Assembly (NCBI GenBank): GCA_903825315.1 | Contig: CAIKAD010000001.1 | Location: 434,001-498,000 of the forward strand | Reading direction: 5' to 3' | Length of the DNA: 64,000 nucleotides | DNA from: an uncultured Candidatus Peregrinibacteria bacterium | Lineage (GTDB): Bacteria > Patescibacteriota > Gracilibacteria > Peribacterales > Peribacteraceae | In this document: piece after piece, positions 1-64,000 of the stretch | Position numbering within the stretch: position 1 is the first letter of the stretch | Layout of the letters: each line of letters opens with the position of its first letter | Position numbers and translations under genes: made by a program | The notes under the pieces: model-generated | Databases searched by the model: none | Seen by the model: the letters and a program-made list of their open reading frames with translations, nothing else | Told to the model about the DNA's origin: nothing

Positions 1-2
1 CG

Positions 3-956
3 GACCTTGGTGCGATGGGTGACGCGGTCACGCTGATCACAGGCATTCCGCCCTATCTTCCCGTTATCGCCTTTGCTGCCATTTGTGTCTATCTTGCGGT
101 CTTCATTCCGTATAAGAAATACGTACCCATTTTGCAGTGGCTTGTTCTTGCGCTCTTTGCGTATGTCATCACCGCATTCGTGGTCAAAGTACCGTGGGGG
201 GAGGCGCTCTATTCCACCGTGGTCCCCTCTCTCGCGCTCACAAAAGAGTCCTTTTCCATGTTGATTGCCATAATCGGTACCACGATTAGTCCGTATTTGT
301 TTTTTTGGCAATCGTCGCAGGAAGTGGAGGAGATCCGCGCGCACCGATTCCTGCATGCGCTCATTCGTTTTCCGGCTGGCGCTAAACGTGAACTGTGGAA
401 GTTGCGGGTGGACACGTTCGCGGGCATGGCATTCAGTAATATCATTACTTTTTTTATCATACTTACGACGGCAGCAACGCTTCATGCAAACGGGTTGACG
501 GAGATCAAAACGGCTGCGGATGCGGCAGCGGCGCTTGAGCCCATTGCGGGGAAATTCGCTGCACTGCTCTTTTCTGTTGGCGTAATCGGCACAGGACTCC
601 TCGCTGTTCCAGTGCTCGCTGCGTCCGCTGCGTTCGGTGTAGGAGAGGCTATGCACTGGCCCGTGGGGTTGGAACGGGATTTGATGAAGGCTAAAGGGTT
701 CTACGCCGTCCTGGTGGCAGCGACTGTTATCGGTCTTATTATGAATTTCTTTGGTATCGATCCCATTAAAGCGCTCATCGGCGCGGCCGTAGTGAATGGC
801 ATCGTATCTGTTCCGCTCATGATCGCTCTCATGCTGATGAGCTCGAACCGCGCAGTCATGGGGTCACTCAGGATTTCCCCGATGCTGCAGTGTTTCGGAT
901 GGCTTACGACTGCTCTCGTTGCACTCGCGAGTATAGGTTTCTTCCTCACCATTTAG
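3..956 (+). CDS. Nramp-family divalent metal transporter (5' end outside window)
   Basis: This is the C-terminal 317 residues of a multi-pass membrane transporter; the reading frame is open to the left edge, so the start is missing. It reads in with a D-L-G-A-M-G-D motif and has about eight hydrophobic segments, matching the Nramp/MntH (COG1914) fold that imports Mn2+ or Fe2+ with protons. The helix that normally carries the metal-binding MPH motif reads ISPYLFFWQ, followed by an EVEE stretch. The canonical Met and His are therefore absent, and substrate specificity cannot be assumed. This SPY variant belongs to a broad Nramp-like subgroup as far as I recall. The family is fairly secure; the transported ion is not. 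Confidence 0.85.
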   Translation, partial: DLGAMGDAVTLITGIPPYLPVIAFAAICVYLAVFIPYKKYVPILQWLVLALFAYVITAFVVKVPWGEALYSTVVPSLALTKESFSMLIAIIGTTISPYLFFWQSSQEVEEIRAHRFLHALIRFPAGAKRELWKLRVDTFAGMAFSNIITFFIILTTAATLHANGLTEIKTAADAAAALEPIAGKFAALLFSVGVIGTGLLAVPVLAASAAFGVGEAMHWPVGLERDLMKAKGFYAVLVAATVIGLIMNFFGIDPIKALIGAAVVNGIVSVPLMIALMLMSSNRAVMGSLRISPMLQCFGWLTTALVALASIGFFLTI

Positions 957-1024
957 CACAAGGCGCAAGAGAAAGTCGAAATGGAGTCTTTACAGAGAAA
1001 GGTGTACGAACGTACACTCATCAC

Positions 1025-1279
1025 ATGCGCTCACTTACTTCTCTTACGCCCCGTCAGACCTCAGTCATTCTCGATTGCACAACTTTTCATGTAGGAGAAG
1101 AGAGTGGAGGGGAAATTGATACTATTATCGATTGGGTGCAGCAAGCACCTTCCAGCAGCGCAATACATGTATACTTGCGTTCGTTTGTAGGTGATCGTGT
1201 CGGGCGAAAGATCAAGAACACACTCCAGGCGATGGGATGTACAGTCACGCAAAAGACATCATTTACGTTTACTGCATGA
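1025..1279 (+). CDS. Small hypothetical protein (84 aa)
   Basis: I do not recognise a family. The frame is open further upstream, but the ATG at 1025 is chosen because a -10-like hexamer TACACT (1013-1018) ends exactly 6 nt before it, the spacing seen at many starts in this window. The product is soluble, with a predicted beta/alpha pattern, an acidic middle (GEESGGEID) and a basic stretch GDRVGRKIKN near the C-terminus. It lies between the transporter and the prepilin genes on the same strand. It may be a stand-alone gene; no function is inferred. Confidence 0.5.
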   Translation: MRSLTSLTPRQTSVILDCTTFHVGEESGGEIDTIIDWVQQAPSSSAIHVYLRSFVGDRVGRKIKNTLQAMGCTVTQKTSFTFTA

Positions 1280-1461
1280 TTAGGAGAGGGGATGGAATGA
1301 CCAGGGAGGTGTTCAGTACGTCGCTATACACAATCACTATTTGTGATTCCATCAAGTCTACGAGGTTTACGGAAGCCATGACTTCGGTAGACTCTGTTGC
1401 CAAGAGTCCCGTTGCGGGGATTTACCGCCGCGACGCTTACCACTTCCCCTCCCTTTCATCT

Positions 1462-1932
1462 ATGGAAAGCTTCCTCCGCCGACGAGGATTCACCCTCATC
1501 GAGCTCCTGCTCGTTATCGGCATTATTGCCATCCTGGCGTCCATTGTAATCATCGCCATCAACCCCAACAGACAGCTGGGGCAGGCGCGCGATGCACAGC
1601 GGCGTTCCGACGTGAACACCATTCTCAATGCTGTGTACCAGTACGCCATAGACAATAATGGAAACATACCCGGTAGCGGTTCCATTACAACAACGGATAA
1701 GAGCATTTGTATGAAAAACACTTCATATACAGACTGTAATTCAGCAGGTTTAGTTTACCTTGGTGTGCTTACGGGTGCGTACCTGCTCAATATCCCGCAG
1801 GATCCTTCACTGTCGTCAAGCCTCACGGGAACCGGGACACGTTACTTTATCAAGAAAGATGCAAACAATCGTATCACGGTCACAGCGAAGGGTGCGGAGC
1901 AATCTGCAACTGCAATCACGGTAACGCGGTAA
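1462..1932 (+). CDS. Type IV prepilin / pseudopilin-like protein 1
   Basis: The product (156 aa) has a short basic leader ending RRRG, then FTLIELLLVIGIIAIL. This is the class III signal cut by prepilin peptidase before Phe, with Glu at +5 and a hydrophobic assembly helix. The rest is a small soluble domain with two Cys (KSICMK and YTDCNS) that could form a disulfide. The family builds type IV pili or type II secretion pseudopili at the membrane. The start at 1462 gives the expected short leader; it is preceded by a C/T-rich tract and no Shine-Dalgarno sequence. The next gene is a paralogue, and a terminator lies between them, so each is probably transcribed separately. No assembly ATPase, PilC or prepilin peptidase gene is in the window. 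Confidence 0.85.
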   Translation: MESFLRRRGFTLIELLLVIGIIAILASIVIIAINPNRQLGQARDAQRRSDVNTILNAVYQYAIDNNGNIPGSGSITTTDKSICMKNTSYTDCNSAGLVYLGVLTGAYLLNIPQDPSLSSSLTGTGTRYFIKKDANNRITVTAKGAEQSATAITVTR

Positions 1933-1954
1933 GTTCTTCCTTTGCATACGAGAG

Positions 1955-1981
1955 GCCCCTCTACGGAGGGGCTTTTCTTTT
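1955..1981 (+). terminator. Rho-independent terminator after prepilin 1
   Basis: A perfect 7-bp stem GCCCCTC/GAGGGGC closes a TACG tetraloop and is followed by a T-rich run (TTTTCTTTT). It ends the prepilin 1 transcript before prepilin 2. Confidence 0.85.
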
Positions 1982-2030
1982 GGACAGAAGTCACTAGAAT
2001 GATGGATAAGACCTTTGACCCCTCCTGTAT

Positions 2031-2495
2031 ATGTCACTTATAACCGGAAAGAAAGCAGGTTTCACTCTCGTCGAACTCCTGTTGGTGATAGGTATACTTG
2101 CGATTCTTGTATTTGTGGTGCTTTCCGCAATTAATCCCAGACGACAACTAGGGCAGGCGCGTAATGCCCAGCGGCAGTCGGACATGCAGTCCATTATCGA
2201 AGCGCTCAGTCATTACACAATCGATACGGGTTATCAACCAACGGGTTTGACGCAAGGTATGGCAAACGCAAAGCCAATTTGTCAATTTGATATGTCGGTT
2301 GCCGACTGCGATGCTCTCAATGGCATTCATTTACGTATGCTCTCCGGATCGTACCTGCCTACCATGCCCCACGATCCCCTGATACTCACAACAGGCACCG
2401 GCACGCGGTACAACATCTATCGAAACGACAATGGTCGCATTTTGCTCCAGGCAACAGGTGCGGAGGACGGCAAAACGATCACGACTGCCCGTTAA
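2031..2495 (+). CDS. Type IV prepilin / pseudopilin-like protein 2
   Basis: The product (154 aa) starts MSLITGKKAG followed by FTLVELLLVIGILAIL, a class III prepilin leader cut after Gly, with Glu at +5. It shares the INPRRQLGQARNAQR segment and the two-Cys region (AKPICQF, VADCDAL) with prepilin 1, so the pair arose by duplication. The C-terminal part ends in an ATGAEDGKTIT segment matching the end of the first copy. The start lies behind a C/T-rich leader (GACCCCTCCTGTAT); a TAGAAT hexamer near 1997 is a possible -10. It is convergent with the surface-protein operon that ends at 2513, only 17 nt away. Confidence 0.85.
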   Translation: MSLITGKKAGFTLVELLLVIGILAILVFVVLSAINPRRQLGQARNAQRQSDMQSIIEALSHYTIDTGYQPTGLTQGMANAKPICQFDMSVADCDALNGIHLRMLSGSYLPTMPHDPLILTTGTGTRYNIYRNDNGRILLQATGAEDGKTITTAR

Positions 2496-2512
2496 TTCTG
2501 TTACAAGCCGTT

Positions 2513-3277
2513 TTACATGCGATGGAGCATCCTCTTGCCGATGCCTGCCATCAGGAGGGCGCTCAATATTTCCACGAGCCAGAGCCCCGGACCTGTTGTT
2601 GGTTGCCACGGAGGGCGCTGAGAAGAGAGGGCCCCAGTGAGCGGAGCAGCTGCATGTGCCTGGCTGTCCGTTTGCTTTGGGCGACCATACTCGTCCAGTT
2701 GCCGTGTTGCGCCGCCGGTAACAGTGTACGGGTTGCGGGGTATGTCGGTAGTAGCTATGGATGAAGTTTCTTCTGATGCAGCTTCTACCGGCGCATCAGT
2801 TGCGCTCATGTCTTCCGTCCATACTTCCTCGTCGCTTTGTGGCAACAGTGCCTCTTCAGTCTGTGCCTGTGCCAGACGCGTCACTCCCTGTAAGCGGGAA
2901 CCGGCAATGTGCGGCTGCTCCGACAGAGACGATGCGGAATATCCCTTTTCGGTTGTGGGTGGAAGATTCCCCAAATCCGTCAACGCCGCGGCAAGGCTTG
3001 GTCGGAGAATGCTTCCTGTAGACGAAGCGATGCTGGCGGCGGGACGGGAGGAAGGCACAGCAGAGAGAACCATGTCCCATAATTCACCTGCATTCCCAAC
3101 AATAAGAATGCCGGTGACGAGCACGAGGACGATGCCGATGACGGCACCCGGGAGACGGTTGCCGGCGACCATGCCGATGCGGATATGCTTGCCGATCACT
3201 GCGCGATCATCGTTTTGCACAGGTGGGATATCCACATCGTCTTCCGTGGAATGCCAATGGGGATGCATATCCGTCAT
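2513..3277 (-). CDS. Surface protein with N-terminal helix and C-terminal sorting-like anchor
   Basis: This is the third gene of the cohesin/dockerin operon; its ATG overlaps the stop of the upstream gene (ATGA, 3274-3277), indicating translational coupling. The product (254 aa) has a polar N-terminus of about 40 residues, a strong membrane helix (about residues 43-65), a long low-complexity Ser/Ala/Glu-rich region, and a C-terminal TTGPG motif followed by a hydrophobic helix and basic residues (GKRMLHRM). That ending resembles a sortase recognition signal of the T-G-P-G type, and a sortase is encoded at 15.5-16.7 kb. No catalytic domain is visible. A wall-attached or membrane-spanning partner of the two upstream proteins is inferred from context only. 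Confidence 0.65.
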   Translation of the reverse strand: MTDMHPHWHSTEDDVDIPPVQNDDRAVIGKHIRIGMVAGNRLPGAVIGIVLVLVTGILIVGNAGELWDMVLSAVPSSRPAASIASSTGSILRPSLAAALTDLGNLPPTTEKGYSASSLSEQPHIAGSRLQGVTRLAQAQTEEALLPQSDEEVWTEDMSATDAPVEAASEETSSIATTDIPRNPYTVTGGATRQLDEYGRPKQTDSQAHAAAPLTGALSSQRPPWQPTTGPGLWLVEILSALLMAGIGKRMLHRM

Positions 3278-4701
3278 GGGCGAGAATGCGGAAGTAACGT
3301 CTGGCGACGGAAAGCAAAGAGAGTTCCCATTACCGCGGCGACAGCAACGATGAGTGCGGCTGTTTCTGCGGGACCAGATGCTCCTGGCACATTCGTATAG
3401 GAGACTCCCGTAACACTTCCCCCGAGAGGATTGCCGTTCATAAATCCGACATTCCCGAGAGGCGAGGTGGCGGAGGAGGGGTCGCCGATCTTTACCGCTA
3501 CTTCCTGGCTGAATGCCGTTTCCTCGTTGATGGCATTAAAGCCGCGTACAGCGGCGTAATACGTGGTACCGCGGACAAGAGAATATACGGCGAGTGTTGT
3601 CTGCTCCGGCCGCACTGTACGGCGCTGAATGTACTTGCCCATCTGTGTACCGTAGTAGACGTGATAGCCTTTGAGTTCGGGAGATGGCAGAGCATCCCAG
3701 CCAATGTAGAGGGATGAGTCGTCCGTTGTGACGCGCACGTTCTGCACTTGCGTAAGGACAAAACTCGTGCGCGTTGCGGCGGGATGGTCAGAACCATCTT
3801 CCTCCAGAGAAGATACAGAAGAATTGGAGGAAGCAGTTGCACTGCTGACTTGTGTCAGAGGAGCGTAGACAGAAGAGTATTGCGAAGAAGTGCTGCTGGA
3901 CACAGAGGCCTCAGAGGAAGAAACAGATGAAGCAAACGCAGAAGAGCTCTCTTCCGATGGAGGAGTCTCCTCGGGCGTGCCGGGATCCTGTGCCGTTTCC
4001 TCCACGAGGACTGCTAGCGATCCGAGTGGCTGTTCCAGAATGCTCGTTTCCGGTTCACTGGAAGAATAGATTGCGGTGTGGGGCGGTATCCCGTCTGGAT
4101 CGTAGAAGGCGAGAATGCTTCTGCCACCTCCCGGTACGGTTTTGACCTGGAACTGCACACGCGCCACCACGATGTATGTTTCTGTTGTACCGTCAATATC
4201 TTCTGATTCCGCATCCACCATGACATAGCCGTTCTCCGCATCAAAGTCTTCTTCCCCCGGTGCCGTTATAGGCAGGGCGTCACCTACAGATACCAGGGTT
4301 CCTTCGAGTACAGTCGGGTCGTACCCAAGCCACACACGGACACGCTCAATATTCAATTGATCGGCATTGTTTACTACAACGTCAAGGTCTAGGTTTTCTT
4401 CGGGATGGAGCGTTGGTGTCACGAGTGTCTGGGGGTCTTCTGCCTCAAACGATGTGCAATTGGACACATCAATTTCTTCACAGTGTGGACGCAGAAACAG
4501 CCGCACACTATTGTTAGATGTTGGTTCCGCAGGCAGCTCTCCTTCCGTGAGCACGGTGCCTGATCCGTTTTCCGGGATGATATCATCCCCTTCCACTTGT
4601 GCACGCAGTGAGAGCGTGAGACCGCTTGCAATGAGAAGTGCAGCCAACAGGCTTAAGCCAATGCCAATACTGTATCTGAGGGGGAGGGGATTGGCTGTCA
4701 T
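3274..4701 (-). CDS. Cohesin-like domain and fibronectin III surface protein
   Basis: The product (475 aa) starts at the MTANPL methionine, 5 nt after the stop of the dockerin gene. It has an N-terminal signal/anchor helix (about residues 10-32), then a roughly 150-residue domain with the cohesin hallmark VWLGYDPTVLEG, followed by FDAENGYVMVDAE and VARVQFQVK strands. A Ser-run linker and a fibronectin type III domain (LYIGWDALPSPELKGYHVYY) come next. The C-terminus is PGASGP, a hydrophobic helix and basic residues, like a degenerate sorting signal. Cohesins bind dockerins through calcium-dependent contacts, and a dockerin is encoded directly upstream, so the two products are a likely binding pair. 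Cohesin is called from motif pattern alone; a related beta-sandwich adhesion domain is the alternative. Confidence 0.7.
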   Translation of the reverse strand: MTANPLPLRYSIGIGLSLLAALLIASGLTLSLRAQVEGDDIIPENGSGTVLTEGELPAEPTSNNSVRLFLRPHCEEIDVSNCTSFEAEDPQTLVTPTLHPEENLDLDVVVNNADQLNIERVRVWLGYDPTVLEGTLVSVGDALPITAPGEEDFDAENGYVMVDAESEDIDGTTETYIVVARVQFQVKTVPGGGRSILAFYDPDGIPPHTAIYSSSEPETSILEQPLGSLAVLVEETAQDPGTPEETPPSEESSSAFASSVSSSEASVSSSTSSQYSSVYAPLTQVSSATASSNSSVSSLEEDGSDHPAATRTSFVLTQVQNVRVTTDDSSLYIGWDALPSPELKGYHVYYGTQMGKYIQRRTVRPEQTTLAVYSLVRGTTYYAAVRGFNAINEETAFSQEVAVKIGDPSSATSPLGNVGFMNGNPLGGSVTGVSYTNVPGASGPAETAALIVAVAAVMGTLFAFRRQTLLPHSRP

Positions 4702-4706
4702 GAATG

Positions 4707-5099
4707 TTAGGGTTGGAGTTGGCGGAGGATCCACAGCACGTCCGCAGTCGTCGTGTTTCCATCGCCGTCGGTATCAGCCAGGAGAGCATTTTCATCTGCC
4801 GGATGCTCCCCCCGGATGATCTTGATCGCGGTAATTGCGTCGTTCACATTAACGGTTCCATTACCGTCCATATCTCCCCTAAACGAGGAGACAATGGGGG
4901 AATTGACGATGGCAGCCACGTGATCCACTGTTGCTGTGAACACTGGTTGCTGCGCTTCACTGCGTTGGAATGTTTGTACTTCCCCAGCGGAATGGATGCC
5001 GATGAGGAAGGAGCCGAATGTGCAGGCAACACCAAATACCAGAAAGGTGATGTTGCGCTTACTCAGGAGGTTTTGGAGAGAGAGTGGGTGTGTGTGCAT
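4707..5099 (-). CDS. Dockerin type I domain protein
   Basis: This is the first gene of the operon (130 aa). An N-terminal membrane helix (ITFLVFGVACTFGSFLIG) is followed by a short spacer and a C-terminal dockerin with two calcium-binding F-hand repeats, DMDGNGTVNVND and DTDGDGNTTTAD, each followed by a helix. Dockerins dock onto cohesin modules; the next gene carries a cohesin-like domain. The start at MHTHPL is chosen because a TATACT hexamer lies 10 nt upstream; a longer frame to 5138 is possible. The protein carries only an anchor and a dockerin, so it could tether a cohesin-bearing partner to the membrane instead of delivering an enzyme. Confidence 0.8.
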   Translation of the reverse strand: MHTHPLSLQNLLSKRNITFLVFGVACTFGSFLIGIHSAGEVQTFQRSEAQQPVFTATVDHVAAIVNSPIVSSFRGDMDGNGTVNVNDAITAIKIIRGEHPADENALLADTDGDGNTTTADVLWILRQLQP

Positions 5100-5269
5100 A
5101 ATTCCTAATAGTATAGCTTGTTTTACATTTTCTCTCAATGCTCTAGAAGATTGACAGACTTATGAATGAGTATATATAACAAAGTTAAAATTTGTCGTTT
5201 GTAGGAAGCTTTACTTATGCTTTACGCCTCTGTATTCCGGAGGCCTATATCCTTTGGTAGTATTCATGC

Positions 5270-6244
5270 ATGGAGGCGCAATATTACTACTTTACCGGAG
5301 AGAATGCGTACGCGCTCCGCGAAGAATTGCGGGTGTGGAAGGAGCAATTTATTAGGAAGCACGGAGCGGAGAACTTTCTGCAAATGGATGCTTCCGATGT
5401 CACCTTGCGTACCCTGTTGGACGAAGTGGGCGTTGCGCCGTTCATCGCACAAAAGAGGCTAGTCGTCCTTCGCGGAACACCATCGTTAGACGCGGAGGAA
5501 GTGGAGAAGCTTGCGAAACTTCTCCATCCGGATTGTGTCCTTGTAATTGCAGATTCTGCGCCCGACAAGAGGACGAGTGCTTACAAAGCCCTCAAGAAGT
5601 TTGCAACCGTTAAAGAGTATGAACCACTCAAAGGTAAGCAGCTACTCCAGTGGATGACGCGCATGGCAGCCTCGTACCAATCAACATTCTCACAAGGAGC
5701 AGTAGAACATCTTGTAGAACTTGCGGGCGAGGATCAGGACGTTCTTTCGCGCGAGGTAGAAAAACTATCCCTTCATGCAGTAGGACGATCCATTAGCAAA
5801 GAAGATATTCATCTTCTCTTTCCATTTACGCGGGAACAGGAAGTGTGGCGCCTTACGCAACTTCTTGCGGAAGGGAGAGGCGACCAGGCTCTTATCTATG
5901 CAAAGACGCTCCTCCAGGGCGGGGAAGATCCGTTCTCTCTTTGGAATTTGCTTCTCTGGATGCTGCGGACGTTGGTGACGGTAACGGCAGCTGTACAGGC
6001 GGGCGTCCGCCAACCGGCGGCCATCGCATCGCAGTATAAAGTGCCGTTTCCAAGCGCGCGCAATATGCTTCCTCTTGCACAGCGCATCGATCTTTCCGCG
6101 CTTGCTTCCCTAGTGTATTGGGCTGCGGCAACGGACCGCGAACTGAAGACAGGGGGATATAAGGCGTCGAAGGAAGCACCGGAGGAACTGGTAGCTCTCA
6201 TTGATGGATTTGTTCTCAGGTGTTCACGCCTGGAGAGGAAATGA
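5270..6244 (+). CDS. holA: DNA polymerase III delta subunit
   Basis: The product (324 aa) matches HolA, the delta subunit of the clamp-loader complex that opens the sliding clamp for loading onto DNA. The N-terminal domain begins YYFTGENAYALREEL, in place of the usual nucleotide-binding loop, and is followed by the strands RLVVLRG and VLVIADSAPDKRT. The middle region contains LVELAGEDQDVLSREVEKL, a well-conserved delta segment, and the C-terminal helical domain has an LLWMLRTL segment. Length is normal for the family. A TAGTAT hexamer (5258-5263) ends 6 nt before ATG, so the mRNA is predicted to be leaderless. Confidence 0.85.
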   Translation: MEAQYYYFTGENAYALREELRVWKEQFIRKHGAENFLQMDASDVTLRTLLDEVGVAPFIAQKRLVVLRGTPSLDAEEVEKLAKLLHPDCVLVIADSAPDKRTSAYKALKKFATVKEYEPLKGKQLLQWMTRMAASYQSTFSQGAVEHLVELAGEDQDVLSREVEKLSLHAVGRSISKEDIHLLFPFTREQEVWRLTQLLAEGRGDQALIYAKTLLQGGEDPFSLWNLLLWMLRTLVTVTAAVQAGVRQPAAIASQYKVPFPSARNMLPLAQRIDLSALASLVYWAAATDRELKTGGYKASKEAPEELVALIDGFVLRCSRLERK

Positions 6245-6318
6245 CCAATATGTAACATCCCAATAACTAAAACGAATGAAAACAGGGAAGTATTTGGTCA
6301 TTGTACAATTGGTCATTG
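6239..6318 (+). repeat. Cluster of TTGGTCATT/AATGACCAA repeat units
   Basis: The end of holA runs into AATGACCAATA, which pairs imperfectly with TATTTGGTCATT about 50 nt downstream; two more TTGGTCATT copies follow in tandem (about 6309-6318). The same 9-mer recurs near 11.8 kb and 25.1 kb, always between genes. It looks like a short dispersed intergenic repeat. Confidence 0.55.
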
Positions 6319-6327
6319 GTCATTCGT

Positions 6328-6738
6328 TCAAGACGCTCCTTCAATTTGCCTTAATATCTCCTCCTCGCTCTTCTCTTCCTCCTTCTGCGCAGCTTGTTCA
6401 GATTCCGTGCGCGTCTGGCGCTTCTTGCGTATATTCTCCTCGGTCTTCTGGATGGATGCCGCTTGATCCACCTTGCCCATTTCTTTGGCGTACTTTTCAT
6501 CGATGGCCGCCAGCTGCTTTTTCTCGTTGTCCAAAATGTCCTGCAAATTCTGCACCTGCTCGGGCGTCATAATAGGAAGGATGTTCACCCAGTACTGCCG
6601 TTCCTCATCGTTCATGCTTTCGGAACTTTTGATGAGCGCGATAAGCGGCCCGTACTTTGCTTCAATCTCCGGCGGAACCTGTAGTCCCGTAGAACCAGTA
6701 CCGGACGAAGCCGGCGGCGGCGTGGGGGCGTCTGCCAT
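6328..6738 (-). CDS. Conserved-looking coiled-coil protein of unknown function
   Basis: The product (136 aa) begins with a Pro/Ser/Gly-rich segment, then a helical domain with EIEAKYGPLIALI, MNDEERQYWVNILP and MTPEQVQNLQDILDNEK, and finishes as a highly charged coiled coil rich in Lys, Glu and Gln. There is no signal peptide or membrane helix. I do not recognise a named family. The start is supported by TATACT (6745-6750) ending 6 nt before ATG. It lies immediately downstream of greA on the same strand but appears to have its own promoter. Confidence 0.6.
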   Translation of the reverse strand: MADAPTPPPASSGTGSTGLQVPPEIEAKYGPLIALIKSSESMNDEERQYWVNILPIMTPEQVQNLQDILDNEKKQLAAIDEKYAKEMGKVDQAASIQKTEENIRKKRQTRTESEQAAQKEEEKSEEEILRQIEGAS

Positions 6739-6765
6739 GCGTACAGTATAGAGACTTTCCGCTGC

Positions 6766-7320
6766 TTAGGCGACGTTCAAGATCTCGAATTTGAGCGCCC
6801 CGGAGGGGGAGGCAAATTCTACCGTGTCGCCCTTTTGCTTGGAGAGAAGCGCCTTGCCCATGGGAGACTCGTTGCTGATCTTGTGTTCGAGCGGGTTGGC
6901 TTCGGTAGACCCGACGATGGTGTACTTTTCAGGGTCGTCTCCGTCCGTAATGTTGACCACTGTTACCGAAGATCCAATATCCACTTGCTTGCCGCGTCCC
7001 GTCATCTTCTTCTCTGTGATGATCTTGGCATGTTTAATCTTCTGCTCCAGCTCCAGAATGCGGCCTTCCACAAAGGCCTGTTCATTCTTTGCTTCCTCGT
7101 ACTCGGAGTTTTCGGAAAGGTCGCCGTAGGAAATGGCTTCTTTGAGACGCTGGGCTACTTCTGTGCGGCGGGTAGTTTTGAGTTCCTCCAGCTCATCTTT
7201 GAGCTGCTTTAGACCCTCCTTGGTAACCAATGTTTGGTCGTCGTTGTCGTCGCCGGAGTACCCAGTGGTACCGTCGGTCGCCTGATCGTCATCTGCGAGA
7301 AAATCATCCGTTACGGGCAT
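6766..7320 (-). CDS. greA: Transcription elongation factor GreA
   Basis: GreA stimulates RNA cleavage by stalled RNA polymerase. The product (184 aa) has the N-terminal coiled coil with the tip motif GDLSENSEYEEAKNEQ, whose acidic residues coordinate the catalytic Mg2+, and a C-terminal FKBP-like domain (DPEKYTIVGSTEANP, ISNESPMGKALL). It carries an N-terminal acidic extension of about 37 residues (DDNDDQ region) not found in standard GreA of about 158 aa. The start at 7320 (MPVTDD) sits behind a C/T-rich leader with no Shine-Dalgarno sequence; a longer in-frame extension to 7389 looks non-coding. Confidence 0.92.
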   Translation of the reverse strand: MPVTDDFLADDDQATDGTTGYSGDDNDDQTLVTKEGLKQLKDELEELKTTRRTEVAQRLKEAISYGDLSENSEYEEAKNEQAFVEGRILELEQKIKHAKIITEKKMTGRGKQVDIGSSVTVVNITDGDDPEKYTIVGSTEANPLEHKISNESPMGKALLSKQKGDTVEFASPSGALKFEILNVA

Positions 7321-7439
7321 TGGAATAGGGGGGAGGATAAGCCAATGAATTGTACGCGAAAATGAGGTTTTGGCAACGAGAAAAGGCAAAAGAGGATTTC
7401 ATTTATGCGTGGATTGACTAATAGTACTAATATAGTGTC

Positions 7440-8225
7440 ATGGAAATCCAAAGAGAATTTGATTTTCAGAAAAGGGTTCTAGTGACTGGAGGAACGGGCG
7501 AGATAGGACGTTCAATTGTTGCGGAATTGGCAGAACGTGGATGCCACATAGTGACGTGTGGAACTGATCGGGGTGCACTTCGACGTCTGGAGAATACGTA
7601 TGAGTATGTTGAAGCAGAGTGCTTAGATGTAAGGAGTACTAAAACAATATCTTCATTCGTGCGACGTAGTATTAAGAGAATGGACGGATTGGATATATTG
7701 ATACTCAACGCTGCGGTTGGTGGGGTTGGATATCCTAAACATGTTACTTACGCAGTTAATCTCTGGGCGCCAGTCTGCTTTCTACGTGAATCTGCTAAAA
7801 ATTTATTACTATCTCAAGGGAGAGTGATCTTCCTTTCGTCGCGTCAGGCAGAACATCCTTTACAATGCAATCCGCATTACAGTGAAACTAAAAAGAGATT
7901 TACGAATTATCTTGAAAGATTTGTACGTTCGAATTCTCACAATGGCATACATGCATTTTCAGTTATTCCTCCGCCAGTACTTTCTGATATGCATTTTCGA
8001 TCACTATTCCAGGCGAGTGATGGTGGAGAGAAAAGTAGGATGCTTTTACAGGAAGGAAAATTTCAACAAGCTTCCATTGTAGGAAAAATAATCGCATCAA
8101 TGGCGCTCTCGGGGCGAAAATACAATAACGTGTCGAAATCATACGACACATTCATTGAAAATGCTGAGATTGTGACATGTTCAGAGGAAAACGTGCGATT
8201 TGAACATCGACGAGCGAATAAGTAG
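7440..8225 (+). CDS. Short-chain dehydrogenase/reductase (SDR) family protein
   Basis: The product (261 aa) has the SDR Rossmann signature TGGTGEIG near the N-terminus, the NAAVGG motif, a Ser strand (VIFLSSRQ) and the catalytic YSETK (Tyr-x3-Lys). It should be an NAD(P)-dependent oxidoreductase of unknown substrate. TAATAT (7428-7433) ends 6 nt before ATG, so a leaderless start is likely. The gene is visibly richer in A and T than its neighbours greA and carB and has no functional partner beside it, which fits acquisition by transfer. Substrate cannot be inferred. Confidence 0.8.
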   Translation: MEIQREFDFQKRVLVTGGTGEIGRSIVAELAERGCHIVTCGTDRGALRRLENTYEYVEAECLDVRSTKTISSFVRRSIKRMDGLDILILNAAVGGVGYPKHVTYAVNLWAPVCFLRESAKNLLLSQGRVIFLSSRQAEHPLQCNPHYSETKKRFTNYLERFVRSNSHNGIHAFSVIPPPVLSDMHFRSLFQASDGGEKSRMLLQEGKFQQASIVGKIIASMALSGRKYNNVSKSYDTFIENAEIVTCSEENVRFEHRRANK

Positions 8226-8257
8226 GACTCCGAATAGAACACCAATTGAGAGTTCGT

Positions 8258-11200
8258 TCATTGAGAGCTTGTAAGCACATCCGGCCACTTGAGGAGCGGC
8301 AATCTCGCAATATCCTCCTGCATTACCGCTTCCACAAAACGCTTGACCAGTTGGACGTTGGTGAAAAGCGGAATACCCTGGTCGATGGCAGTGCGGCGGA
8401 TGAAGTACCCGTCGGTCTGTTCCTGAATTGTGGAATGCGTGGGGATGTTGATTACGAGGTCAATGCGTTTTTGTTCCAGATACTCCCGAATGTTGGGACT
8501 GCGCGGTTCAGATACTTTGTGAAGGAGAGCGCTGGGGATATTGCGTGACTGAAGGAACTCGTGCGTGCGCTCGGTGGCGAAGAAGGTAAATCCTTTTTCA
8601 TGAAGCAATTGGATTGTGGGAAGAAGCTCCATCTTATCTTCCAATTTTCCAATGGTGACGAAGATGTTCTTTTTGGGCATCTTAAATCCAACTGCAAGAA
8701 GAGAGAGAAGCAGTGCCTGCTCGGCGTTGGTACCAAAGCATGCCACCTCTCCGGTGCTTGCCATTTCCACGCCAAGCCGGGGATCAGCGCCCTTGAGTCG
8801 ACCAAAGCTAAACTGCGCAGCTTTTACGGCCACATGGTCAAGGTCCACCGTCTGGTAACGCTTATCAGGAGGTGCGACATTGAGCAGTGCCTGCGTGGCG
8901 AGCACGGCAAAGTTCTGACCGGTCACTTTACTGCAGAAGGGAAAGCTGCGGCTGGCACGCACGTTGCATTCAATCACTTTCAATCGGTTATTCTTGGCAA
9001 GGAATTGGATATTGAACGGGCCGGAGATGTTCAGACCGCCCGCAATTTGTTTTGCAATTACCTTGAGACGGCGGAGCGTGGCAAGGTTGATGCGCTGGCC
9101 GGGGAGCAGCATCGTGGCGTCGCCCGAGTGTACGCCGGCGTTTTCGACGTGCTCACTCAATGCATAGAGAAGAAGTTTGCCATTCTGCGCAACGCCGTCG
9201 AAATCAATTTCTTTGGCGCCCGTTTCAAACTTGGAGATGACTACGGGACATTCTTTGGAGACAAGCGATGCCTGCGTAAGGAACGCCTCAAGGTCGTCCC
9301 GCGTATGCACTACGGCCATTGCGGCACCCGAGAGCACGTAGCTGGGACGGACGATAACGGGGTATCCCACGCTCTCGCAAAATGTTTCCGCAGAATTAAT
9401 CTCCGAAAATTCCTTCCATTGCGGCTGGTCGACGTTCAGCGCATCGAGGAAGGCGCTAAATTTGTGGCGGTCCTCTGCGCGGTCAATGTCCGCAGCCGAC
9501 GTGCCGAAGATTGGAATATTAGCGGTGCCGAGCTTCCTCGCGAGGGAATTGGGAATCTGGCCGCCCATGGAGACGACGATGCCCTTGGGATGCAGTCTGT
9601 CGACGATGTCGCGCACGCGCTCTTCACTCAGTTCCTCAAAGAACAGGGCATCACACTCGTCGTAGTCCGTGCTCACGGTCTCCGGGTTGCTGTTAATCAT
9701 CGCCACGGAGAATCCCTGGCGCTGCAGCTCATGCACGGACTGCACGCAGCACCAGTCAAATTCTACCGATGACCCTATGGAATAAGGTCCGCTGCCGATG
9801 ACGATGGCGCGTTTTGTTTCTTGCGTTTCGAACTTTGACCCCCCTTCCATGTTTACTATCGTTGCGGGTGAGGAATCGAAGTGAACGTCATTCTCACTCC
9901 CGTGATATGTCATATACAAATAGTTCGTCTGTGCGGGGAACTCTCCGGCGAGCGTATCGATCTGCTTGATGGCAGGCACGATGCCTTCTGCGATTCGCTG
10001 CGAGCGGACGTCCTCTGGCTTTACGTCACGTATTGTTGCAATGCCGCGGTCGGAGAATCCCGCGCGCTTGGCGCGATGGAGAAGATCGGGATCAAGTGGG
10101 GATAATTTGCTCGTAAATAATTCTTTGGCAATTGTTCCGCAATACTGGATCCGTTCTAAAAACCAGCGGTCGATACCCGTAGCGATGCTTGCCTCATCAA
10201 CAGTCCATTCGCCTTGCAATGCTTCTGCAACGGCAAATATGCGGCGCGGCGTGGGACGCTTGATTTCACGGGTGAGGTCCTGGAACGTCATGGAGGTGTT
10301 GCATAATCCTTCCTCGCCTATGTTGAGCATGCGCACAGCTTTTTGCATCGCTTCCTCAAAAGTGCGGCCGAGCGCCATCACTTCGCCAACGGATTTCATC
10401 TCGCTCGTTACGTGGTCCGAGACGAAGCGGAACTTCTGTAAATCCCATCGCGGCATTTTGACGGCAACGTAGTCGAGGGATGGTTCAAAATCCGCGCAGG
10501 TGACTCTGGTAATGGCGTTGCGCAGTTGGGGGAGTGTGTAGCCAAGAGCAAGCTTGGCAGCGATAAATGCGAGTGGGTAACCGGTCGCCTTGGATGCGAG
10601 TGCGGAGCTGCGAGATAGTCGAGCGTTCACCTCGATCACGCGGTACCGGCGGGAGCGAGGGTCGAGCGCGTATTGGATGTTGCACTCTCCGACAATCTTA
10701 AGGTGGCGAATGACCCGCAGGGCGATGGATCGCAGCATCTGGTACTCCGTGTTATCCAGTGTCTGGCTGGGCGCGATGACAATGGATTCACCCGTGTGGA
10801 TACCGAGCGGATCCACATTCTCCATGTTGCAAACCGTAATGCAGTTGTCCGCTTGGTCGCGGACCACCTCATATTCAATTTCCTTCCAACCAGTCAGGTC
10901 CTCCTCGACGAGCACCTGCGGCGATTCGACGAAGGCCACTTTGACGATATCTTTGAGCTCTTGATCGTTATTCGCGCGACCGCTTCCCTTACCGCCCAGA
11001 GCGAATGCTCCGCGGATGATCACGGGGTAATGGATATCGTTTGCAGCCTGAAGCGCCTCTTCAACTGTGGTGCAGGCAAAGGAGCGGGGGACATCCACGC
11101 CGATCGAGCGCAATTCCTTGTTAAAAAGCGCTCGGTCTTCCGTCTTGCGAATACTGTCGACGGAGGTGCCGAGAACACAGACATTGTGATCCGCGAGAAC

Positions 11201-11584
11201 CTTCTGTTCTTCCAGTTGCAGCCCGCAGTTGAGCGCCGTCTGTCCGCCAAAGCTGAGAGCGATGGCGTCGGGCTTTTCCTGTTCAATCACTTGTTGGACG
11301 AATTGCGGGGTGACGGGGACAAAGTAGACGGCATCCGCCAAGCCCCAGCTCGTCTGATTCGTGGCGATATTGGGGTTGATGAGGATCACCCGTTTGCCTT
11401 CCTGCTTGAATGCTTTGATCGCCTGGCTGCCGGAATAGTCAAATTCTCCCGCTTCTCCAATCTTCAGCGCACCCGAGCCGAGAAGAAGAATCGTTTGTAT
11501 TTCTGCCTGCGAACCAGATTCTCTCTGTTCTGCGGAAGAGCTCGTCTCTGGGTGAGGCTTTCGTAATGGTGAATCTGGCATCAT
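8258..11584 (-). CDS. carB: Carbamoyl-phosphate synthase large subunit
   Basis: CarB makes carbamoyl phosphate from bicarbonate, ammonia and two ATP for pyrimidine and arginine synthesis. The product (1108 aa) has two homologous ATP-grasp halves, an oligomerisation region between them and a C-terminal MGS-like regulatory domain (GKLEDKMELLPTIQ onward). The N-terminal half reads GSGALKIGEAGEFDYSGSQ and NPNIATNQT, and the second half reads IGSGPYSIGSSVEFDWC. These wordings are more like the Bacteroidetes and eukaryotic CPSase forms than the usual bacterial GAGPIVIGQACEFDYSG. No carA (glutaminase subunit) or other pyr gene lies in the window. A TACACT hexamer lies 12 nt upstream of the ATG. Confidence 0.93.
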   Translation of the reverse strand: MMPDSPLRKPHPETSSSAEQRESGSQAEIQTILLLGSGALKIGEAGEFDYSGSQAIKAFKQEGKRVILINPNIATNQTSWGLADAVYFVPVTPQFVQQVIEQEKPDAIALSFGGQTALNCGLQLEEQKVLADHNVCVLGTSVDSIRKTEDRALFNKELRSIGVDVPRSFACTTVEEALQAANDIHYPVIIRGAFALGGKGSGRANNDQELKDIVKVAFVESPQVLVEEDLTGWKEIEYEVVRDQADNCITVCNMENVDPLGIHTGESIVIAPSQTLDNTEYQMLRSIALRVIRHLKIVGECNIQYALDPRSRRYRVIEVNARLSRSSALASKATGYPLAFIAAKLALGYTLPQLRNAITRVTCADFEPSLDYVAVKMPRWDLQKFRFVSDHVTSEMKSVGEVMALGRTFEEAMQKAVRMLNIGEEGLCNTSMTFQDLTREIKRPTPRRIFAVAEALQGEWTVDEASIATGIDRWFLERIQYCGTIAKELFTSKLSPLDPDLLHRAKRAGFSDRGIATIRDVKPEDVRSQRIAEGIVPAIKQIDTLAGEFPAQTNYLYMTYHGSENDVHFDSSPATIVNMEGGSKFETQETKRAIVIGSGPYSIGSSVEFDWCCVQSVHELQRQGFSVAMINSNPETVSTDYDECDALFFEELSEERVRDIVDRLHPKGIVVSMGGQIPNSLARKLGTANIPIFGTSAADIDRAEDRHKFSAFLDALNVDQPQWKEFSEINSAETFCESVGYPVIVRPSYVLSGAAMAVVHTRDDLEAFLTQASLVSKECPVVISKFETGAKEIDFDGVAQNGKLLLYALSEHVENAGVHSGDATMLLPGQRINLATLRRLKVIAKQIAGGLNISGPFNIQFLAKNNRLKVIECNVRASRSFPFCSKVTGQNFAVLATQALLNVAPPDKRYQTVDLDHVAVKAAQFSFGRLKGADPRLGVEMASTGEVACFGTNAEQALLLSLLAVGFKMPKKNIFVTIGKLEDKMELLPTIQLLHEKGFTFFATERTHEFLQSRNIPSALLHKVSEPRSPNIREYLEQKRIDLVINIPTHSTIQEQTDGYFIRRTAIDQGIPLFTNVQLVKRFVEAVMQEDIARLPLLKWPDVLTSSQ

Positions 11585-11903
11585 AGAGGCAAAAGAAGTG
11601 TATTGAAGTATCTCGTTTGCGAAAAATTAACCCCCTTGCCCTGTATGGGCTCCGGGGAGCCGGTGGCCAGTTCTGTTGTCATGTCCCGCGGAGAGTACAG
11701 GGGACAAGTGGAAGCGACAAGAGATGATGAGTTGTTTCTCTGCTCTGACAGCACGATGGCACGCATTCCCAATGACCAAGGAAACAATGACCAAAACGCC
11801 CCTTTACGACACCGTTTTGGTCATTGGAATGTAGGATAATTGGTCATTACTCCTGCAAGTTGCTTTCATTGCTTCCAGAACAGCCCGTCTGTACGTTTCC
11901 TCT
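11585..11903. other. Non-coding interval with inverted repeats
   Basis: This 319-nt gap lies between the divergent carB and SLH-protein genes. It holds a hairpin around TGTCCC/GGGACA (about 11681-11705) and the TTGGTCATT-type inverted repeat described separately. The 78-codon frame from 11603 spans that repeat, has no start signal and no recognisable protein pattern, so I treat the interval as non-coding. Confidence 0.5.
11765..11830. repeat. Inverted repeat of the TTGGTCATT family
   Basis: AATGACCAAAACG (11786-11798) pairs perfectly with CGTTTTGGTCATT (11813-11825) around a 14-nt loop. The flanks extend the symmetry: CATTCCCAATGACC to the left and GGTCATTGGAATG to the right. No T-run follows, so it is not a standard terminator. 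A further TTGGTCATT lies at about 11840. A degenerate copy with the same arm and loop wording is found at 25083-25128. Confidence 0.6.
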
Positions 11904-12821
11904 ATGCCTTTCCTCTCCATTCTCTCTTCTGTCCTCGTTCTTTTTGCCGTACCTGCGGTGCATGCAGTCACGTCTGCATTGCAGCAGAATCTTCCTTCTG
12001 CAGGCGCTTCTTTCCAGCAGGCTTTACAGGAGGAACAGCAGCAGATACAGGAGGCAAAGGAACAGACAGGAGACGAGTTCTTTCCGCTCTCGGGGACGGG
12101 GGCGAAGGGTGATGCCTCACAGTTTGCCAACTTTGTGACTGTCCTGTGGCGGGGCGTTGCCTATGAGCTCAAGGACGTTCCGCGCCAAGCGTGGTTCGCT
12201 CCTTTTGTCCGCGATATGGTGAACCGCGGCATAGTAACTGGATACACGGAGCAGGGCGGTCGTCCTATTGGCGTATTTGGCGCTTCGGATCCTGTTACCA
12301 TTGAACAGATTGCTAAGATGATTTTGGCTGCAGCGGGGACGGACCCATCGGACTGTTCCACCACTCTCAGGAATGCGCGCGCAATAGGCCGGTGGTCACA
12401 GCAGTACATAGCCTGTGCGGAGCAGAAGAAACTTACGCTCTTTGCGGACGGAAAGGTGGATGTGACGCGGTCGGCGTATCGTGGAGAGGTTGTGCTCACT
12501 TTGCTTGAGGCATTCGGAGTCTCCAAGCCTCTGGGATCGCACAGTGGATCGTTGGTATCCCTCACGGGATCCGGTACGTCGATGACGGCGAGCGGGTCGC
12601 TCTTTACGGATGTGCCATCACTCCTGCCCGTGGCCGTTGCCATAAACCGTGCGGCAAAGGACGGTGTCATCGCGGGGTATAAGGACGCCAAGGGTAACCT
12701 GACGGGCCTTTTTGGGCCGGCGAACAAGATCAATCGCGCCGAAGTTGCCAAGATTCTCAGTATGGCTATTCAGGTGTATGCGAAGAAGGCAGCAGGCAGT
12801 AGTTCATCAAGTTCAAGGTAG
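11904..12821 (+). CDS. S-layer homology (SLH) domain protein
   Basis: The product (305 aa) has a signal peptide (FLSILSSVLVLFAVPAVHA), a Gln/Glu-rich helical stretch, and SLH-type segments: WFAPFVRDMVNRGIVTGY, a middle divergent one, and AINRAAKDGVIAGY followed by GLFGPANKINRAEVAKIL. SLH domains bind cell-wall polymers and anchor S-layer or surface proteins. A Ser-run tail (SSSSSS) ends the protein and no enzymatic domain is attached. TACGTT (11892-11897) ends 6 nt before ATG. Two more SLH proteins occur in this window, at 25-28 kb and at 51.6-52.6 kb. Confidence 0.8.
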   Translation: MPFLSILSSVLVLFAVPAVHAVTSALQQNLPSAGASFQQALQEEQQQIQEAKEQTGDEFFPLSGTGAKGDASQFANFVTVLWRGVAYELKDVPRQAWFAPFVRDMVNRGIVTGYTEQGGRPIGVFGASDPVTIEQIAKMILAAAGTDPSDCSTTLRNARAIGRWSQQYIACAEQKKLTLFADGKVDVTRSAYRGEVVLTLLEAFGVSKPLGSHSGSLVSLTGSGTSMTASGSLFTDVPSLLPVAVAINRAAKDGVIAGYKDAKGNLTGLFGPANKINRAEVAKILSMAIQVYAKKAAGSSSSSSR

Positions 12822-12841
12822 AGATACCCGCGTGGCATCTC
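12821..12841. terminator. Hairpin between convergent genes
   Basis: GAGATACC and GGCATCTC form an 8-bp stem with one wobble around a 5-nt loop, between the end of the SLH gene and the end of the EamA transporter gene. It is probably a shared terminator; the U-tract is weak. Confidence 0.45.
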
Positions 12842-12848
12842 TCAATTG

Positions 12849-13850
12849 TTATACCCTGTAAGCCTGCCTTTGCTTGAGATGCGCAATGTGCTGAGTTCTG
12901 GAACGGTGATGTCCGCCCAAAAGCTCTAAGAGGACGGCGCCGCCGATAATGAACATCCCGCCGACGATCTGATATCCCTGAATTGTTTCACCCAAGTACA
13001 GACGTGCAAATATCATGGAAGAGATGACGTTGAGGTTGGAAAATACGGAGAGTGTGCCTACGGGCAGGCGTTCCAGGGATTGATAGAAGCTGAAGAGGTT
13101 GAGGAAACGCGAAATAAACGCAAAGCCGATAAGGACGCCGAGTAATTGCAAGGGGAGCGCACGTGCTTCTGCAAAGGTGCCGATGGAGGGGAGGAGAAGT
13201 GACAGCGTGAGAGCGCCGCTGATGGCGATGGTGGAGCGACCAAGGATGACAGTCGAAGTGTGGACATTGTGAAGATACTTCCGGAAAAGCAGATCACCGA
13301 ATCCATAGAACAGGCCCGCCAGAATGAGAAAGGCGTCTCCGGGATGGAATACGAAACCTTCGGAGAATCCCCGGAGCGCGATGCATGCGATGCCCATGAT
13401 GATGAGAAGCTTTGCCAGAATGTGATGCCATCGCAGCTTTTCGTGCAGAAGGAGTACTGCGAGGATCAGCAGGAACAGGGGCTCGGTATCCCCGAAGAGT
13501 GTCGCATTGACGGCACTTGTAATGCGAAGTCCCGAGAAGAGCATGGCGGGTGCGCAGATACCGCTTGCAAGCCCGACACCCAATAACGCAAGACGCTTTT
13601 CGCTCGAGAGACGAAGGAACGAGCGTATGGCAGGAAAGAGGCCAAAAGAGAGGAGGACAAACGTAGCCGTGAGACTTTCGCTCAACAGGACAACCGTAAA
13701 AGGCGAAAGAGTCGAGGAGAGAACCTTCGCAAAGGAATAGTACGTACCGGAAGAAAGTACCATCACGCAAAAAGCGATCCAACCGATCGTTTCCGAGGAC
13801 AAGCGTGCTTTTATAGCTGGCCATGGCAGCGGGAACTCCTGTGTGTTCAT
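12849..13850 (-). CDS. EamA/DMT-superfamily transporter
   Basis: The product (333 aa) is a ten-helix membrane protein in two five-helix halves, matching the EamA (formerly DUF6) family of drug/metabolite transporters. Typical helix patterns are VVLLSESLTATFVLLSFGL, SAVNATLFGDTEPLFLLIL in the first half and GTLSVFSNLNVISSMIFARL near the end. Substrates of this family are diverse, so none is assigned. TATAAT (13859-13864) ends 8 nt before the ATG, and a 17-nt dyad sits where the -35 region would be, which suggests repressor control. Confidence 0.82.
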   Translation of the reverse strand: MNTQEFPLPWPAIKARLSSETIGWIAFCVMVLSSGTYYSFAKVLSSTLSPFTVVLLSESLTATFVLLSFGLFPAIRSFLRLSSEKRLALLGVGLASGICAPAMLFSGLRITSAVNATLFGDTEPLFLLILAVLLLHEKLRWHHILAKLLIIMGIACIALRGFSEGFVFHPGDAFLILAGLFYGFGDLLFRKYLHNVHTSTVILGRSTIAISGALTLSLLLPSIGTFAEARALPLQLLGVLIGFAFISRFLNLFSFYQSLERLPVGTLSVFSNLNVISSMIFARLYLGETIQGYQIVGGMFIIGGAVLLELLGGHHRSRTQHIAHLKQRQAYRV

Positions 13851-13883
13851 TTGAGTATATTATATCATAATAACTATAAATAG

Positions 13884-13900
13884 GCTATTTCTGAAATAGC
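13884..13900. promoter_or_regulatory. Dyad upstream of the EamA transporter promoter
   Basis: GCTATTTCtGAAATAGC is a perfect 8+1+8 inverted repeat. It starts 20 nt upstream of the TATAAT of the EamA gene (minus strand), so it covers the expected -35 region. A regulator-binding site is a reasonable inference; no regulator gene is adjacent. Confidence 0.4.
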
Positions 13901-13940
13901 ACATATTTGAAAATGCCGTTTCAGAAGTAGGCTGAGATAC

Positions 13941-14489
13941 TTAAAACTGTGAGTCCAGACCAATGCCGCCACGCTCCTCATCCTCGGCATTGGGACTACA
14001 GTTCACGATGTTCTCTCGATAGCGCTTCCAGGCTTTGGAGATGAGATCTCTCATTTGGTTATCCGCCTCGCGCCACGATTGTCCAAAATTTCGCCAGGCA
14101 CCGCTAAACAGCGCTTGGCGCGCTGGCTTTCCCGTCTCCTGCCATGCCTGAATGATCGAATCCTCACGCCTGGCGAGAGCACGATCCATATAGCGGTAGT
14201 ACCCCTTGAGGGAGAGGCGGATAAAGTCCTCGCGTTCTTTGGCAAGATTTGCCATGCACGTTGTGAACGTAGTTGCTTGAGAGGGTGTTTGCCCGGAAGA
14301 GATCGCCGAGGAGGATGACGATCGTACCGGAAGTACAACTGTGGAGGCCGATGATGAGGATGAGGATAACGAAAGGGTTGTCCAAAGCGGTATAGAGTCG
14401 ATGCGTCTTGCGTTAGCAGATGAGGATGAAAGGAGTAGTGCGGAGAAGAGAAGAAAAGCCACAGGACGCGTGAGGCTCGACACTCGCAT
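13941..14489 (-). CDS. Secreted Ser-rich hypothetical protein
   Basis: The product (182 aa) has a signal peptide (VAFLLFSALLLSSSSANA), two Ser-run linkers, then a soluble helical domain rich in Arg, Trp and Glu (KEREDFIRLSLKGYYRYMD, WRNFGQSWREADNQMRD, WKRYRENIVNC). Two Cys, in TTCMAN and IVNCSP, could form a disulfide. I do not recognise a family. The start MRVSSL is chosen for the signal peptide; a GTG at 14513 is an alternative. Serine runs of this type recur in other surface proteins of the window. Confidence 0.6.
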   Translation of the reverse strand: MRVSSLTRPVAFLLFSALLLSSSSANARRIDSIPLWTTLSLSSSSSSASTVVLPVRSSSSSAISSGQTPSQATTFTTCMANLAKEREDFIRLSLKGYYRYMDRALARREDSIIQAWQETGKPARQALFSGAWRNFGQSWREADNQMRDLISKAWKRYRENIVNCSPNAEDEERGGIGLDSQF

Positions 14490-14574
14490 GCTTATAGGGG
14501 AAGGTTCAGTCACGAAGACGAACCTCCGTCACGTTTCTTACGGAAGAGATGTTGCAGCGCTTGTCGAAACCGTA

Positions 14575-14937
14575 TTAATGCAATACGGACAGAAAGTGAT
14601 GTGCAATAGTGAGGGCACCGATGATGAGCGCAAGCAGGCTTAGGAGGAGTACGACACCTGCAGTCACATCCTTTAATCTCCCGACGTGGACGGAGTAGTG
14701 TGGTTCAATAACGTCCAGTATTTCCTCCACAATGGTGTTGAGAAGTTCCGCCGTAAGAACGGCTGCGCAGGTAAAGATGACTGCAATGAGCTCTACAAAG
14801 GAAAAACGGAACGTGACGGCAAAGATCAGAAGAAGAATTGCCAAACTGCTCTGGATGCGAAAGTTCCTCTCGCGCCTCCATACGAATGCGATGCCTCTCC
14901 AGGCATTGGCGGCGCTCTTGGCAAAGAGTTTCACCAT
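14575..14937 (-). CDS. dgkA: Diacylglycerol kinase / undecaprenol kinase
   Basis: The product (120 aa) is a small three-helix membrane protein matching the prokaryotic DgkA family: FAKSAANAWRGIAF, RNFRIQSSLAILLLI, then the signature TAELLNTIVEEILDVIEP and KDVTAGVVLLL. In Gram-positive-type cells the family mainly phosphorylates undecaprenol to recycle the lipid carrier used for peptidoglycan and surface glycans. TATACT (14944-14949) ends 6 nt before ATG, predicting a leaderless message. Confidence 0.9.
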   Translation of the reverse strand: MVKLFAKSAANAWRGIAFVWRRERNFRIQSSLAILLLIFAVTFRFSFVELIAVIFTCAAVLTAELLNTIVEEILDVIEPHYSVHVGRLKDVTAGVVLLLSLLALIIGALTIAHHFLSVLH

Positions 14938-14979
14938 AGGAGCAGTATAGAGGAAAGCAGAGGAATCGGAGAAGGTTTA

Positions 14980-14992
14980 TGGTGCCGCCGGC
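14980..14992. repeat. Copy of the 3' end of the adjacent tRNA-Leu
   Basis: TGGTGCCGCCGGC here is identical to 15074-15086, the CCA-bearing 3' end of the tRNA-Leu gene, 94 nt apart in the same orientation. Direct duplication of a tRNA 3' end is what integration or a decayed tandem tRNA leaves behind. The 80 nt between the copies contain a CTGCG/CGCAG hairpin and no gene. Confidence 0.4.
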
Positions 14993-15073
14993 CCGTACTT
15001 CGCACTGCGGAGCTTCGCAGGGCCTCGGAGGGAGTTGAAGAATTCACGTTCACGAGTGTAAGTCTTTTGATTC

Positions 15074-15163
15074 TGGTGCCGCCGGCTGGACTCGAACCAG
15101 CACGCCCCGGTAAGAGGGCAAGGGATTTTAAGTCCCTCGTGTCTACCATTCCACCACAGCGGC
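15074..15163 (-). tRNA. tRNA-Leu (anticodon TAA)
   Basis: It folds as a class II tRNA: acceptor GCCGCTG with CGGCGGC, anticodon stem AGGGA/TCCCT with loop CTTAAAA, a long variable arm (GCCCTCTTACCGGGGC), T-loop TTCGAGT, and an encoded CCA. A TATACT lies about 45 nt upstream. Confidence 0.95.
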
Positions 15164-15250
15164 AAGGCATTAAAAAATCAATAGAACCACGTACTGCACC
15201 AGTATAGAACTTCTTTTGAATGTCGATAAGGACTCAAGGAACGAAAAGTC

Positions 15251-15269
15251 TCTGTGTATCATACACAGA
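15251..15269. promoter_or_regulatory. 19-nt dyad next to a -10 element
   Basis: TCTGTGTATcATACACAGA is a perfect 9+1+9 inverted repeat, followed 3 nt later by TACAAT (15272-15277), a good -10 on the plus strand. It sits where an operator between -35 and -10 would lie, ahead of the short frame starting at 15292. Confidence 0.45.
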
Positions 15270-15291
15270 CATACAATGAGTAACGGGACAA

Positions 15292-15480
15292 ATGACCAAA
15301 GATAACGCGTTTCTGCCTACAACAACTACGGAGAGGAACTGGTTCGGAAGCGGAGGAAGGAAAAGTATTGCGGGAAATGCTCTATTTGCCGTCTACGAAT
15401 ATTCTGAGGATCTCCTACCAGACCGCGGGAGTGTAGACGAAGAGCGGCAGTACTATGTAAGACAGTTCAAAAGTTGTTGA
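15292..15480 (+). CDS. Possible small protein (62 aa), doubtful
   Basis: The frame gives a polar, Thr/Tyr/Arg-containing peptide with no signal peptide or membrane segment and no family I recognise. Support comes from context: a TACAAT hexamer and a 19-nt dyad lie just upstream, and no other gene uses this interval. The ATG is 14 nt from the hexamer, further than at clear leaderless starts here. The start also overlaps an AATGACCAA repeat unit. It may instead be a non-coding transcript. Confidence 0.25.
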   Translation: MTKDNAFLPTTTTERNWFGSGGRKSIAGNALFAVYEYSEDLLPDRGSVDEERQYYVRQFKSC

Positions 15481-15522
15481 CAATTGAAGGCCAGGAAGGG
15501 GGGCATTGCTACAGTAAGACGT

Positions 15523-16737
15523 TCACATCGGTAGCGACTCGATGCTGATTTTTGGCTTTGGTTGTGTTGCGATTTCTCCGATTTGCAGTGGAAGGCCGGT
15601 CTCGGGATCTACTTCGTTTGAGACGATAATGAGGCGGCGGAGGCTGGTGCCTACCGGTGTGCAGGTCATGAGTGTCGCTAACCGCTTGTCCGTCGGTTGG
15701 TCGAGGACTGTGATGTCCGATGGACTCACCTCCTTTTTTGACCGCACGACGTACCGGTGCTTGTCCCCGCCGAAGTAAACCCAGTACTCGTCGCCTGGCG
15801 AAAGTTCGTGGAGGCGAGCGAACACCGTTTTAAAGTTGCCTGGTGCCCACGGGTAGTAGGAGCTGTGGCCGGTGACGAAAAAATTACCGGCTTGGCCCGG
15901 ATTCGCGGTTCCAGGATAGTGGACGACGCCGTCGGTGAGAGCTGACTGGATGTCTTTTTCAACCTGTGGCCAGTTGCCTGCGAGCAGCGATTCGAATGGG
16001 GGCGTGACCAAGGGGACATTAAGGTCAAGCTTGGGGATGATGACGCGGTTGTCGGGCGGTCCCACAAGGGGCAGTACACTGAGGATGTTTCCTTCTTCCA
16101 CGGATCCCGCCTGCGCCAAGCCCGGTACAAGCTTGAGCTTGTCCTGTAATGCTGTTGCGAGAGCTGTATCGGACTCGTCGAAGGTTGCTGAAGTGATGAA
16201 CGGGCGAACGTGCGCCGAAGCAATTTGCCAGAAGCTTTGGTAATTGAGTGCTACGAACAGCACGACAAAGATCAATGCAAACGTTCCTCCGAAGCGGACG
16301 GTGTCCGTGAGAAACAATCTGCCACGTCCCATTTCCTTGGTGCCGCGGCGCGTGGGAACCCAGACAGGCTGCGTGAGAAAACTGAATGTTTTCCCCAGTA
16401 TCGATCTCGTCTCCCGACCCACACTGCTGATGAGCGACGGTGTTTCCTGAATACTTGCGAGGTACTGGCGCATGCCTTCCTCAAGTACGTCTTCCGTGAT
16501 GTGGCGTCGTACGGTCGCAAGCCGGTCACGGATAGGACGGTGTGTTGCGTCGCCGGAAAGATGCGGAAGGTCCTGGTTGAATGCCAGAATCTGCTCCGGT
16601 GTCGGTGGCGCTTCGGTAATGTTCCATGTATTGCTGACCTCTTCCGTGTCCTGAAAGGGCATGCCGTCCGGTTCCAGGACAATATTCCCGCTTACGTCGT
16701 AATGTGCGCTGTGGCGACGGAAGAGCTCAGAAATCAT
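15523..16737 (-). CDS. Sortase family protein with long cytoplasmic N-terminus
   Basis: Sortases are membrane transpeptidases that cut surface proteins at a C-terminal sorting motif and link them to the wall or to other proteins. The product (404 aa) has about 165 cytoplasmic residues, one membrane helix (GGTFALIFVVLFVALNY), then the sortase barrel with catalytic His in FFVTGHSSYYPW, catalytic Cys in TLMTCTPVGT and the Arg in SLRRLIIV. The barrel is normal; the long N-terminal extension is not, since most sortases have only a short tail before the helix. Two proteins at 2.5-4.7 kb end in sorting-like signals and are plausible substrates. A TATACT lies only 3 nt before ATG. Confidence 0.9.
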   Translation of the reverse strand: MISELFRRHSAHYDVSGNIVLEPDGMPFQDTEEVSNTWNITEAPPTPEQILAFNQDLPHLSGDATHRPIRDRLATVRRHITEDVLEEGMRQYLASIQETPSLISSVGRETRSILGKTFSFLTQPVWVPTRRGTKEMGRGRLFLTDTVRFGGTFALIFVVLFVALNYQSFWQIASAHVRPFITSATFDESDTALATALQDKLKLVPGLAQAGSVEEGNILSVLPLVGPPDNRVIIPKLDLNVPLVTPPFESLLAGNWPQVEKDIQSALTDGVVHYPGTANPGQAGNFFVTGHSSYYPWAPGNFKTVFARLHELSPGDEYWVYFGGDKHRYVVRSKKEVSPSDITVLDQPTDKRLATLMTCTPVGTSLRRLIIVSNEVDPETGLPLQIGEIATQPKPKISIESLPM

Positions 16738-16797
16738 GCTAGTATAGCATAATTATCACCGTATTGCATTATTGAAAGGTTAAGAATTATATACCAA

Positions 16798-16944
16798 ATG
16801 GCCTATTTCCAACATCCCCACGACTCTTCTTCGTCACCTGTTTTATATGATCCTAAAAGGGCAGCAGAAAGGAAGACCAAATTCAGTCTGGTATTCAAAG
16901 TGTATTGTTCATGGTATGCGCTGATTGAATTGATCATTCAATAA
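16798..16944 (+). CDS. Possible small protein (48 aa)
   Basis: This uninterrupted frame fills most of the gap between the sortase and mnmA and overlaps the mnmA end by 11 nt convergently. It gives a polar, His/Ser-rich N-terminus, a basic middle (KRAAERKTKF) and a hydrophobic C-terminal stretch (SWYALIELII). AT-rich TATA-like sequence (ATTATATACC) lies just upstream of ATG. I do not recognise it; a chance frame is possible. Confidence 0.3.
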   Translation: MAYFQHPHDSSSSPVLYDPKRAAERKTKFSLVFKVYCSWYALIELIIQ

Positions 16945-18028
16945 CGCCTCCGCCTATTAGCTCTTCACGGGAATAGAGGACCAAGTACTGTCCGGGTGAT
17001 TGTAGGGGTGCAGGTTCGCTGTATCGAAAGGTGCCTTTGCCGTTTTTGAAAACGAATATTCCTTTTCGTTTAGGAGAAAGTGATCGCGTCCGGCATTCAA
17101 AGGTTCTCTCGCAATCTTCCTCCGGTTGCCAGGAGATCCACGTAAGGTCTGTAACGTTACAATGCATTGATTGAGCACGGTCCTTCTCCTCGACAATTAA
17201 TCGGTTGTGTTTCGTGTCTTTTGCAATAACCTCCAGCGGAATCTTCAGGCCGCCTATGTGAAGCCCTCTTCTTTGTCCTATGGTGTAGAGCGGAAGTCCT
17301 TCGTGCCTGCCAATGACGTTTCCGTCGCGCTGCACGATGTCACCCGGTTGCAGAGTTTCCTTAAGATGACGTTTTAAAAACGCATGCGGAGACTTTTCTG
17401 GAAAAAAGCAGAGATCCTGGCTTTCACGGTACGTTTCGTTATCAAAGGGAATGCCGAAGCGTTTTGCGAGAGAATACACAGCATCTTTCTGCATGGCACC
17501 GAGCGGAAACTGGATGCGTTGCAATTGCCTCTGCGTGAGACCATGGAGGTAGTAGCTTTGATCCTTTTCTTTGTCCGTTGCCTCAAGAAGAAGAAAGCGA
17601 CTGGTTCCGTCAGCAATCTTCTCCTGTACAACACGGGCGTAGTGGCCTGTTGCAAGCATGTCGCATCCATACTGATCTGCAAGCTCCAAAAGTTTTCCAA
17701 ACTTTATCTGACGGTTGCAGACAACGCAGGGGTTGGGTGTCCTACCATGCTTGTACTCATCCAGAAAATGATCCACCACAATACGCTTAAAATCCTCCTT
17801 GAGATCAACGACATGAAAAGGGATGTCGAGTGACTCTGCAACGGTCCTGGAGCGCATGGCCGATTGGGCATCGCAGCATTTACTGGGAAGGAGCTGGGCG
17901 AGCGGTGGGGCAAGGGGATCTGACCAGAGCGTAAATCGTACGCCTACGATGTCATGCCCCTGCTCTTTGAGAAGGTGGGCGACAACGGAAGAATCGATTC
18001 CGCCGGACATGGCAACGAGGATCTTCAT
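16934..18028 (-). CDS. mnmA: tRNA-specific 2-thiouridylase MnmA
   Basis: MnmA adds sulfur to U34 of tRNA-Lys, -Glu and -Gln, receiving it from a sulfur-relay protein. The product (364 aa) has the PP-loop AMSGGIDSSVVA at the N-terminus, the first catalytic Cys in NPCVVCNRQIKFG, the second in ESQDLCFFPE, and the C-terminal barrels (GLPLYTIGQRRGLHIGG). All key residues are present and length is normal. TATACT (18037-18042) ends 8 nt before ATG. It is divergent from prfA across an intergenic region with inverted repeats. Confidence 0.94.
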   Translation of the reverse strand: MKILVAMSGGIDSSVVAHLLKEQGHDIVGVRFTLWSDPLAPPLAQLLPSKCCDAQSAMRSRTVAESLDIPFHVVDLKEDFKRIVVDHFLDEYKHGRTPNPCVVCNRQIKFGKLLELADQYGCDMLATGHYARVVQEKIADGTSRFLLLEATDKEKDQSYYLHGLTQRQLQRIQFPLGAMQKDAVYSLAKRFGIPFDNETYRESQDLCFFPEKSPHAFLKRHLKETLQPGDIVQRDGNVIGRHEGLPLYTIGQRRGLHIGGLKIPLEVIAKDTKHNRLIVEEKDRAQSMHCNVTDLTWISWQPEEDCERTFECRTRSLSPKRKGIFVFKNGKGTFRYSEPAPLQSPGQYLVLYSREELIGGGVIE

Positions 18029-18074
18029 CAGGATGGAGTATATGTCAAAGTTCGGGTATTTGAGGAAAGAAACC

Positions 18075-18157
18075 GAAGAAACCGACGCAGACGAGGAATC
18101 CTAGGGAAAATCTATAATCACGAGATCGTCGGTTTCTTCGGACTCCTCGGATTCCTC
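18075..18157. promoter_or_regulatory. prfA promoter flanked by two inverted repeats
   Basis: GAAGAAACCGAC (18075-18086) is matched by GTCGGTTTCTTC (18128-18139), and GAGGAATCC (18093-18101) by GGATTCCTC (18149-18157). Between the arms lies TATAAT (18113-18118), a consensus -10 for prfA. The downstream arms fall in the prfA leader, together with a CTCGG-type direct repeat. Function is unknown; the arms flank the promoter, so a single transcript from this TATAAT could not form either stem. Confidence 0.4.
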
Positions 18158-18178
18158 GGTTTCCTCTATGATGTTTCC

Positions 18179-19240
18179 ATGATCGAAAAGATCCGCACCC
18201 TTGCGCAGGAGTACGTGGACCTGGGCAAACAGCTTCAGGATCCCGCAGTGCACGCTCATCCCAAAGAGCTTGCACGCATCGGTAAGCGCATGCGGGAATT
18301 GGAACCCGCCGTCCAGATTCTGAGTGACTACGAGCGCTATCAGGCAACTATTGAAGAAGTGGGCGCTGTGCGAAATGATCCCGAATTGCTCATGCTCGCG
18401 GAACAGGAGGCGGAGGACGCACGTCATAAGATGGTCAAGCTACAGGAACACATGCGTGAGGTGCTCATTCCCAGAGATCCCGATGACGATCGTAGTGTGA
18501 TTGTGGAAGTGCGTGCGGGCGCCGGTGGGGAAGAGGCCGCACTCTTTGCGGGGGAGTTGCTTCGGATGTATTTGCGCTATGCGGAAGAACGCGGATGGAA
18601 GACGGAAATCATGGATAAATCCGATGCGGAAAGCGGCGGTGTAAAAGAAGCATCCGCCCGCATTGAAGGAACTGGCGCCTACGGCGCGCTCAAATTTGAA
18701 TCGGGGGTGCACCGCGTACAGCGTATTCCCGAGACGGAAGCGAAGGGACGCGTGCACACGTCCACGGCTACGGTTGCCATTCTCCCCGAAGTGGAAGATG
18801 TGGATATTGAGGTGCGTCAGGAAGACCTACGAATAGATACGTATCGTGCGAGTGGTGCGGGTGGGCAACATGTAAACAAGACAGAGAGCGCGGTACGCAT
18901 CACGCATATTCCCTCAGGCGTTGTTGTCGCATGCCAGACCGAACGAAGTCAGCAGCGCAACCGCGCATTGGCTATGAGTCTCCTCCGAAGCCGACTCTAT
19001 GCGGAGCGGCAAGAACAGCAGGCGAAAGAGCGTGGTGAATTACGGTCAGGCCAAATCGGTTCAGGAGACCGCAGTGAGAAGATCCGTACGTATAACTTTC
19101 CTCAGGACCGTGTCACGGACCACCGCATCGGCCAAAACTTCAGCAATCTGCCTTCCGTGATGGAGGGGAATATCCAAAATATTATCGATGCGCTCAAAGC
19201 CAAGGAGCGGGAAGAACGTCTCGCACGGGCGAATGTTTGA
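18179..19240 (+). CDS. prfA: Peptide chain release factor 1
   Basis: RF1 recognises UAA and UAG stop codons and releases the finished peptide. The product (353 aa) has an N-terminal helical domain starting MIEKIRTLAQEY, the EVRAGAGGEEAALFA segment, and the catalytic GGQ in YRASGAGGQHVNKTES. The start at 18179 gives the normal RF1 length; the frame runs further upstream but only through leader repeats. RF2, which reads UGA, is not in the window, yet many genes here end in TGA, so an RF2 must exist elsewhere in a standard-code genome. Confidence 0.95.
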   Translation: MIEKIRTLAQEYVDLGKQLQDPAVHAHPKELARIGKRMRELEPAVQILSDYERYQATIEEVGAVRNDPELLMLAEQEAEDARHKMVKLQEHMREVLIPRDPDDDRSVIVEVRAGAGGEEAALFAGELLRMYLRYAEERGWKTEIMDKSDAESGGVKEASARIEGTGAYGALKFESGVHRVQRIPETEAKGRVHTSTATVAILPEVEDVDIEVRQEDLRIDTYRASGAGGQHVNKTESAVRITHIPSGVVVACQTERSQQRNRALAMSLLRSRLYAERQEQQAKERGELRSGQIGSGDRSEKIRTYNFPQDRVTDHRIGQNFSNLPSVMEGNIQNIIDALKAKEREERLARANV

Positions 19241-19303
19241 TACACAGTATTTCTGCTCTTCCGCACAGTATGTAGTTGTTTCTGTAAGCTTCAAATATGC
19301 CCC

Positions 19304-19639
19304 TTATCTGTTCCTATTCTGTTTTCCATTGAGTTGAGTGATGCAGGCGTGTACGGCATCGTACGTGTGCTCAATGAGATCGTAGACCGTTGTATTTCTG
19401 TCGAGTCCTTCTTCATGCAAGGTAAAGTTGTTCTCATGGTGGCGCAGCTCAGGAAGCTCATCACAATCGTGTTCAATTTCCATCATGATCTCTATGAGAT
19501 CCAAGGATTCCAATAAATCGGAAAGACGGTCTGTGAGAGAGATTTGAGCTGCTTCAATATGAGATTTCGAAAACGCAGCTATTTCATCACGTACGATGTG
19601 AGAAATGCGGTCATGAAGATTGGGCTCGATGGAGCTCAT
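19304..19639 (-). CDS. Acyl-carrier-protein-like protein
   Basis: The product (111 aa) is small and acidic. Its centre reads DRLSDLLESLDLIEIMMEIE, which matches the ACP pattern around the phosphopantetheine-bearing Ser (D-S-L-D/E in canonical ACP; here E-S-L-D, Ser45). The last helix (TTVYDLIEHTYDAV) also fits. An insertion rich in His and Glu (ELRHHENNFTLHEEG) separates the helices where standard ACP has a short loop. ACPs carry acyl chains as thioesters. No fatty-acid, polyketide or phosphopantetheinyl transferase gene is nearby. TATTAT (19646-19651) ends 6 nt before ATG. Confidence 0.6.
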   Translation of the reverse strand: MSSIEPNLHDRISHIVRDEIAAFSKSHIEAAQISLTDRLSDLLESLDLIEIMMEIEHDCDELPELRHHENNFTLHEEGLDRNTTVYDLIEHTYDAVHACITQLNGKQNRNR

Positions 19640-19717
19640 ACGAAAATAATAGTATTAAGCAATAATTTAGTCAAATGCCAATTGTTAACGTACAGGACGA
19701 AATGTGCAAAATTATCT

Positions 19718-21070
19718 TCAAGAACGAAGTTGTTTCAATGTAAGGACCCTCTGGTGAATAAGCTGCGATGTGCCAATGTCCTTCCGGAATCGGACAGGAC
19801 CTTGTACCTTTTCGCACAGCGACTGTGCCGTGTGTTCGGCCTCTTCAAGTGTCTCACCGATGCCGACGATACCGGCCGTGCGTGAACCGCCGAGATGGAG
19901 CGACCCGTCATCGGACTGATTGATATCGCCGTAGTAGACACGGGCAGTGGTTGGAATGTTCGGGAATGTGACTGGCTGTCCCTTCTCTTCCTTCGCCGTG
20001 GGATAGCTGCGCGGTGTGATGTACTTGCAGACCGTTGCCTTTTTCGCAAAGCGGACAAGGTCATCCGTCAATTTGCCGTCGATAATTGCCTGGCAAATAT
20101 CCACAAAGTCTGTTTCCAGGAGCGGCAAAATGTTGAGCGCTTCAGGATCGCCAAAACGAGCGTTGTACTCAATGACGCGGATGCCGTCCTTCACCGCCAT
20201 AAAACCTCCATAGAGGATACCTTTGTAAGGCTCGTCACATTCCTGCAGTAACGCTTCCGCAACTCTGCAGTTGATTGCTTTGGCAAGATCGAGGTCGTTC
20301 TTCGCAAGGAACGGCAGCGAATGGTCTGCATCCGAGTATGTCCCCATGCCGCCGGTATTGGGACCTGTATCACTTTCAAAGGCACGCTTGTGATCCTGAA
20401 TGGCAGGCATGTCGCACACTTGTGTCCCCGAGACGAAGGAGAGAAGACTAAATTCCACGCCGACAAGCTTCTCCTCAATCACCACGCGCCCACACTCGTC
20501 GAGGCATTCTATGGCGTAATCCACGCCTTCTTCTACAGAGGCGAGGTGTTCGCCGCTCACTTTTACGCCTTTGCCGCCTTTGAGGGCATCGTATTTGACG
20601 ACGAATTCTCCACCGAGTTCATCTGCAATGTAGGAGTAGAGAGACTTTTTCTCTTCCGACAGGGCTCCGACAGAATGCGCGATCCGGCTGAATACCTTGA
20701 ATTTTGGCGATGCTCCGATCATGTATTTCTTCATGAGATCGCGCGTGAATCCTTTGGAACTTTCGATGCGAGCGAGGGACTTTTTGGGTGCGACGCTCGG
20801 AATTCCCAATTCCGACAGAATATCAGCCGCGCCGTTTCCAATGGGATCATCCGGACCCACAATAACAAAGTCCGGCTTTATCTCTTCCGCAATGTCCGTC
20901 ATGCGCTTGAAGTCGAGAATATTGCCTACTTCTAGGCGCGATGCCAGGGCGGCAATGCCAGGATTCTTCGTGGTACAAAAAGCGACGATCTCCGGTTTGT
21001 AACGGCTGCGCGAGAGAGTTTCGGCTATGGCATGTTCACGTGCAGATGATGCTATGAGTAATATGCGCAT
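19718..21070 (-). CDS. purD: Phosphoribosylamine-glycine ligase
   Basis: PurD catalyses the second step of purine synthesis, joining glycine to phosphoribosylamine with ATP. The product (450 aa) is an ATP-grasp enzyme: MRILLIASSAREHAIAE at the N-terminus, PDFVIVGPDDPIGNG, FVVKYDALKGGKGVKV for ATP binding, SDTGPNTGGMGTYSDAD, and IEYNARFGDPEALNILP for metal binding. The start at MRILLIA is supported by TATGCT (21077-21082) ending 6 nt before ATG; the frame upstream is not coding-like. purF, the preceding pathway step, lies 128 nt upstream on the same strand. Confidence 0.94.
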   Translation of the reverse strand: MRILLIASSAREHAIAETLSRSRYKPEIVAFCTTKNPGIAALASRLEVGNILDFKRMTDIAEEIKPDFVIVGPDDPIGNGAADILSELGIPSVAPKKSLARIESSKGFTRDLMKKYMIGASPKFKVFSRIAHSVGALSEEKKSLYSYIADELGGEFVVKYDALKGGKGVKVSGEHLASVEEGVDYAIECLDECGRVVIEEKLVGVEFSLLSFVSGTQVCDMPAIQDHKRAFESDTGPNTGGMGTYSDADHSLPFLAKNDLDLAKAINCRVAEALLQECDEPYKGILYGGFMAVKDGIRVIEYNARFGDPEALNILPLLETDFVDICQAIIDGKLTDDLVRFAKKATVCKYITPRSYPTAKEEKGQPVTFPNIPTTARVYYGDINQSDDGSLHLGGSRTAGIVGIGETLEEAEHTAQSLCEKVQGPVRFRKDIGTSQLIHQRVLTLKQLRS

Positions 21071-21198
21071 GCCTGAAGCATAGCATGATCTGGCAGGTGC
21101 TGAAGAATCAGATAATTCCGCGGAACGAAAACTTCGGAGCACAGCAAAGCTATTGGAAATCATTCCAATTCGGATACTTCAGAATCGCACAGGTCGCC

Positions 21199-22698
21199 CT
21201 AAAGGATAGATAACGCCTTATTGCTTTCGTCATCATCCTCTGCCATGTGGTCTTCGCGTGTTTGGTTGCGGTTGGCGCCCAGCTCTAACAGAAGCTTGGT
21301 TGTCACTTCGGGCGTTGGGTAACGTCCATTAAAGCAGCCAGTACAGAGCTGCTGGAGCTTGCGGTTGCCTACGCGGATGGATTTAACCAGATCCTCCACT
21401 TTACCGTAGAAGAGCCCGTCCGCCCCGATCATGTTGCAGATCTTTTCTGTGTTGTTCTGGGCAGCAACGAGTTCCTGCGTTGTGGGGATATCGACACCGT
21501 AGGGGCAGGGATTCATGATTGGCGGTGCAGCGGACGCGAAATAGACCTTCTTGGCGCCAGCTTCTCGCGCCATTTCGACGATCTTGCGGCTGGTATTGCC
21601 GCGCACGATGGAATCGTCCACGAGGAGGACATTGTTACCTTTGAATTCCAGGTCAATGGGGTGGATCTTAAACCGCAAACTGCGCTGGCGGATTGCTTGC
21701 CCCGGCATTATGAATGTGCGGCCGATGTAGCGGTTCTTTACAAAACCCTCGCGGTAACGCACCTTTAGCTTGTCAGCGAGGCCTGCTGCGGCAGCGCGCG
21801 AGGAATCGGGAATAGGGATGATGGAATCGAGGTGGATGCCGGACTCTTTTATCTGTTTTGCCAAAAATTCTCCCATGCGCGATCGTGCCTTATATACGGA
21901 GACGTTATCGAGGATAGAATCCGGCGCTGCGAGATAGACCCACTCGAACGCGCAGGGGTTGAGCCTGCCTCGTGCGCAAATCTGCGTATGTAGGTGGTTT
22001 TTGCGGTCAATAAAAACCGCTTCGCCCGGTAGCACGTCTCGCACAAACTCGTAACCGAGCGGTTTCATCAGCGTGTTCTCCGAGCACACTACGTACTCTT
22101 CCTTCATGCCGTACTTGCGTTTGCCGATCTGCAAAGGACGGATACCGTGTGGGTCGCGGAATGCCACAATGCCCTGACCGCCGATAAGGGCGACGGCCGA
22201 GTAGCTCCCTTGGCAGCGTCGGTGAACCGTGCGTACCGCTCGGAAAATAAGCTCCGGCGTGAGCTTGATGGAGCGCTGTCGCTGGAGTGCGAGAGCGAAG
22301 ACATTCAGCAGGACTTCGGAATCCGAGGAGGTGTTGAGATGGCGGAAGTCGGTGTGGAGAAGTTCGTAGGCGAGCTGCTTGCTGTTCGTGAGATTACCGT
22401 TGTGCGCGAGCGCGATGCCAAACGGCGAATTAACGAAAAATGGTTGTGCTTCAAACTCCGACGAACATCCCGCTGTTGGATACCGCACATGCCCTATACC
22501 CATTGGTCCGCGAAGACGTTCGAGCGAGCGTGAATGGAACACGTCACGCACCATTCCATTGGCTTTCTTGAGGTGGAACTGCTGGTCAAACGTTACGATG
22601 CCGGCAGCATCCTGTCCGCGGTGCTGGAGAACCGTCAGGCCGTCGTAAAGGTCGGAAATAGCGTCGCGGTAGCCGGAGACGGCCATAATTCCACACAT
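21199..22698 (-). CDS. purF: Amidophosphoribosyltransferase
   Basis: PurF starts purine synthesis by transferring glutamine-derived ammonia to PRPP. The product (499 aa) begins MCGIMAVSG, so the catalytic Cys is exposed after Met removal, followed by the Ntn glutaminase domain (GIGHVRYPTAG, LAHNGNLTNS). The phosphoribosyltransferase domain has VLLVDDSIVRGNTSRKIV. Cys residues at LNPCAFEW, MNPCPYG and LCTGCFNG fit the four ligands of the [4Fe-4S] cluster in the B. subtilis-type enzyme. TACAAT (22706-22711) ends 7 nt before ATG. No other purine gene besides purD is near. Confidence 0.95.
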   Translation of the reverse strand: MCGIMAVSGYRDAISDLYDGLTVLQHRGQDAAGIVTFDQQFHLKKANGMVRDVFHSRSLERLRGPMGIGHVRYPTAGCSSEFEAQPFFVNSPFGIALAHNGNLTNSKQLAYELLHTDFRHLNTSSDSEVLLNVFALALQRQRSIKLTPELIFRAVRTVHRRCQGSYSAVALIGGQGIVAFRDPHGIRPLQIGKRKYGMKEEYVVCSENTLMKPLGYEFVRDVLPGEAVFIDRKNHLHTQICARGRLNPCAFEWVYLAAPDSILDNVSVYKARSRMGEFLAKQIKESGIHLDSIIPIPDSSRAAAAGLADKLKVRYREGFVKNRYIGRTFIMPGQAIRQRSLRFKIHPIDLEFKGNNVLLVDDSIVRGNTSRKIVEMAREAGAKKVYFASAAPPIMNPCPYGVDIPTTQELVAAQNNTEKICNMIGADGLFYGKVEDLVKSIRVGNRKLQQLCTGCFNGRYPTPEVTTKLLLELGANRNQTREDHMAEDDDESNKALSIL

Positions 22699-22984
22699 AT
22701 ACTAAATTGTAGGGAGTAAGCGCCTCGCCTTGGGCGAAGCCGAAGGGTGGGTAGCAGGACGGTACAGGTCTTCTGTCTGCAGGTAATTATGAACACGAAC
22801 ACAAGCCCTCCCGGACAACGGGAAGGCCGAAATTGGTGAAGAGGGAATCTCCACGTGTGTATTCTACAGAAAATTTTGTTTTGTACAAGATGGGAAGTCA
22901 TCTTTACGCATTTTCTAAACTGTGCAATTCCGCCCCTTTCACGCGGTTAATGATCAGTGAGGCTGCCGTCACGGTTCGACCTGT

Positions 22985-23839
22985 TTACCGTGGCGTTTGA
23001 TTCTGCATTTCTGAAGCTCGGACACAATTTCGTATCAAGCTAGCGACCGTCATCGGTCCCACTCCGCCGGGTACGGGCGTAATGGCCGAGGCGATTTCTT
23101 TTACAGAAGCAAAGTCAACATCGCCCTTCAGTCCGTTTTCCGTGCGCGAAGTGCCGATGTCGATTACTACAGCTCCGGGTTTTACCATTTCTTTGGTGAT
23201 CAGTCCTGCCTTCCCTACAGCGGTACACAGTATGTCTGCCTGCCTGGTGAAGCTTGCAAGGTCCTTGGTGTATTTGTGGCACACTGTCACAGTTGCATTG
23301 CGGTTGAGAAACATGAGCGCGAGGGGTTTGCCAACAATATTGCTGTGTCCTACCACTACCACATGTTTACCCTCAACGGGAATGTTGTAGTACTCGAGCA
23401 TCAAAATAATTCCGGCAGGAGTGGCTGGAGGAAGATCTTCAAATTCTGGACCCACAAAAGTCTTTCCGAGATTAACGGGATGGAATCCATCGACATCTTT
23501 CGCGGGATCAATGGCGCGGATTACTTTGGAAACGGAATTCTTGAGATGCGCAGGAAGCGGAAGTTGGACAATAAAACCGGTCACGTCCTGGTCATGGTTT
23601 AATGCGTGGACGACTTCCAGAAGTTCCTTTTCCGATATCTGTTCGGGCAGATGGCGACACTCCGAACGTATGCCAACTTCTTCGCTGCTCTTAATTTTCT
23701 GCTTGATGTAACTCGTGCTACCCGGGTCATCTCCCACCTGCACAACGACGAGTCTAGGATTAAGCTTCTTCACCTTCGGCTTAAGCGTCGCGAGAACTGA
23801 GCTTGCTACTTCTTTACCGGAGAGGATCTGGGCGGACAT
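22985..23839 (-). CDS. folD: Methylenetetrahydrofolate dehydrogenase/cyclohydrolase
   Basis: FolD interconverts 5,10-methylene-, methenyl- and 10-formyl-tetrahydrofolate, supplying one-carbon units for purine and thymidylate synthesis. The product (284 aa) has the catalytic Tyr/Lys region (STSYIKQKIKS), GFIVQLPLPAHL, the NADP-binding VVVGHSNIVGKPLA and the C-terminal PVPGGVGPMT signature. Length is normal. TACCAT (23846-23851) ends 6 nt before ATG. The 286-nt gap between folD and purF shows no gene. Confidence 0.95.
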   Translation of the reverse strand: MSAQILSGKEVASSVLATLKPKVKKLNPRLVVVQVGDDPGSTSYIKQKIKSSEEVGIRSECRHLPEQISEKELLEVVHALNHDQDVTGFIVQLPLPAHLKNSVSKVIRAIDPAKDVDGFHPVNLGKTFVGPEFEDLPPATPAGIILMLEYYNIPVEGKHVVVVGHSNIVGKPLALMFLNRNATVTVCHKYTKDLASFTRQADILCTAVGKAGLITKEMVKPGAVVIDIGTSRTENGLKGDVDFASVKEIASAITPVPGGVGPMTVASLIRNCVRASEMQNQTPR

Positions 23840-23941
23840 GTCTTTATGGTACTGATAAGCGGAAAGAATTGCATCATGAGTTGAATCCTTGACTTCGTAC
23901 GTAAATCCTTGAAACTAAGCCCCTTCTTCCCCCTATTCTCC

Positions 23942-24376
23942 ATGCAGGAAGCAAAAAAAGTCGGTGTTCAGTCTGAAGAGATGACGCAATTGAGGATTGT
24001 ACCAGGCACAGAAACTCAGGTTTATACCCCTGAGGACACTGAGCCACAGTCCTTCCTTCCCGAGGGCATCGATATTTCCGCATTACAGGAATGTTGGGTG
24101 CGCTGCGCGGCCTTATTGAATAAGGTATGGGTAGGACATGTGAACGACGGTGATAAAGATCATCCTATTCGGTTGTCTGAAAGACAGTGCATGGAACAGA
24201 GTGGCATTGCCATCGAGGGCAGGAGACTTTTGAAAATGGGCGTCTCCCGAGAGCAACTTCGGAATGTCTACAGGATGCTGCTCTGCGCTCCGAGCGATTC
24301 CCTCTCCAATCTTGCAACTCATATGTTCGATATGATGCACAAGGATTTGGAAATGGAGGAAAAGAAAAGTACATGA
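23942..24376 (+). CDS. Hypothetical protein (144 aa)
   Basis: I do not recognise a family. The product is soluble, with a Glu/Pro/Thr-rich N-terminal half and a helical C-terminal half (LSERQCMEQSGIAIEGRRL, SREQLRNVYRMLLCAPSDS, LATHMFDMMHKDLEMEEK). The pattern of a short helix, a turn, and 'GVSREQLRNVYRML' loosely recalls a small DNA- or RNA-binding helical domain, but no motif is diagnostic. The ATG at 23942 lies behind a C/T-rich leader (CCCCCTATTCTCC). Confidence 0.55.
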   Translation: MQEAKKVGVQSEEMTQLRIVPGTETQVYTPEDTEPQSFLPEGIDISALQECWVRCAALLNKVWVGHVNDGDKDHPIRLSERQCMEQSGIAIEGRRLLKMGVSREQLRNVYRMLLCAPSDSLSNLATHMFDMMHKDLEMEEKKST

Positions 24377-24440
24377 AGTTGCCAATCTCTTTCCAAATAT
24401 TTACTGGATTGACTGACAGCCGGATGCATTTACTAACTAG

Positions 24441-25016
24441 CTAGATAGAATGGGCTATGGTTTCTGCCGTTGCCTCTTTGTCTCCGCTGGTGTCCACGAC
24501 GATAATGGAAGGATCCTCTTCCGCGAGTTTGCGATAGGCGTTGTGGACATGCTCCTGAAGATCGCCATTCTCCAAGATGTCATGCTTTTCACGACGTTCG
24601 AGACGTTCCAGGCATACCGAAAGAGGAGGAAGCGTAAAGACGGTACTGTCGGGTTTGAGGAAGGTGCGGTTCATGTCTTTGAGCCATTGTGCATCGAGCC
24701 CGAGGGCAATACCGTAGGCGATCGTAGAATACGTGTACCGGTCGGTGATAACGGTCTTCCCTTCCTGCAGTGCGGGGAGAATTACATTCTCCACATGCCA
24801 GGAGCGGTCAGCAGTAAAGAGAAGCTGGAGCGAGGAAGACGGAACCTTTTTCTCTTTAAGTAATTCGCGGATCCACGTCCCCACGGGTCCATTGGTGGGT
24901 TCGGCAGTGAGGAGGACGTTTCTGCCTTCCTTCTGTAGATGCTCCGCGAGAAGCCTCGCGTGGAGGGTGGTACCGGCTGCATCCGGACCGTCAATGACGA
25001 TGAACTTGGATGACAT
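24441..25016 (-). CDS. tmk: Thymidylate kinase with altered P-loop
   Basis: Tmk phosphorylates dTMP to dTDP. The product (191 aa) has the expected order: P-loop region at FIVIDGPDAAGTTLHARLL, the TMP-binding AEPTNGPVGTWIRELL, TDRYTYSTIAYG (DR-Y/H-S motif) and a lid region LERREKHDILENG. The Walker A sequence is GPDAAGTT, with Thr where nearly all P-loop kinases have Lys. This is visible on the nucleotide level (GGTACCACC). The rest of the fold looks intact, so the enzyme may still be active, as some related sequences seem to share a Thr here; activity is not certain. Confidence 0.85.
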   Translation of the reverse strand: MSSKFIVIDGPDAAGTTLHARLLAEHLQKEGRNVLLTAEPTNGPVGTWIRELLKEKKVPSSSLQLLFTADRSWHVENVILPALQEGKTVITDRYTYSTIAYGIALGLDAQWLKDMNRTFLKPDSTVFTLPPLSVCLERLERREKHDILENGDLQEHVHNAYRKLAEEDPSIIVVDTSGDKEATAETIAHSI

Positions 25017-25082
25017 TTGTGGTTCAGGATAGCAGCTTCTTGATCAGTTGTAGAGATGAGGAAGCGCCAAATCACAATGAAT

Positions 25083-25128
25083 AATGACCAAAAACGTCCC
25101 TTTTGCGGAACGTCTTTGGTACGTTGGA
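25083..25128. repeat. Degenerate copy of the TTGGTCATT-family inverted repeat
   Basis: AATGACCAAAAACGTCCC opens this element and CGTCTTTGGTACGTTGG closes it, resembling the 11.8-kb copy in arm and loop wording (AATGACCAAAACGCCC) but with a broken right arm. It lies between tmk and the end of the SLH/beta-propeller gene. Confidence 0.5.
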
Positions 25129-25146
25129 ATTTACCCATTCATTACT

Positions 25147-27747
25147 CTATTCCGTTCTCAGTGGTGCCGCACATGGTGCAAAATCACCACAAGGTTGAGG
25201 AGTCGTGGAAATGTCTGAGAATTCCACAGAGCCTTCCTTCTGAAGCGTACCGAGTGATGTGCTCCTTACCTCGCCGTTGCTTACCGTGAGCAGAGATTGC
25301 GCAATGCGAAGGATACGCTGGACGTCCTTGCCATAGTCGTACCACCAGTTGCCAGCCTTCGTATACGCATCTTCACTGTAATGGGAAATCTTTCCTTTGA
25401 GCTGGAAGCCAGAATCGAGAGAAAGTTTGTACACATATGCGCCTTGGAAAGTGGGTAATCCCTCTGCGCTAGCCGAAGAGTTGGGCGGACGTGTGTACAC
25501 GGTGATGGGGAACGCGAGGAGGCCTGTTTCTTTCTCAAATAGCAGCGCTTTGTGGTTACTGAGTAGGGGGCTGTCCGTTCCGCGGTCACCAATCACTTCT
25601 TTGTACATTTCCTTGGGATTATTCACATCCGAGACGTCGAAGAGTGCCATCTTCATTCCCTGAACAGCAGTGTAGTAGACAGCATCGTTGCTATGTACCT
25701 TGTCCTTGTCGATGGACTCATCCACGTCCTTCCCGAATCCGATAATGTGCGTTTCATCGAAAGGATGGAGATAGTTGCTATAACCGGGGATCTTGAGCTT
25801 ACCGAGAATCACGGGATTGCGCGGGTTGGTGGTGTCGATGACGAAGAGGGGATCGACGGTCTTAAAGGTGACCATGTACGCCCGGTTGCCCATGAAACGT
25901 ATAGAGTAGATTTGCTCACCGAGTGCAATGTCTTCAATCTTCCCTACGGTTTCCAGGTCCTGATTGAGGACGTAGAGATTGTTGGAGGATTGTTTGCTGC
26001 TGTCCCATGCCTGATTGACAGTGGTTGCCACGCGGAATGTGGTGCCGTTCTCATCCATGGAGAATTGATTCAGGAGGTGGCCGGGTACGCTGCCCTGTGC
26101 CTTGAGCGCGATGCCGTCATCGGTAAAGGCGAAGCGGTACACGTTGGTGCGTTCCGTATTCTCATCTGGAGCGCGGATTCCCGATTCATTCTTTATGGGT
26201 CCCCAGTAGTAGATTTGTTGGAATGTGCTGACGTACAGATTGGTAAGTGATGCGTAAACGTTCTGTGCGTTCCCGAGTACTGTCTCCCGCATTACATCAC
26301 TCGTAGCGTTTGCGGTATTAATGACGGCGACTGTCAGGTATTGCGGCGACGGGACGTGCGGGAGGATGGAGACATCGGCGCACTTGGCAACGGGAATGCT
26401 GTCCGTTCCCCTGGCGGAGTCTTCGAAGAGAGGAAGAATGTCAGCTGCGTCTGGGTTGGGAACGGGGCGTTCCATCCAACGCATCGGCTGGTTAACGATG
26501 AAGTACAGCTTGTTTCCGATGAGACGCGTGGAGACACTGGAACCTTCGAAGGATACTTTCCGTTCGAGAGTCGGCTTGGTCTTGTCCGTTACGTCGAAGA
26601 TGCGTACCTGCGCCAAGCCGGGATTCCAGTACGGTGGCATTATCATGGGAGATGCTCTGCCCATGATGTGGATAGGACCGTCACCCTTCCTCCACGCGTT
26701 GCCAATAATGATCAGCTTGTTGCCGTTGATGTAGAGTTCCTGCGGTGAGAAAGTGGAATCCGAGTCCAGTACCGTGCTCACCTCCTTCATATCGCTCGCA
26801 GGACGTGCTTTGACGATGCGAACCATGCCGTTGGATACGATGTAGAGATACGTCCCGTCCGTCTTTACGACGTCGGCCTCATCCACTCCTTCCACTTGGA
26901 CGTTCGTGTGAGAATACTCAAGGTTTGCAGCTCCTCCAGACGTGGGTGCTGCCTCAGGTGCTGCTTCATTCCGCATCATTCCCTGGGGCATCATCACTTT
27001 GTCTTCCATCATGATGCCACCGCCGTACCCCCTGCCGCCCGAGCGCGCTTCCACGGCGAAAGCCTGCAGATCTGCACAGGACTTGGCAGACTGAACGGTA
27101 TCCGAAGAGAGGTTCACTGTTACATCGGGATACTTCACGTTGAGGTATCCTTTGGACGGTTGATCTGTGATGCCTTTGGTGAGGCGCCACATCATCTCAG
27201 CCATCTCGCCGCGCGAAAGATCCTTCGTGAGTCCGTTGATGGACGTGGGGATGGCTTTGGAGGTGTCGAGCGCTTCGACGTAGGGAACGTACCAGTCTCC
27301 ACCCTGGTTCTGGATTGGCTGTTTGAATGTAAGGGAAAATATTTTACTGGCTTCCGTAAAGTTTACCGGCTTGTCGGGTCGGAAGAGGCCGTCGTCGTAG
27401 CCGGAAACTATGCCTTCCATTTTTGCCGTGCACACATACCGGGAAAACCACTGGTTCTGTACATCGGGGAAACAACGTGAACCGCTGATCGCTGCGTTGT
27501 TACCGCGCGCTTCCAGTATGATCTTGAGAAGTTCCGCGCGATTGATCGTCGCATCGGGTTTGAATGTGCCGTCCGCGTATCCCTGGAGGATGTTGTCGCT
27601 CTTGAGCGCGCCGATAGCTTTCGCATAGGTAGCATTGGGTTCGACATCACTGAAGGGGCCGTTTGCTGCGGAGGCGGGGACGAGTCCTGCCGTAAGGCTT
27701 ACTATCAGGGACAGAAGGACAAGTGTGGCCATGATGTTGCGGCGCAT
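25147..27747 (-). CDS. SLH-anchored secreted beta-propeller protein
   Basis: The product (866 aa) has a signal peptide (ATLVLLSLIVSLTAGLVPASA), then three S-layer homology segments (AIGALKSDNILQGYADG, AKMEGIVSGYDDGLFRP, and one near residue 190), a Gly/Met-rich linker, and a C-terminal propeller of about 560 residues. The propeller starts with QVEGVDEADVVKTDGTYLYI, the signature of the 'beta propeller domain, secreted' family (PF09826). The SLH part should attach it to the wall; the function of the propeller family is unknown. The start at 27747 follows a C/T-rich leader; a longer frame begins at 27807. It is one of the largest surface proteins in the window. Confidence 0.82.
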   Translation of the reverse strand: MRRNIMATLVLLSLIVSLTAGLVPASAANGPFSDVEPNATYAKAIGALKSDNILQGYADGTFKPDATINRAELLKIILEARGNNAAISGSRCFPDVQNQWFSRYVCTAKMEGIVSGYDDGLFRPDKPVNFTEASKIFSLTFKQPIQNQGGDWYVPYVEALDTSKAIPTSINGLTKDLSRGEMAEMMWRLTKGITDQPSKGYLNVKYPDVTVNLSSDTVQSAKSCADLQAFAVEARSGGRGYGGGIMMEDKVMMPQGMMRNEAAPEAAPTSGGAANLEYSHTNVQVEGVDEADVVKTDGTYLYIVSNGMVRIVKARPASDMKEVSTVLDSDSTFSPQELYINGNKLIIIGNAWRKGDGPIHIMGRASPMIMPPYWNPGLAQVRIFDVTDKTKPTLERKVSFEGSSVSTRLIGNKLYFIVNQPMRWMERPVPNPDAADILPLFEDSARGTDSIPVAKCADVSILPHVPSPQYLTVAVINTANATSDVMRETVLGNAQNVYASLTNLYVSTFQQIYYWGPIKNESGIRAPDENTERTNVYRFAFTDDGIALKAQGSVPGHLLNQFSMDENGTTFRVATTVNQAWDSSKQSSNNLYVLNQDLETVGKIEDIALGEQIYSIRFMGNRAYMVTFKTVDPLFVIDTTNPRNPVILGKLKIPGYSNYLHPFDETHIIGFGKDVDESIDKDKVHSNDAVYYTAVQGMKMALFDVSDVNNPKEMYKEVIGDRGTDSPLLSNHKALLFEKETGLLAFPITVYTRPPNSSASAEGLPTFQGAYVYKLSLDSGFQLKGKISHYSEDAYTKAGNWWYDYGKDVQRILRIAQSLLTVSNGEVRSTSLGTLQKEGSVEFSDISTTPQPCGDFAPCAAPLRTE

Positions 27748-27921
27748 ACGGATAGGGGGAATGGGTACGAAGATCGTTACACTCAATACTACGGCAATCG
27801 TACGCATTTGTTACAGTGATGAGGTTGACGGGATTCTTCCTCGATCCGCCAATTCCCCAAACACAACGAGACACTGGTCATAGTGACCCAAGTGTGTCTC
27901 TCATATACCGGAATGGCTGGC

Positions 27922-28050
27922 TCATTCCAGTCTTGTATACGGCTTGTGCGAGGTATGTTCAGACCGGAATTTGAGTGATTCCGTTACCATAGCGGTGAGC
28001 ACAAATGGTGCGACGATGATGCCGATGAAGATTGCGAGGATTGACGTCAT
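27922..28050 (-). CDS. Small membrane protein (42 aa)
   Basis: The frame encodes one hydrophobic helix (ILAIFIGIIVAPFVLTAMV) followed by a polar, basic tail (KFRSEHTSHKPYTRLE). TACCTT (28057-28062) ends 6 nt before ATG, the spacing used at clear leaderless starts here, which makes a real gene likely. Family and function are unknown. It lies between the beta-propeller gene and a second candidate small membrane protein, on the same strand. Confidence 0.5.
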   Translation of the reverse strand: MTSILAIFIGIIVAPFVLTAMVTESLKFRSEHTSHKPYTRLE

Positions 28051-28127
28051 GGACAAAAGGTAGGTTCACTTATGAATACGAAAGTGTCAGAGGTTTGTTA
28101 CACATCTGTTGACGTTTTACTTCAAAT

Positions 28128-28235
28128 TTATGAATTTTGTTGCTGGCGGCGTATTTGTACTGCCCAGGTGAAAGCGTAGCCGAGCACTAACCCATCAGCG
28201 ATGAAGACCAGCAGAGAAAGATAAGGCGGGGGCAT
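28128..28235 (-). CDS. Possible small membrane protein (35 aa)
   Basis: The frame encodes a proline-led hydrophobic helix (YLSLLVFIADGLVLGYAF) and a short basic tail (QIRRQQQNS). The start codon is preceded by a C/T-rich tract (CCATTCCCTTTCGAC) like other leadered genes in the window. It has no family I recognise and is short enough to be chance, but composition is typical of a membrane peptide. Confidence 0.38.
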   Translation of the reverse strand: MPPPYLSLLVFIADGLVLGYAFTWAVQIRRQQQNS

Positions 28236-28320
28236 GTCGAAAGGGAATGGACCTTTATCTATCCACAGTATCGGCTTCCTGAATAGGAAATGAATGAGAT
28301 TTTTAGGCGCTGTTTCTTGA

Positions 28321-28548
28321 TCAATTCATGCTCGGATAGTCGTGCGGAGAGAACACGGGGTCCATCAGTTGGCGGATTTGATCGTAAATGGCCCGAACAT
28401 TGGGGTCATTTGGATATGCATCCTGCACTCGTTTGGCGATTGCAATTTCATCCAGTGTCCCTTCTCTTGTGAGCATCACGTGCGCATAAATCGCAATATC
28501 GTCTGGTGAAATGTTTGAAGGTTGTTGGGAGGAATGGGAGTGTTGCAT
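28321..28548 (-). CDS. Hypothetical protein (75 aa)
   Basis: The product is a small soluble protein, His/Ser/Gln-rich at the N-terminus, then helical (SPDDIAIYAHVMLTREG, LDEIAIAKRVQDAYPND, VRAIYDQIRQLMDPVF). I do not recognise it. The start MQHSHSS is chosen because TATACT (28557-28562) ends 8 nt before it. It lies just downstream of groEL, behind the groEL terminator, so it is a separate unit. Confidence 0.5.
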   Translation of the reverse strand: MQHSHSSQQPSNISPDDIAIYAHVMLTREGTLDEIAIAKRVQDAYPNDPNVRAIYDQIRQLMDPVFSPHDYPSMN

Positions 28549-28593
28549 AAGTGAATAGTATACATGATATTCATTCATTTGTCTTCATACAGA

Positions 28594-28618
28594 AAAGCCG
28601 CTTTATGAGAGCGGCTTT
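28594..28618 (-). terminator. groESL terminator
   Basis: On the minus strand AAAGCCGCT pairs with AGCGGCTTT (9 bp, 7-nt loop), followed by TTTTCTG. It stands directly after the groEL stop codon. Confidence 0.85.
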
Positions 28619-28636
28619 CCGATTATTCATTCGTGC

Positions 28637-30274
28637 CTAGAAGTCCATTCCGCCCATTTCGTCTCCACCCGGCATGGCGGGGGCTGCGGGCTTTTTTTCG
28701 GGAATCTCTACAATAGCCACTTCGAGCGTGAGGAACATGGAAGCGACGGAGGCGGCGTTCTCGAGTGCGGAGCGCGTCACCTTCTTGGGGTCGATGACCA
28801 TGGCTTTTACAAGGTCCTCGTACTTCTGCGTGAGGGCGTTGTAACCGACGGCGCCCTTTTCGGACTTTACGCGCTCCACCACAACTTTGCCTTCCACGCC
28901 GGCGTTGCTGGCAATATGTTGCGCGGGTGCAGTGAGGGCGTTCTTAATGATTTCCAGGCCGATTTCCTCGTCCCCATTGTTCGTCTTCACTTTGTCGAGT
29001 GCATCCATGCAGCGGATGTATGCCGTGCCTCCTCCCGGGACTATGCCTTCCTCGGCAGCTGCGCGTGTAGCCGAGAGGGCGTCCTCCACGCGGTGCTGCT
29101 TCTCTTTCTGTTCCACCTCCGTCGCGGCTCCTACTTTAATGACGGCTACGCCGCCGGAGAGCTTTGCAAGACGCTCCTGGAGCTTCTCACGGTCAAAGTC
29201 ACTCTTGGTGGTCTCGATCATGGACTTGATCTCCGCCACGCGCTCATTAATGGCGCTTTTGCTCCCACCGCCGTCAATGACAGTCGTGTCGTCCTTGGTG
29301 GATACAACGCGGCGGGCGGTGCCGAGATCGTCGATGGTTGCGTTCTCCAGCTTGAGGCCGATTTCGTCCGTAATTACGCGGCCGCCGGTGAGAATAGCGA
29401 TGTCCTTAAGCATCTCTTTGCGGCGGTCTCCGAAGGCCGGGGCTTTAACGGCCAACGTGTTAAAAGTGCCGCGCAACTTATTGAGCGCGAGCGTGGCGAG
29501 CGCCTCTCCCTCCACGTTCTCCGCAATGATCACAAGCTCCTTCTTTCCGGAGCGTGCGAGCGATTCAAGGAGCGGAAGAATCTCCTGGATGGAGGATATC
29601 TTCTTGTCCGTAATGAGAATGTGCGGCTTTTCGTAGGTCGCCTTCATCGTGGCGGGATCCGTGACGAAGTATGCGGAAATGTAGCCTTGGTCAAACTGCA
29701 TGCCCTCAACAAACTCCTTCTCCAAGCCCAGCGTCTGACCGGCTTCTACCGTTACAACGCCGTCCTTGCCCACCTCGTCGATTACTTCTGCAATGGCAGC
29801 GCCGATCTCTGCATCCTGCGCGGAAATGGTGGCGACGGCAGCAAACTCTTCCTTCTTGGAGACGTTCTTCTTCATCTTCTCGAGTTCCTTCGTAACAGTG
29901 TCAACGGCTTTCATAATGCCGTTCTTGATGGAAATGGCGTTCTTGCCGCTCCCCAGGTGTTTCAGTCCTTCCTGCATGATGGCGTAGGCGAGGACAGTAG
30001 CGGTGGTGGTTCCGTCTCCCGCTGCATCGTTCGTCTTGGTTGCTGCCTCTTTGACGAGCTGGGCACCCATATTCTCGTACGGGTCCGGAAGCTCGATTTC
30101 CTTGGCGACGGTGACACCGTCCTTGGTTACCGTGGGTCCGCCGTATTTTTTCTCAATGACGGCATTGCGCCCGAGAGGTCCGAGGGTTGCGGAGACCGCG
30201 CTTGCTAGCTTGCCCACTCCCTTGAGGAGCTTTTCGCGGGCTTCGTTACTGAAGAGAAGTTGTTTGCCTGGCAT
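28637..30274 (-). CDS. groL: Chaperonin GroEL
   Basis: GroEL forms the double-ring chaperonin that folds proteins with GroES and ATP. The product (545 aa) shows the expected landmarks: [29 protein letters not shown], the ATP-binding [37 protein letters not shown], and the C-terminal GGMDF ending on a Met/Gly tail. Length is standard. It is the second gene of a groES-groEL operon; the start lies behind a C/T-rich leader (CTAACCCCTCATCCC) with no Shine-Dalgarno sequence. Confidence 0.97.
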
Positions 30275-30313
30275 GGGATGAGGGGTTAGAGATTAGGGAC
30301 TAGGGAAACATAG

Positions 30314-30655
30314 TTAGGACTTCATGATGCCCAAGACGCCGTCAAGATGGAGGATCTTCACTTCCACTTCCTTACCGGCAGTATCCTTGAGCTTCACATC
30401 GTCACCGGCGTAGCGGCCGTAGAGTACTTCATCGCCGACTTTGAGATACTGTCTGGGATCGGGGGAATCTTTGCCTACGCCGCCCTTGCCGAGCGCGAGG
30501 ATAACGCCCCGTTGGGGCTTTTCACCTTTTACATTGTCTGGGATGACGATGCCGGAGGCAGTCGTCTGTTCCGTTTCTACCGGAAGAACGATGACGCGGT
30601 CACCGATCGGTTCGATGGTGACCATAAGATTAAGTTTTTCTTTCTTGGGTGCCAT
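30314..30655 (-). CDS. groS: Co-chaperonin GroES
   Basis: GroES caps the GroEL ring. The product from 30655 is 113 aa, with IEPIGDRVIVLPVETEQTTASGIVIPD, GVILALGKG, LKVGDEVLYGRYAG and a C-terminal HLDGVLGIM. A short Lys-rich extension (MAPKKEKLN) precedes the usual start; the next Met would give about 103 aa. It is the first gene of the operon, under the CIRCE element upstream. Confidence 0.95.
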   Translation of the reverse strand: MAPKKEKLNLMVTIEPIGDRVIVLPVETEQTTASGIVIPDNVKGEKPQRGVILALGKGGVGKDSPDPRQYLKVGDEVLYGRYAGDDVKLKDTAGKEVEVKILHLDGVLGIMKS

Positions 30656-30723
30656 ACGGAAGGCGGGGAAAGGAAGTAAGAGACAGAAAGAAAGGGAAGG
30701 CGAGCCCGTGGGCTGCAACCGAA

Positions 30724-30763
30724 TTAGCAGTCCCTATTTTAGAGTGCTAACTTTGTGAGTCAA
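30724..30763 (-). promoter_or_regulatory. CIRCE operator built into the groESL promoter
   Basis: On the minus strand TTAGCACTC-N9-GACTGCTAA (30724-30750) matches the CIRCE consensus TTAGCACTC-N9-GAGTGCTAA with one changed base in the second arm. The 9-nt spacer holds TAAAAT (30736-30741) as -10, and TTGACT (30758-30763) stands 16 nt upstream as -35. The repressor HrcA should therefore block the promoter directly. hrcA itself is not in the window. Confidence 0.9.
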
Positions 30764-30810
30764 GTGAAGTACAGTGAAGTGGCTATATACAACAATGTGG
30801 GATACATAGT

Positions 30811-31194
30811 GTGAATCTTCCAGAAAATCAGGAATTTGTAATAATGAATTACTGGATTGGTACGTCAAGGAATGAGATGAGAGCAAAGCACATGGTGATA
30901 TTCGGCGCGCTCGTTGCGGTGTTTCTCTTGCTCACGGGATTTACGATCAGTCATGAACGTGATCCATTTGATTCGCATATCTATAACGTGAACTTCAGGT
31001 CGTCACCGGGATCCGAATTTGCATCTTTGGCAACACGTGTGACGATGGCAACGGTGAACACGGCGGCAGCCACATGCGGGAACCCGGATGCTTTAGGTGA
31101 TACTCTTCCCGGCCGGCCTGTACAGGTCTGTATCCTCACATCGTTCCGATGGCAGATCGGAAGCCCTTCAAATGACTATTTGAACGGTTGGTAA
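30811..31194 (+). CDS. Small membrane-anchored hypothetical protein
   Basis: From the GTG at 30811 the product is 127 aa; internal Met starts at 30844, 30877 or 30892 are also possible. It has one membrane helix (HMVIFGALVAVFLLLTGF) and an extracytoplasmic domain with two Cys (AATCGN and QVCILTSF) that could form a disulfide. I do not recognise a family. TATACA (30786-30791) is a possible -10. The gene ends 16 nt before the next secreted-protein gene, which has its own promoter signal. Confidence 0.5.
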   Translation: MNLPENQEFVIMNYWIGTSRNEMRAKHMVIFGALVAVFLLLTGFTISHERDPFDSHIYNVNFRSSPGSEFASLATRVTMATVNTAAATCGNPDALGDTLPGRPVQVCILTSFRWQIGSPSNDYLNGW

Positions 31195-31210
31195 TGGTAC
31201 TATGGAGGGC

Positions 31211-32065
31211 ATGCATCGCATTGCACTGTCGACAGTCGTATTCGTAAGCCTCGTTCTGCAGGCGCCCGTTGTATTTTCGCAAGGCATAGTTCCGCAGGGC
31301 GCGCTGCGCGTCCCGCTCCTTACAGTGAGGCTTAAGGCAGGATGCTCTTCCGCTGTTCAGGTGACATCCCTCCAGTTCAAACATGAAGGAAAAGGGGCAA
31401 CGAGTGATTTTCTCCGCGTGTATGTTATGACCGGCGAAAGGCGTCTATCGAACGGACAATCTGTACCGAGGAAACAAGACATCCGTCTGCGTATGCGAGG
31501 TGTAGAGATTCCGCGTTGCGGTTATACCGATGTATCCCTCTATGGTGATTTGTCACCAAGCGCAATATCAATGGCGGAACATCGGTTCAGATTCATCGGC
31601 GCCACAACCGATGGCGCTCTTGATGGAACGTCGACGTCGCAGGCGAGTCCGTTGAAGGTCACGCCACATTCGACGTCGCCATCGGTCACCGTTTCATTCC
31701 TCACCGTTCATACGACGATGACGTATGGGGAGGGGCGGACGGTGGCTCGGATCCTATTGACCGGAGCCGGAAGCGCGACGCAGGAGATATCGGCTATTAC
31801 CTTTACAAATGATGGGTCTGCGGCAAACAGCGATTTGCAGAACATCTTTCTCGAGACGGCGGATCGCTCACCCATCTCAACGGTTTCGGAGCACATGGAT
31901 GGACGGACAGTGCGCATCGTCTTCCATACGCCGATGGAACTCCGCCGCAACCAGAGCCTCCTGCTCCAATTGCGCGCCGATGTGCGGGCAAGCCGCACCC
32001 ACACGATTCAATGGACTATTGAAGAGCCGTCCGACATTGAGACAGCGGAAAAGACGGGACGATGA
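31211..32065 (+). CDS. Secreted hypothetical protein (284 aa)
   Basis: A signal peptide (LSTVVFVSLVLQAPVVFSQG) leads into two similar beta-sandwich-like halves, each pairing a strand such as VQVTSLQFKHEGKGATSDF or ISAITFTNDGSAANSDLQN with a later RVRMRGVEI- or QLRADVRAS-type strand. The repeat of 'T/S-F-x-N/H-x-G-x-A-x-S-D' suggests a duplicated domain. I do not recognise a named family. The start at 31211 is fixed by TACTAT (31198-31203) ending 7 nt before ATG, rather than the earlier ATG at 31202. Confidence 0.65.
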   Translation: MHRIALSTVVFVSLVLQAPVVFSQGIVPQGALRVPLLTVRLKAGCSSAVQVTSLQFKHEGKGATSDFLRVYVMTGERRLSNGQSVPRKQDIRLRMRGVEIPRCGYTDVSLYGDLSPSAISMAEHRFRFIGATTDGALDGTSTSQASPLKVTPHSTSPSVTVSFLTVHTTMTYGEGRTVARILLTGAGSATQEISAITFTNDGSAANSDLQNIFLETADRSPISTVSEHMDGRTVRIVFHTPMELRRNQSLLLQLRADVRASRTHTIQWTIEEPSDIETAEKTGR

Positions 32066-32075
32066 TTGGCCGCCG

Positions 32076-32612
32076 CTATTTGACGAGCTCGACGGTCGTA
32101 AAGTGCGAGTAACAGGCAGGGGCTTCTGTTCCGCGTGTGAGCGGTTCCTTGGTAAGCGCGAGTGTGACGGGTTCCGAACCGGTGGAATGCAAAATGGCAT
32201 CGGCAATATCCTGTGTGAGGACGCGGGTCTTACGGCCCGTTGCATCCGCATCGTTCACATACATGATTGAACCGCTCCGTGTGATGCAGCCGAGCCCCAC
32301 ACTCTGTGTGCCGACGGATGCATTGCCCTGGTTCAGCGTGATGAACTGCTGGAGCGTCCCCGATCCGGATGCGAGGACGCGGAAATATATGTAGTCGAAC
32401 TTCTGGCAGTTACTGTCGCAAAAAGGTTCCTTAACCGGCAGGACACGTGCGTAGCCTCGGACGTACGCCGTACCCTGCGCTCCGCCGCCGGAGGTGTCCA
32501 GGTGGAACGTACCTGCAGGAAGCGACCGATCACTCACAACAATTCCGCTGGTTCCTGATGAGGTACAAGCGGTGAGAATGACGAGAACGAATAGGGGAGT
32601 GAAGCGACGCAT
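32076..32612 (-). CDS. Putative lipoprotein (178 aa)
   Basis: The N-terminus MRRFTPLFVLVILTAC is a lipoprotein signal with the lipobox L-T-A-C, to be modified by Lgt, which is encoded at 42.4 kb. The mature domain contains four Cys (FCDSNCQKF, GCITRSG, PACYSHF) and beta-rich segments (TAYVRGYARVLPV, FDYIYFRVLASGSGT). No family is recognised. TACGAT (32620-32625) ends 7 nt before ATG. The CAP-domain gene lies 20 nt upstream on the same strand. Confidence 0.65.
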   Translation of the reverse strand: MRRFTPLFVLVILTACTSSGTSGIVVSDRSLPAGTFHLDTSGGGAQGTAYVRGYARVLPVKEPFCDSNCQKFDYIYFRVLASGSGTLQQFITLNQGNASVGTQSVGLGCITRSGSIMYVNDADATGRKTRVLTQDIADAILHSTGSEPVTLALTKEPLTRGTEAPACYSHFTTVELVK

Positions 32613-32631
32613 GATTTGCATCGTAGCGTAC

Positions 32632-33252
32632 TCAGTGCGCCGAACATAGTTGCGGCGATGATGTGATCGCCGTCGCGTAGTGAATGGTGATGTAGTACTT
32701 GTGATTCGTCTCATCCAGAGCAACGCCCACACCGATCTTCGTAAAATGCGGGTTCATGAGGCTGGCGTAGTGTGGCTGGTAGGCCTTTCCGCGTTCAGCC
32801 AGGAAGAAGCGCTGCGTGGAGCGCGTCGCGGCAATCACGGCTCGTGTACAGTCATTCGACGTACAACCGTACCGTCCCCATCCGATGTTCTCTGTGAACG
32901 TCGTGTGCTCCACGTTTGAAAATTCCACGCCTTGGTCACGGAACCACTGTTCAATCTCCGGGTAGTCATAGTAAGAGCTTTCGAACGTCCGCTTGTGGTC
33001 GATGCTGCCCTGTGAAGCGGCTAAGCTGGACCATTCCATTGCAGTGGCGTTGAGTGCTTCATCCAGACGGTAGGGTTCCAGTTGTAACCGTCGACGCAAG
33101 CGATTGTTCCATTGCAGCCACGCGGTGCGTACTTTCTCCATGTTCACATGTGGAATCGGTGCAGCAGACGGTACGCAGGGGGTTTGCGCATGGCTCTCTG
33201 AAGATACCAACAGGCTTACGATAGCTGCCAGAGACAGGAACATTGTACGCAT
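32632..33252 (-). CDS. Secreted CAP-domain (SCP/PR-1-like) protein
   Basis: The product (206 aa) has a signal peptide (MFLSLAAIVSLLVSSESHA) and a CAP domain: WLQWNNRLRRRLQLEPYRLDE opens the helix, with LNATAMEWSSLAA, the FTENIGWG motif (Glu of the active-site tetrad) and GVGVALDETNHKYYITIHYA at the end. Bacterial CAP proteins are secreted and bind ligands or peptides; the exact role is rarely known. TACAAT (33260-33265) ends 7 nt before ATG. It is tightly followed by the lipoprotein gene. Confidence 0.85.
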   Translation of the reverse strand: MRTMFLSLAAIVSLLVSSESHAQTPCVPSAAPIPHVNMEKVRTAWLQWNNRLRRRLQLEPYRLDEALNATAMEWSSLAASQGSIDHKRTFESSYYDYPEIEQWFRDQGVEFSNVEHTTFTENIGWGRYGCTSNDCTRAVIAATRSTQRFFLAERGKAYQPHYASLMNPHFTKIGVGVALDETNHKYYITIHYATAITSSPQLCSAH

Positions 33253-33274
33253 CCGGATGATTGTATCAGAGGTG

Positions 33275-33361
33275 TGGTGCCGACGGAGAGACTCGAACTC
33301 TCACATCCTTGCGGATACACGCTCCTGAAGCGTGCGCGTCTACCAATTCCGCCACGTCGGC
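33275..33361 (-). tRNA. tRNA-Leu (anticodon CAG)
   Basis: Class II fold: acceptor GCCGACG/CGTCGGC, anticodon stem CACGC/GCGTG with loop TTCAGGA, variable arm, T-loop TTCGAGT, encoded CCA. TACAAT (33371-33376, minus strand) ends 9 nt before the mature 5' end, so the precursor leader is only a few nt. Confidence 0.95.
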
Positions 33362-33528
33362 TATGAACATATTGTACTGTGAAATGCATGGGAGGGAAGG
33401 CGATTGCCGCTACTGGGACAAATTGAGTCCCAAGATCTACTCTTGCAAATATATCCGCTGATTCGGTAATTCTATGGCTCGCGTGTTGTGACGTGCATCG
33501 TAGTGGTTGTATGTGTCATGATAGGATC

Positions 33529-35502
33529 ATGAAGAGGCTGACACTCGAGCGGTTCTCGCATGCTCTCCTTCTCCTTATTCTCATTATCTCGGTTCTTTGG
33601 CGAGGCGGAAAAGGAGTGGAAGGGACATGGCTTCTCATTGCGGCAGGTTGTTCGGTTGTGCTGCTTTCCTATGCTCACGGCCGCAAGAAGCCCCAGGAGG
33701 GTCAGGCAGTCCCCATTCTTCCCTGGGCGGGTCTGATGCTCTTTGTCGTCTGGACCATCCTCAGTTTCTTGTTCTCCCTCTCACGCAACTATGGTCTCGA
33801 CGAAGTATTGCGCGACGGGACATTAGTTCTTCTTCTTTTCTGGGCTGTACGAAATGTACGGGATACAAAAGGGGAGTTCCGTCCGTTCCTCTACCTACTC
33901 TTACGTACTCTGGCCTATCTTACGATTATCGCCGCTGTTATTGGCACGTTCGTCTACGTCTTTCAACCTGTGAACCGTTTTGTTGGTTCTTTTTTCTACT
34001 ATCGCTTTTCCACGGATTACTGGCCCAATGCCTGGGCGGAGTTTATGCTCCTTTCATGGCCGGTGGTGCTGTGGTGGAGCATGCAAGCGAAGAGTAAGAG
34101 TGAGAAGCTTGTCCGTAAGATGATCCTGGGATGGGTCATCGGGTGTTTCCTGCTCAGCTTTTCCCGGGGCGCGGTCATTGCGTTTGCGGGTCAGCTTACT
34201 CTGCTTGTGTTCTTCCAATTTCTTTGGACTAAGAACGATGGAAAGTGGGTGTATGGCAAGAAGGCTCTTCGCACATTGGTCATTGTTGGTGTAGTGGCGA
34301 TGGTGACGTTTATGATGATTAATCTCGTACGTGGCCGTTTCTATGCCGTCGAATCCGTTAGCCGAAAGGTGACGTTTACTTCGGAGGAGGGAGCGACTTC
34401 GTTTACGGAACGTGCTCAGTTCTTCAGCCAGGCGTTAGAGCTTTCCAGGATGCGGCCGCTCTTCGGGTGGGGGCCGTATAGTTTTCGTTTCATACAGCCG
34501 CGATTGCAGAAGGACGTGTTGCAGACGTCGGACCATCCTCACAATGCGTTCCTTAAGCTGGCTGTAGAGAGGGGATGGGCAGCAGCGCTCCTGTGGTTAA
34601 CGGTCATAGTTGGAGTTCTACTGTCAGCTGCCTTACGTCTATTCCGCACGACATCGCATGGAACAGGAGACGATGTAACTCTCCTTCTCCTTATCGCAGC
34701 CGCAGGTGTCCTCGCGCACAATCTCATCGATTACAATATTCAATTTGTTGGCATCGCCTTGCCGCTGATGCTCTTTCTCGGAATGCTTGTTCCCCTTACA
34801 ACATCAGTGAAGAAGAACAGCATTATTCGCTGGCAGCATACGACGGAAATTATCCTTGCTGTCGTGCTGCTTGTCGTGGCAACACTGGAATTCCGGTATC
34901 TTGTGCTCTCATCTCTCGGGCGGCATGCGGAGGCGGCAGGGAAGACGGAAATTGCGTTACAGTGGTACGCGGAAGCGGATGGTGATTTCTTTCCTCGAGA
35001 CATGTTGCTGAGCCGTGCGCTCCAGTATCTCAAGATCCATCGCTTGCAGGAGGCGGAACAAGTTACACGGAAATACCTCATGTCCAACAATCAGGATGCA
35101 CGCGCCTGGAAGATTCTGGGGGACATCCAGGTGGAAAACGGACGCGCAGGAGATGCTTTGGACTCGTACAGGAGCGCATTCCGCCTTTCTATGTACAACG
35201 ATGTTGGCATTGTGCACGGATATCTCTTGGCGCTCAGTATCCGGGGTGATACGCAGGAGCTCTCGGATGCTGAGTCTGCGGTGTATCTCCTGGCGAAGGA
35301 GTTTGATAATGGAATAGGCAAAAATACGCATTTCATCGCGTTATCCGGAAATGTGGAAGAATTTCACCAACTCATGCTGTTGGCGGAGCAGGTGTACCCT
35401 TCGGAAGCGCAGAAGTACCGCACGATGGACGAGGACGCAATGAAGCACGCAGAGCAGGCGCGGAATGATTTTTCGGCTCGGAAGCCGGGGTATTTGTGGT
35501 GA
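33529..35502 (+). CDS. O-antigen ligase / Wzy-type polymerase with C-terminal TPR
   Basis: The product (657 aa) has about eleven membrane helices and the Wzy_C signature region: LLSFSRGAVIAFAG, a large extracytoplasmic loop with RPLFGWGPYSFRFIQPR and DHPHNAFLKLAVERG, then more helices. The last 200 residues hold tetratricopeptide-like helices (LLSRALQYLKIHRLQEAEQ, ARAWKILGDIQVENGRAGDA). The family polymerises or ligates lipid-linked glycans outside the membrane; TPR fusions also occur in protein O-oligosaccharyltransferases. The acceptor is unknown. CATGAT ends 6 nt before ATG. Confidence 0.8.
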   Translation: MKRLTLERFSHALLLLILIISVLWRGGKGVEGTWLLIAAGCSVVLLSYAHGRKKPQEGQAVPILPWAGLMLFVVWTILSFLFSLSRNYGLDEVLRDGTLVLLLFWAVRNVRDTKGEFRPFLYLLLRTLAYLTIIAAVIGTFVYVFQPVNRFVGSFFYYRFSTDYWPNAWAEFMLLSWPVVLWWSMQAKSKSEKLVRKMILGWVIGCFLLSFSRGAVIAFAGQLTLLVFFQFLWTKNDGKWVYGKKALRTLVIVGVVAMVTFMMINLVRGRFYAVESVSRKVTFTSEEGATSFTERAQFFSQALELSRMRPLFGWGPYSFRFIQPRLQKDVLQTSDHPHNAFLKLAVERGWAAALLWLTVIVGVLLSAALRLFRTTSHGTGDDVTLLLLIAAAGVLAHNLIDYNIQFVGIALPLMLFLGMLVPLTTSVKKNSIIRWQHTTEIILAVVLLVVATLEFRYLVLSSLGRHAEAAGKTEIALQWYAEADGDFFPRDMLLSRALQYLKIHRLQEAEQVTRKYLMSNNQDARAWKILGDIQVENGRAGDALDSYRSAFRLSMYNDVGIVHGYLLALSIRGDTQELSDAESAVYLLAKEFDNGIGKNTHFIALSGNVEEFHQLMLLAEQVYPSEAQKYRTMDEDAMKHAEQARNDFSARKPGYLW

Positions 35503-35537
35503 TGTATTGGATGTTTATTCCGTCTTTGCCTCAATGC

Positions 35538-35654
35538 TTACCGGACGATTGGCAGGCTTACGACCATGGTGACCGTGAGGAGAGTGATAATCGCAGCGTG
35601 TGTTATGACCAGGGGAATATTGCTGCGGCGGGAGATTTGCTGCGTGTACTTCAT
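35538..35654 (-). CDS. Small membrane protein (38 aa)
   Basis: The frame encodes a basic N-terminus (KYTQQISRRSN) and one hydrophobic helix (IPLVITHAAIITLLTVTMVV). TATTCC ends 5 nt before ATG, close to the leaderless spacing seen elsewhere. No family is known to me. It is convergent with the Wzy-type gene and sits before tRNA-Pro. Confidence 0.42.
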   Translation of the reverse strand: MKYTQQISRRSNIPLVITHAAIITLLTVTMVVSLPIVR

Positions 35655-35751
35655 AAATAGGAATATGTGAAAAAGGCGGAGCAGTCTACGAGTGTGCGTA
35701 GGCCTGTCCAGTACACTAGACTTGTTACATACGGTAAATGTTGTGTTGTAT

Positions 35752-35828
35752 TGGTCGGGGCGAAAGGACTCGAACCTTCGACCTCACGGTCCCGAACCGT
35801 GCGCTCTAGCCAACTGAGCTACGCCCCG
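35752..35828 (-). tRNA. tRNA-Pro (anticodon CGG)
   Basis: Standard fold: acceptor CGGGGCG/CGCCCCG, D-arm GCTCAGTTGGCTAGAGC, anticodon stem CACGG/CCGTG with loop TTCGGGA, T-loop TTCGAGT, encoded CCA. TACTAT (35837-35842, minus strand) ends 8 nt before the mature 5' end, so transcription should begin at or next to base 1. Confidence 0.95.
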
Positions 35829-35918
35829 TCAGAGGAATAGTACCATGAAAATCGCCTTGAGCCAGGAGAGATCGTGCGAGAGGGGGCGGAGTATACTCAG
35901 TGCTCCTTCCCGTAATCC

Positions 35919-36581
35919 ATGCTATCCCCTTCCCGCTTCCGCATCGTCATACTCGCCGTAATCAGCTTTCTGTGCGGCATGCTCGTTACAGTCCTTGCGG
36001 CCTTTCTCCTCTTTTACAGGACGACAGGCACTCATACGTTTATTGAATGTGTAGCTAAGGGGAATCCTATACTGGAATCATTCCCACGGCAGTGCAGGTT
36101 GCCCGATGGGACGCTCACCATTGAGCCGATCGCTCTGGAAGATTCTGTCACAGTAGTCACCGCTACGAGTTCATCGAAGGACTCTTCGGTGGGAAATACC
36201 GTCCTAATCTTCCTTGGAAACAGTAAGGAGAATCCGAATGTGACGGACTGTAGCCGCGTTTATCCGGTTCAACGGTCAATCGACAGCTCATCTGATCCGC
36301 AAAAGGCAGCTCTTGAACAATTATTATCAGGTCCTACAGAGGAAGAAAAAGTGAGAGGGTTTGCTTCATTTTTGCCAGAGGGTGCCTCGCTGAAGAAACT
36401 GTCGGTCCAGAACGGTGTAGCTCGTGCGGAGTTTGATGCGGCACTGGAACAGGGCGTCGCAGGTTCCTGTCGCGTCGCTTCCATTCGCGCACAAATTACA
36501 AAGACACTTAAGCAGTTTACTGCAATAAAGGACGTGATTATCAGTGTGGATGGAAAAGTGAATGACATTTTGCAACCCTGA
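35919..36581 (+). CDS. GerMN-domain membrane protein
   Basis: The product (220 aa) has an N-terminal membrane helix (IVILAVISFLCGMLVTVLAAF), a short Cys-containing segment, a Thr/Ser linker and a C-terminal GerMN domain (PF10646): PQKAALEQLLSGPTEEEK, FLPEGASLKKLSVQNGVARAEFDA and a final KDVIISVDGK. GerMN domains occur in spore germination proteins and in surface lipoproteins of non-sporulating bacteria; their ligand is unclear. TATACT lies 21 nt upstream of the ATG, giving a short C/T-rich leader. Confidence 0.78.
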   Translation: MLSPSRFRIVILAVISFLCGMLVTVLAAFLLFYRTTGTHTFIECVAKGNPILESFPRQCRLPDGTLTIEPIALEDSVTVVTATSSSKDSSVGNTVLIFLGNSKENPNVTDCSRVYPVQRSIDSSSDPQKAALEQLLSGPTEEEKVRGFASFLPEGASLKKLSVQNGVARAEFDAALEQGVAGSCRVASIRAQITKTLKQFTAIKDVIISVDGKVNDILQP

Positions 36582-36585
36582 GGAT

Positions 36586-36612
36586 TCTTGAACGCAAAAC
36601 TCAAGACTTTTA
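36586..36612 (+). terminator. Probable terminator after the GerMN gene
   Basis: TCTTGA pairs with TCAAGA around a 9-nt loop and is followed by CTTTTAT. The stem is short, so confidence is moderate. Confidence 0.5.
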
Positions 36613-36661
36613 TAGCAAGGGAGATTTTGCTAGGATATTTATATTCTTCCAAACCCTACCT

Positions 36662-37363
36662 ATGAAAATTCGTGCATGGCATGTCATGGTCATCGTCATT
36701 ATCCTCTTCGGAGCGTGGCTCTGGATTGGCTATAATGGTCTCATCCAATCCAAAGAAGGCGTCAGTGCATCCTGGGCACAAGTGCAGACCGTCTATCAGC
36801 GCCGTGCTGACCTCATTCCCAATATCGTGAACTCCGTCAAAGGTTCCGCGAACTTTGAACAGTCCACGCTCACCGCCGTCACGAATGCACGCAGTGCCTG
36901 GGCGGCGGCTCAGCAGTCTGGATCTCTGAATGAACAGGTGAGTGCTGCAAGGGGAATGGATAGCGCTCTCTCCCGCCTACTCGTTACGGTCGAAGCGTAC
37001 CCGCAGCTCCAGTCCACACAGGCGTTCCGCGACCTCATTACGGAACTCGAAGGCTCGGAGAACCGCGTAGCGACGGCACGTCGAGATTACAACGAAACGG
37101 TGAGAGGCTTTAACGTAAAGGTGAAGAGTTTCCCCACGAACCTGCTTGCGGGGATGTTCGGCTTTGATCCCGCCGTCATGTTTGAAGCAAACTCCGGATC
37201 GGAGAATGCGCCGAATGTAGACTTTGGTCAGCCTGCTACGGGTACGACTGTGTCGTCACAAGGTGCAGCAGTATCCGCTGCCGCTTCTTCGGTAACTGCT
37301 CTGTCGTTATCCAGTGCCGCAACCGTCACGTCCTCCGCTGCTTCCGTTTCCTCTGCACAGTGA
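36662..37363 (+). CDS. LemA family protein
   Basis: The product (233 aa) has an N-terminal membrane helix and the LemA core: GYNGLIQSKEGVSASWAQVQ, YQRRADLIPNIVNSVKG, then a helical bundle ending in ARRDYNETVRGFNVKVKSFP and LLAGMFGFDP. A Ser/Thr/Ala-rich tail replaces the usual short C-terminus. LemA proteins are membrane-attached with no settled molecular role and are commonly paired with TPM-domain proteins, as here. The stop overlaps the ATG of the next gene by one base (TGATG), indicating coupled translation. Confidence 0.9.
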   Translation: MKIRAWHVMVIVIILFGAWLWIGYNGLIQSKEGVSASWAQVQTVYQRRADLIPNIVNSVKGSANFEQSTLTAVTNARSAWAAAQQSGSLNEQVSAARGMDSALSRLLVTVEAYPQLQSTQAFRDLITELEGSENRVATARRDYNETVRGFNVKVKSFPTNLLAGMFGFDPAVMFEANSGSENAPNVDFGQPATGTTVSSQGAAVSAAASSVTALSLSSAATVTSSAASVSSAQ

Positions 37364-38232
37364 TGGTTTCCACTACCCTCCGCATCTGGCGTTCCTTCGC
37401 GTTCGTCGGGCTCCTCTTAGGTTTCGTCCCCGCTGTGTTAGCGTTTACCGTACCTGTCAATGACGGGTATGTGACGGATACGACAGGAACGCTCACGGCT
37501 CAGCAGGATGCTGACTTGGAAAATTCGTTGAAGCAGTATAAAGATCAAACGAGTAATGAGATTGCCGTCCTTATTGTGCCTACGCTCAGCGGTGCAACAC
37601 TTAATGAGGTTGGTGTGCAGGTGGGACGAAAATGGGGTGTGGGAAGCAAGGAGAATAATAACGGGATTCTCATGCTCATAGCCCTACAGGACAGAGAGAT
37701 GGGCATTCTCACGGGGTACGGGATGGAGGGCGCAGTACCTGATGTGGTCGCTAAGGGAATCATCGATACGGACATTACGCCTGCTTTTCGTGATGGAAGG
37801 TATTTTGAGGGCATTAAGGCAGGCATTGAATCACTCGAAAAACATGTGGGAGGGGAATATAAGGCATCCCGTTATGAAGAACCTGCTTGGCTGGGTTTTG
37901 GGCCAGGATTGCTATTCATTTTGTTCATCGTGATTGATGTCCTAGCCGCATTCCTCGGTCGGTCAAAGTCCTGGTGGCTTGGAGGAGTGTTGGGGGGGGT
38001 GTTCGGACTGATTCTTGCGCTCATCTTTGGATGGTGGATATCTATTCCTATTCTTGTTGTTTTGGGTCTCATCTTTGACTATGTCGTTTCTCGTATGCCG
38101 AAGAGTCCGGGGGGGAGAGGTGGCGGGTTCTGGGGAGGATTGGGTGGTGGTGGCTTAGGAGGAGGAAGGGGTGGATTCGGTGGATTTGGAGGCGGCTCCT
38201 TTGGCGGAGGCGGGGCAAGCGGAAAATGGTAA
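37363..38232 (+). CDS. TPM-domain (YgcG-type) membrane protein
   Basis: The product (289 aa) has a signal peptide, a TPM domain (NDGYVTDTTGTLTAQQDADL, NEIAVLIVPTLSG, GVGSKENNNGILMLIALQDR), two to three membrane helices and a Gly-rich tail ending GGASGKW. TPM domains are linked to photosystem repair phosphatase activity in plants and to unknown membrane functions in bacteria; the Gly-rich tail is typical of YgcG proteins. It is translationally coupled to lemA. Catalytic activity cannot be claimed. Confidence 0.88.
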   Translation: MVSTTLRIWRSFAFVGLLLGFVPAVLAFTVPVNDGYVTDTTGTLTAQQDADLENSLKQYKDQTSNEIAVLIVPTLSGATLNEVGVQVGRKWGVGSKENNNGILMLIALQDREMGILTGYGMEGAVPDVVAKGIIDTDITPAFRDGRYFEGIKAGIESLEKHVGGEYKASRYEEPAWLGFGPGLLFILFIVIDVLAAFLGRSKSWWLGGVLGGVFGLILALIFGWWISIPILVVLGLIFDYVVSRMPKSPGGRGGGFWGGLGGGGLGGGRGGFGGFGGGSFGGGGASGKW

Positions 38233-38291
38233 GCAGAACTGGCAAGAGCCGCGAGCCTGGTGCACACTGTTCCCCGATCCTTTCGCACTCC

Positions 38292-39131
38292 ATGCGCCGT
38301 TGCATTTCCGGTGGCTTTGCCCTGATGCTCACGTTGACAGCGTGTACCGTTTCCCAGGGTCCCAGGCCAGAAGAAGTACTAAAAAGGGTGGCAACGGCAG
38401 GCCAAACGCTTCGGTCTGCGCATTTTTCAGCCGATGGAACGGTACAGTTTGCCGATGGTAATACCATTGCATTCTCTCTTTTGAACGGCGTGCTCCAGGA
38501 TGGGGGGAGGAAAATTTCCATGACGGCTTCTCTTCTGGATACCCAGCAATCTCTGTCATCGGGTTCTGCAATGGACATTATTATGCGTTCGCCATGCGAT
38601 ATCTACAGGAGGCCGCATAGTGAAGGTCAGGAAATGATTTCCCGTTGGATTAAGAGCAGTTGTAGTACAGCGGACACTCAGAAGGCTATTATTGATCCTC
38701 AATTTCTTGGAATGCAGATGGATGCAATCACCGTAGTACGGGACCGTGGCGTAGTAGTAGAGGAAGGACAGGCTCTGTACCACTATGACATCGCTCTCAA
38801 TCAAACGAAGCTGCAGGAATACATACAGTCGCTGCCCGGCGGAGAAGGTGCGGCGGATGACCGTGTTCAAGCTATCCTGAAGGGTAATACGGTGAACGGA
38901 GAAGTATGGATTAATACATCTTTGTACAGAGTGCAACGATTGGCGTGGAACATTGCTCCAAAAGCGGGACAGAAGGGAACAGCAGTTCATTTTTCTGTTC
39001 GCTTCTGGGATTTTGATGTTGCACCGGATATTCCGTTACCCACGGACAGTATCGCGCCGCCCTTGTCGGACGGAAACATCGATCCACTTCTCCATCTCTT
39101 TAATACCGCTGGGAACGGAAGTGCTTTCTGA
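38292..39131 (+). CDS. Putative lipoprotein of LolA/LppX-like type
   Basis: The start at 38292 gives MRRCISGGFALMLTLTAC, a lipoprotein signal with lipobox L-T-A-C. The mature part (about 260 aa) starts VLKRVATAGQTLRSAHFSADG, a helix and strand pair typical of LolA/LppX-like half-barrels that bind lipids, followed by further strands (GTVQFADGNTIAFSLLNG, GEVWINTSLYRVQRLAW). The fold assignment is from pattern only. The ATG lies behind a C/T-rich tract (GATCCTTTCGCACTCC), 59 nt after the TPM gene. Confidence 0.65.
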   Translation: MRRCISGGFALMLTLTACTVSQGPRPEEVLKRVATAGQTLRSAHFSADGTVQFADGNTIAFSLLNGVLQDGGRKISMTASLLDTQQSLSSGSAMDIIMRSPCDIYRRPHSEGQEMISRWIKSSCSTADTQKAIIDPQFLGMQMDAITVVRDRGVVVEEGQALYHYDIALNQTKLQEYIQSLPGGEGAADDRVQAILKGNTVNGEVWINTSLYRVQRLAWNIAPKAGQKGTAVHFSVRFWDFDVAPDIPLPTDSIAPPLSDGNIDPLLHLFNTAGNGSAF

Positions 39132-39153
39132 GGTATCCTGTCCTCCGACCCCT

Positions 39154-41211
39154 ATGCCAACGCCACCGCCTACCGCGCCACCGCCCGCAGCACCGTCTGT
39201 GGATAGTGTGACGACATCTCCAAAACAGGTCGCATCAACAGCACCGACGCAGGTATCCGGTGCAACCGTGCAGCGGATGAAGCAGATACTATTGGCAGTG
39301 GCTGGCGTGTTCTATGGGTTATACATCATCTGGTGTCTGTCATTGATGACTCTTCTTCCCACCACGAATCCAAACTTAGTCTACCTCAAGAGTGTAGGGT
39401 TATTTACGGCATTGGTGGGGGGGATTGTATTCCTTATCGTTGGAGCATTTCTGCTTCAGCGTAGTACCCGGCCTCTTCTTTCGGCAGATACGAAAGTGCG
39501 CGGCATTGTACGGATTGCACTTGCAGTCATTCCCGGGTTGCTCATAAGCGGAATAATGCCGCTGATGATTATTAGAGAACCGGTATTGCCCATGCTGTAT
39601 TCCCCCGATGACCCTGCGCAGCTCGTTGCACCTCTAGCCGTGACGTTCTCCTTGGAACAGACTGTGTCTATCCTTCAGCAATTGAAATTACGTCCGCTTG
39701 AATACTCGTGGTCAAACAACGGAGTGGCAACCGAAAAAACCGTCACTCCTAAGACGACCATCATGTTTCAGAGGGCGGGGATCTATACCGTGAGCGCAAA
39801 CATCTCCCTCTCCAATGGGACGAAGAAACGCGTTTCCAAACGTCTCATTATCGGCGAAGAAGAATTTACCGTATCGCCTCCGAAGCCGATTGTGGAACAA
39901 CCTGCAAAGTTTACGATCGCATCACTGCTCAATGACCCCAAGCTTCTTTCGCAGGTACAGTGGGATTTTGACAGTGATGGCATTGTGGACGAAGTAACGA
40001 AAACACCCGAGATCATGCATACTTTCTATATTGTGGAAAAGGTCAAAGTGACAGCTATCGTTGATCTTACCAACCAGACTCGCAGGACGTATGAAAAAGA
40101 AATTGATGTCGGAGAACCCCCGCCTTTGCCGTTTTCTCTTACACTGGAAACTGATCCACAGAAACTCGTAGGCCCCGTTCCGTTGGGAGTGTACTTTTAT
40201 GCGAAGACGGAGGAGCCACTGCGCGAGATTTACTGGGGGTTTGGTGATGGGCAGAACGAGCAAGGACCTAACGTTACGCGCGTCAGTCACGTCTACAAAA
40301 CCCCAGGGACATACGGTGTTGTATTGCGTGTTAGATCTGCAAGTGGAGAAATAGCTCAAATATCACAGGCGATTATTGCAACACCTGTTCTATCAATCCA
40401 GGATCTGACGTTCGATGGCACGCCGGAGATGGATAATAACACGCTGAAGGGAGAAGTGCCTCTCTCTGTTGATCTTACACCTAAAACCAATCAGCCTCTT
40501 GTACAGTTTTACTGGGAGTATCCCGAAGATCTTAATGCAGAGGTTAAAGGAGCTGAATTTCGGTCCGTATTTCGCCACGAGGGCACCTATGAGATCAAAC
40601 TGCTGGCACAAGAACCGGAGGGGAGTTCGGTACGCATTCCCATCAAGATCATTGCGACTCCTCCCAGCGCGCAGCCCAAAATTGATATTAGGCCGGAAAC
40701 GGGTTCCGCTCCACTCCATGTGTTCTTCGATGCTTCCAATACGTTTATACCGGAGAATGAGAAGGTGGCAGGATTCCTCTGGGATTTTGGTGACAAAGAA
40801 GGCGGGAGCAAGGAGCAATCGGGAAGCTCGCGGATGGAATACACATATCAAAAACCGGGTGAATATCACGTAAAGCTTACGGTAGTTACAACGAATGATA
40901 AGCAGTATGTAGCTGAGCGGACCATCATTGTTCTCAGCCAGAGGATTACCGCGTGCGGCACGGCAAGCCGTCTCAGTGTACTGGCGGGCGGTGCAATTCA
41001 GTTTGATGCATCCTGTTCATCCGGCGAACCCTCGACCTATTTGTGGGATGTACGCGGGGAAGACCGTCCCAATACCATTATTGCACAGAGCAGTGATATC
41101 AAGTTTGTCCACGTATTTGAACAGGCAGGCACGTACTCGGTGACGCTTACCGTAGAGAACGGCGACGGCGCGTCCGATTCCAAGACCCTCTCCATCACGG
41201 TTAATCCTTAA
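39154..41211 (+). CDS. Membrane protein with multiple PKD domains
   Basis: The product from 39154 is 685 aa. A Pro/Ala/Thr-rich cytoplasmic segment is followed by three membrane helices (LLAVAGVFYGLYIIWCLS, LFTALVGGIVFLIVGAF, IALAVIPGLLISGIM), then about six Ig-like PKD modules. Clear ones contain IYWGFGDGQNEQGP...VYKTPGTYGVVL, FLWDFGDKEGG...YTYQKPGEYHVKL and a final HVFEQAGTYSVTLTVENGDG. PKD modules serve as adhesion or spacer domains outside the cell. The longer frame from 38953 is not used, because it overlaps the lipoprotein gene. A 28-aa hydrophobic peptide gene follows after 29 nt. Confidence 0.8.
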   Translation: MPTPPPTAPPPAAPSVDSVTTSPKQVASTAPTQVSGATVQRMKQILLAVAGVFYGLYIIWCLSLMTLLPTTNPNLVYLKSVGLFTALVGGIVFLIVGAFLLQRSTRPLLSADTKVRGIVRIALAVIPGLLISGIMPLMIIREPVLPMLYSPDDPAQLVAPLAVTFSLEQTVSILQQLKLRPLEYSWSNNGVATEKTVTPKTTIMFQRAGIYTVSANISLSNGTKKRVSKRLIIGEEEFTVSPPKPIVEQPAKFTIASLLNDPKLLSQVQWDFDSDGIVDEVTKTPEIMHTFYIVEKVKVTAIVDLTNQTRRTYEKEIDVGEPPPLPFSLTLETDPQKLVGPVPLGVYFYAKTEEPLREIYWGFGDGQNEQGPNVTRVSHVYKTPGTYGVVLRVRSASGEIAQISQAIIATPVLSIQDLTFDGTPEMDNNTLKGEVPLSVDLTPKTNQPLVQFYWEYPEDLNAEVKGAEFRSVFRHEGTYEIKLLAQEPEGSSVRIPIKIIATPPSAQPKIDIRPETGSAPLHVFFDASNTFIPENEKVAGFLWDFGDKEGGSKEQSGSSRMEYTYQKPGEYHVKLTVVTTNDKQYVAERTIIVLSQRITACGTASRLSVLAGGAIQFDASCSSGEPSTYLWDVRGEDRPNTIIAQSSDIKFVHVFEQAGTYSVTLTVENGDGASDSKTLSITVNP

Positions 41212-41240
41212 AGACCATCACCCCCTCCCCCTCCTCCCCC

Positions 41241-41327
41241 ATGAAAAAGTCTACTATCCGCATTACTGCCACGATCGGTCTCATTGCGGTCGTTCTTGGA
41301 GCGATATTACCTTCCCTCATGTTCTAG
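41241..41327 (+). CDS. Hydrophobic micro-protein (28 aa)
   Basis: The frame reads a basic start (KKSTIR) and a single helix (ITATIGLIAVVLGAILPSLMF). The ATG is preceded by an exceptional C/T-only tract (CCCCCTCCCCCTCCTCCCCC), the strongest example of the pyrimidine-rich leader seen throughout the window. It lies directly behind the PKD protein gene on the same strand and ends 3 nt before tsaD (convergent). Too short for a family call; context and leader argue for a real gene. Confidence 0.45.
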   Translation: MKKSTIRITATIGLIAVVLGAILPSLMF

Positions 41328-41330
41328 TGA

Positions 41331-42377
41331 TCAGGAGATGGGCCGGATGAGTGTCTCTTCTAGTGGTAATGATGCGAGGGTTTCGAAGGGAATGGAAGCA
41401 TCCGCCCCAATTTCTGTTGCGTAGAAGTATCCCGCAGATGCGACCATTGCGGCATTGTCCGTGCAGTATGCGATGGATAGTGGTGTGCGGGGGGTGAGAT
41501 GGTGACGGGAGCAGAGATTCTCGAGAAGTTCCCGGAGTCTTGTATTGGCGGATACGCCACCAACGGCATGTACTTCCTGGACATGATCGAGGCTATCCAG
41601 CGCCTTTTCCACGCGATCAAGAAGGTGGTTACATATTGCTTCCTGATAGGAAGCGGAGACATTGGCCAGATCGTCTTTGGCTTTCGGATTATCACGCAGA
41701 AGATATTTAAAGGCGGTCTTGAGACCGGAAAAACTGAAGTCCAAGGTTTGCTCTCCTCTGAGAGGGAGAGGGAACGGATATCTCCGGGGATCCCCCCCGT
41801 GTGCCGCCCGGGAAAGGCTGGGACCGCCGGGATAGGGAAGTCCGAGAATACTGGCTCCTTTATCGAACGCTTCGCCTGCCGCATCGTCACGTGTGCGACC
41901 AATCAGTTTGCCGCTTGTATGTGACGTGCGGTACCAGAGGTCTGTGTGACCTCCAGATGCGGAAAGTGTCAGGACGGGAAAGTGTATGGTATCACTCTCA
42001 GCACCTGCGGGAATAAGCCACGGTGAACTGAGATGTCCGAGTGTGTGATGGATGCCAAGAAGCGGGCATTGCCAGGAATAGGCAAGCGCACGGGCAGTCG
42101 TTGTGCCCACAAGAAGGGAGCCAAGCAGGCCAGGTCCGCGGGTTACGGCGATGGCGTCAATTTCTTCAACGGGCATATCCGCCTGGTGGAGTGCCTCGCG
42201 GAGAACGGGAATCATGCATTCTACCTGCTTGCGCGCAGCTTCCTCTGGAATGACGCCGGCAAGATCCTCAAACGCAAGGCGCGAACTTGCAATAACATTA
42301 CTCAGCACTTCACGCCCGTCAGATACGAGAGAAACGGACGTTTCGTCACAGGAGGTTTCGATGCCAAGAACGATCAT
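41331..42377 (-). CDS. tsaD: tRNA N6-threonylcarbamoyladenosine transferase TsaD
   Basis: TsaD transfers the threonylcarbamoyl group to A37 of ANN-decoding tRNAs. The product (348 aa) starts MIVLGIETSCDETSVS, has the metal-binding His pair in GIHHTLGHLSSPW, TLSASGGHTDLW, and the C-terminal AVGGVSANTRLRE and AYCTDNAAMVA motifs. The start is confirmed by TATGCT ending 6 nt before ATG. It is divergent from lgt, with the two promoters interleaved. Confidence 0.95.
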   Translation of the reverse strand: MIVLGIETSCDETSVSLVSDGREVLSNVIASSRLAFEDLAGVIPEEAARKQVECMIPVLREALHQADMPVEEIDAIAVTRGPGLLGSLLVGTTTARALAYSWQCPLLGIHHTLGHLSSPWLIPAGAESDTIHFPVLTLSASGGHTDLWYRTSHTSGKLIGRTRDDAAGEAFDKGASILGLPYPGGPSLSRAAHGGDPRRYPFPLPLRGEQTLDFSFSGLKTAFKYLLRDNPKAKDDLANVSASYQEAICNHLLDRVEKALDSLDHVQEVHAVGGVSANTRLRELLENLCSRHHLTPRTPLSIAYCTDNAAMVASAGYFYATEIGADASIPFETLASLPLEETLIRPIS

Positions 42378-42383
42378 AGACGG

Positions 42384-42396
42384 AGCATAGTATACT
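42384..42396. promoter_or_regulatory. Back-to-back leaderless promoters of tsaD and lgt
   Basis: In 27 nt between the two start codons lie TATGCT on the minus strand (42384-42389), 6 nt before the tsaD ATG, and TATACT on the plus strand (42391-42396), 8 nt before the lgt ATG. The two polymerases cannot bind both at once, so expression may alternate. Confidence 0.65.
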
Positions 42397-42404
42397 GTGC
42401 GGCG

Positions 42405-43205
42405 ATGATCCACTTCCTGCCATCAAGACCTGTTGTCCTGGAACTCTTCGGTTTCAGTATTCATTGGTACGGGCTTCTATATGTTCTTTCGTTCGTCATT
42501 GCCCTTACCCTCCTTCCCCGTCTGCAACGTTTGCGTGGATTGGATCTTTCGCGGGATACATGGCTGGATATTGTGGCTTGGTCCGTAGCAGGCGTCCTTG
42601 TGGGGGGGAGACTAGGGTTTGTCCTGCTCTATGAACCGCGTTACTTTCTAGAGCATCCGCTCCACGTCTTTGCGGTATGGGAAGGGGGGATGGCATCTCA
42701 CGGGGGGTTTATTGGTGTCAGCCTTGTCATCCTGTATATCAGCTGGAAGAACAGTATGAATGTCTGGCAGCTGGCGGATATTGCAACGGTACCTGGAGCG
42801 ATAGGGCTGGGGCTTGGGCGCATCGGAAATTTTATTAATCAGGAACTCTACGGCACAGTGACTACCCTACCATGGGGAGTGGTCTTTCCTGATGCTATAG
42901 GACCGCGGCATCCCATACAGATCTACGATTTCTTCCTGATGAGCTGCATTGCAGGTATCTGTCTCCTGATGCTCCGAAAAGGAATACCAGCCCAGCGTGG
43001 TCGTATCTTCGCCATCTTTCTGATGCTTTATGGCATCATCCGCTTCTGCCTCGAATATGTACGTGCACAGGACTATCCCTTCACCGTCATAGGACCTATT
43101 GTCCTTACGCGCGGACAGCTCTTTACACTTCCTCTGTTCTTCTTCGGAGTATTGCTTTGGTTCCTCCTGCCGCTTTATGCGGGTGATAGGGAAGCTTCTG
43201 CGTAG
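42405..43205 (+). CDS. lgt: Prolipoprotein diacylglyceryl transferase
   Basis: Lgt attaches diacylglycerol to the lipobox Cys of prelipoproteins. The product (266 aa) is a seven-helix membrane protein with the family signature GAIGLGLGRIGNFINQELYG and the HGGFIG motif, plus IRFCLEYVRAQD near the end. Likely substrates in the window are the lipobox proteins at 32.1, 38.3 and 50.7 kb. The start is set by TATACT (42391-42396). The 3' end overlaps the convergent rnhB gene by 31 nt. Confidence 0.94.
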   Translation: MIHFLPSRPVVLELFGFSIHWYGLLYVLSFVIALTLLPRLQRLRGLDLSRDTWLDIVAWSVAGVLVGGRLGFVLLYEPRYFLEHPLHVFAVWEGGMASHGGFIGVSLVILYISWKNSMNVWQLADIATVPGAIGLGLGRIGNFINQELYGTVTTLPWGVVFPDAIGPRHPIQIYDFFLMSCIAGICLLMLRKGIPAQRGRIFAIFLMLYGIIRFCLEYVRAQDYPFTVIGPIVLTRGQLFTLPLFFFGVLLWFLLPLYAGDREASA

Positions 43206-43822
43206 TGGATGCGTCTGCAGAACGTTCTACGGTGAATGGGGCACGGTCCGAGGGTGCGTATACAGCCGATGTGTTCCACGGAGCCATATCCCTTGTGAGA
43301 GGAAAACCCGTAACCCGGAAATACGCGATCCGAACGGACCATGATGCGATCCCGCGTAACCTTTGCGATGATTGATGCAGCAGCGATGCAGGCCTCGTGC
43401 TCGTCGCCGCGTATGATGGATGAGTGCGGAAGATCAAACCAGAAATGATCCCTTCCATCCACGAGGAGATAGGTTGGATTAGTGCATGCCTGAAGCTGAT
43501 GCACGGCCTTCTGCATTGCCAGCTCCGTAGCCGCAAGGATTCCTTTCTGATCAATAACGGAATGTGCGGAAATACCGATGCCGAACGCGCAGTGGGAAAT
43601 GATCCAGTTAAATGCCGTCGTGCGCTCTTCCGGGGTGAGCTGTTTGCTGTCCGCAATGAGAATATCTTTCTCCGGTTCCTGTTCAAACGGTGACCATCGG
43701 GGATGCACCCTTCCCCGTCGATAGAGAGGGTGAGGAAGAACGCAAGCTGCAGCGACAACAGGACCCGCAAGCGGGCCTCTTCCTGCTTCATCGATGCCAG
43801 CGATGATACGAATAGTAGGCAT
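43175..43822 (-). CDS. rnhB: Ribonuclease HII
   Basis: RNase HII removes ribonucleotides embedded in DNA. The product (215 aa) begins IRIIAGIDEAGRGPLAGPVV with the acidic D-E catalytic pair, continues with IADSKQLTPEERTTAF, YLLVDGRDHFW and the IAKVTRDRIM segment. A 13-residue insertion (RRGRVHPRWSPFEQEPEK region) enlarges the first loop. The 3' end overlaps the lgt gene by 31 nt on the opposite strand. Confidence 0.93.
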   Translation of the reverse strand: MPTIRIIAGIDEAGRGPLAGPVVAAACVLPHPLYRRGRVHPRWSPFEQEPEKDILIADSKQLTPEERTTAFNWIISHCAFGIGISAHSVIDQKGILAATELAMQKAVHQLQACTNPTYLLVDGRDHFWFDLPHSSIIRGDEHEACIAAASIIAKVTRDRIMVRSDRVFPGYGFSSHKGYGSVEHIGCIRTLGPCPIHRRTFCRRIHYAEASLSPA

Positions 43823-43842
43823 TAATCACTGCAGTGTCAGCT

Positions 43843-45183
43843 CTATTGATGAAACATTTTCTCCAGCATTGCGTGGGCAATTTCACGTTCATTCCAGGGA
43901 ACCTGTCCCGATGACGTCATCATGGTTGTATCGCTCCCTTTCCCGCTCAGAAGAACTGCATCTCCTTCACGGGCCAATGTAAATATTTTCCTCAATGCAT
44001 CCGTTCTATTCGATATACGTTCTGCCTGTACCTTGTTCTGATCAATTCCAGCCCACACATCGTCTATGATTTTCTCCGGATCTTCGTTGTAGGGATCTTC
44101 GTTGGTTACAATAACGATGTCCGCAAGATCACTGCAGATCTTTCCTACAAGCGGTCGTTTTTCGCGCATACGGTTCCCACAACTCCCCGTAAGGACGAGG
44201 AGGCGTTTGCCTGGCTGGAGTGTAGTGCGCAAGGCAGTGAGAGTCTTCTCATACGATGCCGGTGTTACCGTAAAATCCACATAAACTGAAAAGTTCTGCG
44301 GCCCGCCGATTCTCTCCATCCGTCCAGGAACACCAGTATAACTCCGGAGGAGGGAAGATGACTGCTCAGGGGATATCCCAGCTCCTAATGCACATCCAAT
44401 GGCACTGAGGGCATTTTCCAGATTGAACGTACCGGGAACGGGCAGCACAAGTGAACAGGTATGGGCTGCATTTGATCCCGCTTCACGTACATGGATTACC
44501 GCTGATGTTGAATCCGGCTTTGCACTGATGTCTGACAGCCAGAGGAGGGTTTCGTTTGCATCGAGCCGGAAGGAGACAGGGGGTTCCTGTTCCATATAGA
44601 TCACTGTTCTGGAGGAACTGTACTTTTTGAAAAGAGGATATGTTTCATCTTCAAAATGAAGAACTTTCGTTCCATTGGGTCGGAGCATGCGGAATAAAAT
44701 TCCTTTGTCTTTACGATAACGTTCCATGGATTTGTGGTAATCGAGGTGTTCCGGTGAAGTATTGGTAATGCCGGCTATAGCAGGGAATGTCCACGCCGAC
44801 CTCCCTTGAACGAGTCCATGGGATGAGTATTCGAGTACGGCATGTGTGCATCCTTCGCTTTGCAGGAGGCGCAAAAAACGCTGAATGGCAAATGGAGACG
44901 GGGAAGTCTTCTGTGTTGCATTCCATGTCGTCTTCCCGTTCACTTCAAAGAAAGCCGTGGAGAGGGAACCGGCCTTCAATCCTGACTGGCGGAGGATGTG
45001 TGAGACCATTCCAACTGTGGTCGTCTTTCCATCCGTTCCCGTTATGCCGATAACCGTAAGACGACGGGCAGGAAAGCCGTAGCGCAGAGCGGCAACGAAA
45101 GACTTTGCGCGATGCCAGGAGAGACGGACAAGGCCCCGCTCCGGAAAGAGCCGTTTGATGTGGCGGATGAGAATACGAATCAT
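43843..45183 (-). CDS. Mur ligase family protein (MurE-like, short N-terminus)
   Basis: Mur ligases add amino acids to UDP-MurNAc peptides. The product (446 aa) has the central ATP-binding domain (VIGITGTDGKTTTVGMV, SSHGLVQGR, NTSPEHLDYHKSMERYRKDK) and the C-terminal domain (TGVPGRMERIG, VLTGSCGNRMREKRPL, NEDPYNEDPEKIIDDV). The P-loop lies at residue 49, versus about 110 in MurE, so most of the UDP-binding N-terminal domain is missing. The DNPR motif that selects diaminopimelate reads NEDPYNED, so the amino acid added is uncertain. Its ATG overlaps the stop of the upstream riboflavin kinase gene (ATGA). Confidence 0.78.
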   Translation of the reverse strand: MIRILIRHIKRLFPERGLVRLSWHRAKSFVAALRYGFPARRLTVIGITGTDGKTTTVGMVSHILRQSGLKAGSLSTAFFEVNGKTTWNATQKTSPSPFAIQRFLRLLQSEGCTHAVLEYSSHGLVQGRSAWTFPAIAGITNTSPEHLDYHKSMERYRKDKGILFRMLRPNGTKVLHFEDETYPLFKKYSSSRTVIYMEQEPPVSFRLDANETLLWLSDISAKPDSTSAVIHVREAGSNAAHTCSLVLPVPGTFNLENALSAIGCALGAGISPEQSSSLLRSYTGVPGRMERIGGPQNFSVYVDFTVTPASYEKTLTALRTTLQPGKRLLVLTGSCGNRMREKRPLVGKICSDLADIVIVTNEDPYNEDPEKIIDDVWAGIDQNKVQAERISNRTDALRKIFTLAREGDAVLLSGKGSDTTMMTSSGQVPWNEREIAHAMLEKMFHQ

Positions 45184-45587
45184 GCGCCCGGGGATGATAC
45201 CCCCAAAATCTCTCGTGCCACATGGATATCAGCCTCCATTTGCTGCAGCAGGGCTTCACGGCTTGGAAAATCAGCTATGTCGCGCAGGAATTGTATAACG
45301 GCAACAGTAAGCCTCATTGGGCTATGGGCAATCGTTCTGTCGATCAAATGCACTTCACAGGATGGGGAATCTTTAAAAACCGGTCGCGGTCCGTAATGCA
45401 TTACAGCTGGGATAGATTCACCTTCATCTTCTAGCTGCGCAAAGCATGCGTACACACCATTGAGAAGTTCTTGAGGAACATCATTATATTGCAGATTAAT
45501 GGTGGGTGTGCCGATGCTCCGTCCACGATGTGATCCTTTAACAACCTGCGCTGAGAATACAAGAGATGAAATACGGGAAGGCATCAT
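45180..45587 (-). CDS. Stand-alone riboflavin kinase domain protein
   Basis: The product (135 aa) matches the riboflavin kinase module of RibF: VKGSHRGRSIGTPTINLQ (the G-R-x-I/L-G-x-P-T motif), LLNGVYACFAQLED, AVMHYGPRPVF, CEVHLIDR and QFLRDIADFPSREALLQQM. It would phosphorylate riboflavin to FMN. The N-terminal FAD synthetase half of bifunctional RibF is absent, so FAD must come from another gene or from outside. The start is one of two adjacent Met (45587 or 45584). It is translationally coupled to the Mur ligase gene. Confidence 0.8.
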   Translation of the reverse strand: MMPSRISSLVFSAQVVKGSHRGRSIGTPTINLQYNDVPQELLNGVYACFAQLEDEGESIPAVMHYGPRPVFKDSPSCEVHLIDRTIAHSPMRLTVAVIQFLRDIADFPSREALLQQMEADIHVAREILGVSSPGA

Positions 45588-45645
45588 AGATTCTCTACCA
45601 CTGTACAATATATTTTCTAAACATACATCTCCTAACCGCTTACCG

Positions 45646-46116
45646 TTATGTTGAGGGATTGAGAGTACGTGGGACATTCAAAGCTGCTACACAGCCAGTT
45701 TGGGCCAGATACAAACCGCGAATGCTGACAAGAAGAGCGGCATTCTGATCCGGAGTTCCCTGGTAATTCATGATGCCCATATCCGCGGCTATGGAGTGTC
45801 GAGAGGTAAACGATGAGGATAAGCCAATACTCACCATGGTATCCTTGAGTGTTGCATCAAGCGGTATGACGGGAACGGACGTGCACACTGGGATTGTGAC
45901 CGTAGTCGGAACGACAGGAAGTTCATGGGGCAGGGAATCGATTATCAGAGGATGCATAGGATTCTTCATTACGATTTTGGGAGGCTTTCCCCAAGGTTTT
46001 TCCAGTAATGTTATCGTGGATAATTCATCCGTTACGCTCTTCTGTAGCAGAGCGGCGGCGGTTGCAAACACACTGCACGTGACGAGGAAGATGATGGAAA
46101 AAGAAATCGCTCTCAT
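45646..46116 (-). CDS. Secreted hypothetical protein (156 aa)
   Basis: The N-terminus MRAISFSIIFLVTCSVFATA is a signal peptide or signal anchor. The exported part is Pro/Val-rich, with two Cys (IPVCTSVPV and QTGCVAALN), and ends with a segment SIGLSSSFTSRHSIAADMGIMNYQGTPDQNAALLVSIRG in several parts that looks like a small conserved repeat domain. I do not recognise it. The ATG overlaps the stop of an upstream small membrane-protein gene (ATGA), which indicates a two-gene operon. Confidence 0.6.
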   Translation of the reverse strand: MRAISFSIIFLVTCSVFATAAALLQKSVTDELSTITLLEKPWGKPPKIVMKNPMHPLIIDSLPHELPVVPTTVTIPVCTSVPVIPLDATLKDTMVSIGLSSSFTSRHSIAADMGIMNYQGTPDQNAALLVSIRGLYLAQTGCVAALNVPRTLNPST

Positions 46117-46238
46117 TTGTACTTTCGCGACCGCAAGCGGTACACGAGTGACCGGTATTTCTGAATTCCTGTGCTGCCGGCAATAATCGTCAGGTGAATG
46201 ATGAGTGATAGGCCGAAGAATTGTGCAACGGGAAGCAT
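46113..46238 (-). CDS. Small membrane protein (41 aa) upstream of the secreted protein
   Basis: The ATG-started frame encodes one helix (MLPVAQFFGLSLIIHLTIIAG) and a very basic tail (QKYRSLVYRLRSRKYK). Its stop codon shares bases with the ATG of the next gene (ATGA, 46113-46116), the strongest argument that it is translated. A TTG start at 46340 would give 75 aa. The function is unknown; a partner of the exported protein behind it is a guess from coupling. Confidence 0.5.
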   Translation of the reverse strand: MLPVAQFFGLSLIIHLTIIAGSTGIQKYRSLVYRLRSRKYK

Positions 46239-46502
46239 GAAATCTGGAAACGGTACAATAACCACTGCCGACTTTTTTATTCTGGGGGGAAAGTAGTTGA
46301 GGCAATCCGTCCAGCGAGAGCGTGGTGGACACGTGTGCAACAGTGAGCTGAACTTGAAGACGTCACGAAGAAGAAGTCCTTACAAAAACTAGTCATGATT
46401 GACATATGTATTTCTGTAACCTGGTATACATATATTGAATATTCAATGCGTAAGGTACTATTAACCGATCATTACGAACTGTTACTCAGGATGATTGGAA
46501 TG

Positions 46503-46508
46503 TACAAT
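46503..46508 (+). promoter_or_regulatory. -10 element of tRNA-Ser(TGA)
   Basis: TACAAT ends exactly 6 nt before the first base of the mature tRNA, so the transcript should start at or next to base 1. Confidence 0.6.
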
Positions 46509-46514
46509 GCATGT

Positions 46515-46604
46515 GGAGGGATGGCCGAGTGGTTGAAGGCGACGGACTTGAAATCCGTTAGACCCTTACGGGTCTCGTGGGTTCGAATCCCACTCCCTCC
46601 GCCA
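46515..46604 (+). tRNA. tRNA-Ser (anticodon TGA)
   Basis: Class II fold: acceptor GGAGGGA/TCCCTCC, D-arm GCCGAGTGGTTGAAGGC, anticodon stem ACGGA/TCCGT with loop CTTGAAA, long variable arm (GACCCTTACGGGTC), T-loop TTCGAAT, encoded CCA. Confidence 0.96.
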
Positions 46605-46665
46605 GTAATGTTTGCACATAAACAGCATGTTTCCTTTGCGAATAGGGGAGGGTACGATGCATCTC

Positions 46666-48204
46666 ATGAAAAAGAGCCGCATTGTTCTCCTGTGTCTGAC
46701 AGCGGTGATGCTTTTTGCGGGAATCGTGAGTTACCGGGATTACGGCATTTCCTGGGATGAGCCCAACATGTTCAACGTTGGACAGTATGCATACAACGCC
46801 GTATTTAACGGACAACCCTGGGCAACGGACCAGGGACAACGCTACTACGGGACGACGGTAGAGCTTGCCCTCCATGCCATTCAGGTAATGACCGGACTCA
46901 CCGACCCTGCGGATATTTTTGCCCAGCGCCATTTCTTTACCTACCTCATTTTCGTATTTGGTGTTTTGGTGTTCTTCTTCCTCGTGAAGCATGTGTTTGA
47001 AAGTGAGACGCTTGGCGTAGTGGGATCTTTAATGCTGTTTCTGTCTCCCGTGATATTCGGGCATGCATTCTTTAATAGCCGTGACGTTCCCAATCTCGTC
47101 TTCTTCACGCTGTGTATGTATACGCTCATACGGCTGTTAGAAGAACGTTCACTTACTTGGGTATTGCTCCACGCGGCTGCGACGGCACTTCTCCTGAGTA
47201 CGCGCATAACGGGTCTTATGCTCGTGGGGATGACCGGATTATTTCTGTTTCTAGATCTTTTGTTAGAATGGAGATCGGAAGGTACGATTTGGAAGACATC
47301 ATTCCTCGGAATCGTTTACCTGGTACTCGCAGCACTCGGAACCATTGCACTGTGGCCATTTCTCTGGGAGAACCCCGTCAGTCACTTTCTCGAGGCGTAT
47401 CGATGGAGTACGCAGCTACCCCCAGGAGGTTTCTACATGGGGGCAAAAATGGTGGGTGTGATATGGCACTACATTCCTGTCTGGATCGCTATTACCACGC
47501 CACCGCTCTATACGTTTGCTTTCTTTGTCGGATGCGCGAGCATTGTTACTGTTTTCATGAAGAAGAATATTCGACGTGCATACGTCCAAGTGCGGCTTTG
47601 GCTGCTGGTAGCCGCATGGCTAATTCTTCCCATTGCAGCAGTCGTCGTACTCCAGCAGGGGATTCATGGCGGATACAGGCATGTGTTCTTTGTCTATCCC
47701 GCTTTCCTGCTCTTTGCCGTAGAGGGTTGCCGGGCCGCATATGCTGCCGTCACCTCCTTGAAGAATGAAAAGGTTGCCGTGTACGGTTCCAGGGCGCTTT
47801 GGGGTGTTCTGGTTTTATCCTTCCTGAATACCGCAGCTTGGATGGTTCGCAATCATCCGGAAGAACATCTCTACTTCTCCATTCCCGCACGTCTGGTAGA
47901 AGGGAACTTTGAGCTGGATTACTGGGGTTTGACGTTTCGAAAAGGATTTGACTACGTTCTTTCATCGGATTCGCGTCCACTGGTTTCCATTTATCCTACG
48001 AGCAGTCCCGGTTGGTCCACAATGAATGTACTGACTCCGGAGCAGAGACAGCGTGTCCAGTTGGTCAACGATGTCAACCAAGCCGATTATGTTCTCGATA
48101 ACTACAGGGATCACGATTACACACATACCTTCCAAAAGGATAAAGAAGTGCATGCGGTTACCGTGGACGGCTTGAAGGTGCTCAGTGTCTACAAGATGCG
48201 ATGA
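46666..48204 (+). CDS. GT39/PMT-type membrane glycosyltransferase
   Basis: The product (512 aa) has about eleven membrane helices. After helix 1 comes RDYGISWDEPNMF, with the Asp-Glu of the large GT-C superfamily (ArnT/PMT-like), and NSRDVPNLVFF lies in the second loop. These enzymes transfer sugars from polyprenyl-phosphate carriers to proteins or lipids on the outer face of the membrane. Donor and acceptor are unknown. The start at 46666 is fixed by TACGAT (46653-46658) ending 7 nt before ATG. It ends 3 nt before the convergent transketolase gene. Confidence 0.8.
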   Translation: MKKSRIVLLCLTAVMLFAGIVSYRDYGISWDEPNMFNVGQYAYNAVFNGQPWATDQGQRYYGTTVELALHAIQVMTGLTDPADIFAQRHFFTYLIFVFGVLVFFFLVKHVFESETLGVVGSLMLFLSPVIFGHAFFNSRDVPNLVFFTLCMYTLIRLLEERSLTWVLLHAAATALLLSTRITGLMLVGMTGLFLFLDLLLEWRSEGTIWKTSFLGIVYLVLAALGTIALWPFLWENPVSHFLEAYRWSTQLPPGGFYMGAKMVGVIWHYIPVWIAITTPPLYTFAFFVGCASIVTVFMKKNIRRAYVQVRLWLLVAAWLILPIAAVVVLQQGIHGGYRHVFFVYPAFLLFAVEGCRAAYAAVTSLKNEKVAVYGSRALWGVLVLSFLNTAAWMVRNHPEEHLYFSIPARLVEGNFELDYWGLTFRKGFDYVLSSDSRPLVSIYPTSSPGWSTMNVLTPEQRQRVQLVNDVNQADYVLDNYRDHDYTHTFQKDKEVHAVTVDGLKVLSVYKMR

Positions 48205-48207
48205 GGC

Positions 48208-50499
48208 TCATCCTTCCAGGATCTTCTTGAGCTTTTCGTCCGCAGGCAGTTTATCCAGAGAAATAGCACGTTTGCGCCACACCTCACGAAGCTGCTTAAG
48301 GTAGACCTTGTCAGCCAGGATACGGTCAATGAACGGCTGGACGCTGTTTCTGAATCTGCTCTGCTTCTGATTGTTCGCAAGCGCGTACAGAACAGTAACA
48401 AGAACATCCTCACCCCCGCACACTTCGGACCGCACTTCGTCTTGAACGGCATTCATGATGCTCTCTACGTCCAGTCCGGCGAGGAACTTAAGATCTTCAG
48501 CCGTTCCGGACGGGAAGTAGTGGTTGACGCCCAAGCGGCGGAGCGACGTGAGGAGCTGGAAATCCGCTATGACATCCGCAACCTGCGATGCGAGGCCCCC
48601 TTCACTGTTATGGTCTTCGACGACGATCAAGTGGATAGTTTCCAGTGCAGCCTGAAGGATTGCAGCAGCATCAAGCGGCCGGATGGTGGAGACGTTGAGG
48701 ACGCGCACCTGGATCTTCTCTTCGGCCAGCAGGCGGTCTGCGGCGGCAATGGCATCGTGGACGGCAATGCCCGTCGCGATGATCGTTGCACGGTCTGTTT
48801 CGTCACCGGCGCCGCGGACAATGTCTGCTTTTCCGTCGAATACGTAGTCTTTTCCATAGATGACTTCGCCTTTGGGCGTTTTGAGCTGTTCGTGACCGGT
48901 ACGCGGAAAGAATGCGTAGACACTCTCCTTGCCCTGTGCGACGAGCTGGAAAGCTTTTTCCGCTGCAGCTGCCGCCTGATTACTGTCCACGGGCATCCAT
49001 ATCTGCGTGTTATCAAAGGGAATGTTGAGGTAGTTGCGATCCTGGTGCGTCTCCCCGTCCTCGCCGACACTCAATCCTGTATGCGTACAGTCATTAAGGA
49101 TCGAACAAGGAAGGTGAGCGGAGTTGATATCGATGAGTCGTGCATTGGCGCGTGCTTCATTAGTACCGAAAGCAGCGAAAGTGTATGTGACGGGTAGGAA
49201 ACCTGATTGGCGGAGTCCGGAAGCGACCATGTACATATTGGCCTCGGCAGCGCCGCAGTTTATAACGCGCTCGGGGAATTCCTTTTCTACTGCATCAAAT
49301 CCTCCTGAGCCTGCCAAGTCTCCGTGCAGGACGATGATGCGGGGATCGGCTTTCATAAGGGCCTTAATATGAACTGCGCCAAAATCCCTCCGTGCGGCGC
49401 CTTTCTTATCCGTTATAGTTCTCTCAATGGCTGGTGGCGGAGAAAGAGGTTCGGAAGCAAGTGGTGCGTTGGCTGCACGCGCAGCGAGACGCACGAGGTG
49501 GCGTTCGTACGTCGCCACAAGTTCGTCGAGGGGTCGGAGCTTCTTAATTTCCTCCTCCGCAGCGCTGTCTTTCATGGGCGCACCATGGAACTCGGCTGAT
49601 CCAGCATTCGCCGCTCTCTCCATCGTTTCCAGGCCGTATCCCATTGTTGTGTAGTAGCAGAGAAAGATGGGGCGACCGCGCCCCACGAGAGCGTCGGCAA
49701 TGTCGAGAGCAGCCTCCACTTGTGCAGGATCATTTCCATTCTGCACCTCAATCACACGCCAGCCCATGGATTGGAATATTGCGGCAAGGTCTGCGGCAGC
49801 AACGTGTGAAGGAACGCCGGAAAGCTGCACGTCGTTTACATCTGCATGGACCATGAGATGGTCCAGCTTTAGCTTGGAAGCCATGCGTGCAGCTTCCAAA
49901 ATCTGTCCTTCCTGCGCATCTCCGTCACCGATCAGGACGTCCGTCACACCGCTCTTCCCGAGCATCTTCCAGCCCAGTGCATGTCCCACGCCGCTGGAGA
50001 GACCTTTTCCGAGAGGGCCGAAACCAAAAGGTATATCGCCGATACCTGCTTCGACATGTCCAGGAAGACCGTTAGGCGTGCGAAAGTTATCGATGATGGA
50101 TTGTGGCGATTTGAGGCGAGCGTCGTTGGTCCCTTTTCCGCCAAGGTACTGGAGGCCGTAAGCAAGGATGGAAAGGTGCCCTGCGCTCATGCGAAGAGCA
50201 GCATCCTGGTGCGGATCGCGGCGTCGCACGATTCCATAGCAGAATGTAAATGCAGACAGCGGACCGCCTGGATGGCCGGACTTGTGTTTGCGTGGTGCTT
50301 CAATTGCCAGCCATTTCATGATGTCATGTGAAACGGCATAGGCTTCCGTCTCATCTGGAAGTAGTTGCTTTGCCTCTTCCGGTCCAACCCAAACGCGCGG
50401 TGCTTCACTTTCCGAAGAAAGGATGCGCTGAAGGGAAAGGGGAACGACGGAAGGTTCTTTACCGAGCAGGTCCTTAGAGCGGGGTCGGGAGCGGGGCAT
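48208..50499 (-). CDS. tkt: Transketolase
   Basis: Transketolase moves two-carbon units between sugar phosphates using thiamine diphosphate. The product (763 aa) is a full-length single chain: APRKHKSGHPGGPLSAFTF, GPLGKGLSSGVGHALG, the ThDP motif VLIGDGDAQEGQILEAARMA with HADVNDVQ, the pyrimidine domain (VLHGDLAGSGGFDAVEKEFP, INCGAAEANMYMVASGLRQ) and a C-terminal domain. It is longer than the usual 660-700 aa, by an N-terminal extension and a C-terminal helical tail. With TalC at 53.2 kb it supplies the non-oxidative pentose phosphate pathway. Leader is C/T-rich. Confidence 0.93.
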   Translation of the reverse strand: MPRSRPRSKDLLGKEPSVVPLSLQRILSSESEAPRVWVGPEEAKQLLPDETEAYAVSHDIMKWLAIEAPRKHKSGHPGGPLSAFTFCYGIVRRRDPHQDAALRMSAGHLSILAYGLQYLGGKGTNDARLKSPQSIIDNFRTPNGLPGHVEAGIGDIPFGFGPLGKGLSSGVGHALGWKMLGKSGVTDVLIGDGDAQEGQILEAARMASKLKLDHLMVHADVNDVQLSGVPSHVAAADLAAIFQSMGWRVIEVQNGNDPAQVEAALDIADALVGRGRPIFLCYYTTMGYGLETMERAANAGSAEFHGAPMKDSAAEEEIKKLRPLDELVATYERHLVRLAARAANAPLASEPLSPPPAIERTITDKKGAARRDFGAVHIKALMKADPRIIVLHGDLAGSGGFDAVEKEFPERVINCGAAEANMYMVASGLRQSGFLPVTYTFAAFGTNEARANARLIDINSAHLPCSILNDCTHTGLSVGEDGETHQDRNYLNIPFDNTQIWMPVDSNQAAAAAEKAFQLVAQGKESVYAFFPRTGHEQLKTPKGEVIYGKDYVFDGKADIVRGAGDETDRATIIATGIAVHDAIAAADRLLAEEKIQVRVLNVSTIRPLDAAAILQAALETIHLIVVEDHNSEGGLASQVADVIADFQLLTSLRRLGVNHYFPSGTAEDLKFLAGLDVESIMNAVQDEVRSEVCGGEDVLVTVLYALANNQKQSRFRNSVQPFIDRILADKVYLKQLREVWRKRAISLDKLPADEKLKKILEG

Positions 50500-50714
50500 G
50501 TGCGAGGAAGGATGAGAGTGAAGAAAGTGTATTCTGCGCAGAAAGATGCGTAAAGACAGGTCGTAATTTGATATTTGACTGTTTAGTAATACATTGTATC
50601 AAGATTCCATAAAGATTCTTGATTGATGCCTGTTTACGCATCTGCAAAAAACTGTTTGAACTTTCCAATGCATGAAAGGATCCTGAACAAGTATTCTTCG
50701 AGCCGGATACAGGA

Positions 50715-51494
50715 TCACGGAGTAACCACCAGCATCGTTTTCTTCCCGGTCCGAATCTCTTCCTTCACACCTGCCCAATCATGAATAGCGCTGAGGAGGA
50801 CATGCTTGTCATAGACAAAATTCTGCCCTCGCTTTGTCCCAGGATCGTTCGTGATGAACCTGCCATCGTCATATCCCGTGATCACCAGCATGTGGTACCA
50901 GGGTCCTGTGCCGGAAAAGTAGGGATTGCCCAGTTCTCGTCCTGCAGCGGGAACAATAACAGGAATCCCATCCTGAAGTTGCGCTTCAATGGATTCCACT
51001 GAGACGGGTGCTGATGTTGTATAGGAAAAGCCATAATACTCCTTTGCTATCGTTCCAAGTTGTTCCGCAGTGAGGTCTTCTGCATATCCGTGTTCAAGTT
51101 CCCACGCAATGAGCTTCTGTAGTTCCACTTCTGCGTTCTCTCGGGAGAGAGGCTGCTGTTTCCAATAGTGAGCAACCATAATAAGAGACATTTCTTCACA
51201 TGATTCTTCGTGTAACTGATCCCAATGTGCCTGGGGTGCCTGTGGAGAGAAGGGGACTGTGATGACGAGACTTGATGGCAGCACCGAAGACTTTGAAGAA
51301 GCATCGGAGGTGGCGTGAGATGAAAACGATGACGTGTTTATGGTTATTTGTTTTGATGAGGAGTGCGGACGGGGAATAACCATATCGATTCCCCGAACGT
51401 CTGCGCGATATGCATTTGATGCACACGCTGTAAGCAGTAGTGAAACTACTGCGAAGAAATGCCAATGAATGAGAGACGAACCGTATTTCTTCAC
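50715..51494 (-). CDS. Lipoprotein with C39-like cysteine peptidase domain
   Basis: The product (259 aa) starts at a GTG, because TACACT (51501-51506) ends exactly 6 nt before it; this gives a lipoprotein signal (HFFAVVSLLLTACAS, lipobox L-T-A-C). After a Ser-rich linker comes a peptidase C39-like domain with catalytic Cys in HEESCEEMSLIM, His in WYHMLVITGYD and Asp in TNDPGTKRG. Such domains are extracellular cysteine peptidases or inactive relatives; substrate unknown. It is divergent from an SLH-cupredoxin protein gene, with a palindrome between them. Confidence 0.8.
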   Translation of the reverse strand: MKKYGSSLIHWHFFAVVSLLLTACASNAYRADVRGIDMVIPRPHSSSKQITINTSSFSSHATSDASSKSSVLPSSLVITVPFSPQAPQAHWDQLHEESCEEMSLIMVAHYWKQQPLSRENAEVELQKLIAWELEHGYAEDLTAEQLGTIAKEYYGFSYTTSAPVSVESIEAQLQDGIPVIVPAAGRELGNPYFSGTGPWYHMLVITGYDDGRFITNDPGTKRGQNFVYDKHVLLSAIHDWAGVKEEIRTGKKTMLVVTP

Positions 51495-51591
51495 ATCATC
51501 AGTGTACACATATGGTTCGTATAATTCTTCATGTAATAGAGCATGTACCCGAAGAACTGTACGAGAAACGCCAGCAAACCGTCTACGCATA

Positions 51592-51605
51592 GTTGGTATA
51601 CCAAC
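51592..51605. promoter_or_regulatory. 14-bp perfect palindrome over a -10 element
   Basis: GTTGGTATACCAAC contains TATACC, the likely -10 of the SLH-cupredoxin gene, which starts 8 nt after the palindrome. Binding of a dimeric regulator would block this promoter. Confidence 0.45.
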
Positions 51606-51612
51606 AATTTCT

Positions 51613-52620
51613 ATGTACTTGAATATCCTCTCCTTTGCATCTGCTCTTCTCGTGGTCATCATTCCGTCAGTCTCATTTGCACAGATAGTAGTTACGCTGG
51701 AAGGAAAGCAGATGACCCTGAACGATATCCAGCCCGATGCGTGGTATACGACATACATCCGCGATGCAGTCGCAACGAAAATTGTAAGCGGCTATAGGGA
51801 TACAGATGGTAATCCCATCGGATACTTTGGACCAGGTAATAACATTACACTCGCGGAAACGTTGAAAATTGCCGTACAGGGTGCTGGATACACTGTCTCA
51901 TCGTACAGTGACGTCCCGCTCACAATGTCCGGGCATTGGGCAGATCCCTATCTTAGGGTTTCAACACGCGAAGGTTTTGCGGTATTTCAGAATACACAGA
52001 ACATTGACCGCCCCGCTACGCGAGCGGAAGTAGCAAGCCTCTTTGCTGATGCCTTTGACGTTGCACCTGCAACATCCATCAGCAGCCGCTATACGGACGT
52101 TACGATTGCAACACCGTATGCGCTTTCCATCGAAACACTAAGCCGTGACGGGATTCTCACAGGAGACACTGATGATAATGGAAGGCCTATAGGAAGCTTC
52201 CGTCCGGATGACAACATCAATCGTGCTGAAGTAACCAAGATGGTCATGATCGCGCGCGCAATGTACGGGACGACGCGTCCTGAGTTCTCCTCATCAAGCT
52301 CCTCGATTCAATCGTCATCATCGTCTGCACAGAGTTCCAATTCTTCCATTGCAGCGACCGTCCTGCTTACGGAAACGGGATTCATACCACAGAGTGTAAC
52401 TATCCATTCTGGTGAATCGGTCCAGTTTACAAACGACAGTTCGGGTCTTATGTGGATAGCATCCGATCCACATCCGCTCCACACGGATTATCCGGGATTC
52501 GATTCGCTCAAGTCCCTCACGAAAGGAGAGAGTTATGACTTTACCTTCAATATGCACGGGACGTGGGAATACCACAACCACGTGCATCAATCGGAGAAGG
52601 GAGTAGTCATTGTGGAATAG
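51613..52620 (+). CDS. SLH protein fused to a cupredoxin-like domain
   Basis: The product (335 aa) has a signal peptide (LNILSFASALLVVIIPSVSFA), three SLH segments (AWYTTYIRDAVATKIVSGY, LRVSTREGFAVFQN, LSIETLSRDGILTGD), a Ser-run linker, and a C-terminal beta domain. That domain reads ETGFIPQSVTIHSGESVQF and ends GTWEYHNHVHQSEKGVVIV, the cupredoxin layout, but the usual Cys ligand is Asn and no Met ligand is seen. His residues in SDPHPLH and YHNHVH could still bind metal. It may be a wall-anchored metal-binding or structural protein. The start follows TATACC inside a palindrome. Confidence 0.8.
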   Translation: MYLNILSFASALLVVIIPSVSFAQIVVTLEGKQMTLNDIQPDAWYTTYIRDAVATKIVSGYRDTDGNPIGYFGPGNNITLAETLKIAVQGAGYTVSSYSDVPLTMSGHWADPYLRVSTREGFAVFQNTQNIDRPATRAEVASLFADAFDVAPATSISSRYTDVTIATPYALSIETLSRDGILTGDTDDNGRPIGSFRPDDNINRAEVTKMVMIARAMYGTTRPEFSSSSSSIQSSSSSAQSSNSSIAATVLLTETGFIPQSVTIHSGESVQFTNDSSGLMWIASDPHPLHTDYPGFDSLKSLTKGESYDFTFNMHGTWEYHNHVHQSEKGVVIVE

Positions 52621-52664
52621 AAACGGGACATACCATTGCACTGAGTCTTTTCATATCAGACAGC

Positions 52665-52686
52665 TCTTGCCCAAAAGAGGGCAAGA
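52665..52686. terminator. Hairpin after the SLH-cupredoxin gene
   Basis: TCTTGCCC pairs perfectly with GGGCAAGA around a 6-nt A-rich loop, 45 nt after the stop codon. No T-run follows, so it may act as an RNA-stabilising hairpin rather than a classical terminator. Confidence 0.45.
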
Positions 52687-52716
52687 CCGTAGCATGCATT
52701 CCTTTAAATTTTATCA

Positions 52717-53154
52717 ATGCATATGCAACGTTCTTTTGAAGGTGTTGGCGGAGAGGACTATCCCGTCAACGGACTCGATTGTTCGAGACTACGACCCGTG
52801 GGATGGGGTATTGGGAATACCATACTCGATGAGCGATCGCGACAACGGCTGCTCTTCGGGGATGTCATAGCTGAACGGAAAGCAGGTTGTGGAGGAGAAG
52901 AGTACGTCCAGCGTAAAGAGACAAGCGAACACTGCGATGGCAATGTTGTCGTGACCGACGAGCAGTACTACCAGAGTCTTTATGAAGAATTGCTTTCTTC
53001 ATACGATGATCCTCGCGTTGCAGCACTCCTCACAAAAAACACAATGTATGCATTGGCAGATGATGCTATCTGGCCGCAGATCAGTGCTTTCATCGACGCA
53101 ATGTCCCAAAGGGATCAAACGCTATCAGGAATGACCAATTTGCCTCTCTGGTGA
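52717..53154 (+). CDS. Hypothetical protein (145 aa)
   Basis: I do not recognise a family. The N-terminal half has Gly/Cys-containing segments (GEDYPVNGLDCSRLR, AGCGGEEYVQ) and the C-terminal half is acidic and helical (TDEQYYQSLYEELLSSYDD, WPQISAFIDAMSQRDQ). No signal peptide or membrane helix. The second in-frame Met (52723) is an alternative start, with TTTTAT 8 nt before it. It lies between the SLH-cupredoxin gene and talC. Confidence 0.5.
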   Translation: MHMQRSFEGVGGEDYPVNGLDCSRLRPVGWGIGNTILDERSRQRLLFGDVIAERKAGCGGEEYVQRKETSEHCDGNVVVTDEQYYQSLYEELLSSYDDPRVAALLTKNTMYALADDAIWPQISAFIDAMSQRDQTLSGMTNLPLW

Positions 53155-53230
53155 AATTTACATACCAGCTGAGAGCACTGGATGATAAACGGAAAAGACG
53201 GCATACTATTGTCGTACCCCTGCTATTTCT

Positions 53231-53872
53231 ATGAAGCTCTTCCTCGATACCGCCAACGTCGATCAGGTCCGCGAAGTCGCCTCCTGGGGCGTTCTGGATG
53301 GCGTAACTACCAATCCGTCCCTTGTGATGAAGGAAGGGAAAGATTTTAGAGCAACCGTTCTGGCGATGTGTGAGCTTGCTCCGAATGTAAGCGCACAAGT
53401 AACGGCGACAGATGCGGAAGGCATGATCAAGCAAGGCGAGGAGTATTCCTCTTGGCACAAGAACATCGTGGTCAAGGTACCGATGACTACGGAGGGCCTG
53501 AAGGCTGTGAAGCATTTCGCACAGAAGAAGATCCGCACCAACGTCACACTCGTCTTTTCCGTTCCACAAGCCATCCTTGCCGCAAAAGCGGGAGCGTCTA
53601 TCATCAGCCCTTTTATCGGGAGGCTTGATGACGCAGGAGAAGAGGGGATGGCGCTGATAGCGGAGATTATGGAAGTGTGGAGCCATTCCGATTTTAGGAC
53701 CGAAGTACTTGTCGCTTCCACGCGCCACCCGCGGCACATTGTGGATGCCGCAAGAATCGGAGCGCATATCTGCACCATTCCGTACGACGTCTTTGCGAAA
53801 TTGCCCAAGCATCCCTTGACGGATATTGGACTCAAGAAGTTTCAGGATGACTGGAAGAAAGTTGCGGGGTGA
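53231..53872 (+). CDS. talC: Transaldolase-family protein (TalC/FSA type)
   Basis: The product (213 aa) is of the short transaldolase/fructose-6-phosphate aldolase type: MKLFLDTANVDQVRE, GVTTNPSLV, the Schiff-base Lys in NIVVKVPMT, VTLVFSVPQA and ISPFIGRLDD, with a C-terminal HPLTDIGLKKFQDDW. It would transfer dihydroxyacetone units between sugar phosphates, completing the non-oxidative pentose phosphate route with the transketolase nearby. Whether it is a true transaldolase or an aldolase cannot be told from the motifs. The start lies behind a C/T-rich leader. Confidence 0.93.
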   Translation: MKLFLDTANVDQVREVASWGVLDGVTTNPSLVMKEGKDFRATVLAMCELAPNVSAQVTATDAEGMIKQGEEYSSWHKNIVVKVPMTTEGLKAVKHFAQKKIRTNVTLVFSVPQAILAAKAGASIISPFIGRLDDAGEEGMALIAEIMEVWSHSDFRTEVLVASTRHPRHIVDAARIGAHICTIPYDVFAKLPKHPLTDIGLKKFQDDWKKVAG

Positions 53873-53920
53873 TGCAACCTACATGGTTGATCCCAAAACA
53901 GGCAGGCGTACCATACCCGT

Positions 53921-54454
53921 ATGATATTTTGTCCTCTCCCGGGTTCGCCGACAATCACGCAAGGATTCGGCCAGAATCCAGACATGTACAAGCAGTACGG
54001 CTTTGACGGTCATAATGGTTTCGATTTCGGTGTTCCCGAAGGAACTCTAATCTACGCACCGCATGACGGTGTCGCCAAGGTGACAGATGATGGGGCGATC
54101 GGTTACGGACTGTATCTCGTCATCGACGCGCCGACGCGACGGAGCATACTCGCGCACTGTTCGCAGATGCTTGTCTCTGACGGGCAGTCCATATCACAGG
54201 GAGATCCTGTTGCCAGGAGTGGCGCGTCGGGAAACTGCTATGGGGCGCACTTGCATTGGACTTTTAAAATTCTTCAACACGGCCTCGTGCAGAATAAGGA
54301 TAATGGTTATGACGGCGCCATGGACGTGTCGGAATTAACGCGACTCTGGCAGCAGCAGGACCTCAGACGTGACGGCCAATTCACGTCCGAAGCACAGGGA
54401 TACCTCACCCTGAATCTGACGGATAACCAGTGCCTTAAGAGAACAGTGACCTAA
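53921..54454 (+). CDS. M23-family metallopeptidase, no signal peptide
   Basis: The product (177 aa) is a LytM-type domain: GFDGHNGFDFGVPEGT (His and Asp zinc ligands), YAPHDGVAKV, GYGLYLVIDAP, and GAHLHWTF with the final His-x-His. These enzymes cut peptidoglycan cross-links. There is no signal peptide or membrane helix, so the protein is either exported another way or released by lysis, as with phage-type endolysins. TACCAT (53909-53914) ends 6 nt before ATG. It ends 3 nt before the convergent ROK gene. Confidence 0.88.
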   Translation: MIFCPLPGSPTITQGFGQNPDMYKQYGFDGHNGFDFGVPEGTLIYAPHDGVAKVTDDGAIGYGLYLVIDAPTRRSILAHCSQMLVSDGQSISQGDPVARSGASGNCYGAHLHWTFKILQHGLVQNKDNGYDGAMDVSELTRLWQQQDLRRDGQFTSEAQGYLTLNLTDNQCLKRTVT

Positions 54455-54457
54455 TGG

Positions 54458-55342
54458 TCACTTCTGTGAAGCGTCCCAGGCAAGCATGGCTGCGCCCATT
54501 GTGGATGCGCCAGCAATTTGCGATAGAGCAAGACGGGGCAATGGAGTTCCTGTAAGGACCCATTGCCGCATTTCTTCTTCAATGGAAGGAAGGAATGCTT
54601 GCAGTGCCTTTCCCATACTTCCACCAAATATGATGGAAGAAGGATTGAGAAGGTGTGTAAGGTTCGTGCAGAGCCAGGCGCATTCCCGAATGATAGCCGG
54701 ATGGATAGACGCACAGGATGTACCCTCTAGAAATTCGTTGGGGTCCGCTGCTTCTGGGCAGCGCTTGCGGAGCGCGGAACCGGAGAGAAATTGTTCTACC
54801 TCGCCACGCTTGTTGTTCGTCTCAAACGGAGGTGAGCCGGGGACAAGAAGCATGTGGCCGATTTCTGCGGCAAATCCTTGTGAGCCGCGGAATATCTTTC
54901 CGTCGATGACAATGCCTCCACCCACGCCGGTCCCCATCGTTATGCCTATAACAACATCGTCGCCTTTTCCGGCCCCCTTGCGCGCTTCGGCAAGTGCAAA
55001 GCAGTTACTGTCGTTCTCCACGGTAACCGGCAAATCAAAACGCTCAGAGCACATGTCGAGTAGCTTATAGCCTTCTCCACCGGGAATGTTGGGCAGCGTT
55101 TGGATAACGCCTTCCGGTTGCTTCACAAGACCGGGTATGCCGAGGCCGATTGCAACAACACCATCCGTCATCCATTCTTCAGATAGACGCAACGTATCTT
55201 CCAACACGGCAGGGAATCCGCGCTGGGCATGCGTAGGGAACTTCTCCCGTTTGATAAGCTTCCATGATCCAGTTTCATACAATGCAACAGCACTCTTCGT
55301 GCCACCAATATCTATGCCGATGGCGCATGGAACAGACAACAT
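54458..55342 (-). CDS. ROK-family sugar kinase (glucokinase-like)
   Basis: The product (294 aa) has the ROK pattern: AIGIDIGGTKSAVALYE phosphate loop, TVENDSNCFALAEA, ITMGTGVGGGIVIDG, and AAEIGHM with the catalytic/zinc-region His. The Cys-rich zinc motif typical of many ROK kinases is not clearly present. It likely phosphorylates glucose or a related sugar to feed glycolysis. TACAAT (55349-55354) ends 6 nt before ATG, so the start at MLSVPCA is preferred over the longer frame. Confidence 0.86.
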   Translation of the reverse strand: MLSVPCAIGIDIGGTKSAVALYETGSWKLIKREKFPTHAQRGFPAVLEDTLRLSEEWMTDGVVAIGLGIPGLVKQPEGVIQTLPNIPGGEGYKLLDMCSERFDLPVTVENDSNCFALAEARKGAGKGDDVVIGITMGTGVGGGIVIDGKIFRGSQGFAAEIGHMLLVPGSPPFETNNKRGEVEQFLSGSALRKRCPEAADPNEFLEGTSCASIHPAIIRECAWLCTNLTHLLNPSSIIFGGSMGKALQAFLPSIEEEMRQWVLTGTPLPRLALSQIAGASTMGAAMLAWDASQK

Positions 55343-55480
55343 TACACAATTGTAGCATGTGTACAGATTGATAGAGAAAAGTTGCCGAAAGAGAACTACT
55401 GGATAAAACATAAAACATAGCGTATGCTAAACATCTTCCTTCGAAACCCCTGAGAGCGATACCTTCCCTCCGCCTGGAGT

Positions 55481-55999
55481 ATGGTCACTCCTCCCCTTAC
55501 ACCAGAAGAAGAGCTCGCTGAAGCGTATAATAAGTACGCGGACGCCATATTCCGGCATTGTTACTTTCGTGTATTTGATCGGGAACGCGGAAAGGAGCTC
55601 ATGCAGGAAACATTTATGCGCGCGTGGACATATATTGGTGACGACCGGAAGAAGAAAGTGCTAAACATGCGTGCATTTCTGTATCGCATCGCCAACAATC
55701 TTATCGTGGATGAGGTAAGAAAGAAGAAGGAGTTATCACTCGATGAATTGCAGAAGAGTGGGTGGGATCCCAGCTACGACGGTTTGGCGGAAATGCAGAA
55801 ACGCGTAGAGCAAAACAAGATCTTCGATCTCCTGCATCATGTCCCTAAGGAATACAGGGAGGTGCTCATTATGCGTTACATTGACGGTCTCACGCCGGCG
55901 GACATTGCGGAGATTCTCGGCGAGACTCCTAACGCCATTTCCGTGCGTCTTCACCGAGGCATCAAACAGCTTCATGCTTTGCTGGGAAGGAAACACTGA
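55481..55999 (+). CDS. ECF-type RNA polymerase sigma factor
   Basis: The product (172 aa) has the two domains of group IV sigma factors: region 2 (YNKYADAIFRHCYFRVFDRE, GKELMQETFMRAW, FLYRIANNLIVDEVRKKK) and region 4 (VPKEYREVLIMRYIDGLTPADIAEILGETPNAISVRLHRG), with no region 1 or 3. It redirects RNA polymerase to a special promoter set. No anti-sigma gene is beside it, so control may come from another locus, or through transcription of the gene itself. The next gene, 261 nt downstream on the same strand, encodes the large repeat protein and is a candidate target. Confidence 0.92.
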   Translation: MVTPPLTPEEELAEAYNKYADAIFRHCYFRVFDRERGKELMQETFMRAWTYIGDDRKKKVLNMRAFLYRIANNLIVDEVRKKKELSLDELQKSGWDPSYDGLAEMQKRVEQNKIFDLLHHVPKEYREVLIMRYIDGLTPADIAEILGETPNAISVRLHRGIKQLHALLGRKH

Positions 56000-56260
56000 T
56001 GCCTAAACATAGATTGCTTCTCTCGAGTATGGTGTAAGAATAACTGTCATGAGTGAGAACCTGCGGAACGTTTTGTTATGTCGTAAGTAATGCGAAATGC
56101 AGAGCGAAGCTATTGACGCTCTCACTAGGGCTGGAAAAGCGATGTAAGAGGTTGGATCACTTCGCGTCAACGTACGCGAGTTCTCATTCTATTCGTGGGT
56201 GCTGAGGGGCGGGAAACAACCCTCATCCAACATTTTACTTCCTTCCATCAATACTTCTAT

Positions 56261-59158
56261 ATGGCAGTTCGAAGAAAGAAAGCGAAGCGGCTGGCGGTTG
56301 GGCGAACGCAAACTGCCCATCCGACTGTAAAGGCACTGGCTTCCGTTGGTACGGTTGCCGTGATGCTTGCAACGGTCGTATCTGGCATGTCGTATGCGGC
56401 TGGGATTCCTTCGTGGGCGGCGGGCAGTCCGCTGCAACTTGCGTGGATTCCGTTCTTCCAAACAGGAAATATCGGAACTCATGCCTCAACCGACGCTCAT
56501 TCGCTGGTGAATGCGGAATCGGCACAAGAGACAAATATCAGTCAACTCGGAACCTTAGGCCTCTTTGGGCCTGCTTTCCAAAATGCGGAAGTAGGGAACG
56601 GACAGTCAACACTTGTCGGTTCCCCTATCAATGCCGGCGCGGTAAACGCAATTGATCTTTCCCAGGGCTGGAGCCCTTTTGGTACTACTACCGTTGGTGC
56701 GGATGCAGCAACGGATGTGCATACATTTATTAACGCAGGATCACTGAACAGGACAGGGGTCGTGCAAATGGGTGCTGGTGTACAGAATGCAGATGTTTCG
56801 AATGTAGCAGGTACATTGGTAGATGCCCCAATTAACGCGGGTTCGTTAAACAATGTGGGTATTTATATGGGGAATATTCCCTACATTTCCGGTGGTAGCG
56901 TGAACGGCTTTGAGGAAACGCCCGGTGTGCCCTGTACCGGGAATTGCGGCAATTCCGAAGTACCACCTCCTTGTACCGGCAACTGCGGTGGTTCGGAACT
57001 CCCGCCTGGTTGCACGGGGAATTGCGGCGGTGACGTTCTCCCTGACTCCGGAAACTCTGGCGGATGGACGTGGAGCAATGGCAACGTTCTCTCCTTCGCA
57101 GATACGGACGTACATTCATTCAATAATTCCAATAGCGACAATGAAACGTCTGTCTTCCAAACTCTGGCCAACTGGCTCGATTGCCTGCCGGGGTTTCAGA
57201 CTGCGAACGTGAATAATTTGGCGCTCTCCAATATCGGTTCACTTATTAACGCAGGCGCGTTGAACAATATCGGACTCGTCCAGTTAGGCTCTGGATGGTC
57301 TACGCCACAGACGGCAACCATCCTCGCAATGGCGGACACAGAAGTGAACTCCTTGAATAACTCCAATGCTGGCAATACGACAGCAATAGTCCAAAGCGCG
57401 CTTGGTTCTGCTCAGCAACAAGCGGAGGTATGGAATATGGCGCTTTCGGGCATTAACTCCACAATAAATGCTGGTTCGGTGAACAATATAGGCGTTACGC
57501 AGGCCGCACCGATTGTATTAGGAGGCTTTGGTCAGCAGTCCGCAGACATAGCAGCTGCGGCAGATACAATAGTAAACTCCATGAATAATTCGAACGCTTC
57601 TAACGCTTCATTGATTGCTCAACAAGGGAGTGGTATTGGTGGATGCGGATGGGGATGTGGAGTTGGCAGTTTACAGGATGCTGACGCTTTGAACATGGCG
57701 GCATCAGGTATCGAATCCACAATTAATGCTGGATCGATGAACAATATAGGACTCAATCAGGTTGGCGGCCTCGTCGATCATGGGACGCTTTCGCAATTAG
57801 CTTCGGTAGTTGCTCCCGCGTTAACGATCGTCAATTCACTCAATAACTCCAACGCAGACAACTCGACATTGATTCTTCAAGATTCTGGCTCTCCATCGTG
57901 GATCGGTGGGTTCCAGGAAGCTGATGCAGTGAATGTTGCGGCATCCGGAGTGGATTCCCATGTCAATGCCGGATCGATGAATAACATCGGCGTGAATCAG
58001 TTGGGCGGCTTGGTAGTTAATGGAGCGTCCTCTCAGTATGCGGACGTGACTGCTCCATCTGCAACAGTCGTAAATTCGGAGAATAATTCCAATGCCTCCA
58101 ATGATCTCGGCATCTTCCAGGAAGCACTTGGGGGAGGTTTTCAAAATGCTGATGCAATGAACGTCGCGGATTCAGGAGTGGACTCCTCAATTAACGCTGG
58201 ATCGGTGAACAACATCGGCGTGAACCAGTTGGGAGGGAACGTTTTGAACGGCGCCTCTTCGCAATATGTTTCCGTAGACGCTCCGTCAATGACGGTCGTC
58301 AATTCGGAGAATAACTCCAATGCAAGCAATGGCACGATGATCGGCCAGACGGGAGGCGGTAATCCCTGTCTAGGCGGATGCGGCTTGGGAAGTCTACAGG
58401 ATGCCGATGCCATGAATGTCGCAAACTCCGGTATCGACTCCACCATCAACGCCGGTTCCCAGAATAACATTGCGGTGAACCAAGTTGGTGGCAATGTACA
58501 CCACGGCGCACAAGCGCAATACGTGGAAGTGAATGCGCCGGCCATGACGGTCGTCAATTCGGAGAATAACTCTAATGCCTCCAATGAGCTCGGCATCTTC
58601 CAGGATGCACTCGGTGGCGGCGTGGGAGGGGGACAGAATGCCGATGCGACAAATGTCGCAAACTCCGGCATCGACTCCACCATCAACGCTGGTTCCCAGA
58701 ACAACATCATGGTGAACCAAGTTGGTGGCAACGTAGACCATGGCGCGTCGGCGCAATACGTGGAAGTGAACGCGCCGGCCATGACGGTCGTCAATTCGGA
58801 GAATAACTCTAATGCGGTGAACAACACCGGTATCGTCCAGGATCAACCGTCTGTAACTACGTTTGGGGCTTCCTGCCAGTCGGGAGGCTGCTCTCTTGTA
58901 ACACCAGACTACCAAACGGCAGCTGCAGACCAGTCTGCAAACTCGAATGTAGATTCAACAATCAACGCTGGTTCGACCAATAACGTAGAAGTCAACCAGG
59001 TAGGCAGCGGTGTAGATAGCGGAACGGCCAACCAGAATGCGGTGGTCAACTCCTGCAACAACACAACTGTCAATTCAGAAATCAATGCCGGCTCGTCCAA
59101 TACCACCGGCATCGTTCAGATGGCGCCCGTGTTCCCTACGGGACTCTTCGTCCACTGA
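56261..59158 (+). CDS. Large secreted Asn/Ser-rich repeat protein
   Basis: The product (965 aa) has a basic N-terminus (RRKKAKRLAVGRTQ) and a signal helix (ALASVGTVAVMLATVVSGMSYAA), then repeats to the C-terminal end. Two half-motifs alternate: one around VNSxNNSNAxN followed by a hydrophobic-Gln (I-x-Q) stretch, one around SxINAGSxNNIGVNQ. I count 12 INAG[SA]-type and 8 NNSN-type half-repeats; late copies have a period of 79 residues. Cys occurs only in Gly-rich insertions (three CTGNCG units, GCGWGC, CLGGC). The N/Q/S/G-rich, Gln-at-turn layout recalls curlin-type or beta-solenoid fibres, but no family is recognised. There is no C-terminal sorting signal. Confidence 0.75.
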   Translation: MAVRRKKAKRLAVGRTQTAHPTVKALASVGTVAVMLATVVSGMSYAAGIPSWAAGSPLQLAWIPFFQTGNIGTHASTDAHSLVNAESAQETNISQLGTLGLFGPAFQNAEVGNGQSTLVGSPINAGAVNAIDLSQGWSPFGTTTVGADAATDVHTFINAGSLNRTGVVQMGAGVQNADVSNVAGTLVDAPINAGSLNNVGIYMGNIPYISGGSVNGFEETPGVPCTGNCGNSEVPPPCTGNCGGSELPPGCTGNCGGDVLPDSGNSGGWTWSNGNVLSFADTDVHSFNNSNSDNETSVFQTLANWLDCLPGFQTANVNNLALSNIGSLINAGALNNIGLVQLGSGWSTPQTATILAMADTEVNSLNNSNAGNTTAIVQSALGSAQQQAEVWNMALSGINSTINAGSVNNIGVTQAAPIVLGGFGQQSADIAAAADTIVNSMNNSNASNASLIAQQGSGIGGCGWGCGVGSLQDADALNMAASGIESTINAGSMNNIGLNQVGGLVDHGTLSQLASVVAPALTIVNSLNNSNADNSTLILQDSGSPSWIGGFQEADAVNVAASGVDSHVNAGSMNNIGVNQLGGLVVNGASSQYADVTAPSATVVNSENNSNASNDLGIFQEALGGGFQNADAMNVADSGVDSSINAGSVNNIGVNQLGGNVLNGASSQYVSVDAPSMTVVNSENNSNASNGTMIGQTGGGNPCLGGCGLGSLQDADAMNVANSGIDSTINAGSQNNIAVNQVGGNVHHGAQAQYVEVNAPAMTVVNSENNSNASNELGIFQDALGGGVGGGQNADATNVANSGIDSTINAGSQNNIMVNQVGGNVDHGASAQYVEVNAPAMTVVNSENNSNAVNNTGIVQDQPSVTTFGASCQSGGCSLVTPDYQTAAADQSANSNVDSTINAGSTNNVEVNQVGSGVDSGTANQNAVVNSCNNTTVNSEINAGSSNTTGIVQMAPVFPTGLFVH
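56930..57033 (+). repeat. Three CTGNCGG-type cysteine units
   Basis: Three direct repeats encode PCTGNCGN, PCTGNCGG and GCTGNCGG, each separated by an acidic/proline spacer (SEVPP, SELPP). Paired Cys in each unit could form disulfides or bind metal. Confidence 0.7.
57100..59110 (+). repeat. Tandem in-frame repeats of the fibre-like gene
   Basis: The region is built of alternating half-repeat units. In the last third the copies are nearly identical at the nucleotide level: GCGCAATACGTGGAAGTGAA occurs at 58514 and again at 58751, a period of 237 nt (79 codons). Such identity allows unequal recombination and length variation. Confidence 0.85.
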
Positions 59159-59170
59159 GCGTATTCCATC

Positions 59171-59204
59171 GAACGGGGGAGGCGAGGCCTCTCCCGTTCT
59201 TGGA
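59171..59204 (+). terminator. Terminator of the repeat-protein gene
   Basis: GAACGGGGGAGGC pairs with GCCTCTCCCGTTC (13 bp, one wobble) around a 3-nt loop, 12 nt after the stop. Only a short T-run follows. Confidence 0.7.
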
Positions 59205-59263
59205 GTATGATTACAGTTCCGTGCACTGATGACAGTACAGGTAAGCATACGTACAATGACTGC

Positions 59264-60007
59264 ATGGCAAACGGAACACGCACACGACGACTGTTCGACC
59301 CCTCATCGGACGAGCCCTTCAAGATCAGCAGATCCAAAATGGAAATGTTTCTCAAATGCCCACGGTGTTTTTACCTCGATCGTCGTCTGGGAATTAGTCA
59401 GGTATCCGGTCCGGCATTTACGCTTAACACTGCCGTCGATCATCTTCTAAAAAAGGAGTTCGATATGTACCGTTCACGGGGGGAACCGCATCCACTCATG
59501 CAAACGTTTGGAGTGGAAGCCGTTCCTTTCCAGCACCATTCTCTGGAAGACTGGCGCGATAACCGCAAAGGCATCCAGTTCCAGGATAAAGCATCACACT
59601 TTCTCTTTTTTGGAGCTATTGATGACATCTGGGTCAACGCAGACGGTGAATTGCACGTGGTCGACTACAAATCAACGAGCATCAGTGGGACAGTGACTCT
59701 CGAGGGTGAATGGAAGGAGGCCTACAAGCGTCAGGTGGAAATGTACCAGTGGCTCTTCCGTCAGAACGGCTTCCCGGTCTCCTCCACAGCTTTCTTCGTG
59801 TATGTGAACGGGGACAAGTCGAAGGCAGGATTTGACGGACGACTGGAATTTAGTATGCAGATACTTCCGCATGACGGAGATGACTCCTGGGTGGCCGAGG
59901 CTTTGCAGGAGGCACGCCTTTGCCTGGAACGGGATACGCTTCCCCCGTCTCATCCGGACTGCGAATGGTGTTCTTATCGGAGGGTTGCGAAGGAAGTGGA
60001 GGGTTGA
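59264..60007 (+). CDS. PD-(D/E)XK nuclease of the RecB/Cas4-like family
   Basis: The product (247 aa) has ISRSKMEMFLKCPRCFYL at the N-terminus, the catalytic Asp in FGAIDDIWV and D-x-K in HVVDYKSTS, and the QVEMYQWL helix of motif Q-x3-Y. Two Cys of the first segment (CPRC) and two at the C-terminus (DCEWCSY) fit the four ligands of a [4Fe-4S] cluster, as in Cas4 and AddB. It should cut or process DNA ends. There is no CRISPR array or Cas gene nearby. TACAAT (59252-59257) ends 6 nt before ATG, fixing the start. It lies 47 nt before a tRNA-Ser gene. Confidence 0.85.
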   Translation: MANGTRTRRLFDPSSDEPFKISRSKMEMFLKCPRCFYLDRRLGISQVSGPAFTLNTAVDHLLKKEFDMYRSRGEPHPLMQTFGVEAVPFQHHSLEDWRDNRKGIQFQDKASHFLFFGAIDDIWVNADGELHVVDYKSTSISGTVTLEGEWKEAYKRQVEMYQWLFRQNGFPVSSTAFFVYVNGDKSKAGFDGRLEFSMQILPHDGDDSWVAEALQEARLCLERDTLPPSHPDCEWCSYRRVAKEVEG

Positions 60008-60053
60008 GATTTGCTGGAATAGGCAAAGTGACTCTGTATACTCCTCCATGCGC

Positions 60054-60147
60054 GGAGAGGTGGCTGAGTGGTCGAAAGCGCCACACTGCTAATGTGGTAT
60101 ACGGTTTTAAACCCGTATCGAGGGTTCGAATCCCTCCCTCTCCGCCA
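60054..60147 (+). tRNA. tRNA-Ser (anticodon GCT)
   Basis: Class II fold: acceptor GGAGAGG/CCTCTCC, D-arm GCTGAGTGGTCGAAAGC, anticodon stem CCACA/TGTGG with loop CTGCTAA, long variable arm (TACGGTTTTAAACCCGTA), T-loop TTCGAAT, encoded CCA. TATACT (60037-60042) ends 11 nt before the mature 5' end. Confidence 0.96.
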
Positions 60148-60225
60148 TGATTTGGGACCATTGAAACTATTTACTTAGGCATTTATATGGCTCAGGGACT
60201 TCATAGCTGTTGTCCTGGAAATCTT

Positions 60226-61053
60226 TCAGTGAAGATTGTTAGGTGTTTGAAAGAGATTCTGATCCGATTCTTGGAGATTCCGAACTGTCTCGGCAGTTTC
60301 TAAAAGCTCTGGTATTTGAGTTTCAAAGTTTGGCATATGCGGCAATAACGTTACGATTCCATACGTTCCTAAAACTATCGCGCATAACAAAAATGCCCAT
60401 GCAAATACTCTAAATTCTCCCCGGAATAAAAAGAACACAATGCATGCAGTAATGAAATATCCAAAGCCCATAATGTATATGGGACTTGTGAAACCTAATA
60501 GTTGGGTTAGAGGGAGGACTGAATTCCCGGTAAAACTAATAAAGGAAAAACTAAAACAAAATAAGATCACACTTCCTAGCAAGGCAAATGAGATCTGGGT
60601 AGCACGAGAAGCCTGTTTGCAAATTAAACTTGATGGTTTTGGAGATCCCTTCTTTATAGTTTCAGTGCTAATTATGTTCGATCGTAAGAACTTTCGGTAG
60701 GAAAAGAGATAGTACACTAAAGGAAAGAGGATTACTGCTCTCCCCGTCGTCACAAACATGATGAAAGTGGTACCTGCAAGCCAGATCCATTGATCACGTG
60801 CAACTACTATTATAAAGAAGGCTACACTCGTGAAGCAGGTAAGAATTATAGCAACCAACCCCCACGCATCGACCATTTGTTTGTCATAGATTACTTCTGG
60901 ACCAGATTGATCAAAGACCTGCTTGAGGAGAAATATCATTGATAATAAGATTGAAAAATAACATACGAGTAAAAGGACGTCCACGAACATCCTTTGGGAC
61001 CTCGCATGCTTCTTTAATAATTCATCAATATTCATATTGAGCAAGGCAAACAT
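60226..61053 (-). CDS. AT-rich multi-pass membrane protein of unknown function
   Basis: The product (275 aa) has about seven hydrophobic helices (LLLVCYFSILLSMIFLL, GLVAIILTCFTSVAFFIIVV, FALLGSVILFCFSFSFISF among them) and a polar N-terminal segment. No conserved motif is recognised. The nucleotide composition is clearly more A/T-rich than the flanking genes, and it lies just behind tRNA-Ser(GCT), which fits a transferred insertion next to a tRNA. The start is supported by TACGAT (61060-61065) ending 6 nt before ATG. The longer frame to 61119 is less likely. Confidence 0.6.
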   Translation of the reverse strand: MFALLNMNIDELLKKHARSQRMFVDVLLLVCYFSILLSMIFLLKQVFDQSGPEVIYDKQMVDAWGLVAIILTCFTSVAFFIIVVARDQWIWLAGTTFIMFVTTGRAVILFPLVYYLFSYRKFLRSNIISTETIKKGSPKPSSLICKQASRATQISFALLGSVILFCFSFSFISFTGNSVLPLTQLLGFTSPIYIMGFGYFITACIVFFLFRGEFRVFAWAFLLCAIVLGTYGIVTLLPHMPNFETQIPELLETAETVRNLQESDQNLFQTPNNLH

Positions 61054-61200
61054 CTTTATATCGTAAAAGGCTAATGGAGCGATTACAGATATGCTAAATG
61101 AATGATAATTACTAAACAAGTATCCAAACAGGCTTGAAGAAATTGTATATCTTCTTTTAAAAGAATCCGTAAATTCTTAAATTATTAACGCAAGTTACTC

Positions 61201-61764
61201 TCAACTATTCGCGACCTTTGGCGGATCTACAAACTCAGGGAACGTGTTCTTTACGCCAGCTGTGATTACTTGAAATGGTCCGGCTTCTATGAACGTCTTT
61301 TCCAGCATATCCAATACTTCTTCACTAATGATAATACAACCCATACTGCGATATCTCTGATTGGATGAAAGCATCATTGCTCCGTCCCTGTGGCCATGCA
61401 AACCGTAACTTGTCCGTTCACCTTCATGATACATGCGTAGAAATCTTCCCGTTGGTCCAAAGGTCACATGGTCGCCTTTGATGTCTTTCGATTCTACGGT
61501 CCATGTCTGCTCGGGTGTAGCTGCAAAGTATGTTTTACCGATGTAGTGGACCGTACGCTGTTGTCCCGTGGCAACAGGGAATGTCGTATACGTACCGTCA
61601 AAGTGAACAAGGTATCCGGAATTCGTTTTAACGTTAACGATAAACCGGTCTCCTGCCCAAGGCATCCAGGACGAGAGGGGGACAAACCCTGCTGCAGATG
61701 TGTGTACTGCCGGGAAAAGGGCAGCAACGACAACGCCGGCGATAACGAAATATCTGCGTCGCAA
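61201..61764 (-). CDS. Secreted L,D-transpeptidase-like protein (YkuD family)
   Basis: The product from a TTG start is 187 aa. A signal peptide (YFVIAGVVVAALFPAVHTSAA) leads to a catalytic domain with SYGLHGHRDGAMM (His) and YRSMGCIIISEEV, where Cys is the nucleophile in place of the usual S-H-G-C. YkuD enzymes make 3-3 cross-links in peptidoglycan or attach proteins to it. The changed motif (S-M-G-C) and missing Arg after it make activity less certain. A full promoter is visible: TTGACA (61795-61800), 16 nt, TAGCAT (61773-61778), then 8 nt to the TTG. Confidence 0.78.
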   Translation of the reverse strand: MRRRYFVIAGVVVAALFPAVHTSAAGFVPLSSWMPWAGDRFIVNVKTNSGYLVHFDGTYTTFPVATGQQRTVHYIGKTYFAATPEQTWTVESKDIKGDHVTFGPTGRFLRMYHEGERTSYGLHGHRDGAMMLSSNQRYRSMGCIIISEEVLDMLEKTFIEAGPFQVITAGVKNTFPEFVDPPKVANS

Positions 61765-61917
61765 AGCGTACCATGCTACATTGTTATCTATACTTGTCAA
61801 TGGAGTGAGGTGTCCGTAAGGACACCATTTATGTATCGTTAAAGTATTACATATAGCTAAACGGGAATTAGCGTACAAAACTATCCGAAAATTGCATTCG
61901 TTCTTACAATACCTCGT

Positions 61918-62853
61918 GTGTCAGTGAAGGACTTCCCCCATATCTCCGTACTCGGAGAAGGCCATCATCCTTGTGTGTTTGATGTGCTGTTGCCTGAGAA
62001 GGGAAACAAAGTCCTGGATGCAACGCTGGGTTTGGGAGGGCATGCGGAGAGCTTCCTGCGTACGATCGGACCCTCCGGTCACCTCTATGCCATAGATGCT
62101 GACCAGGACAATCTAGATACGGCAAAAGCCAGGTTGTCTATATATGGAGGCAACGTCACGTATTTCCATACAAACTTTCGTAACACTTTCCATCTCGAAC
62201 TACCGCCATTGGACATCATATTTGCGGATCTGGGATTAAGTTCTCCACATCTTGATGATGCTTCTCGAGGTTTTACTTTTCACGAGGACGCTCCGCTCGA
62301 TATGCGTTTTGACAAATTGAAAGGGCAGAGCGCAGCGGAGATGTTGTCCTCTTCCTCCGAGGAAGACATTGCATTCATGCTTGTACGTTATGGCGAAGTG
62401 CGGGGGTATCGGCGTTTAGCTTCTGCACTCTATCAGGAGTTGAGACGGGGGGGAGGACTTGCGACGACCGGCGCACTGCGCCGCATCGTGGAGCGCGTGT
62501 ACGGATACAAAGCAAATATAGTGTTACCACAGGTGTTTCAGGCATTTCGCATTGCCGTTAATGATGAGCTTGGTGCACTCCAGCAGTTTATTACAGACGC
62601 ACCTGCACTTCTCAAGGAAGGAGGAAGAATGGGTGTCATAAGCTTTCATTCGCTGGAAGACCGCATGGTAAAGAGAGAGTTTAAAAGACTCTCGGCTCCA
62701 AAAATGGATGAGCGCACCGGTGCAATCTCAGAAAAGGCAAGCTTTTCCATACTTACAAAAAAACCTGTTGCACCGTCTCTCTCGGAAATTGCACAGAATC
62801 CCCGTGCGCGCAGCGCCAAATTTAGAGCCATCGTGAGGGAACACTCAGCATAA
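61918..62853 (+). CDS. rsmH: 16S rRNA (cytosine-N4) methyltransferase RsmH
   Basis: RsmH methylates C1402 of 16S rRNA. The product (311 aa) starts at a GTG, with the SAM-binding VLDATLGLGGHAESFL, FADLGLSSPHLDDASRGFTF, and C-terminal GGRMGVISFHSLEDRMVK and NPRARSAKFRAI. The usual 'S' in the loop GGGGHS is A here, a minor change. TACAAT (61905-61910) ends 7 nt before the GTG. It is followed by a small FtsL-like gene, as in the division (dcw) cluster. Confidence 0.94.
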   Translation: MSVKDFPHISVLGEGHHPCVFDVLLPEKGNKVLDATLGLGGHAESFLRTIGPSGHLYAIDADQDNLDTAKARLSIYGGNVTYFHTNFRNTFHLELPPLDIIFADLGLSSPHLDDASRGFTFHEDAPLDMRFDKLKGQSAAEMLSSSSEEDIAFMLVRYGEVRGYRRLASALYQELRRGGGLATTGALRRIVERVYGYKANIVLPQVFQAFRIAVNDELGALQQFITDAPALLKEGGRMGVISFHSLEDRMVKREFKRLSAPKMDERTGAISEKASFSILTKKPVAPSLSEIAQNPRARSAKFRAIVREHSA

Positions 62854-62896
62854 CCGTCAACTGCCTTTGTACGCTGCATTCACTTACAATTGCACC

Positions 62897-63280
62897 GTGA
62901 GCGTTTCGAATTCGCCATCGGGAAACGTGCCAAAACGGGCTTCACTCGGACGTCTGGTATCGCAAAGTACAGCACTTCTTATGGTGTGCATCGGCACGCT
63001 TATCTTTGTCCTCGCATTGTTTATTCTCTTCCACCAGAATGCGACAGCCACCAAAGGGTATGAACTGCGCGGACTTGAACGGGAACGAACCATGTTGTTA
63101 CTGGAACAGGAAGTTCTCAATATGGAGATTGCCGAAGCGCAGTCTCTGCAGCATCTCCAGCATGAGGAGCAAATTCAGAGAATGAGCGTTGTATCCAAGC
63201 CAAGGTACGTGAAAACTGTTCTTCCCATGGTCACGCGACAAACGTCATCCGCGACGTCTTCTTCTGGATCCAGACCATGA
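62897..63280 (+). CDS. FtsL-like single-pass membrane protein
   Basis: The product (127 aa) starts at a GTG, set by TACAAT (62885-62890) ending 6 nt before it. It has a Ser-rich cytoplasmic head, one helix (ALLMVCIGTLIFVLALFILF) and a coiled coil outside the membrane (LERERTMLLLEQEVLNMEIA). This architecture and the position directly after rsmH match FtsL of the divisome, which links FtsB and the transpeptidase. FtsL is poorly conserved in sequence, so the call rests on order and layout. The following ftsI is absent; pyruvate kinase comes next on the other strand. Confidence 0.65.
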   Translation: MSVSNSPSGNVPKRASLGRLVSQSTALLMVCIGTLIFVLALFILFHQNATATKGYELRGLERERTMLLLEQEVLNMEIAEAQSLQHLQHEEQIQRMSVVSKPRYVKTVLPMVTRQTSSATSSSGSRP

Positions 63281-63286
63281 AAGCTA

Positions 63287-64000
63287 TCAACTGATCTGAC
63301 GCATCTGGATGGTATTGACGGAAGTGTCTCCGGCCTTGGTGTCGGATACGAGCACCACATGATCTCCCGGCTGGAGAAGCCCAAGCCTCTCCGCTTCATC
63401 CATGGCGACGCGCACAGTCTCTTCCGGATCTTCGCTGAACATAATGAGAACCGGCAGAACACCGTAGGAAAGCTGGAGTGCCCGTTGCGTCGTTTCCTGT
63501 TCCGTAAAGGCAATTATGGGAACATTGGGACGAAACCGTGAAATGTCCCGAGCTGTTGCCCCACTCTTCGTCATGACGAAGAGTGCGGATGCGTGTGTGG
63601 ACACGGCAAGTGTTGCGGCAGCATGTGCCCGTGCTTCCCGCTCGTTGAGCTCAGGGGCTTCCGCCAGGGTGAAGTTCTGAAACAAATGTTCTTCCGTTGC
63701 CTTGAGAACACGGTCCATAGCATCGACGGATTCCAGAGGGAATTCGCCGCTTGCCGTTTCGCCGGATAACATGGTCGCATCTGTACGTGTAGAAGCGGCA
63801 TGGGCGATATCCGTCACTTCTGCCCGCGTTGGCATGGGGGCATCAATCATGCTCTCCAGCATGTGTGTCGCCACAATGACCGGCTTCCCGGCTCGGCGCG
63901 TTTCCTCCACTATGTCATCCTGAATCGCAGGGACGGTCTCGAAGGGTACTTCCACTCCCAGATCACCACGCGCCATCATGATGCCGTCGGAAGCTGCAAT
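63287..64000 (-). CDS. pyk: Pyruvate kinase (N-terminal part outside window)
   Basis: This is the C-terminal 237 residues of pyruvate kinase, which makes pyruvate and ATP from phosphoenolpyruvate. Visible landmarks are SDGIMMARGDLGVEVPFE, the KPVIVATHMLESMID signature, ADATMLSGETASGEFP-like wording (TDATMLSGETASGE) and the C-terminal regulatory domain (TKSGATARDISRFRP, QPGDHVVLVSDTKAG). The frame is open at the right edge. It ends 6 nt from the convergent FtsL-like gene. Confidence 0.94.
   Translation of the reverse strand: MAASDGIMMARGDLGVEVPFETVPAIQDDIVEETRRAGKPVIVATHMLESMIDAPMPTRAEVTDIAHAASTRTDATMLSGETASGEFPLESVDAMDRVLKATEEHLFQNFTLAEAPELNEREARAHAAATLAVSTHASALFVMTKSGATARDISRFRPNVPIIAFTEQETTQRALQLSYGVLPVLIMFSEDPEETVRVAMDEAERLGLLQPGDHVVLVSDTKAGDTSVNTIQMRQIS

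Follow-up and report, generated by a model that had tools for sequence, protein, structure and literature searches.

Few calcium-dependent protein clasps have been studied as well as cohesin-dockerin pairs, whose usual setting is the cellulose-digesting machine; non-enzymatic uses of the clasp are poorly understood. An earlier note on a 64,000-nucleotide stretch of an uncultured Candidatus Peregrinibacteria genome (GCA_903825315.1, contig CAIKAD010000001.1, positions 434,001 to 498,000; referred to here as the window) described a small operon encoding a bare dockerin, a cohesin-like protein, and a protein with a sorting signal. What does such a clasp do when no enzyme is attached to it? We found that the operon belongs to the core gene set of its GTDB family, and we lean toward a reading in which it encodes a minimal non-enzymatic cohesin-dockerin surface complex that ties together the membrane and the wall (or a surface layer).

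The open reading frames place three genes on the minus strand, in the order dockerin, cohesin plus FN3, and TTGPG-tail protein (Table 1). Genes 1 and 2 are separated by 5 nt (4702 to 4706), and genes 2 and 3 share an ATGA overlap (3274 to 3277), in agreement with the tight packing described earlier. The architectures proposed for the three products also held, namely, a helix and a dockerin in gene 1, a cohesin-like domain, an FN3 domain, and a sorting-like end (PGASG, helix, FRRQ) in gene 2, and a TTGPG motif, helix, and basic end in gene 3. Because this arrangement is kept across the family, we regard the operon as beyond chance. A consensus scan of the region returned three sigma-70-like sites (1.8 expected).

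TABLE 1 Features of the operon and of the nearby sortase gene (positions in the window)
Feature	Positions	Strand	Remarks
Gene 3	2513-3277	-	254 aa; N-terminal helix, disordered-looking middle, sorting-like tail; ORF
Gene 3 C-terminal QPTTG motif, helix, basic end	2516-2605	-	Residues 225-254
Gene 3 N-terminal transmembrane helix	3095-3151	-	Residues 43-61; the preceding 42-aa N-terminus carries a conserved HPHWxxT motif
Gene 2	3274-4701	-	475 aa; cohesin, Ser-rich linker, FN3, sorting-like tail; ORF
Gene 2 C-terminal PGASG motif, helix, FRRQ	3298-3387	-	Residues 439-468
Gene 2 FN3 domain	3481-3771	-	Residues 311-407; 5e53_D, Z 14.1 (AlphaFold2 model)
Gene 2 Ser-rich linker	3772-3984	-	Low pLDDT; sequence
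Gene 2 cohesin domain	3994-4515	-	Residues 63-236; invariant Cys74, Cys82; conserved Arg122, Trp124
Gene 2 signal-peptide-like N-terminus	4597-4701	-	Residues 1-35; helix 11-32 in model
Gene 1	4707-5099	-	130 aa; membrane-anchored dockerin; ORF and PF00404 (33 bits)
Gene 1 type I dockerin	4716-4877	-	Two calcium loops, DMDGNGTVNVND and DTDGDGNTTTAD; contig positions 438716-438877
Gene 1 juxtamembrane segment	4953-4994	-	Residues 36-49; family consensus xTAGxVxPVxLIEA; Ala49 in 67/68
Gene 1 transmembrane helix	4995-5051	-	Residues 17-35; Phe31 and Gly34 identical in 68/68 (alignment)
Promoter-like site, TTGAGA-17-TATACT, sigma-70-like	5110-5138	-	Just before gene 1; 10/12 consensus matches; weak evidence
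Sortase	15523-16737	-	404 aa; candidate processing enzyme; PF04203, E 2.2e-22, 79.6 bits; about 10 kb from operon

The dockerin of gene 1 passed the curated Pfam cut-off (PF00404; E 7e-8; 33 bits; cut-off, 22.9), and its profile matched several dockerins among PDB sequences, together with EF-hand proteins. Both of its 12-residue calcium loops carry ligands at positions 1, 3, 5, and 12, in keeping with the calcium-dependent assembly proposed earlier. Of 70 family dockerins, 66 had the ligand positions of both loops intact; one had a failing loop, and three were unmatched by the pattern. In an alignment of 68 proteins (L046 and L062 left out), the most conserved zone was the juxtamembrane segment (mean column entropy, 1.50 bits), followed by the dockerin (1.71), the helix (1.93), and the linker (2.97). 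The near-invariance of Ala49 led us to consider signal peptidase I cleavage after this residue. We doubt such cleavage: the helix ends 14 residues before the site, and several sister-family proteins have LFKA and LFQA at the corresponding positions, which places an aromatic residue at -3. An anchor-plus-dockerin profile matched 77 of 288 genomes across the class (56 in the family and 21 outside). None of the matches listed for the 21 outside genomes covered profile positions 1 to 27; thus, the anchor as such was seen in the family only. In one family genome, L062, a cargo is inserted between this anchor and the terminal dockerin, both of which are kept.

For gene 2, the profile search for a cohesin proposed in the earlier note gave a weaker result than that for the dockerin: PF00963 scored below its cut-off (E 0.0011; 19.6 versus 24.1 bits); of the 72 orthologues, 56 matched it at E <= 0.01. 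The possibility that this region adopts an unrelated fold was addressed with an AlphaFold2 model, which matched solved cohesins (4uyq_A; Z 14.2; rmsd, 2.5; 137 residues aligned), as did the model of an orthologue (Z 14.9). The predicted fold is a clear cohesin. The best Foldseek match of the window protein was 2w1n (E 4e-12). Against PDB sequences, a cohesin-only profile retrieved two cohesin sequences (E 0.06 to 0.09), and a longer profile (A1) retrieved four (E 0.0005 to 0.003) plus FN3 chains. Among the 72 orthologues, 60 had an AxA-like site within residues 16 to 75, 66 matched FN3 (PF00041), 69 had a GxTG, GxSG, or GxAG tail motif, and 67 had an RRQ-like end.

Gene 3 matched no Pfam family. 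A helix-like N-terminal segment was present in 63 of 67 relatives, and their tails carried PxTG (45), PxSG (4), or neither (18), with a basic end in all 67; this count leaves out five third proteins that were cut off or lacked an end. The sorting-like tails of genes 2 and 3 both include a helix and a basic end, and neither PGASG nor QPTTG is an LPxTG motif. The noncanonical PGASG tail of gene 2 and the 18 gene 3 tails with neither motif weigh against the assembly favored below. The sortase gene that the earlier note placed 10 kb away was recovered as one of two sortase matches in the source genome, which also has three peptidoglycan transpeptidase matches. A sortase was encoded in 73 of 74 family genomes. 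It lay on the operon contig in at least 41 genomes, and in 40 of these it was within 20 kb (median, 10.9 kb; same strand in 39). Peribacteria are described as encoding peptidoglycan synthesis and a sortase A (PMC4736985).

The cohesin protein was detected in 73 of the 74 genomes of the family (Candidatus Peribacteria), including all 57 that were at least 90% complete. At the 72 loci examined (G030, with no match, and G044, with a weak match to residues 318 to 414 only, were left out), a dockerin orthologue was found in 70, and gene 3 relatives were found by HMM in all 72, one of them only as a short segment where the contig stops. The two loci of genus g20 (L070 and L071) are without the dockerin and keep gene 2, including Arg122 and Trp124; therefore, gene 2 must act without this dockerin in that genus. 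The source is a tiny bacterium of groundwater type, and the genomes of this uncultivated family are about 1.2 Mb.

The clasp also occurs beyond the family. In the sister family (f10), the operon is fuller and encodes large Ig-like proteins with a C-terminal dockerin, together with a cohesin lipoprotein, a cohesin/FN3 protein, and the third protein. At 10 of 13 loci, a dockerin-tailed protein, the lipoprotein, and the cohesin/FN3 protein followed one another in this order, and the other 3 loci reached a contig end first. Outside the family, among the matches listed, a dockerin and a cohesin were encoded within 3 kb of each other on the same strand in 20 of 32 sampled Patescibacteria genomes, compared with about 1 expected. 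These 32 genomes were those with both domains among the matches listed, with family matches excluded; dockerin matches of G248 and G422 were left out except for one each, and neither genome had a listed cohesin. On the basis of the family-wide conservation, the fuller sister-family version, and an adjacency beyond expectation, we interpret the operon as a stripped-down, non-cellulosomal surface complex.

In the assembly that we favor, the N-terminal helix of gene 1 would keep the dockerin just outside the cytoplasmic membrane. Gene 2 would be exported with its N-terminal cohesin free, and the dockerin would grip this cohesin in the presence of calcium. The C-terminus of gene 2 (FN3, then PGxTG-helix-RRQ) would be either retained in the membrane or handed to the wall by a sortase. 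Given its N-terminal helix and PxTG-type tail, gene 3 could itself bridge the membrane to the wall, and all three proteins together would tie the membrane to the wall (or surface layer). The operon would then be a stripped-down form of the sister-family operon, which would dock the large Ig-like proteins. A more specific proposal is tentative, and we judge it rather doubtful as a whole: the operon would be a calcium-operated membrane-to-wall staple, in which the dockerin catches the cohesin of a wall-linked protein and gene 3 supplies a second covalent bridge. Such a staple would be a core, perhaps essential, part of the Peribacteria envelope, and its origin would be a patescibacterial module in which neighboring dockerin and cohesin genes serve to dock large surface proteins.

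The enzymatic setting of other cohesins and dockerins raises the question of a reduced cellulosome or another enzyme-carrying complex. The two domains do belong to cellulosomal families, but a survey of the source genome, as suggested in the earlier note, detected a single dockerin, that of gene 1 on its bare anchor, and no dockerin-bearing hydrolase. Gene 2 has one cohesin, and a separate protein holds the only other cohesin match of the genome, so a scaffoldin with several cohesins was not found. Pfam detected neither a hydrolase nor a binding module among the operon proteins, and an NCBIfam scan gave nothing above the cut-offs. Furthermore, the four dockerin-matching f10 proteins that were scanned had EGF- or Ig-like matches and no hydrolases. 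We therefore rejected an enzyme complex, which we consider extremely improbable, and concur with the earlier view that this is not a cellulosome.

A separate issue is whether this dockerin and this cohesin bind each other. The gene 2 cohesin may instead bind another protein or a glycan while the dockerin binds elsewhere, with the operon shared only because both are surface proteins. Mirror-tree analysis of the 61 genomes with all parts gave partial correlations with the dockerin of 0.09 for the cohesin domain (bootstrap 95%, -0.09 to 0.28), 0.37 for FN3, 0.14 for the third protein, and -0.16 for holA, and the cohesin exceeded FN3 in 5% of the bootstraps. There was thus no support for specific co-evolution of the dockerin and the cohesin domain; if anything, the result speaks against it and for separate ligands, as does the presence of gene 2 without a dockerin in genus g20. 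The second cohesin-like match of the source genome, in a separate protein with an MPQTG tail, is a further point for separate ligands. Conversely, the one dockerin found in the genome adjoins a cohesin, the strong adjacency among the matches listed extends to unrelated Patescibacteria, and the sister family shows the same pairing. We accordingly regard separate ligands as unlikely and retain same-operon binding as the preferred reading.

Residue-level signals were examined at cohesin positions 122 and 124, which presumably lie on the dockerin-facing strand, judging from an alignment with 1g1k and the contact positions of cohesins. Residue 122 was R in 62 of 72 cohesins and K in 4, and 55 of 68 dockerins had D or E at position 11 of loop 2. 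Charge complementarity between the two was rejected, as the exceptions pair inconsistently and the window dockerin has Ala at this loop position. The two genomes that lost Trp124 (L036 and L037) carry Ser at the same loop position, but both belong to a single genus. An AlphaFold2 model of an orthologous dockerin and cohesin joined in one chain contained a confident dockerin and a confident cohesin (pTM, 0.58). This value was set aside as a sign of an interface, since a two-domain window model (0.47) showed a similar excess over rough expectation.

The partners might also meet in trans, either as cohesin and dockerin between neighboring cells of the same kind or through an FN3/cohesin arm reaching a host, which would make the operon an attachment device. 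Patescibacteria are often epibionts, each of the three products has the look of an exported, anchored protein, FN3 and cohesin domains are present, and the sister family carries large Ig-like cargo. A dockerin protein of the cultivated saccharibacterium Southlakia epibionticum, SEML1_0315, is listed as essential, and the authors of that work speculate that host glycans are the target of such proteins (PMC10633639). However, the dockerin lies only about 15 to 40 residues from its own helix, favoring a partner on the same cell, and a Pfam scan of the three window proteins found no carbohydrate-binding or known adhesin domain. We consider attachment in trans improbable and continue to prefer the membrane-to-wall complex. 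The relatives show how a system that docked large surface proteins may have been reduced, with the bare clasp left here as a core operon. The operon is thus a candidate for how patescibacterial envelopes hold together or display surface proteins, and it offers a possible frame for the essential saccharibacterial protein.

Several known systems resemble parts of this operon. Non-cellulosomal cohesin and dockerin modules were reportedly described by Peer et al. in 2009 and likewise place both domains in organisms without cellulosomes; here, in contrast, the dockerin is bare and membrane anchored, in a dedicated three-gene operon present throughout a family. A role in adhesion has been suggested for cohesins and dockerins in such organisms (PMC10066038). 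SEML1_0315, by its description, is likewise a patescibacterial cell-envelope dockerin protein and a possible counterpart of gene 1 (PMC10633639). GH84C of Clostridium perfringens (2w1n) has a cohesin followed by FN3, as in gene 2, but its modules sit on secreted hydrolases, whereas the operon has no enzyme and both ends look anchored. In the fold matches 3ul4, 2bm3, and 2zf9, which we take to be cellulosomal scaffoldins that anchor to the cell surface (OlpA, SdbA, and ScaE type), the cohesin of a surface-attached protein catches a dockerin, as gene 2 would here. Unlike these, the operon proteins have no SLH or scaffoldin repeat detectable by Pfam, and the dockerin is itself membrane anchored and carries neither a scaffoldin nor an enzyme. 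Finally, the C-termini of genes 2 and 3 look tripartite (putative motif, helix, and basic end), like those of sortase-anchored surface proteins, with PGASG and QPTTG in place of LPxTG.

The genome is 1.29 Mb in size, and the window occupies positions 434001-498000 of its contig 1. The three open reading frames are arranged with a 5-nt gap followed by an ATGA overlap, just as the earlier note had described, and a sigma-70-like site lies directly before gene 1. The predicted composition of gene 1 (helix plus dockerin) was confirmed by an N-terminal helix and a hit to Dockerin_1 (33 bits; cut-off, 22.9); the suggested survey for further dockerins identified gene 1 as the sole match in the genome. 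Pfam gave no match for gene 3. The window also encodes two prepilin-like proteins, the second of which (2031-2495) heads towards gene 3 (gap, 17 nt), and two SLH proteins.

Features of the operon and related loci (window positions unless otherwise indicated)
Feature	Coordinates	Strand	Length	Description
Gene 1	4707-5099	-	130 aa	Membrane-anchored dockerin
Juxtamembrane segment of gene 1	4953-4994			Helix-to-linker; consensus TAGxVxPVxLIEA
Gene 2	3274-4701	-	475 aa	Cohesin and FN3 protein
Gene 3	2513-3277	-	254 aa	N-terminal helix, sorting-like tail
Prepilin-like protein	1237-1932	+		N-terminal methylation motif (PF07963)
Prepilin-like protein	2031-2495	+		N-terminal methylation motif (PF07963)
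SLH protein	11904-12821
Sortase	15523-16737	-		About 10 kb from the operon
SLH protein	25147-27807	-		Two SLH stretches; 500-residue beta propeller (PF09826, E 1.7e-159)
Second cohesin-like protein	Locus L002, 772-1995 (genome contig 1, near 127164)		407 aa	Ser-rich stretch; MPQTGAS-helix-basic tail

The cohesin assignment of gene 2 held for the fold (VIA-align Z, 14.2) and not for Pfam Cohesin (19.6 bits; cut-off, 24.1). An AlphaFold2 model of the window sequence, built with an alignment of 28 rows, had confident domains at about residues 63-236 and 311-407. The first aligned to cohesin 4uyq_A at 2.5 A over 137 residues, and the second to an FN3 domain (Z, 14.1), in line with what had been proposed. 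The top Foldseek match was 2w1n, a C. perfringens cohesin-FN3 construct (E 4e-12). The cohesin of a gene 2 orthologue reached a Z of 14.9, with cohesins as the top-ranked rows. Because VIA-align and Foldseek both match cohesins, the cohesin of the window gene 2 is real by its modeled fold, though this copy falls below the Pfam cut-off. Besides gene 2, one other protein in the genome matched cohesin, at 127164-127475.

Two cysteines that precede the cohesin are invariant among the orthologues of gene 2. FN3 was present in 66 of 72 orthologues, and a GxTG, GxSG, or GxAG tail followed by a helix in 69, with an RRQ-like end after the helix in 67. Their linker is variable and in some cases Cys-rich; such cohesin-FN3 linkers (alignments A1 and A6) match DUF4215 or EB-like families, consistent with a report that Peribacteria have a high cysteine content (PMC4736985).

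By tblastn, gene 2 was matched in 73 of the 74 genomes of the GTDB family (including G044, where a weak match covers just the FN3 part) and in all 57 with completeness of 90% or more and contamination of 5% or less. In a phylum sample of 379 genomes, full-length gene 2 was found in 16/16 family genomes and in none outside the family, where matches were partial. Among the 72 loci examined, all contained the third gene (one as no more than a stretch at a contig end), and 70 contained the anchored dockerin. The two loci lacking it (L070 and L071) belong to one genus of the family, g20, and kept genes 2 and 3.

Calcium ligands were intact in both loops of 66 of the 70 dockerin copies, with a near-constant loop spacing of 33 residues. 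The juxtamembrane segment was the most conserved part of gene 1 (mean entropy, 1.50 bits versus 1.71 for the dockerin and 2.97 for the linker). Phe31 and Gly34 were identical in 68/68 aligned sequences and Ala49, 14 residues past the helix, in 67/68. This segment may be a contact or processing site. In several dockerin proteins of the sister family, f10, the helix is likewise followed by a comparable motif, LFKA.

The f10 operons had a consistent order in 10 of 13 loci examined: a dockerin-ending protein, a large protein (taken from ORF lists of four of the ten loci), a cohesin lipoprotein (lipobox in 10/10), and a cohesin/FN3 protein whose tail is QPQNGP-helix-basic. In the other three, the contig stops short of the cohesins. 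Where an HMM or ORF list showed one, the cohesin/FN3 protein is followed by a third-gene-like protein whose tail is of the TGP or SGP type. The f10 dockerin proteins, where complete, span 559 to over 1,300 residues; most have an N-terminal helix (by eye), and those scanned matched EGF- or Ig-like families. The Peribacteraceae operon therefore looks like a version without its former cargo. At locus L062 (genome G028) of the Peribacteraceae, the family anchor and the terminal dockerin enclose several hundred residues of cargo; next comes a further Ig-like protein (1320 aa). Ten f10 loci (L218, L220, L223-L227, and L230-L232) have two cohesins per operon, one carried by a predicted lipoprotein and the other by a protein that has a sorting-like tail, an arrangement which suggests that dockerin-tailed proteins might be retained at the membrane or the wall.

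Outside the family, 32 genomes of the phylum sample had both dockerin and cohesin among the matches listed. In 20 of these, again among the matches listed, the nearest dockerin and cohesin were no more than 3 kb apart and always shared a strand (about 1 expected by chance); coordinates placed the dockerin first in 15, both in one ORF in 4, and the cohesin first in 1.

The N-terminus of gene 3 relatives is conserved (consensus HPHWxxTDD); a helix is present in 63/67 and a PxTG (45) or PxSG (4) tail in 49/67. Cupredoxin_1 matched 17 of the 30 scanned and not the window copy; in this domain (PF13473; e.g., L037 4699-5550, minus strand), the usual copper-ligand pattern was not obvious by eye. A sortase was found in 73/74 family genomes. 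It shared the operon contig in 41 genomes among the matches listed, within 20 kb in 40 and on the same strand in 39. The window's genome has three transpeptidase-domain matches, and peptidoglycan genes, S-layer proteins, and sortase A are reported for Peribacteria genomes (PMC4736985).

The best reading is that the operon encodes a calcium-dependent, nonenzymatic surface complex in cis, for which we infer binding, sorting, and tether roles. The dockerin of gene 1 would be held near the membrane, and the cohesin would form the free N-terminus of gene 2, with the sorting-like tail at the C-terminus, so that a putative dockerin-cohesin bond would tie the membrane to the wall. Gene 3 carries a helix and a sorting signal at opposite ends and is a possible second bridge. 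Genus g20 counts against pairing: its cohesin keeps the candidate dockerin-facing residues Arg122 and Trp124 and the dockerin is absent. A mirror-tree test did not favor the dockerin-cohesin pair over dockerin-FN3, and candidate interface residues of the two domains displayed no convincing covariation.

No description of the three-gene operon was found in literature searches limited to open-licence papers, and the words dockerin and cohesin are absent from the main text of PMC4736985. Dockerins and cohesins outside cellulosomes are already known (PMC10066038), and a dockerin is reported as an essential envelope protein of a saccharibacterium (PMC10633639). Thus, the operon is a previously undescribed variant, as far as that literature goes, on the known theme of noncellulosomal cohesins and dockerins.

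Follow-up and report, generated by a model that had tools for sequence, protein, structure and literature searches.

A candidate surface-fibre repeat protein of Peribacteraceae and its predicted ECF sigma factor

The window, that is the whole 64-kb stretch of DNA analysed, carries an ECF sigma factor gene followed by a gene for an exported repeat protein. Both lie in a conserved gene slot with the following features:

53921–54454, plus strand: M23 peptidase, marking the left boundary of the conserved slot (Pfam, synteny)
54458–55411, minus strand: ROK-family kinase, also in the slot of genomes G029, G032, and G038 (Pfam, synteny)
55481–55999, plus strand: ECF sigma factor gene, 172 aa, without C-terminal extension
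55999–56037, plus strand: 12-codon ORF with an ATG overlapping the stop codon of the sigma gene (TGATG); possible, weak anti-sigma relic
56143–56168, plus strand: predicted sigma-type promoter, TGTAAG −35 (56143–56148), N16, CGTC −10 (56165–56168)
56261–59158, plus strand: exported repeat (putative fibre) protein of 965 aa, running from the ATG at 56261 to the stop at 59158
56261–56401, plus strand: extended signal peptide covering roughly the first 47 residues, MAVRRKKAKRLAVGRTQ...TVVSGMSYA, with the cleavage site inferred from sequence and hydropathy
56456–59119, plus strand: tandem 28-residue units and their loops, about 21 in all, of which 17 are strict
56870–57082, plus strand: Gly/Pro/Cys-rich insertion between units with three CTGNCG motifs (sequence, alignment with G003)
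59207–60007, plus strand: PD-(D/E)XK nuclease closing the slot on the right, retained by G001 and G002

In the sigma factor, Pfam recognizes Sigma70_r2 (residues 16–83, 3.4e-10) and Sigma70_r4_2 (residues 113–164, 1e-14). Regions 2 and 4 without region 3 constitute the architecture of ECF (group IV) factors. The orthologue in the sister species G003 is 84–86% identical, and synonymous sites are saturated in a dN/dS comparison of the window's genome (G000) with G003.

The downstream gene bears out the prediction of an exported protein of 965 residues, in which the N-region is long and charged and is accompanied by a single hydrophobic segment and an AxA-type site. Each repeat consists of one 28-residue Q...N...Q unit and a ~12-residue loop, giving a period of about 40, and the unit follows the pattern Q0-x-A2-x-V4...A8-x-T10...S14...N22-x-T/I24-x-I/V26-x-Q28. 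A Gln-to-Gln distance of 28 occurs 18 times versus 2.8 expected in shuffles (maximum 8), while strict 29-mer units (Q...N22...Q28) number 17, or about 21 by profile. The alternating half-repeats with regular Gln described originally are therefore real, and the two types are one and the same unit of 28 residues. Cys had been placed only in Gly-rich insertions, which does not hold, as one Cys (VVNSCNNT) sits within a unit. The protein has no match in Pfam, NCBIfam, PHROGs, or the PDB: haemagglutinin repeats (Pfam) and PHROGs phage-fibre profiles leave it unmatched, querying the PDB by sequence, with the protein itself and with two profiles, returned nothing of value, and searches of phages and plasmids (tblastn) and of viral contigs gave no match. 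With no characterised family matched by these profile searches, the assignment to an unknown family stands; by sequence comparison, the repeat protein is a member of an undescribed family.

AlphaFold2 suggests an all-beta protein at moderate confidence (pLDDT 79, pTM 0.54, one or two of five models confident). FapC, a Pseudomonas functional amyloid (9u4u/9nqd), gives the top match in both Foldseek searches, a weak one (E 1.3e-3 to 1.8e-3, TM<0.15). CsgA is also among the matches, none of which has an E better than 1e-3, with TM under 0.15. A fold comparison also showed a likeness to SufB/SufD solenoids (Z up to 6.7), interpreted as no more than a common arrangement.

The protein had also been called curlin-like. 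The curlin kernel N-x-Psi-x-Psi-x-Q, as defined in PMC10192328, is indeed strongly enriched (18 versus 0.54 in shuffles, maximum 4). In contrast, Q-X10-Q is not (3 versus 2.7 expected), and the curlin repeat of 23 ± 5 residues is missing. Curlin_rpt (PF07012) gives nothing at E<=1 for the window protein or at E<=10 for its relatives, and it has no match in eight genomes, with a positive E. coli control. CsgG (PF03783) is absent from six fibre genomes with positive controls, in agreement with the earlier statement that there is no curli secretion system. The enriched kernel and the CsgA and FapC structures among the Foldseek matches would be expected of a true curli family member diverged past detection, but such an origin is very unlikely given the missing Q-X10-Q spacing, the period of 40 instead of 23, the absence of Curlin_rpt and CsgG, and the response of the unit profile, which gives a CsgB repeat 6 bits and CsgA no notable score. 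Since the kernel is present while the other curlin hallmarks are not, the repeat protein is not a curlin but may work like curli or Fap, and the term survives as an analogy only. As in curli (CsgA/CsgB), tandem repeats with such kernels and predicted Gln/Asn ladders are secreted, and major and minor subunit genes are under putative common control. The window repeat, however, has a single kernel in each 40-residue unit where curlin has two in 23, proteins of this kind have up to 63 units, and the predicted regulator is an ECF sigma factor rather than CsgD. With FapC it would share long linkers and layers of >30 residues in which Asn and Gln are conserved, whereas FapC has three repeats and no sequence similarity to the window protein was found. 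By analogy, the repeat protein and its sigma factor look like a native equivalent of surface fibres of the curli type.

The candidate promoter lies 92 bp ahead of the fibre ATG and is the single match to TGTAA-N16..18-CGTC on the plus strand of the window. A promoter-like site on the minus strand (46384–46359) was discarded, being at chance level for a looser pattern. TGTAA-N17-CGTC stands upstream of 13 of 30 sigma genes (0.08 expected) and of four of six fibre genes, the window's included (0.02 expected). The sigma subfamily thereby displays the ECF hallmark of a specific promoter with a CGTC-type −10 at its own operons or targets. No TGTAA-CGTC site is found upstream of the window sigma gene itself, nor does the motif match upstream of the G041 fibre gene; the G038 fibre gene has a promoter with one mismatch and no adjoining sigma gene. 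Both the window's genome (G000:C1, about 366.9 kb) and G003 carry the motif before an unlinked minor repeat protein, and in G003 it also precedes the anti-sigma gene. Among 57 genomes classed for the sigma factor, which are not phylogenetically independent, motif density is about eightfold higher in sigma-positive than in sigma-negative genomes (2.34/Mb versus 0.28/Mb, p=1.5e-7), while the control density differs slightly (1.26 versus 0.95, p=0.03).

The ORFs downstream of such sites encode sigma factors, anti-sigma factors, or mostly exported proteins. At the 25 of 48 inspected sites where they could be judged, 14 are signal-like by a crude rule, compared with a background of 21.5%. The original prediction had production of the fibre turned on by a sigma factor of its own. 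A sigma-specific promoter before the fibre gene is independent evidence for this, and the DNA of 74 related genomes indicates that the adjacent sigma factor switches on the repeat protein via this recognisable candidate promoter. The sigma factor probably controls other exported proteins as well and so does not serve the fibre alone.

This breadth could also belong to a general envelope-stress regulator with a broad exported regulon, the repeat protein being an ordinary neighbouring target and a monomeric stalk, adhesin, or S-layer-like coat. We give this explanation appreciable weight, though well short of even. A TGTAAG-N16-CGTC site is likewise seen ahead of further exported proteins, of a glycosyltransferase, and of a membrane protein resembling GlsB; most sigma–anti-sigma pairs in the family have no adjoining repeat protein; and beta-solenoids are common among non-polymerising adhesins (PMC10192328). 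However, the units reach almost to the C-terminus, the final one stopping near it with no capping or anchoring domain behind, and unlinked minor repeat proteins also have the promoter. Moreover, five of the six long repeat genes (G000, G003, G041, G033, and G051) lie directly behind a sigma gene of the same subfamily, an anti-sigma gene intervening in G003, which is a stronger link than expected of an arbitrary target.

The sigma–fibre pair recurs in three other genera, and the two genes are not separated in all relatives, an outcome that would have spoken against the original prediction. Giant repeat relatives occur in 8 of 353 genomes of the class, all Peribacteraceae, and none was found outside this family in a 380-genome sample of the phylum. 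The window protein matches that of G041 at 30% identity over 661 aa (E 3.6e-27, composition-adjusted). With a unit HMM built from the window and G003 alone, the best G041 domain reaches 12.4 bits and G033 scores no better than shuffles. The link to G033 therefore leans on a common 28-residue register, a weak BLASTP match (E 1e-4), the G041–G033 match (E 6e-32), and gene position. A match of the unit profile in G292 is a different, Gly/Thr-rich protein and was put aside. Labels of fibre-linked sigma factors change three times on the best tree instead of forming a single clade, a pattern still compatible with one origin.

Within the window's genus, the conserved slot of G001 and G002 lacks sigma, anti-sigma, and fibre genes altogether, which favours a joint module. 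The presence of the repeat gene in only two of the four genomes of the genus, the missing anti-sigma gene, and the sigma gene's want of a promoter site of its own would suit a coincidence, in which a repeat protein specific to the lineage was inserted next to an orphan sigma factor that is unrelated to it and may be decaying. We regard this as highly improbable, because the sigma factor is 84% identical between species versus 54–75% for the other slot neighbours, the promoter stands before the fibre gene, and the pairing is found again in other genera.

The sigma factor had been noted to lack an adjacent anti-sigma gene. None is encoded between sigma and fibre or elsewhere in the genome, and tblastn detects no decayed remnant in 55999–56261. 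In relatives, the anti-sigma gene either overlaps the stop codon of the sigma gene or abuts it, at the position of the 12-codon ORF in the window. A single-TM DUF5667-type protein follows directly behind the sigma factor in G003 and most relatives, and the order in G003 is sigma, putative DUF5667-like membrane anti-sigma, fibre. The canonical ECF sigma/anti-sigma pairing is thus present in G003 and most relatives and missing in the window's genome. The observation is correct for the window but lineage-specific: judged by these gene orders, the absence is a secondary loss local to the window lineage, not the design of the system. In the literature searched, no paper ties Peribacteria to ECF regulation or mentions DUF5667.

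Taken as a whole, the locus is best explained, with fair probability, as a sigma-directed, fibre-forming surface-protein module of Peribacteraceae (Patescibacteria). In this reading, the ECF sigma factor would guide RNA polymerase to TGTAAGA-N15-CGTC promoters, one of which (56143–56168) would drive the adjoining fibre gene and another the unlinked minor repeat protein. The product would leave the cell by Sec, and in a monoderm cell no outer-membrane channel is needed for its export. Outside, the ~21 units could each form one beta-solenoid layer held by Gln/Asn ladders, yielding a long rigid fibre or fibre subunit like curli or FapC, with its own repeat length. In relatives, the DUF5667-like anti-sigma, whose gene often has such a promoter too, would restrain the sigma factor until an envelope signal arrives; with this protein lost in the window lineage, fibre output should follow sigma abundance and may be constitutive. 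Sequence statistics support the sigma factor, promoter, pairing, repeat grammar, and anti-sigma loss, while we infer anti-sigma activity, export route, solenoid fold, fibre assembly, and a role in attachment. Only tentatively do we extend this module to a separately evolved Patescibacteria fibre system of functional-amyloid type, with major and minor subunits, a 40-residue Q/N-ladder repeat, an ECF sigma/DUF5667 anti-sigma switch, export without a dedicated machine, and a function in attachment, whose switch would be hard-wired on in the window by anti-sigma loss.

The locus bears on how ultra-small Patescibacteria hold onto other cells and regulate their surface with few regulators, offering a concrete candidate fibre, its putative controlling sigma factor, the sequence of a candidate promoter, and a set of further exported proteins as possible targets. 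Fibre, sigma factor, promoter, and targets are testable in vitro without growing the organism, and the promoter allows surface regulon prediction across Peribacteraceae. In the same bacterial family, large exported proteins, stressed as Cys-rich, were proposed for attachment in Ca. Peribacter riflensis (PMC4736985), an account that mentions no sigma factor and does not describe the window repeat. ECF41 sigma factors, which have an adjacent target gene and the promoter TGTCACA-N16-CGTC (PMC3426412), resemble the window subfamily in the two-domain sigma factor, the CGTC −10, the adjacent gene as presumed target, and the finding of targets by a conserved upstream motif. The window subfamily differs in its TGTAAGA −35, in having no C-terminal extension, and in its partner, a DUF5667-type membrane protein that is absent in the window.

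The ECF sigma factor and the repeat protein are encoded in G000, a genome of 1.29 Mb (completeness 99.6%) of which the window covers C1:434001-498000, and the features on which the argument rests are listed here together with a repeat-gene pair from the related genome G038.

55481-55999: sigma factor gene (172 aa), whose only Pfam domains are regions 2 and 4
56143-56168, plus strand: sigma-type promoter ahead of the fibre gene, sole plus-strand match to TGTAA-N16..18-CGTC in the 64 kb
56261-59158, plus strand: repeat gene, ATG start, 965 aa
L073:8261-12681 (G038:C38): two repeat genes in divergent orientation, no sigma adjoining

The identity of the sigma factor is well supported. For the repeat gene, ATG 56261 was chosen over a longer GTG start at 56195 because it matches the start of the orthologue in the sister species G003. 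The protein matches no family of Pfam, NCBIfam, or PHROGs, nor any PDB sequence. Recurrent pairing of the two genes is well supported: a sigma gene of the same subfamily lies directly before five of the six long repeat genes (window, G003, G041:C18, G033:C11, and G051:C6), with one gene between the two in G003. Like the G038 pair, the short repeat genes of G012 and G003:C4 have no adjoining sigma, and the G045 contig is too short to judge the neighborhood of its repeat gene. The best tree of 45 sigmas does not unite the fibre-linked members in one clade and leaves room for a single origin. The same-genus genomes G001 and G002 lack sigma, putative anti-sigma, and fibre genes, though flanking genes are kept (the PD-(D/E)XK nuclease in both, in G001 also YkuD and RsmH). 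In G029, the slot behind the sigma gene (L063:7524-8600) is occupied not by the fibre but by another exported protein, rich in Cys and showing Kazal-like patterns.

Upon reading the upstream regions of sigma and fibre genes together, TGTAAG...CGTC was spotted by eye; a CGTC -10 element is typical of ECF promoters (PMC3426412). TGTAA-N16..18-CGTC precedes 13 of 30 sigma genes (0.08 expected, never more than 1 in any of 500 simulations) and four of six long repeat genes, that of the window among them (0.02 expected), counts which are not fully blind because the motif was noticed in both sets together. The independent test is the comparison of whole-genome densities. TGTAAGA-N15-CGTC occurs 102 times in 34 sigma-positive Peribacteraceae genomes (2.34/Mb; reversed-pattern control 1.26/Mb) versus seven times in 23 sigma-negative ones (0.28/Mb; control 0.95/Mb), a difference with a Mann-Whitney p of 1.5e-7. 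Genomes counted as sigma-negative when their best match to the sigma fell short of about E 1e-20. A sigma-type promoter is well supported, and we consider it highly probable that the sigma factor acts through this promoter on the fibre gene. In G003, the motif stands before the putative anti-sigma gene, the fibre gene, and, on a separate contig, the unlinked gene of a small repeat protein. Among 25 judged ORFs downstream of promoter sites, four encode the sigma and two the putative anti-sigma; a crude rule marks 14 as exported-looking, against a background of 21.5%. Further sites and candidate targets in the window's own genome (G000) are:

window 46359-46384, minus strand: TGTAAG-N16-CGTC, upstream of ORF 45646-46332 (minus)
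G000:C1 about 365804-366860 (L120:5805-6926), minus strand: second, minor repeat protein of the genome, several units in the C-terminal part, CGSNC loop
G000:C1:387003-387028, minus strand: the promoter pattern, 25 bp upstream of the gene for a glycosyltransferase resembling family 2, named by eye without a profile
G000:C2:205408-205433, plus strand: the promoter pattern, 11 bp upstream of the gene for a GlsB/YeaQ-like membrane protein of 81 aa, likewise named by eye

The minor repeat gene, unlinked to the fibre gene, carries an exact TGTAAG-N17-CGTC near 366.9 kb, about 31 bp ahead of the probable start of the gene. Some 3 kb away is another ECF sigma gene, which has a membrane partner of its own. 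ORF 45646-46332 is a possible further regulon member, with chance occurrence of its site also allowed for; an inner ATG yields a signal-peptide-like start (MRAISFSIIFLVTCSVFATA).

In most relatives, the gene right behind the sigma encodes a DUF5667-related protein that spans the membrane once and has a conserved cytoplasmic N-terminal part (FxxxAxxxxLxxxEK) as well as a PGDxLYxxK motif. In G003, this protein (453 aa) is encoded between sigma and fibre. Position, topology, and co-occurrence point to a putative anti-sigma. The original prediction was right that such a gene is missing here, as the window genome has no homologue at E up to 0.1 and the sigma-fibre gap no remnant, but the absence is a derived condition: since most relatives and G003 carry the gene, its loss in the window lineage is well supported. 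G029 and G032 retain only short fragments behind the sigma. At L061:4941-6902 (minus strand, G000:C3), another ECF sigma of the window genome has behind it a single-span protein of 653 aa that matches DUF5667 (3.8e-13). DUF5667 appears to serve as a general anti-sigma partner across this lineage; no mention of it was found in the literature searched.

The two half-repeats described originally both exist, but they are versions of one unit rather than two kinds, Q0-x-A2-x-V4...A8-x-T10...S14...N22-x-T/I24-x-I/V26-x-Q28; loops, mostly 11-12 residues long, connect the units. This repeat grammar is well supported. Q-to-Q spacing of 28 occurs 18 times in the window protein versus 2.8 in shuffles, and the orthologue in G003, with 1123 aa and 23 units, keeps the register at 55% identity over aligned positions. 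The register recurs in proteins of G041 (2618 aa, 63 units), G033 (1720 aa), G051 (1755 aa), and G038 (1084 aa). By BLASTP, the window protein matches that of G041 (30% over 661 aa, E 3.6e-27, composition-adjusted) and weakly that of G033 (E 1e-4), and the latter two match each other (6e-32). A 36-position profile of the unit matched eight of 353 genomes of the class, all in the window's own family, plus one unrelated weak match; in a 380-genome sample of the phylum, it matched none outside this family. For the repeat protein, searches of viral, phage, and plasmid collections yielded nothing.

AlphaFold2 models of a seven-unit segment (36 alignment rows; pLDDT 65.6, pTM 0.56; two of five models good) and a four-unit segment (99 rows; pLDDT 79.0, pTM 0.54; one of five good) are all-beta and suit a beta-solenoid without proving it. 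FapC is the best Foldseek match for both among 350,542 chains, but with E only about 1e-3 and TM under 0.15; CsgA is also among the matches. In VIA-align comparisons, Z is 5.5 and 2.3 for CsgA and reaches 6.7 for SufB. The description as curlin-like holds as an analogy: the N-x-Psi-x-Psi-x-Q kernel, which defines curlin strands (PMC10192328), is strongly enriched in the window protein (18 versus 0.54), whereas Q-X10-Q spacing is not (3 versus 2.7), the period is 40 instead of 23, and Curlin_rpt and CsgG profiles found nothing in the fibre-protein genomes searched. Membership of the curli family is very unlikely; the protein may still work like curli. It would be exported via Sec in a monoderm cell, its units stacking as solenoid layers and assembling into fibres that serve attachment, with output raised or constitutive in the window lineage. 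We regard this fibre part of the explanation as somewhat likelier than its negation.

The otherwise diverged repeat proteins of G033:C11, G038:C38, G051:C6, and G041:C18 share, in the N-terminal third, a conserved unit whose loop has the pattern CxxxC (NIxTxxQxCxxxCNQxA), and the minor repeat protein of the window genome has a similar unit.
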